NCBI GenBank assembly: GCA_027604005.1
Contig: JADGJT010000274.1
Span: 5,281 to 30,127, forward strand
Direction: 5' to 3'
From: Dinochytrium kinnereticum
Lineage: Eukaryota; Chytridiomycota; Chytridiomycetes; Chytridiales; Chytridiaceae
Length of the DNA: 24,847 bases
The notes beneath the pieces were generated by a model. That model saw nothing but the letters and a program-made list of their open reading frames with translations, was not told where the DNA came from and made no database searches. Position numbers and translations under genes: made by a program. Positions within the stretch are counted from its first letter, which is position 1, and every line of letters starts with the position of its first letter. Below are positions 1 through 24,847 of the stretch, piece by piece.

Positions 1-268
1 CTTGGTGCGCGCGGGGCGTCGCCCCCCGGGGTGGGGGCCCCGCCCCCCGGCCTGTCGAGGTCGGGGTGCTGGGGTGTTGGTTTTGGGGGGGGGGGGGGGT
101 GGGTTGGCTTCACTGAATCCCCGACACCAACTTCTCCCCCCCCAACAAAATGTAAAAAACGCGGTCAACACGTTTCCAAAAAAAAAGGAAACAGAAGCAG
201 CAGCAGCATCCATCCTTCTCTAATCCTTCCCCTCCCCCTCCCTCCCAAAAAAAACAACCAAAAACAAG
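1..268. other. Window edge: probable intron end upstream of hydrolase gene
   Basis: No coding sequence can be supported here. A run of 15 G lies at 85-99, and a CAG-type repeat lies near 197-208. A branch-point-like TCTAAT near 218-223 is followed by a C/T-rich tract to about 246, and the first AG after it is at 267-268. This fits a 3' splice site feeding the hydrolase exon at 269. The hydrolase frame has an in-frame TAA at 221-223 and no ATG between that stop and 269, so the true start must lie in an earlier exon, in this stretch or off the window. Confidence 0.5.
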
Positions 269-2751
269 TGGAAACAATGCCCCGACCAACAAGACCCCCA
301 CTTCCGCTGCGGCACCCTAACAGTTCCCCTCGACCACTCCAACCACTCATCAGGCACCCTCCAACTCGCTCTCATCCGATACCGCCAAACCCAGACCCCC
401 ACACAGCCACGCAAGACCCTCCTAGTGAATCCCGGAGGTCCAGGCGGGTCAGGCGTGGACATGGTGAAAAACGGGGGCCCCCGAATCTGGACGCTCGTGA
501 GCGGTGACACCTCTGCCACCACGGCCATAGACGTGGTGGGGTTTGACCCGAGGGGCATTGGAGCTTCTCACCCTGTGATATGCTTTGACTCGAGCTTCTC
601 TCATGCTGCTTTTGAGACGACTTTGAAGAACGTTGGGGTGCCGGGGTACCCGGGATCGATGACGTCGCTGGAAGGGTTTGCGGCGTTTCAGAAGGCTAGA
701 GGGGAGAGTTGTAGGGTTCATGATGAGAGGAGGGGGGGGTTTTTGAAGTTTGTGTCTACGGCGTCTACTGCTAGGGATATGGATTTGATTAGGGAGGCGC
801 TTGGGGAGGAGGTGTTGAACTTTTATGGGTTTTCGTATGGAACGTGAGTGGTTGTTAATTGTTTTTTTTTTGTTGTTGTTGTTTTTTGTTTTTTGTTTTT
901 TTGTTTTTTTGGGGGGGGGGGGGGGGTGGTTTGGTTTGATGATGTGTGTTGCGTAGAGTTTTGTTGTTTTTTTATAAGGGGTGATTTGGTGGTGGTGCTT
1001 TCTTTTGTAGAGACTTTTGGGGGGAAGGTGCATTTTTTTGGTGGTGATGCTTTGTTATCAGCAGACACTATCGTGCTTTTTTCCCCTTCATTTTATTCCT
1101 GTCACCCCTTCTCGGTCACTTTTTTATTCTACACCTTCTTTTTTTTTTTTGTTGTCAACGGGGGGGTTGTTTTGTTGTTGTTGTTTACGTAAATCCTTTC
1201 ATCATGTTTCTCTTTCACTCCATCTTTCTTCTTCTTCCCCTCTCTATCTCCCGTTCTCGTTGGGGAAACCCATCCTCGTCCACGCGAACTCTGTTCTTCC
1301 TCTCTCTGCGTTTCTCCCAACCCACTAAATCACCCCATCCTCCCCACACACGCAGCTTCCTCGGCGCAACCTACGTCAACATGTTCCCAGACCGCGTCGG
1401 CCGCATCGCCATCGACGGTGTCGTGAACCCCCAAGACTTTGTGACGACCAAATCCGACATGATGGCCAACTCCCTCCTCCACGTCGAAGAGATCCTCGAC
1501 CAATTCGGCTCCCTCTGCGAATCCGCCGGTCCAACCCGCTGCGCCCTCTCCCCCCCGACCCCCTCCCCAAACCTCAACATCACCTCCAAGCTGATTCGAC
1601 GCGCGATCGCTCGACTGGCTGTTCACCCCATCCCCGTTCACGATCTACCGGTCCCGACCATCGTGACGGCGGAGACGTTGTCGAATCTGCTCATGTCAGC
1701 CGTTTACGCTCCTGCTCGGTGGCCTTTGGTTGCTCAGGCTGTTGCCGCGATTCACCCGGAGGTTGGGGAGAGGGATGAGTCGCCGCATCCGTCTCATGCT
1801 GATGCTCGACTTCTTGCGGTCATGACGGGGTCGCCTTTGGTTGATGAGGATGCGGAGGATGGGGTGTGTAAGTTGCCGGAGGTGGATACGTCGGGGGCGG
1901 AAGGGTTTCCGGCGGTGTATTGCAATGATTCGGAGGATGAGAGGGAGGTGCCGGTTGAGGTGTGGGAGGAGTGGGCTAAGAGGGTGGATCGGGTTTCGCC
2001 GATTGGGAGGTTGTTTTATTATCATACTGGGTTTGCTTGCAAATATTGGCCCGTTAGACCTGTTGAGAGGTATGTGGGGCCTTGGAATAAGAAGCTTAAG
2101 AATAAGGTGAGTTTTGTTTCAACTTTTATTTCCTGTGAAGGGTTTGAAGTTTTGTTGTTGTGCGGAAAAGGAGAAGACACACTACGGTTCCGTTCGTTCA
2201 CTCGCGTTTTCACCGTGTCATGAGAAAAAAAAACTGCAGAGCTTGTCTCTCTGGAACCTTAACAGAAGCATATAAACCACGTCTCAATCAGTCACACTAG
2301 CGTTTCCACACACCAAACACCTTCCCCTCTTTCCTCTCCCCCCTCTGAATCAAACGTCAAACCAACCCTACCCCTCGTCTAACCAAACCACCTCAACCCC
2401 ACCCCCCACCTTAACCCCCAGATCCTCATCCTCGGCAACACCCTCGACCCCGTGACCCCGCTTGAATCCGCCAAGATCCTCACAAACCTCATGGAAGGCA
2501 ACGCGGTCCTCCTGACCCACGATGGGATCGGTCACTGCACAACCTCTCAGCCTGGTCTCTGCACCATCCAGCACATCCGCAATCACTTTCAGCATGGCGT
2601 TCTGCCTCCTGATGGTGTTGTGTGTGGGAATGATTCCCCGGCTTTCCCTGGGGCTGAGAGGGGGTTGGGAGGTGGTGAGGAGGGGATTTTGGAGAGCGTT
2701 AGGAGGGTTGGGGAGGTTGTTTTGGAGAGTCGAAGGAGGAGTAGGGTTTGA
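269..2751 (+). CDS. Alpha/beta hydrolase, TAP-like (tripeptidyl aminopeptidase family), 5' partial
   Basis: Exons 269-843, 1356-2106 and 2422-2751 give 551 visible residues. Family knowledge: TAP-like serine hydrolases are usually secreted and release short peptides or cleave related esters or amides. Seen: an N-terminal KWKQCP-like start with a C..TLTVPLDH motif, the oxyanion-loop motif NPGGPGGSG, the strand motif VVGFDPRGIG, and the nucleophile elbow GFSYGT with Ser about residue 189. That elbow's Thr codon is split by intron 1 (phase 2). The C-terminal TAP domain has LGNTLDPVTP (Asp about 451) and DGIGHC (His about 480), which completes a Ser-Asp-His triad. The first exon, probably holding a signal peptide, is missing, so length and localisation are uncertain. 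A possible poly(A) hexamer follows at 3134. Substrate cannot be told. Confidence in family is high; the 5' boundary at 269 is inferred from an AG acceptor. Confidence 0.87.
844..1355 (+). other. Intron 1 of the hydrolase gene, homopolymer-rich
   Basis: The donor is GTGAGT at 844 and the acceptor is CGCAG at 1351-1355, 512 bases and the longest intron seen. It contains T-rich stretches, GTT repeats and a run of 16 G at 911-926. Splicing restores a Thr codon in the YGTFLGATY junction expected for this hydrolase family. No gene is visible inside it. Confidence 0.85.
2107..2421 (+). other. Intron 2 of the hydrolase gene
   Basis: The donor is GTGAGT at 2107 and the acceptor is CCCCCAG ending at 2421, 315 bases, phase 0. 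The join gives a KNK-ILILGNTLDP junction, which is the normal entry into the TAP C-terminal domain. A long C-rich pyrimidine tract precedes the acceptor. The intron also holds a TATAAA at 2271, for which I see no use. Confidence 0.85.
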
Positions 2752-3780
2752 TGACCTTTTTTTTCTTCTTTTTTTTTCTTAAACTTGTCGAAAATATTCT
2801 GCTTTTTTGTTTTCTGGGTTCTGTCCTTTTTGCTGTTTCCTCTTTTTCTTTTTTTCTTTTTTTTTTCTTTTTGAAATCGACGATTACCATCTGTTTTTGT
2901 TTTGCTTGGTTTGGTCTTTTGATCTCTGTTGTTTTTTTGAAGAAGAATATGGTTTGTTCCATTTTTCTTCGTCTATCTAATTGTTGTTGACATCTCATCC
3001 CCATGGTTTTTGTGGGAACCTTTTTTTTTTTCCTTCTTTGATGGAATAATGAAATCTATCAAAAACCATCACAGCACAATATCCTTCATCTTTTAACTTC
3101 AACCTTTTCCTTTCTTTCCTCTTCATCTTCTTCAATAAAAACGATCTCTTTGTCAACGATTGTTTTTTCGTCCCTTTGAAGTCATCGGAACAATAAATTA
3201 CACCCGTTCATGATAGAGAAACCTGTCCTTTTTCTCCCTTAAACAAGAACCATGGGTACAATAATAGGGCAACATAGTATCGGTACCCGCACATGAAAGC
3301 CAACCAAGAATATATTTTCTATGAAAAAAAAAAAAGAAGAAGCCAGTAGGTAAAATAAGAGATAAAAAAGAAAAAAGAAAAATAACAAAATGAAAACGAA
3401 AGAAAGTAAAAGAAAGAAGTTTAGGTAGCTATGACAAATGAAAAAAAAAAACACAAAAATCAACAGAGTTGGCTTTCCCAAAGCGGTAATAAAGAATATA
3501 ATAATAATTAGTGGGAGGAACAAAAAAAACAACAAAAAACAACACAACTGAAGAACAACACACATAAAGATGGCATATCTAAAAGACAAAGCAGAATAAA
3601 CAATAAAGTGGAGACTGCCACAGAAAAAGAGAGAGAGAGAGATTGGAGGATGATTGTAAAGTGAAAATAAAATCTAGATGATAGACGGGGGAAGGAAAGA
3701 TTCAAAATAACAAGAATGTTTTTTAAAGAGAGGCTGAAAAAACCCAAAAAGAAGAGTGAAGAGAACAAAAATGCGTCCAT
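2752..3780. other. Convergent 3' intergenic region
   Basis: This is about 1 kb between the 3' ends of the hydrolase (+) and the FAD monooxygenase (-). It is A/T-rich, with T runs on the left half and A/G-rich runs on the right, as expected for two facing 3' UTRs. The open frames here are low-complexity Phe/Leu/Lys strings and are not credible genes. Confidence 0.7.
3134..3139 (+). promoter_or_regulatory. Possible poly(A) signal AATAAA for the hydrolase gene
   Basis: AATAAA occurs 383 bases after the hydrolase stop, and a second copy is at 3192-3197. The distance is rather long and the region is A/T-rich, so either copy could be chance. Confidence 0.35.
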
Positions 3781-6415
3781 TTAATTTCCCACAGGCATCA
3801 AAGAAGGCAATCCACTCCTAACACTTCCCCTAGTCAACATCGTAGCATAACTAGATCTAGTCCAAGTACTTGGCGTGTATCTCCTCCCAATCCTCATCAA
3901 ACTCCTCACCCATCCATTCTCAGATCTAGCCCAACCCCCCTCCGCTCTAGCCTCCTTCATAACCCCAGAAGCCATCGCGACCCTCTCCTTATCAAACTCC
4001 CCAGCCATCAAAGCAAGCGCCTTGGCCGTCCCATCCTCGCTATCCGTAAGATCAGTGTCCATCAAACTCTTTGCCAAGAGTTTCGCAAGCAACGCCGCAT
4101 CCGTGAGCGCCAACCCCGCTCCCACAGATCCATGAGCCTGAGGAGCAACGAGATGCGCAGCGTCGCCAATCAGGATGACGCGACCAGGTTGATACGCATG
4201 TGAGAAGGTGTCCAGCGGGTCTTCCGAAAGATCCTCAACATCTTGACACGTCGTCAACGCAGGATCCGTCCTGGCCATCACAGCATGACAAGGGTGAGGT
4301 AACTCAACATTCTGAGCAAGCCGTAACGCGAGCGTCCTAATCTCATGACCGGTCAATGGAGCAGGTGGGGCAAACAAATTCGGCATCATCCCACTCCCCG
4401 GGAACGCCGAGTTCGGGATCGGTGAAAACGGTCCAGGGGCCATGGGAGACGACGGGGATGGGGGAGGGAGACTTCGGTGATGAATGCGGAGGTTGGTGGG
4501 TTTATCGGCCTCAAGCTTTTCGCGGAGAAGGCGTTGAAGGTCAGGATCTCCTGCAATGTTGCCACCATTTGCACCAGGGCCTGCGACGGTTCGACCGCGT
4601 CTGGGGGATCGGCGGGGGCTTCCTGGTGGAGAAGAGTCGGAGGATCCCTCACCGGTGGAGTTTTCCCATGTAGAGCTAGCGGGAGATTCACCGCCGTCAT
4701 CTCGGAAGGCCATGCGACGAAGATTTTCAATGACCTCGGTGTCGTCGTCGTCGTCTTCAGTGTTGAGGGTCTCTTCATCGTCAACCATGGTTGAAGCGCG
4801 GGAGGACTCGTCCTCTGGTTCAGAGTAGATGTTCATCATCCTCCTGCCAGAGGGGGCACCACCGCCCCACTTATCTTCAGGATTGGTGGTGTCAGTTTGG
4901 ATGCTTCCCAGTTTTTGAATCGCGCCAGGAGGTCCACCATGGAAGCTGAGGGTCGAGACGACGATAGACGAACGAGGGTTCTTTGCAATAGCTTCTGAGA
5001 CCATCTTCCTCGTCTTGATCATGTTGAAGGTCTCAACGTGCTGGTTGGGCTCGGCCTGAGCCACGACGAGATTCCAACCAAGAATCCCATTCCCAAGGTT
5101 GGTAAGTCCAAAGCTGAGACCCTTTGCCACCACCGAGACAGACCTTCCGTCGGGGCAAAACTCGTGAACATGGTCACGGTGAAGGTCTTCAATGGGTTTT
5201 CCGTTCTCCATAGCATCAGGGGTATCAACAGGAGGAACAACAAGCCTCGTGATACCAGACATGATGAACGCCCCCGCGTGGGTGGTGGCGTGCCTCTTCT
5301 TGTTGGAGAGGAGGCCTCGAACCTTGGACTGCGCACCATCAGCGCCAACAAGCACATCCGCCTCCTCGATCCTCCCGCTTTCAAAAACTGCAGTCACCTT
5401 CCCAGTGGCAGGATGAACAGAGAAGGACTCAAGCTTCTCGCCGAGGCAGAGCTCGGGGACGAGGTACTTGAAATTCTCAGTCTCGAACCAAGCCCCACAA
5501 GCCAAGTCAGCCTCCAACCCATGAACAGGCTCAGGGGCAAGGTCGCTGTTGTTGGCAGGGAACGGGAGGAAGTCGTCACCAAAGACAAGGTCGTCCCTCA
5601 CTCCTGACAATGCAATGAGGAGCAGTCGTACCAGATCACATCGCCTCGTGGCGACCATAGGCGGAAGAGCAGAATCGACGCCAAGGGCCTCCTCAACAGA
5701 CGCGGAGGTCGCGCCAAGCTCAGCAGTGGTCGGGGGCCATTGAACGAGGTCGTCCTGGGTTTCTGCATCGATGGACTGTGTTTTTTTTCGTGTCGTGATT
5801 TTTAAGGGGCAGAAGACACAAATTGTTAGCATTTTCGATCAGGGGGCTGGTGAGGAAAACAAAGCGCCAGATTGATGGCGGCACCGCGGTCATCGACGGA
5901 TCACACAACCAAAATGGATGGCCGTCATCATCTCCACCGAGGCAGCAGCATATCCAAGAAAAACAAAAAAACAAGATGAAATAAAATGAGGAGGTACTTA
6001 CGCTAAACCTGAGAATAGGAGCAGCAATGCGGCTCAGCTTCCCTCCAAGCCCCATCTCAATCAAAATATCCACAGCCCACCTCCAAAGAACATAATGCGG
6101 CCCAGCTTCATTATAATCCGCCTCGGTTCTCTCATCAAAGATGACCGTCTCCAGGTTTAATCCAGTCGATCGTCCAACCCTCTTCAACGCAAGAGCCAGC
6201 GCAAGGCCAGCCAAACCACCTCCAACGATTAAGATCTTCTTTGGAGGATTCGCACCCTGCTGGTGCGTCTGCTCGGATCCAGGCATGGCGTTGAAGTCTG
6301 TGTTAGTGGTGGCTTCAGAGGCTTGATCGTCAAAGTCGGTTGTGGTTGTGTTGGTGAGATATGGCGTTGCTGATGGGTCTGAGAGTGCTTCGGTGTTTGC
6401 AGAGTACGATGACAT
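3781..6415 (-). CDS. FAD-dependent monooxygenase (class A, PHBH-like) with disordered insert
   Basis: Exons 6415-6002 and 5775-3781 are joined by a phase 0 intron (GTAAGT to ACACAG) and give 802 residues. Family knowledge: these flavoproteins use NAD(P)H and O2 to hydroxylate or epoxidise small, often aromatic substrates. Seen: the Rossmann motif ILIVGGGLAG (about 61-70), an ATRRCDL segment with the usual Arg (about 182), the DG motif VLVGADGAQ (about 279-287), and the second FAD motif ILIGDAAH with GD at about 675-676. The N-terminal 58 residues are Ser/Thr-rich. Between the substrate half and the GD motif lies an unusual insert of about 180 residues (428-608), rich in Asp/Glu, Ser, Pro and Gly and with a SPRRSPRR stretch. 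The family is normally near 400-550 residues. No stop or clear splice sites interrupt the insert. The substrate is unknown. The gene is divergent from the FAS1 gene. Confidence 0.88.
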
Positions 6416-7254
6416 TTGTTTTCCAGTGGAGTTCTAACGCAGATCGTCCGCTGCAGATGCTCCTCCTCCTCCCGTCGTCCGTGATGAAGGGTGGGAGTAA
6501 TCGCCCAGTACACCAGTAGCTTCAGGCAGCCAGCAGGAGACAATCGCTCACACAGGTGGATCAGCAACGCAGAATGGATACGACGGGGGGACGTGCGGAG
6601 GGGAGGCCGTCGTCGTTGTTGTTGGATGGGCACAGAAGCAGTGAAGGTGAAGGGAGTCAACAGTTGAAAAATTGCTTGGTGTGTTGGAGGTTGCGGCAGC
6701 CTCGCAGCAGGAGAGTCACACACACAATTGTCACAACCCCAACAGGCAGAGATGGCCGTTCCCTCGCCCCACTCACACCTCTGCTCTCCCTCGCGCACTC
6801 ACTCGCGGACGCGAACGGCTCTCCCGAAGGAAGCGCGCGCTGTGTGTGATTCACCCCTCAGACGCGCGGGAGAGGGTTGCCGGACAAGACGCGTCGTCGG
6901 AGGGTGCGAAGGGGGGCGCAGTCAGCTGATGGGGGGCATTGCTGGATCAAATGACATTCCTTCTTCAGCGCCCCCCTCCCCCCTCCCACACCCCCAACGT
7001 TCTGTCTCAACACCAGCCTGAGATCTCCCCACACCAAACGCGCCTTACAACCCTAACCTCTTCTCACGAATAGCGGTCACGCGCTATCAACTTCCCTCGC
7101 CCTTTCTCGTTCATCTATCTGCAGGTATAAAAACAGAGGCCTTTCACTCTTCCCTACTCTTCATCCGTCTCTCAACCCCCGCCACAACAACTACTCCAGA
7201 GCCTTTGAGAGAAGACACCCCAGCAACTCCGAATTAGTCTCGCTTCGTTCAGCC
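6416..7254. other. Divergent promoter region between monooxygenase and FAS1 genes
   Basis: The 839 bases separate two start codons that point away from each other. The right side carries a TATA box for the FAS1 gene at 7126. The left side shows no clear TATA for the monooxygenase. The middle is G/C-rich with several CGCG steps. Open frames here are short, compositionally odd and overlap one another, so I see no gene. Confidence 0.65.
7126..7133 (+). promoter_or_regulatory. TATA box of the FAS1 gene
   Basis: TATAAAAA lies 129 bases upstream of the ATG at 7255. It is followed by a C/T-rich leader, a typical setting for a fungal transcription start and 5' UTR. Confidence 0.7.
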
Positions 7255-8869
7255 ATGATTATCCCTTCCCCGGCGTCGGGCCTTGTCGCCTTGGCGTTGT
7301 TCGTGTCGTCTGCTGTGGTGAATGGCCTCTCAATCAATTCGGACGTGAAGCATTCCTCTGGGCTAATGTCCCAGATGTTCTTTGAAGCCGCTCCGCCATC
7401 CCGACCCAACGACCATCGCGAAGGGAACATCTGTAAGTGTTTTCTTTATTGTACCTTGCCATAAGATCGTTTTCCATGAAACATCACGGTCTTACGTGGT
7501 GTACGGTTTTTGTTTTTTTCTTTTAATAGGGGATCGCCTAAGAGAAGAGAAGGACTTCTCCAAGTTCGTTGAGCTCGTCGAAAAGGAGAAAGGTCTTCGT
7601 GACGAGTTCGAGAGAGGCGAGAGGATGACAGTCTTTGCACCCACCAATGAGGTACTGTCGTTCCTCATGTTTCAGTATTTTAACACGATTGTTCGATGCT
7701 CCAGGCCGTTGAGCGCTTCGAGGAACGCGAAAAGGAGCGTCGTAGAACCGAACGACACCGGGATATTAAGATGGGAGACGTGAGTTGCCTTCTTTCAATG
7801 TCATCCCCCCACAGTGAAGGGTTTTTGACATTGATTTCCAGATCTTGACCTACCACATCGTTCCGGACCACGAGATCAAGAGGGATGACATGAGGGAGGG
7901 TGTTCTCTTCAAGACCAACCTCGAACTTGATAGCCTGGACGGAGAGCGACAACGCATCAGGGTCTCAAAGCTCTTTAACGAGATCTACCTTGTAAGTGGC
8001 TACCACCCTACTTAAACCACATATTCCATCCATCCATCCCATCCTTCGAGTTAACATTAAATCGTACACCACTCTCTTTCACAGAACATGTACGCCCGCG
8101 TGAACCCCGACGCTCACCACCGTGCCGAAAACGGTCAGATCTGGGGAGTCGACGAAGTCTTGATTCCTCCCCCCGACATGATGGACATTCTTTACGCGAT
8201 CCCCACCGAGTTCTCCACGACTGTCGCTGCCTTGTCCAGGTTGGGCACAATCGACAGGATCAGGGAGGTGAAGGGCGGCACATTGCTCGTCCCTGATAAC
8301 GCTGCTTGGGAAAAGTTGGGGTTCAGGAACCTTTACCACTTGTTTGGAGATCACGGGAAGGAGGACTTGAAGAAGATCATGAAGTATCATGTAAGTGGGT
8401 TTCCGCACCGATATCCCTCGTTTGTTAATAAGGGGTACCTCAAATTCTCTATGCTAACCATATTTTCTCCTCTATCTACTTTCGCCATTGAAAAACCAGG
8501 GATCTGACGACCTTGTTTACAGCACCCGAATTATGCGCGACCGCAAAGTTGATCTCGACAGCGCACTCAAGGGAGAGAGGATCCACATCGAAGCTCGGCG
8601 CCGTGGCGGAGGAAAGCGCGATGACCGCAGGGAGAGTCCGAAGGATTATATTTTCGTGGTGAACGAAGGCGAGGCCAGGATCCGCTTCACTGATGGTATT
8701 GCTGAGAACGGTGTTTTGCAGATCATCTCGGAGGTGAGTGTTTTTGAGTGTAGGTGTAATCCCCATTTTTGCTGATGTGTTTTTATTTTTTTCTTAGGTG
8801 CTTATTCCAGAGGGAGTTGAATTGCCTGATGAGAGACGTGGACATCGCGAGGTTAGGGTGATGGGATGA
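7255..8869 (+). CDS. Secreted fasciclin (FAS1) domain protein
   Basis: Seven exons: 7255-7432, 7530-7651, 7705-7779, 7842-7991, 8085-8390, 8500-8733 and 8798-8869; 378 residues. Family knowledge: FAS1 domains mediate adhesion or matrix/cell-wall association. Seen: a signal peptide (about 1-24) with a hydrophobic core of Val/Leu/Ala; a first FAS1 domain (about 60-210) with MTVFAPTNEAV and the YH motif ILTYHIVPDH; and a second (about 212-365) starting at MMDILYAI, with GGTLLVPDNAAW, ILYAIP, KYHGSDD and a closing NGVLQIISEVLIPEG. Exon ends fall at GTAAGT/GTGAGT-type donors and almost all are phase 0. Arg/Glu-rich stretches break both domains (about 103-121 and near ARRRGGGKRDDRR). No C-terminal hydrophobic GPI signal or membrane helix is seen, so it is probably soluble or wall-bound. 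ATG context is GCCATG. Specific ligand unknown. Confidence 0.9.
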
Positions 8870-9131
8870 AACTCGGTTTCTTCCATCGTTTGCTTTCGTC
8901 GAGGATAGCTTTACCAGCCCCTTTCATGTTCTATTCTTTCTCTGAATTTGCTGCCTGCACATGTGCTTGCTTTTCTCTCTCTTCTGGAAGAATGACGGGG
9001 GCTTTTGTTTCTTTGCGGAAGCCTGGTTTTCCTTTTACTTTGCACGGTGTTCGACGAGGTGTTTGCCCCTATTCCCTCTCATGGAGTCTTTCTTGCTTGG
9101 ACCGTGTTGCAGCTCATCAAATGCACGAATG

Positions 9132-9137
9132 AATAAA
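9132..9137 (+). promoter_or_regulatory. Poly(A) signal AATAAA of the FAS1 gene
   Basis: AATAAA occurs 263 bases after the FAS1 stop codon, in the right orientation and at a reasonable 3' UTR length. Confidence 0.5.
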
Positions 9138-10208
9138 TCTCGGAAGAGTTTCGCAGAATGATCCCTTCATTTTGAGAGTTCTGATGATGTCGGTGAGATA
9201 AGACGGGAGCTGAATACCTCTTACCAATATGGTTGAAATCATGTACGAACTGCAACAAAAGCGCTGACATGCTGACCACACTGCGCAAGGGACAGATCGT
9301 ATGCAAGCAGTTGAGATGGTTGGATGTTTTCAAAGAAAAGACGAAAACTACGCCCACAAAACACGTCTCCATATCCATCGGGGATCGTAGGGAATGCATG
9401 CTGATACCTCACAAACAACCTCCAGTTTTTCGCTTATACTTCACCGACACTACACTCATCTCCAGCCCCCACCACACCTAACCTCTCTGCAAGAAGGAGG
9501 AGTGGAAAGCAAGTGGAAGGAGGCAAGATGTATGTTCAAAGGCCAGTTTAAAGGGTTTGCTTGGTTTTACCATTAGAACCCTCATGATACATGGCCGAAA
9601 AAGTCCCACAGAATGCAATCAACGGGCTTTTAACGCCTCTTTGGCCAGTAATGCGAAGTAAAATATCTCATCACCACAACCGCGGAACCAGGGCAAGGTG
9701 GCGTCGAGTTTCTTTTTGATGGATATATTCCCCATCAACATTTTACCTCAGGATATTTTTTACGTGCTATTTCCACATTGGGCCATTCACGTCAGTTGAA
9801 GGCAACTTGTTGTAGAAAGCAAAGAGAAAACAACAGAGTTAACAAGATTAGAAAAGCCAACAACCATTCATCATGTTTATCGGTCACCATCCCCACTTTG
9901 TGCAAAGAGGGTTGACGCCTGGCTGATGAATGAAGGCGAATGGAAGCGGCATGTTGTCAACAGCAGAAAGCAATTAAGAGGAAGGAGACCCCCGCTGGAG
10001 CGAGCGGCACAGGGGTGTTGGTGGTGGGTGGATGGATGATCAAAGTTTTGTTTGATTTCATGCATCAGCAGAAGTGCAGTGCAGCATGGATGATGGCTGA
10101 TGCTTCCCCACTTGACAAAGCGAGGTTGGTGAGTGCCGCACCACAAAACCACAGACACCAAGTCAGTCGAGCCCAGGGGAAAGGGAATGCAGGAGGATTT
10201 CTTGTGCC

Positions 10209-10235
10209 CCTCCTCCTCCTCCTCCTCCTCCTCCT
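10209..10235. repeat. CTC/CCT trinucleotide microsatellite
   Basis: About nine near-perfect CTC units, followed by irregular TCC repeats. It lies in non-coding DNA between convergent genes. Confidence 0.85.
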
Positions 10236-10555
10236 TCCTCCTCCCTCCCTCCCGTGGAAACGGCAGACGGAAGAACTGCATTTGGGACGCGGTAAAGGGT
10301 CCCCTGCGAGAAGTCCGACCGGAAAAAACAACAAAACGTTTGCAGGACAGTAATTGGCTTGGCAGAAGGGAAAGCTCCAAACCAACACGAGGCAGGTGGT
10401 ACTGGGTTGCCATTTTTTTTTAAGGTGATTGATTATTTAATTTTTTTTTTTTTTTTGACTTGATCTCTTTTTTTTTATTTGCATGTGTGCTGGAATGAAA
10501 TATTTTTTAGAACATAGGCATAATCACTAAAACTAAGACTTTTGTTCTCTTACTA

Positions 10556-10561
10556 TTTATT
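10556..10561 (-). promoter_or_regulatory. Poly(A) signal of the Cache receptor gene
   Basis: TTTATT on the plus strand reads AATAAA on the minus strand, 272 bases after the receptor stop codon. It supports the view that the transcript really ends here without an extra output domain. Confidence 0.45.
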
Positions 10562-10832
10562 ACGTCCTCTGTAAAATAACGAGATATGAAACCACATGGA
10601 GGGCAACAAAAAACAACAAAAAACAACAACAACAACAATATTGAATGATTTGTGAAAAACAAAAACAGAGAAAAGAAAGAGTAACTAGTTCGAGTTCAAC
10701 AGTCTAGCTGTATTGAAAATCACAGCTCTTTAATACCGAGATAGAGAAAAGAATTGACAGGATTATTAGGTAGGGGAAGGGGGGGGAGGGAAGTAGAAGA
10801 GAAGCGTAGGGCTGGTTGATTATATATTAGTT

Positions 10833-13024
10833 TTAGTAAGCTGTGTTAGACTGGGCGCCAGACTGCTTAGACGTGTTGTACCCTCCAGCAAGAGCACGGT
10901 TCCTCCTGATACCGCTAGCGAACGCTTTGCACATACTAGAAAGGATACAAAAAAAAAAGTCAATCATCAAAAAAACAAAAAAACAAAAACACGCAACCAA
11001 AACAAAAAGACTCACGTTGAGAAAGTGATCTGAAGGTTTCGAACCTCCCCAACAAAACTCCTCTCCCTCAAAATGTTCCCCTCAAGAGCCGAGAAGTCAA
11101 GGTTAGTCAGCATCTCCATCGCCTTCGAGAGCTTGTAAAGAGGCCGCATAAGGAGAAAAGCGGCAACGGCCGCAATGATCACACCAGCAGCAGCGACCGT
11201 GCTGGCGAGGATGATGGCCTTGCGGGAGGCCCTGTCGGTTTCACCAAAGAAGTCTGAACGGGGGACCGCGACGATGATCATCCAGTTGGAGGGTTGCGCC
11301 AGGTAGCGCTGAGAGCGGATAAGAAAAAAAAGAGAAGAAAAAGGGTTGGGTGGTTAGAAACTCATGCGGGGTGAAAAGAGGCGGTTGATGCTTACAGTGT
11401 TGATGAACCAGGTTTGACCGTCGCCAATGTCGACCTGACGGGAGATGGTCTCGAGGGAGTAAGGAATCTTGGTGTAGTTCCCGTAAACATCTGAGAGGGT
11501 CTTTCCAATCAACTGAGCAGTGGTATCAATAGTGTTGGTCAGATCATACTGCTCAGGCGACCGGGCGTTGGGGATGGTCCTGAACACGGTGTTGGGAACC
11601 GAACTAGCAACCACCTTTCCAGTGAGCGTGTCAATCATGATCACCTTAGAGTTAGGGGTGACTTTGATCTCCCTGAACAACTTTCCAATACCCTTCTCAT
11701 TCTCAAACCCAACGGAGCAAGAGTATGCAGGGTGGTCAGGATACTGAGGAGCAAAGAACATCTGGTTGACACCTGAGATCATAACACCTTGGTTGAAGCT
11801 GATGGAGGTCCAGGGGCTTCTGTCAGTGGGACGAGTGAGCATGGCGTTGAAAAACTCAAAGGTGCTCAAGGCGTTGACCCAGTTGAGGGGACCAAATGCC
11901 GGGGCGCTGGGTCCGAAAGCGCTGTTCTCAATGGAGTAGTTCATCTGGTTAAGGATGGGGCCTGATTGAAGGTTAGGGATGCTCGTACAAGATGAACAAA
12001 GGCAAAGGTCGGGATACTCACCAGTGGTCCAGTCCATGTAAAGAGCAGCGTTAGGCTTGTTGTCTCTCTTGTAAGTCCCGATGAAGGTCATGTTCAGGTT
12101 ACCAGGGGTAGGGGGCCTGGGTCTATGCAGGGTGAATGGAAAAGGGGAGGTTAGCAGACGAATCTTTCAGGGAGGGAAAACATACGGCTCTTCAAAGATG
12201 TTGGGGTACGAGGCGCAAGATACTCCACTGATGTATTCGGAGGTGGCGGTGACGGATGACATGAAGAAGTAGGTGTCGACCTCGCTCCTCAAATTCCTGT
12301 TGTTGGTCAACAGAGCGCGCTGAAGGGGAAGGTTGGTGATGGTCATCGCCACAAGACTACGTTCACACGAGAGAAGAAGTCACGGTTAGATATAGCGAGA
12401 AAAAATAACACTGAAAACGCAGGAAGCCTGACGAATTGGCATTTCCCATACCTGTAAGGAAGGAATAGAACGTCCTGAACCTGCGAGACAACCTTGTCAA
12501 CTGCCTGGTTCATGATGGTAGAACCGAAAGTGTTGACAGAGTCCACGGCATTCGAGTGAAGAATGTAGAAGAGCTATTTCCGAAAGAGAAGAAGGAGAGA
12601 GAAAAAGGTACCGATCAATAAATACGCTTCACAGCGAACGAAGCCATTTCAATACACACTCCCATCACTTCCCCCATTTTCCCACCCACCACCCCCTCCC
12701 ACTAAAAAAAAAACAAACCCGTAAAACAGAACAAAAAAAACCCCCAAGGCAACTCACCGGCCCCGCAACAGCTCCCAAGGTGATGATCACAATGATCATA
12801 ACAATAACAGCAACAGGGAGATGGAACCCGCATCCCTGCTCCTCCTTCTTAGCCTTCGAATCAGCGGCAAGCTCAGCGACGGAGGTGTTCATAGAATCCT
12901 TCTGCGCAGAGGTGGGAGACGGCAGCGATGACATTTCGTGGCTGCTGTTGTAGTTCATGGATGAGTTGACGGTTGGCTTTGAACCGTTGAAGGCGGTCGT
13001 GGCGCCCGAGTAGTTCTTTTCCAT
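10833..13024 (-). CDS. Two-pass dCache sensor protein with HAMP-like tail and no output domain
   Basis: Seven exons: 13024-12758, 12573-12452, 12356-12186, 12122-12022, 11961-11396, 11308-11016 and 10935-10833; 540 residues. Seen: a Ser/Asn-rich cytosolic start (1-66), TM1 (about 67-95, VAVIVMIIVIITLG core), and an extracellular region (about 96-438). The latter carries YMDWTTG, WTSISFNQ, VMIDTLTGKVV, TWFINTRYL and WMIIVAVPRSDFF, a pattern like the end of double-Cache ligand-binding domains. TM2 (about 440-463) is followed by a HAMP-like RPLYKLSKAMEML segment and a basic helix-like tail (EVRNLQ...FASGIRRNRAL), then a stop. Family knowledge: dCache domains bind small extracellular ligands and usually feed a kinase, cyclase or chemotaxis domain; none is present. 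It may act through a partner protein. Donors are GTGAGT, GTATGT and similar, and all junction phases agree. Ligand unknown. Confidence 0.83.
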
Positions 13025-13105
13025 AGCTGCAGATGACAGGGTGGAGATGGGAGGGAGGGGGGAGAGGAAGGGGAGTACGCTGAGGATCAGCAGAGTTTAA
13101 ATATA

Positions 13106-13113
13106 TTTTTATA
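13106..13113 (-). promoter_or_regulatory. TATA box of the Cache receptor gene
   Basis: The minus strand reads TATAAAAA inside an A/T island, about 82 bases upstream of the ATG at 13024. Position and orientation suit a core promoter. Confidence 0.6.
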
Positions 13114-13410
13114 TTCTCTGGCTGAGAGCTAACCAGTTGGTTAAGTTGAATAATGGGAGACGAGGTTGCAGGGAACAGGAAAGGGAAAAGGGGGGGGAAT
13201 GTAATGTGTTTTGCGTAATCCAGTGGTGTGGAAAGGGGGAGGTCCCCGTTTTGCACGGAACAGTTGAAAAGAGACAAAGTGTGTGTAACTGTTTGACAAA
13301 AGAAGAAAAAAGAGAACTAGAAAAAGAGAAAAAGAGAAAAAGAAAAAGAGAAAAAAGAAATAGACATGGGTCGTGCTGGAGGAGAAAGCAAGTTTTTGAT
13401 GCTGCGTGAG

Positions 13411-13432
13411 AAATAAAATAAAATAAAATAAT
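13411..13432. repeat. AAATA pentanucleotide repeat
   Basis: Four or more tandem AAATA units in the intergenic region upstream of the receptor gene. Confidence 0.8.
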
Positions 13433-14497
13433 TAAATTTTAACGAAATGTAATTAATGATTATCATTGCATTATGTGTTTCTGGTGAACAGGAAACAGTG
13501 TGAAATGCGACGGAACTGCTGAAACCCGCTGGGTCGTCCCCCAAAGACAGCAGGACGCAGCTATCTGATTGGTTCCTCCATGGACACAGAGTGGTCCCAT
13601 CCAGGGCGCTGGGGGACTGAAATTTGGAAATTTAGCGCGGCTTGTGTTGCGTCGTGCATGGCCGTGTGACCTTTGACACGCCTTGTCTTTTTTTTCTTTC
13701 ACCCATGAACGCGCCGCTGGTTTCACGCGCATCACCTCACCCCACTTGCTGTGACGCACCACCACGCAAAGAAAGCTGTCGCTGCGAGGGACAATGCCAC
13801 CCCACCGAATGATGGGAAGAAGGAAAGGGGCGAGTTGTCAACCTCCCCCTCAACGTCAATGCATCCTTCTTGGCGTACAATCCATTCAACATGGTGCATA
13901 AATTCACTTGAACCGTTTTTTAGAATACTCGAATTAGCCAAGACCATCTGTCAAATGAAGCTGAGGGAGAAAGCAGTCTCCAACTCTGATGAAACTCGTT
14001 TGTCTGACTGCCTGGCTGACCGATTGACTGAATAACCAGAGCAAACAAAGAATCACAGCAAACAGTTCGGTTTCTCTGATGAACTGATCATCTTATCCGA
14101 GTTCATATCCCCATTTTTCTCAAACCAATTTGACTGATGAGACAAATACTGTGATGTGAATAACTAAAAATTGAAATACATCTTCGAGTTCTCTTTGATA
14201 AAGTATGCAGTATTCACATTGAGAAATAAAATAGATAGTTGCGGTACAAGTCAACCAGACTACAATCGAGAATTAATGAGGCTAGCGTAAAACCCGTTTA
14301 AATAAAGTGGGGGTTGGGGGGTTGGGGGGGTGAGACTTTAACTACTATATACACTTCACCCCCTACATAACAAACGACCATCCTTCTCCACCCTTTTAAC
14401 CTCGATGCAAAAAAAAAAAAAAAGAAAAAGAAAAAATAAATACGCACACGCTTCCTCTTCCGCAACCGAAAAAGTAAGGGAAAGAAAAAGAGTTGAA

Positions 14498-17119
14498 TCA
14501 AACCGGCACATTCACTTTCCTCAACATCTTTTTAATCTTCACAAAATCGGGTCTAAAAGCCGGATCACTCGCCCAACAACAATCCACCAACTCCTTAAAC
14601 GAAGCCTCCCACCCCGCAGCCGGCACCAACGGTCTCTCTCCTCTCCCAACGGCCTCCACAATCCGTCTAAACGGAACGCTCTTCCAAGGCTTCTTCCGTG
14701 TAGCAATCTCCCACAAGATCACACCAAACGCATAGACATCCGATTTGGTGGTGGTTTGAACGTCTCGATTTGTCAGGTGCTCAGGGGCCATCCATTGCAA
14801 GGTGCCTCCTTGAGCGGCTTTGCGGGTCATCATCTTCGTGGGAAGCATGTTGGGGGATTGGGAGGCTTCGTCGTGGAGTGCGGTGGCGGTCGACATGCCT
14901 CCCATGGTGGAGGGTTGCATCTCGGGGGGTGTGGGTGGATCGTCTGCCTCGCTTCCCAGCATCTCGTTAAGCCAATTCCGTTCCTTGTCCCGAGCAATAC
15001 CGAAATCAGAGACCTTGACGGTCCAATCCTCACCAACGAGAAGATTTAAGCTTTTGAGGTCTTGATGAATGACTTGAGGTTTGCATCCGTGGAGGTAGCC
15101 CATCCCTTCTGCAACATCCATCAGGAAAGCCTTTTTCCGGTCCTTGTCAAGCGCGATCCTCGGATCCTCAAGCACCTGAAACACCGAACCTCTCGGCATA
15201 AACTCAGTGATGAGAAAGAAATTCGGCGACTGAACTCCAAACCCCATCATCGTGATCACGTTCCGATGCCTTAACGACATCAACATCGACACCTCATTCG
15301 AAAAGGACTGGATAGACTCCGCATCCACATCCTCCTCCCCCTCCTCCCCACCCTCCCGTCTCCCCCCAAAACTCGGCACAGTTCTAAAGTACTTGACAGC
15401 AACCGGAATCCCCATCCAAGCCGCTTTGAACACTTCAGACTCCTTACCGCTTCCTAGTATCTTTTCGAGAACGAGCTCGTTGGACCGGACTTTGATTTTG
15501 GTGGGGGATGGGTCTGCCACGAGGTTCAGAAATTTTTCGAGACCTCTTTGGACATCTTCGTCCAACGTTTGGATGTCCTCTCGACGACAGGCTAGGGCTT
15601 CGGCAAATGAGGCGTTAGGGTCTTTGGGGACGGCGTTGACTTGGTCTGTGCAGACAAACTAGGGTTTGGTAATGTTTTTTTTTTTGGGGGGGGGAGGTTC
15701 AAGTTTCCGTTAATGGAGGTACTTGTGTGTTAAGAAAGATCGTGCTGATAACTCCCTTCCCTCCGTTTCTCCCTATCTACAGAGAAGCCATAAAACTACA
15801 ACAAAAAGCCATGACGATAAAAAAAAACAAACCTTGTAAAGCATCTTCCCATTTTCCATGACCACAATCCCGGGACTCTGGGCATACAGACTTAAATCAG
15901 ACGGCGTGGGTCGAGAAGACCTCTGAAACCATTCTCTCCAAACAGCTCGGCTGGTTTCCGTGTAGGTCTTCATTCTTCGCCCGCCTCTCTTCACTTTCCG
16001 AAATTTGTTCAGGCCACCGCTTTTCAGCTGTTGAGTGATGTTTTTAGTTTGAGGATGGGGACGGAGGGAGGGGGAAGAGTTAGGTGTTTGGTCATGGCGA
16101 GGGTGCGGGACGGATGGGATCGCTTTCGACAAAGAGAATCGATGAATGTGGCGGAGCATTCATGGGTCCCCAACTCAACTCATCATCATGGCTCATGGAT
16201 TCGGGATATAGAAACAGAGCACGGAATCGCGCACACACATGCACGAGGCAACAACCCAAAAAGAAGGAAAACCCAAACTCCAACTAAAAAAAAAATTTAC
16301 GGAAGCAACTCACCCAAAACCTCAACTTTAACATTAAGGCCAAGCGCTGATAAGTCCAAAGCTGATTCCCGATTCCAAACACCCTATAAGCGTTCCTTCC
16401 GGGATCCAGGAACAAATCTCCAGGCAGCGCCCCAAGCTTGGTTCCAACCCCAACCTTCCGTCGAACCTCTTCCTCACGTTCGTCGGGACTCTGAAGCGTT
16501 CTCAACCAGTAAGCAAAGCTGCTGAGAAAGACTTGAACCTCGCTGAGGTTTTCATGGCAGGTGAGGAAGATGATGCGGGTGTTGGTGGCGGTGAGGATTG
16601 GGCGAAGATGGGCAAAGAGGACTATGTAGGAGAAGCTGTGTGATTTGTGTTGTTAGATGCTTGTTGAGGAGGGGATGTCATGTTATTATTATCGAGATAG
16701 TCGGGATGACGGTGGGTCGCTCAAACACCTCAGCCTGACCTCCGCCTCCCATCTCAGATCTCTTTTCCAGTCCGCTTCAAAAATAAAGCTTCCAAAAGAG
16801 ATATTTTCAATGGGTCGGAGGTGGGGGAAGGGTTCGAGCTGTCCCTCCGTCCGCTATCACAGCCTCAACAGACATCGAAAGATGGATGGAGGGATGGGAA
16901 GCTCATTTACCATGTCTGGCAATCAAACCGCCTCAAAAACACAATGACGAGCTTCTGATCCTTCCAAAAAGACGCCAACTTGACCTTCTCTCCCGTCATA
17001 TTAATCACCTCCAGACCCTCTGCCTGCAGAAGATCAAGTTTGAAAGCCGGCGCTTCTCCACCCTTCTTCTTTCCGTGCGCCTCCGCCTCTGGGCTGACCT
17101 TTGCCGCGGCAGCACGCAT
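14498..17119 (-). CDS. Peroxiredoxin-like 2 (AhpC/TSA_2) domain fused to TKL-type protein kinase, copy 1
   Basis: Exons 17119-16911, 16635-16314, 16027-15833 and 15658-14498; 628 residues with consistent phases. The ATG at 17119 is the first after an in-frame TGA at 17135-17137. N-terminal half (about 30-265) is a thioredoxin-fold PRXL2/AAED1-type domain: VIVFLRRFDC, a CXXC at Cys67/Cys70 (second Cys codon split by intron 1), IIFLTCHENL, PGDLFLDPGRNAYRVFGI (141-158) and SPGIVVMENGKML. C-terminal half (about 300-626) is a kinase: Gly-loop GSGKESEV (311-318), VAVK Lys331, Glu364, HQDLKSLN (440-447, Gln for the usual Arg), DFG 460-462 and APE 533-535. The 70-residue-long span between DFG and APE is about twice the usual and Pro/Ser/Met-rich. 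Only two halves of known families are seen; the redox-sensing role is inferred. No signal peptide or membrane helix. Confidence 0.88.
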
Positions 17120-17770
17120 GACGCAAAAAGTCTTTCAAATAAGGGAGAAAGCAAGGTGGACAAGAGCCTTTGTCGATCCATTGTAAACAATAATGTTACC
17201 AAGAGGGGGTTTAAAAGTGCACGGGTTGGGTTGATCCAGGATACCAAAGGTGGATTCCATTGTGCCAACAGCGCATCCTGATGCTCAGGGAGGGAGGATT
17301 TACGCATCCAGCAGCACGAAAAAAGCCCTGATGACTCGGCGTCATTGTGATTGATTGTGCGTGCAATGATTGACTGATATCACTCGTCTGTGGACGTACG
17401 ATGCCCCTCAGCACGCCGGCTGCCCACGTTGCCCACCCTGGCCTCATTCCTCCCTGCAGCCTCTCCGCCGCGACCGCGTGCGTGTGAGGCCATGACGCGA
17501 CAAGCATAACATTTCGTCAAAGACAGCAAGAAAGTGAGCCGTGCGTTGGGTTCGTTGCCCCTCCATGCGTCACACACGGGCGCATGGTCACAAACAAGCA
17601 TGGGTAGAAACCATCCTGCTGGTGTTGGGGTGGGGTGGATTGTAGGGGCAGCAGAGGGTTAAGGTTCGCACCACTCGATCGGAAGCAGTAGAAACCAGAT
17701 GCACGCACGCCCTCCAATTGGGATCATGAATCAAAAGGAGAAAATTTCATTCCAATGCACACACACACAT

Positions 17771-18018
17771 TATTAATTGTTACTATTAGATGTATATATA
17801 TATTATAATATATTTAATAATAATAATAATAAAATAAATTATTATTATCTGGTGAAAAGTCTTTTTTTTTTTTTTTTTTGGTTTTCAAACAGCACGCACC
17901 CCCCGCAATAAATAAATAAATGCATGTCCATATTATTATTATAATAGAATAATAATATGTAATTCTATAAGTATTATTGGTTTATTATTGAAATTATTTA
18001 TTTATTTATTTATTATTT
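17771..18018. repeat. A/T-rich microsatellite island (TA, TAA, TTTA units)
   Basis: Contains TA dinucleotides near 17790-17815, TAA/ATT trinucleotides near 17816-17850, an 18-base T run at 17862-17879 and TTTA tetranucleotides at about 17996-18015. It stands out sharply from the G/C-rich DNA on its left. Confidence 0.8.
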
Positions 18019-18067
18019 CTTTCACTGCTCTGGATAGCCCATCCCTTCCTTGCAGCCCTCCTCTCCC

Positions 18068-18073
18068 TATAAA
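18068..18073 (+). promoter_or_regulatory. Possible TATA box of the ATPase gene
   Basis: TATAAA lies 318 bases before the ATG, with a pyrimidine-rich leader between. CT-rich leaders are common in strongly expressed fungal genes. The long distance makes this tentative. Confidence 0.4.
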
Positions 18074-18121
18074 GAGGACAGATTGCCCCCGCAGGTGGGT
18101 GGGAAAGCGCTAAAAAAAACC

Positions 18122-18138
18122 CTCTCTCTCTCTCTCTC
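18122..18138. repeat. CT dinucleotide repeat
   Basis: Eight or more CT units in the probable 5' leader or core promoter of the ATPase gene. Confidence 0.85.
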
Positions 18139-18165
18139 GCTCTCATTTCCACCTCATCCCCCCTG

Positions 18166-18202
18166 CATCCATCCATCCATCCATCCATCCATCCATCCAT
18201 CC
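18166..18202. repeat. CATC tetranucleotide repeat
   Basis: About nine tandem CATC units, upstream of the ATPase start and within its probable 5' leader. Confidence 0.9.
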
Positions 18203-18385
18203 CTCCTTCCCACCTCATCAGCTTCATATCAGCCACTCTTCTCACTCACTCAACTCAACCAACAGCTCTTCAGCTTATCATCAATCTCTTGAACCTTTAG
18301 CACACATCATTGCCTTTCAAGGGACTACCATTTTCCCATTCAGCCTTTCCGCAACAAGACCAGCATCAATTCAACGGCAGGCAAA

Positions 18386-21300
18386 ATGAAAGCAAAGAAG
18401 ACCACTCGGCCCACAGCAGAGGCTCTACAGGCCGAGGCCCCTCTTCCTAGCTTCCACATGATGACCGCGGAGGACTCGGTCTCCTTTTACCAATCTGGTG
18501 AGAGCTACAGTCTCTTTTCTCTTTTTTTGGCAACTCCCCTCAGCCTCAGAAGAAAACGCACGGCAAACCTTTGTTTTGACGATCCCATTTTCTGACAACT
18601 GCAAATTTTTTTTTTCGGATTTCATTGACCACAGATGCCGACCTGGGACTCACCACCACCATCATTAACGAACGTCTCGAAAAATATGGCCCCAACGAGC
18701 TATTTGGAGACGCCGGAGTTTCCGTTTGGCGGGTTCTTTTCGCAAACACCTTCAATTCTATGAACGCTGTTCTTGTCACTGCCTTCATTGTAGGCATGGC
18801 AGTGCAGGATTGGATCAAGGCGGGTGTGCTTTTGCTGGTCATTTTGACCAACTCGGGGATTGGGTTTGCTCAGGAGTACAAGTCCGAGAAGACTATGGAT
18901 GCCCTAAGGAAAATGTCCTCGCCCACCGCCAGAGTTTTGAGGAACAGGGATTGGGAAGTTATCAACTCGGGGGACGTAGTCCCTGGAGATATTGTGTCTC
19001 TTGAGGAAGGCGTAAGTAGTAGTAATTTTAGTATTGTTTGATTATCCTCCCCAGCTCCCAATTGATTTTTATTTTTAACTTACTGAAACCTCTTTCCTTT
19101 TTCGACTCTTTCATAGGATGTTGTCCCCGCCGATATCAGACTCATAACCGCCGTTAACCTCGAAACCGATGAAGCCCTTTTGACAGGAGAAGCCCTTCCA
19201 ATTTCGAAGTTTGTCCGCCCTCTCCATGCGACTGGAACCGACGACGCCCTACTCCCTCTTGGTGACCGCAAAAACTGCGTTTACCGCAACACCACTGTCT
19301 GTAAGGGTCGCGGTGTCGGAGTTGTCTTTGCTACCGGCCTTCGTTCTGAAGTTGGAAAGATTGCCCGACTTGTTTCCGCGAAGAAGGAGGGAGGAGGCGT
19401 CACCGGTATTGCCAAGACCCCTCTGCAAAAGTCTTTGGACAAGATGATGTTCTTCTGCCTTGCCGCCGCCATTCTCCTCGGAGTTGTGGTGTTTGCTGTC
19501 AACAGGTTCAGGTGGGACATTGATATCTTCCTATACGCCATTGCAGTTGGTATTGCTATTCTTCCTGAGGGCTTGCCGGCTGTCGTCACTGTTAGTATGG
19601 CCGTGGGGCTGAAAAGGATGTCGGAGCAGAAGGCTATCGTTCGTCGACTTGCGGCTTTAGAGGCTGTTGGTCAGGTGACCAACATCTGCTCAGACAAGAC
19701 TGGAACTCTTACTGAAGGGAAAATGTGAGTTATTTGATGGCGTTTTTTTTCCCAGTTTTTTTTTTAATTTGTTTGGCATATGTCTGATGTTTATTGTTTT
19801 TAAGGGTTCTTAAATCTGGATGGTTCGCGGGAAAGTTCTACAATGTTGGTGGAAGGGCTTTGGAGCCTATCGGCGATATTGTTGAGTGCCAGTCTGCTGA
19901 TACTTCCGAAACTGGAGAGACCCTCACCACCGAATCAGCTGCTGAACGCTCTACTCTAGGTACTTGTATTTTCTCGATTGATCGAGTTACTTACTTAATT
20001 ACCTTTGCCATTCAGATCAAGGATTGTGTGTTGCCTCTCTCTGCATTACCTCCTCCCTTTCATATGATGACGAGGACAAGCGATGGAAGGCCACCGGTGA
20101 TCCCACCGAGGTCGCTCTTCAGGTTTTCGCCGCCAAGTTGGGTTACGACAAGAAGAGGTAAGACTCTCCCTTCCTCACTTGCTGGCTTGCAACCTTTCCA
20201 TATTTCCATTGCTTACGCCGTCCTTTTTTTTTTAACAATGTAAAAGTATGGCGGCACGAGGATATAACTTTGTCGCCGAATTTCCTTTTGACTCCAACGT
20301 GAAGAGGATGACAGTCGTCTACGAACAATCTGACAAGAACCTCCGCTACTTTGCTAAAGGAGCCGTCGAGCGCCTTATGGAGAGATGCGTTTCCTTTGCT
20401 AATGAGAACGGTGAGGTGGTTCCCCTCACCGATGCATTCCAGGCCAAAGCCATTGAAATTATGGAGGAATTTGCCGGTCGTGGCATGCGTGTCCTCGCTT
20501 TGGCCACCAAGGTGACACCTCCTCGTGATGAGAAGATTAGCACTGCTGAGTTTACTGAAGGCCCTTCCGCTGGAACTCGTGAGGAGGCTGAATCAAGCTT
20601 GACGTTCCTTGGTCTTGTCGCCATCTACGATCCTCCCCGGCCCGAGTCTCTGCCCTCCGTTCAGGAATGCCACCGCGCAGGAATCGTTGTCCACATGGCC
20701 ACCGGTGATCACCCCAAGACTGCTGAGGCTATCGCCAGGGAGGTTGGGATTTTGAGTTACTCAGACAGGCCTGGAGCACCGTTGGTTTTGACTGCCGCGC
20801 AGTTTGATGCCATGTCGGATAAAGAGGTGGATGACCTCGCTGAACTTCCTAGGGTTCTTGCTAGGTGCAGTCCCGAGTCGAAAGTTAGGCTTGTTGCTGC
20901 TCTTCACAGGAGGAAGAAGTACGTTGCCATGACTGGAGACGGTGTGAACGACGCCCCCGCTGTCCGTCAATCTGATATCGGCATTGCTATGGGTCTTGGA
21001 GGCTCTGACGTCACCAAGCAGGCTTCAGCGATCACCCTTACCGACGACAACTTCAAGACCATTCTGGTGGCTGTGAGGGAAGGCAGGAGGTTATTTGCGA
21101 ACTCGACCATCATCGCCCTTCACCTTCTCTCGGGGAACGTTTCGGAGGTTGTGGCTCTTGTAGTTGGTCTTGCCATTCGTGACAGCGCCGGCAACTCGGT
21201 CTTCCCCATGTCTGCCATTCAAATTCTCTGGCTCAATATGGTTACCTCATCCCCCGTCGCCCTTGCTCTCGGTCTCGAACTCGCCCCTAAAGACATTATG

Positions 21301-22005
21301 AACTACCCTCCTCGCTCCGTTGATTCCAAGATCTGGACAAAGGAGTTTATTATCGACAACCTCTTTTACGGTCTCACCATGGGAAGTCTTTCGCTTAGCT
21401 CGTTCATTCTTCAGGCGTCTGTTCAGTTGAAGGGCATGGATTCCCTGCCTACAGGGTGTAACAAGTCTTACAGGGAAGAATGCAATCCAACTTTTGCGGC
21501 CCGTGGAATGGCGTTCTACTCTCTTTCACTTCTGCTTCTGCTTCACGGATTCAATTGCAGGCACACCAGGCTGTCAATGTTCAACCGCAACCAGGTTCAA
21601 AACAAGTACCTTTGGGGTGCCGTCCTTCTTGGTCTTTGCATTACCATACCTTCGGCCTACATTCCTGTGGTCGACACTGCCGTTTTCAACCAGACTGGCT
21701 TCAGGTTTGTATCTGATCTGCTTTGCGCGTTTCTTTCTTTCTTTTAGATGAGCCGTTCTCTTTGTGTTTTCGAGCATAAACTAAAATATTTCATCTTTTC
21801 CTTTCTTGTAATCAGCTGGGGCTGGGGCTACATTATTGGTCAGCTTTTCTTCTTTGTCGCGATCTCTGAGCTGTATAAGCTTTTCAAGCGTAACGTCTGG
21901 TTCAGGAACGAGGTCAACCAGATGGTGTCTGATCCAGAGACTGGCTTTATGAAGGCAACCACTGTTGAAGACGGGAGCGTCTCTGACCTTGTCAAGAAGT
22001 CTTAA
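18386..22005 (+). CDS. ENA: P-type cation ATPase, ENA-type (subfamily IID, Na+/K+ export)
   Basis: Seven exons: 18386-18497, 18635-19011, 19117-19724, 19805-19959, 20016-20157, 20247-21704 and 21816-22005; 1013 residues. Family knowledge: ENA pumps use ATP to export Na+ or K+ across the plasma membrane. Seen: actuator motif TGEALP (186-191), TM4 PEGLP (313-317), phosphorylation motif DKTGT with Asp356 (SDKTGTLTEGKMV formed across a splice), GDPTEVALQVF, nucleotide-site KGA (502-504), DPPRPE (593-598) and hinge TGDGVNDAP (694-702). Six C-terminal membrane helices follow. ENA features include QEYKSEKTMDAL, the SSPTARVLRN segment, FPFDSNVKRM and the GCNKSYREEC loop near TM7-8. PEGLP in TM4 is also shared with Ca2+ and Na+/K+ pumps, so ion choice is uncertain; IIA is the main alternative. 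ATG context (AAAATG) is good. Peculiarity: it sits between two paralogous fusion kinases on the opposite strand. Confidence 0.92.
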
Positions 22006-22584
22006 AGAGCTATTCAAGTAACCGTCTCTAGCTTCTCAGTCCATTTTTTTTTATACACTGTTTTGTCCCTCTTATGAGAACCATGTTATTGCGATCCACC
22101 TCACTTTCCTTTGCATTAATCCCTTCTTTTAAGACCTTTCCAGTCTTGCCCGTTGCTTGTTTATTTTTTCCTTTTTTGATTTTCCTATGCATGACCTTGC
22201 AGTTTGGGTCCACCTCTCCGTTTGTTTTTTTTCTCCTTTTTTTTTATTTAGCCGTCATAGATAGTATGACTCTTTTTTGCACTCATTGCCGCCTTTTTCT
22301 TTATCCCTTTTTGGGTTTTGTTTTTCTTCTGGTAGCTCGGCTTTTTGGCTGCCTTTTTGTTTTGTTTGTTTGTTTTTAATTTGTTTGTGGTGCGGGAGTT
22401 GTTGTCAACCCCCTTTTTTTTATATATTATTTTTCTGGGAACCGTGAATGAAAAGCTTCTTTGACAATTTTAAACGACTGTGCTTGCTTTTTTTTTATTA
22501 ATACTTGTTTATTCCACTGTGGGTGTTAGTTAGTGTTGACTTTTTTTAAACGTGATCAGTTTGGAGGGTGTGAACGAAGTATGA

Positions 22585-22590
22585 AATAAA
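22585..22590 (+). promoter_or_regulatory. Possible poly(A) signal of the ATPase gene
   Basis: AATAAA in an A-rich stretch 580 bases after the stop. It is the first clear hexamer on this strand, but the 3' UTR would be long. Confidence 0.35.
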
Positions 22591-22767
22591 TAAAATGTGA
22601 TGATGTATCCTCCCGTAAACTATCACATAGCTTTTAGTTCGAAGACGGCTTCCTGCATGCATGGTGGCCTTACGCATTAACACCGTTCTGAGGGAATCAA
22701 TAGCTTGACCAAAAAACACTTGAAATAGAAAATGAACCTTTCAGCAACCTAACATACATACAAGCTC

Positions 22768-22773
22768 TTTATT
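22768..22773 (-). promoter_or_regulatory. Poly(A) signal of fusion kinase 2
   Basis: TTTATT on the plus strand reads AATAAA on the minus strand, 25 bases past the kinase stop codon. Confidence 0.5.
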
Positions 22774-22798
22774 TTCACGACGCTCTTGATTCAAACAT

Positions 22799-24847
22799 TC
22801 AATCCACCGGCACAACAATGTTTGGAAGGTCCTTCAAGATCTTTGCAAATTCCGGTCTCGTCTTTGGGTTCTGCGCCCAACACGTCTCAACGAGCCTCTC
22901 AAACGGCTTGCCCCATCCAAACGCCGGAAACGACAACCTCTTCCCCTCAATGACATTCTGCTGTATGGTCTTGTGCGGGACACCTTTCCATGGAACCTTC
23001 CTCGTCGCCACTTCCCACATCACAACCGCAAAGGCAAACACATCCATCTTGGTTGTGGGACGTTGAGCGCGGATTTGCTCAGGAGACATCCATTGAACCG
23101 TTCCACCATGAGCGTCGTCGTCGTCGTCGTCGTCATCGTCATCGTCATCATCATCGACATTCCTACGTCGTTTTCGGGTCTGCATTCTCAGGGCTCGAGC
23201 GATCCCGAAATCAGATACCTTGACTGTCCAGTCCTCCGCAACCAGGATGTTGAGACTCTTTAGATCTTGGTGGATGATTTTGGGGGTGCATCGATGGAGG
23301 AACGCCATCCCACTTGCCGTGCCACTCAACAGGCAGTGACGCGTCTTGGCGTCGAGGACGGTTGAAGCGTTGCTGAGAATGCTGAAAAGGGAGCCTCGGG
23401 ACATGAGCTCGGTGATGAGGAAATGACGGGGAGGTCTGTTTCCGAATCCGACGAAAGGGATGACGTTGATGTGACGGAGTGACATGAGGATGGCGGCTTC
23501 ATTCGCAAATGATTTCAACCCCTCGCTGACCCTTGTCGGGGCGTACCCCCCCCCCCCATCAAAGGAAGTGGGAGTGGTGATGTTCCTCTCATCAAGATCA
23601 CCCTCTTCCGAGTCATCGAGTTTGAAGAATTTGACGGCGACCTTCATGCCCATCCAGTTGCAGCTGTAGACCTCGGATTCGCGACCGTGGCCTAGTTTTT
23701 GGAGGATGGTGATGTCGTCGGCGTGAACGTCACCCGATTCTCTCATGTTGTCGAGGGTCTTGGCAAAGACTCGAAGCCCTTCGTTGACTCTTTGATCGAG
23801 AAGATCGGTTTCGGGGATTGGGCACATCAGGGCTTCGGCCAGTTTACCGTTGGATGTGTTGGGGATGGTTTTGTTTTGGTCGTCACAGATGAACTTTTTT
23901 ACTTGTGGTTAGATTCATGTGATGCTCGAGGCGGGGGGGGCTGGGGGTGGGGCTTCTTTTTTCTTCTTCTCTCTCTTCTTCTTTGGTCATCGCTAAGGCA
24001 GAAAAAAGAATGATGAGGAAAAAAAAGAACCTACCCTGTAAAGAACTTTATCCTTTTCGACAACGACAATACCTGGACTTTGTTTCCAAATACTCATGTC
24101 CCCTCTTTTAAACATTCTGGCAGTGGCCCCCCAAATCCGGCGACGAGAGTCCATGTAAAGAGTTCTTCTCCCCACGCGGTCAACGTTCCGCGGTGGTTTC
24201 TTGTCCAAGAGACCCGTTATGAACTGTGGGAGATGAATGTGATCAGGACATGTTGGAGGGAGAGTGGGACTGTAGAATGAGACAAAGAAGAGGGGAGGTG
24301 GAGCAATGAAAACAAAAACGAAGTGGGAAGGATAACAGAACCCTTCCATCCACATACAAAACCACACGAAAAAAAAAAGGGGGGGGTAAAGCAATAACTA
24401 AAGGAAATAAAAAAAAAAACAAAACAAAACAAGACAAAACCCCCCTCCACAAATCCTCACTCACCCAATAAGTACACATCCAAATAATCAATCTATTCTG
24501 ACTTTTCTTAAGCTGTCCGGTGATCCCAAAAAACCGATAAGCAACCCTCCCAGGATCCATGTAAAGCTCTCCAGGCATCGCCCCGGAGGTCGCCTCCCCA
24601 TCCTCCTCCAAACCGTTCGCATTGCAGTTCTCCAATTGCTGAAGCTTTCGAAGCCAAAACCCAAAGGAGACGAGAAAGGTGTTGACTTCCGAGAGGTCTG
24701 TGTGGCAGGTTAGGAAGACCAGTCGGATGTTGCTCTTTTTGAGGATTGGGCGTAGGTGCGCAAAGAGGATTATGTATGTTAGGCTTTTTGGGGGGAGGGG
24801 GGGAGGGCGGTGAAGGGTTAGAGAATGTTTGTTTTTTTTTTGGGGGG
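22799..24847 (-). CDS. Peroxiredoxin-like 2 domain fused to TKL-type kinase, copy 2 (5' partial)
   Basis: Visible exons 24783-24465, 24223-24035 and 23893-22799 give 533 residues plus one base completing a split codon. Bases 24784-24847 are intron, and the first exon is off the window. The same architecture as copy 1 is seen: FAHLRPIL, LVFLTCHTDL, PGELYMDPGRVAYRFFGI and SPGIVVVEKDKVLYRF (thioredoxin-fold half), then a kinase with Gly-loop GHGRESEV, VAVKFF, HQDLKSLN, DFGIAR and SPE for APE. All three shared introns match copy 1 in place and phase, and the first exon's C completes the second Cys of CXXC. The activation segment carries KRRR followed by 14 Asp. The acceptor at 23894 has a weak A-rich run but a CTAAC branch-like motif just upstream. 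Same inferred role as copy 1; the N-terminal half of the redox site is unseen. Confidence 0.84.
23114..23155 (-). repeat. GAY (Asp) trinucleotide repeat inside kinase 2
   Basis: Fourteen GAC/GAT codons in tandem on the coding strand encode poly-Asp in the kinase activation segment. Mixed GAC and GAT codons interrupt perfect repetition. Confidence 0.95.
23546..23557. repeat. 12-base C run inside kinase 2 exon
   Basis: Twelve C on the plus strand, read as GGG codons (four Gly) in the minus-strand kinase, in a loop between the VAVK and alpha-C regions. A single-base length error here would shift the frame; the frame is intact as given. Confidence 0.85.

What the first reader, a model, noticed from the sequence alone, without database searches (positions are those of the whole stretch)
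14498..17119. Peroxiredoxin-like 2 domain fused to a protein kinase: a possible direct redox-sensing kinase
Seen: one gene model with consistent splice phases joins a PRXL2/AAED1-type thioredoxin-fold domain (CXXC at residues 67-70, DPGR motif, closing beta-hairpin SPGIVV) to a TKL-like kinase domain with no stop between. Established: PRXL2 proteins are normally stand-alone and redox-active, and TKL kinases usually carry other sensory domains. Inference: the redox state of CXXC could gate kinase output. I do not know of a described PRXL2-kinase fusion, but I could not search.
Basis: partly seen in the sequence, partly recalled or inferred. Interest (0 to 1): 0.85.

Follow-up and report, generated by a model that had tools for sequence, protein, structure and literature searches.

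The report
Chytrid kinase with built-in peroxiredoxin-like domain
A family of protein kinases in some chytrid fungi carries, in the same protein, a thioredoxin-like domain of the peroxiredoxin-like 2 type with a conserved pair of cysteines, so these kinases may sense oxidants directly, though that has not been tested.

Summary
The fusion is real. The minus-strand gene at 14498-17119 (four exons) encodes 628 aa, identical over its whole length to an annotated Dinochytrium kinnereticum protein. Residues ~30-270 form a PRXL2-type thioredoxin fold. The family's nearest solved structure, by sequence profile and by fold, is human PRXL2B (prostamide/PGF synthase). The rest is a Raf/CTR1-like TKL kinase. 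The last exon encodes both the end of the PRXL2 fold and the whole kinase, so two separate genes are very unlikely even without RNA data. The searches gave 18 proteins from 9 named chytrid taxa; 17 carry the kinase and one is a fragment. A second copy lies in this window at 22799-24783, with matching intron places. CXXC is kept in 17 of 17 rows that have that region, and the HRD arginine is missing in 15 of 15. Literature searches, several with capped listings, showed no such fusion. That the CXXC state gates the kinase is inference (about 0.5); direction, substrate and oxidant are unknown.

The parts
16911..17119 (-). Exon 1 of focal gene (residues 1-69 plus two bases of codon 70): N-terminal tail, first strands of PRXL2 fold, first Cys of CXXC
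   Evidence: protein identical to P0002
16636..16910 (-). Intron 1, phase 2, splits the codon of C70 (second Cys of CXXC); GTAAAT..ACACAG
   Evidence: acceptor at same place and phase in the second copy, whose donor lies beyond the contig end
16314..16635 (-). Exon 2 (residues 70-177): C70, helix after CXXC, C96, DPGR
16028..16313 (-). Intron 2, phase 0; GTGAGT..CAACAG
15833..16027 (-). Exon 3 (residues 178-242): variable helical insert, then QSPGIVV / KMLYK beta-hairpin
15659..15832 (-). Intron 3, phase 0, lies inside the PRXL2 fold; GTTTGT..CCCTAG
   Evidence: same residue in second copy
14498..15658 (-). Exon 4 (residues 243-628 and stop): last part of PRXL2 fold with C266, helical linker, whole Raf-like TKL kinase with HQD in place of HRD and an insert in the activation segment
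22799..23893 (-). Second copy, exon 4: end of PRXL2 fold plus kinase (HQD)
24035..24223 (-). Second copy, exon 3
24465..24783 (-). Second copy, exon 2, starting in the codon for the second CXXC Cys; exon 1 lies beyond the contig end

Best explanation
It is a kinase family, found here only in chytrids, in which a PRXL2-type thioredoxin-fold domain is fused through a short helical linker to a Raf/CTR1-like, MAP3K-type TKL kinase. SHOWN by sequence and model: the fusion, its conservation, the CXXC at the thioredoxin-active-site position, two further invariant cysteines (C96, C266), the intact ATP-binding and catalytic residues and the missing HRD arginine. INFERRED: the CXXC pair is oxidised by peroxide (or by a partner thiol protein) and re-reduced by thioredoxin; the change of the domain is passed through the linker to the kinase N-lobe and turns phosphorylation up or down. 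Because the kinase is non-RD, the usual control by activation-loop phosphorylation is probably weak, which leaves the fused domain as the natural regulator. Direction, oxidant and substrate are unknown.
Confidence: 0.5

Rival explanations
1. The PRXL2 domain is a working thiol reductase (as PRXL2B reduces prostaglandin endoperoxides, recalled) that acts on lipid or protein peroxides, and the kinase is tethered to put the enzyme in place or is itself the localiser; redox state does not gate kinase activity.
For: Invariant CXXC at the active-site position and nearest fold PRXL2B, an enzyme.
Against: A pure enzyme would gain nothing obvious from a kept kinase; 17 of 18 members carry the kinase and the two domains share history.
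Confidence: 0.22
2. The domain is a docking, dimer-forming or metal/disulfide-stabilised structural module; the four invariant Cys are structural, and the kinase is controlled by something else, such as dimerisation.
For: Two more invariant Cys beyond CXXC (C96, C266); Raf-type kinases are controlled by dimerisation (recalled).
Against: CXXC sits at the N-end of the first long helix after a strand, the catalytic site of thioredoxin folds.
Confidence: 0.22
3. The fusion is an artefact: two neighbouring genes joined by a wrong intron 3.
For: No RNA evidence could be used here; intron 3 has a weak donor (GTTTGT) and other in-frame junctions exist.
Against: Exon 4 alone holds the last conserved piece of the PRXL2 fold (Q248, A263, C266) and the kinase in one open frame; the structural match to PRXL2B runs past the junction and so does the weak third block of the profile match; the second copy has the intron at the same residue; 17 of 18 relatives have both parts.
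Confidence: 0.02

Closest known systems
PRXL2B (prostamide/prostaglandin F synthase), PDB 9us9/9usa, and the PRXL2/AhpC-TSA_2 family (PF13911)
   Same: Thioredoxin fold, CXXC at the same place, GELYLD..Y..(L)G and Q-S-(P/G)-G-(I/L) blocks in the same order
   Different: PRXL2B is a stand-alone 198-aa chain; here there is a helical insert before the last hairpin, two further invariant Cys (C96, C266) and a C-terminal kinase
Arabidopsis CTR1 / Raf-like MAP3K (TKL group), PDB 3ppz
   Same: Closest solved kinase by sequence (3.3e-48) and Foldseek; catalytic K, E, D, N and DFG Asp kept
   Different: HRD Arg replaced by Q/S/A/T in 15 of 15; long variable activation segment (26-92 residues from DFG to GT in 15 members); PRXL2 domain in N-terminal position
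PRXL2A acting on MAP kinase signalling in animal cells
   Same: PRXL2-type protein linked to a kinase pathway in an oxidation-dependent way, according to a review (PMC10812781, passages)
   Different: There two separate proteins; here one polypeptide
Tpx1-Sty1 and other peroxiredoxin-MAPK relays; ASK1-thioredoxin (recalled, not read up)
   Same: Thiol protein passes oxidant state to a stress kinase
   Different: Partners are separate proteins and a true peroxiredoxin or thioredoxin

Membership tests
PRXL2 / AhpC-TSA_2 (PF13911) | Match to the family profile | tested here: inconclusive
   Focal protein below cut-off (15.7 whole, 18.7 N-part, of 27 bits); 15 of 18 relatives match at E<=0.01, best 2.8e-10, the focal one not among them
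PRXL2 / AhpC-TSA_2 (PF13911) | Nearest solved structure is a PRXL2 protein | tested here: met
PRXL2 / AhpC-TSA_2 (PF13911) | CXXC at the N-end of the first long helix | tested here: met
   C67/C70 in 17 of 17 rows that have the region; C55/C58 of P0014 at start of helix 56-74 after strand 45-49
PRXL2 / AhpC-TSA_2 (PF13911) | Stand-alone protein (usual architecture, recalled) | tested here: not met
   Kinase fused in 17 of 18
PRXL2 / AhpC-TSA_2 (PF13911) | Thiol reductase activity | not testable with these tools
   needs protein
Typical peroxiredoxin | P-x3-(T/S)-x2-C motif (recalled) | tested here: not met
   Residues 60-66 before C67 are VFLRRFD: no Pro or Thr/Ser at those places
TKL kinase (Raf/CTR1/MAP3K-like) | Closest kinases are TKL | tested here: met
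   CTR1 best by a wide margin; then EGFR, RIPK1, MLT/ZAK, DLK, CSK, MLK, ABL and BRAF mixed, so tyrosine kinases follow close behind (60 of 314 shown); CTR1 first by Foldseek; BRAF and CTR1 tie by VIA
TKL kinase (Raf/CTR1/MAP3K-like) | Catalytic residues intact | tested here: met
   beta-3 Lys, alpha-C Glu, catalytic-loop D/K/N and DFG Asp in all rows with letters
RD kinase | Arg in HRD | tested here: not met
   0 of 15 (Q 12, S 1, A 1, T 1); second copy in the window also HQD

The most novel reading that the evidence does not exclude
Chytridiales and relatives own a dedicated family of one-piece oxidant-sensing MAP3K-like kinases: a PRXL2 domain reads peroxide through its CXXC and directly switches a non-RD Raf-like kinase whose activation-loop control has been given up, with at least two diverged copies (A and B) kept since before Dinochytrium and Phlyctochytrium split.
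Probability: 0.42. Interest if true: 0.82.

Novelty: new variant of a known kind. Interest (0 to 1): 0.62.

Why it matters
Peroxide sensing by kinases is thought to work mostly through separate thiol proteins that hand oxidation on (recalled). A natural fusion of a PRXL2 domain to a kinase would let one test in a single purified protein how an oxidised thioredoxin fold changes a kinase. It would also bear on how separate PRXL2A influences MAP kinase signalling in animals. Kinases of early fungi are little studied, and two of these proteins carry a name that looks misleading ('copper transport protein ctr1').

Tried and rejected
Exon-wise family search of the own genome with PF13911 gave no match. 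I do not count this against the assignment: the domain is spread over exons, and the same kind of search with Redoxin PF08534 gave only one match, below cut-off.

Search for stand-alone relatives: the N-domain profile search (10 of the 13 proteins then known) found no stand-alone member, only four kinase-bearing proteins (P0006, P0009, P0012, P0014) and the 154-aa fragment P0015. It scored only the 7994 candidates sharing most words, and it missed at least P0010, P0016, P0017 and P0018 (518-581 aa, inside the 154-605 aa span of its hits), so absence of stand-alone relatives is not shown. The other two searches could return only proteins of about the length of the fusion.

Full-length structure (pLDDT 62, pTM 0.50) was too weak to read the domain interface, and its fold searches were filled by kinases. 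I therefore modelled the short member P0014.

Two-gene artefact: rejected (see rivals). Recent duplication: no long DNA repeat between the two copies in 14200-24847 (only a T-rich low-complexity family was listed); the copies are 42% (N-domain, 212 columns) and 47% (kinase, 289 columns) identical.

Literature: seven searches were aimed at the fusion, the organism or chytrid kinases and three at context. None of the listings shows such a fusion, but the listings (20 of 43; 20 of 29; 12 of 57) were capped and the library lacks most subscription papers. I read passages only of PMC3281104, PMC3091736, PMC10812781 and PMC2837644; all other papers I saw as listings. PMC3091736 treats another peroxiredoxin-like family (P-DUDES). 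PMC2837644 lists AhpC-TSA and Pkinase in one table cell among catalytic domains, in a section on domains associated with FYVE/PX.

Rows dropped: the trees left out P0014 (partial kinase) and P0015 (fragment) and added the second copy of the window; deeper branches differ between the two trees, so they do not show the order of duplications. The invariance count left out P0015, and P0018 up to residue 70 (its model seems to lack exon 1). In one search P0018 shows a gap at C67 and S at C70 for the same reason.

Full report
What is there. The minus-strand gene at 14498-17119 has four exons (16911-17119, 16314-16635, 15833-16027, 14498-15658) that join in phase into 628 aa. A search with the N-terminal 292 residues against 5.8 billion proteins returned an annotated protein of Dinochytrium kinnereticum (P0002) whose 628 residues equal the model, so the window is from that chytrid (Chytridiales) or a twin of it. 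The annotation may be computed without RNA, so it is not proof of the transcript.

Is it one gene? Very probably, on sequence alone. The main point is that intron 3 lies inside the PRXL2 fold. Exon 4, a single open frame, starts with the last piece of that fold (FVCTDQ...ALAC, with invariant Q248, A263 and C266) and runs on into the whole kinase. The structural match of a relative to PRXL2B runs to model residue 234, about 25 residues past the matching point; the third block of the profile match also crosses the junction, though it is weak by itself (2.0 bits). The window holds a second copy at 22799-24783 (minus): introns 2 and 3 lie at the same residues and phases, intron 1 has its acceptor at the same place, and exon 1 lies beyond the contig end.

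Distribution. Three searches gave 18 proteins: 13, two more (P0014, P0015) and three more (P0016-P0018). They come from Dinochytrium, Phlyctochytrium planicorne and P. bullatum, Chytridium lagenaria, Irineochytrium, Zopfochytrium, Chytridiales sp. JEL 0842, Blyttiomyces and Cladochytrium tenue: nine named taxa. Five were looked up: three Chytridiales, one Cladochytriales, one unplaced in Chytridiomycetes. Seventeen carry the kinase; the other, P0015, is a 154-aa fragment identical to the focal protein over 60 residues around CXXC. Trees of the two domains share 6 of 14 splits, and their distances correlate (0.72, 0 of 2000 permutations, 17 sequences), as expected if the domains travelled together, though common species history adds to this. 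Copy A (Dinochytrium, both Phlyctochytrium) is well supported in both trees; copy B (the same plus Chytridium) in the N-domain tree (0.989) but not in the kinase tree (0.18). In both Phlyctochytrium species and in Chytridium the A and B proteins show the same longest-contig length (64705, 24061 and 513466), which suggests that they sit on one contig; I did not check positions.

How it may work. Four cysteines of the N-domain never change (C67, C70, C96, C266), more than the domain's overall conservation would give (hypergeometric 0.0013; related sequences, so a rough guide). With an intact kinase that lacks the arginine used for activation-loop control, the simplest reading is a kinase read-out of the redox state of the CXXC pair. 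[quoted passage not shown] None of this shows coupling inside the chytrid protein; the full-length model is too weak. I put redox gating at about one half, with a working reductase and a docking module as the main rivals.

Novelty. The parts are known, the combination appears not to be described: seven literature searches aimed at it listed no PRXL2-kinase fusion, within an open-access library and with three capped listings. I file it as a new variant of a known kind: a TKL kinase with a new kind of candidate sensory domain.

Noticed in passing
22799-24783 (minus): Second PRXL2-kinase gene in the same window, cut by the contig end; a long run of Asp in its activation segment.
   Followed up: yes
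about 19117-21747 (plus): P-type cation ATPase lies between the two fusion genes (E1-E2_ATPase, Cation_ATPase_C).
   Followed up: partly
P0001, P0007: Both are named 'copper transport protein ctr1' in the source; likely a mix-up with the kinase CTR1, the closest solved kinase (inference). P0001 is also two head-to-tail units in one model, with part of the first kinase missing.
   Followed up: partly
G000:C221:1306-21522: Row of six kinase matches on one strand within about 20 kb, five with HRD: a likely tandem array of TKL-like kinases.
   Followed up: no
P0005 (Irineochytrium): Gene model carries GST domains in front of the PRXL2-kinase; possibly a joined neighbour.
   Followed up: no
16636-16910 (minus) and upstream of 24783: Intron 1 splits the codon of the second CXXC cysteine in the focal gene, and the second copy has the acceptor at the same place; the Zopfochytrium model P0018 seems to have lost exon 1 at this point.
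   Followed up: partly
3784-5838 (minus): Long frame with an FAD_binding_3 match, probably a monooxygenase-type gene; not part of the finding.
   Followed up: no
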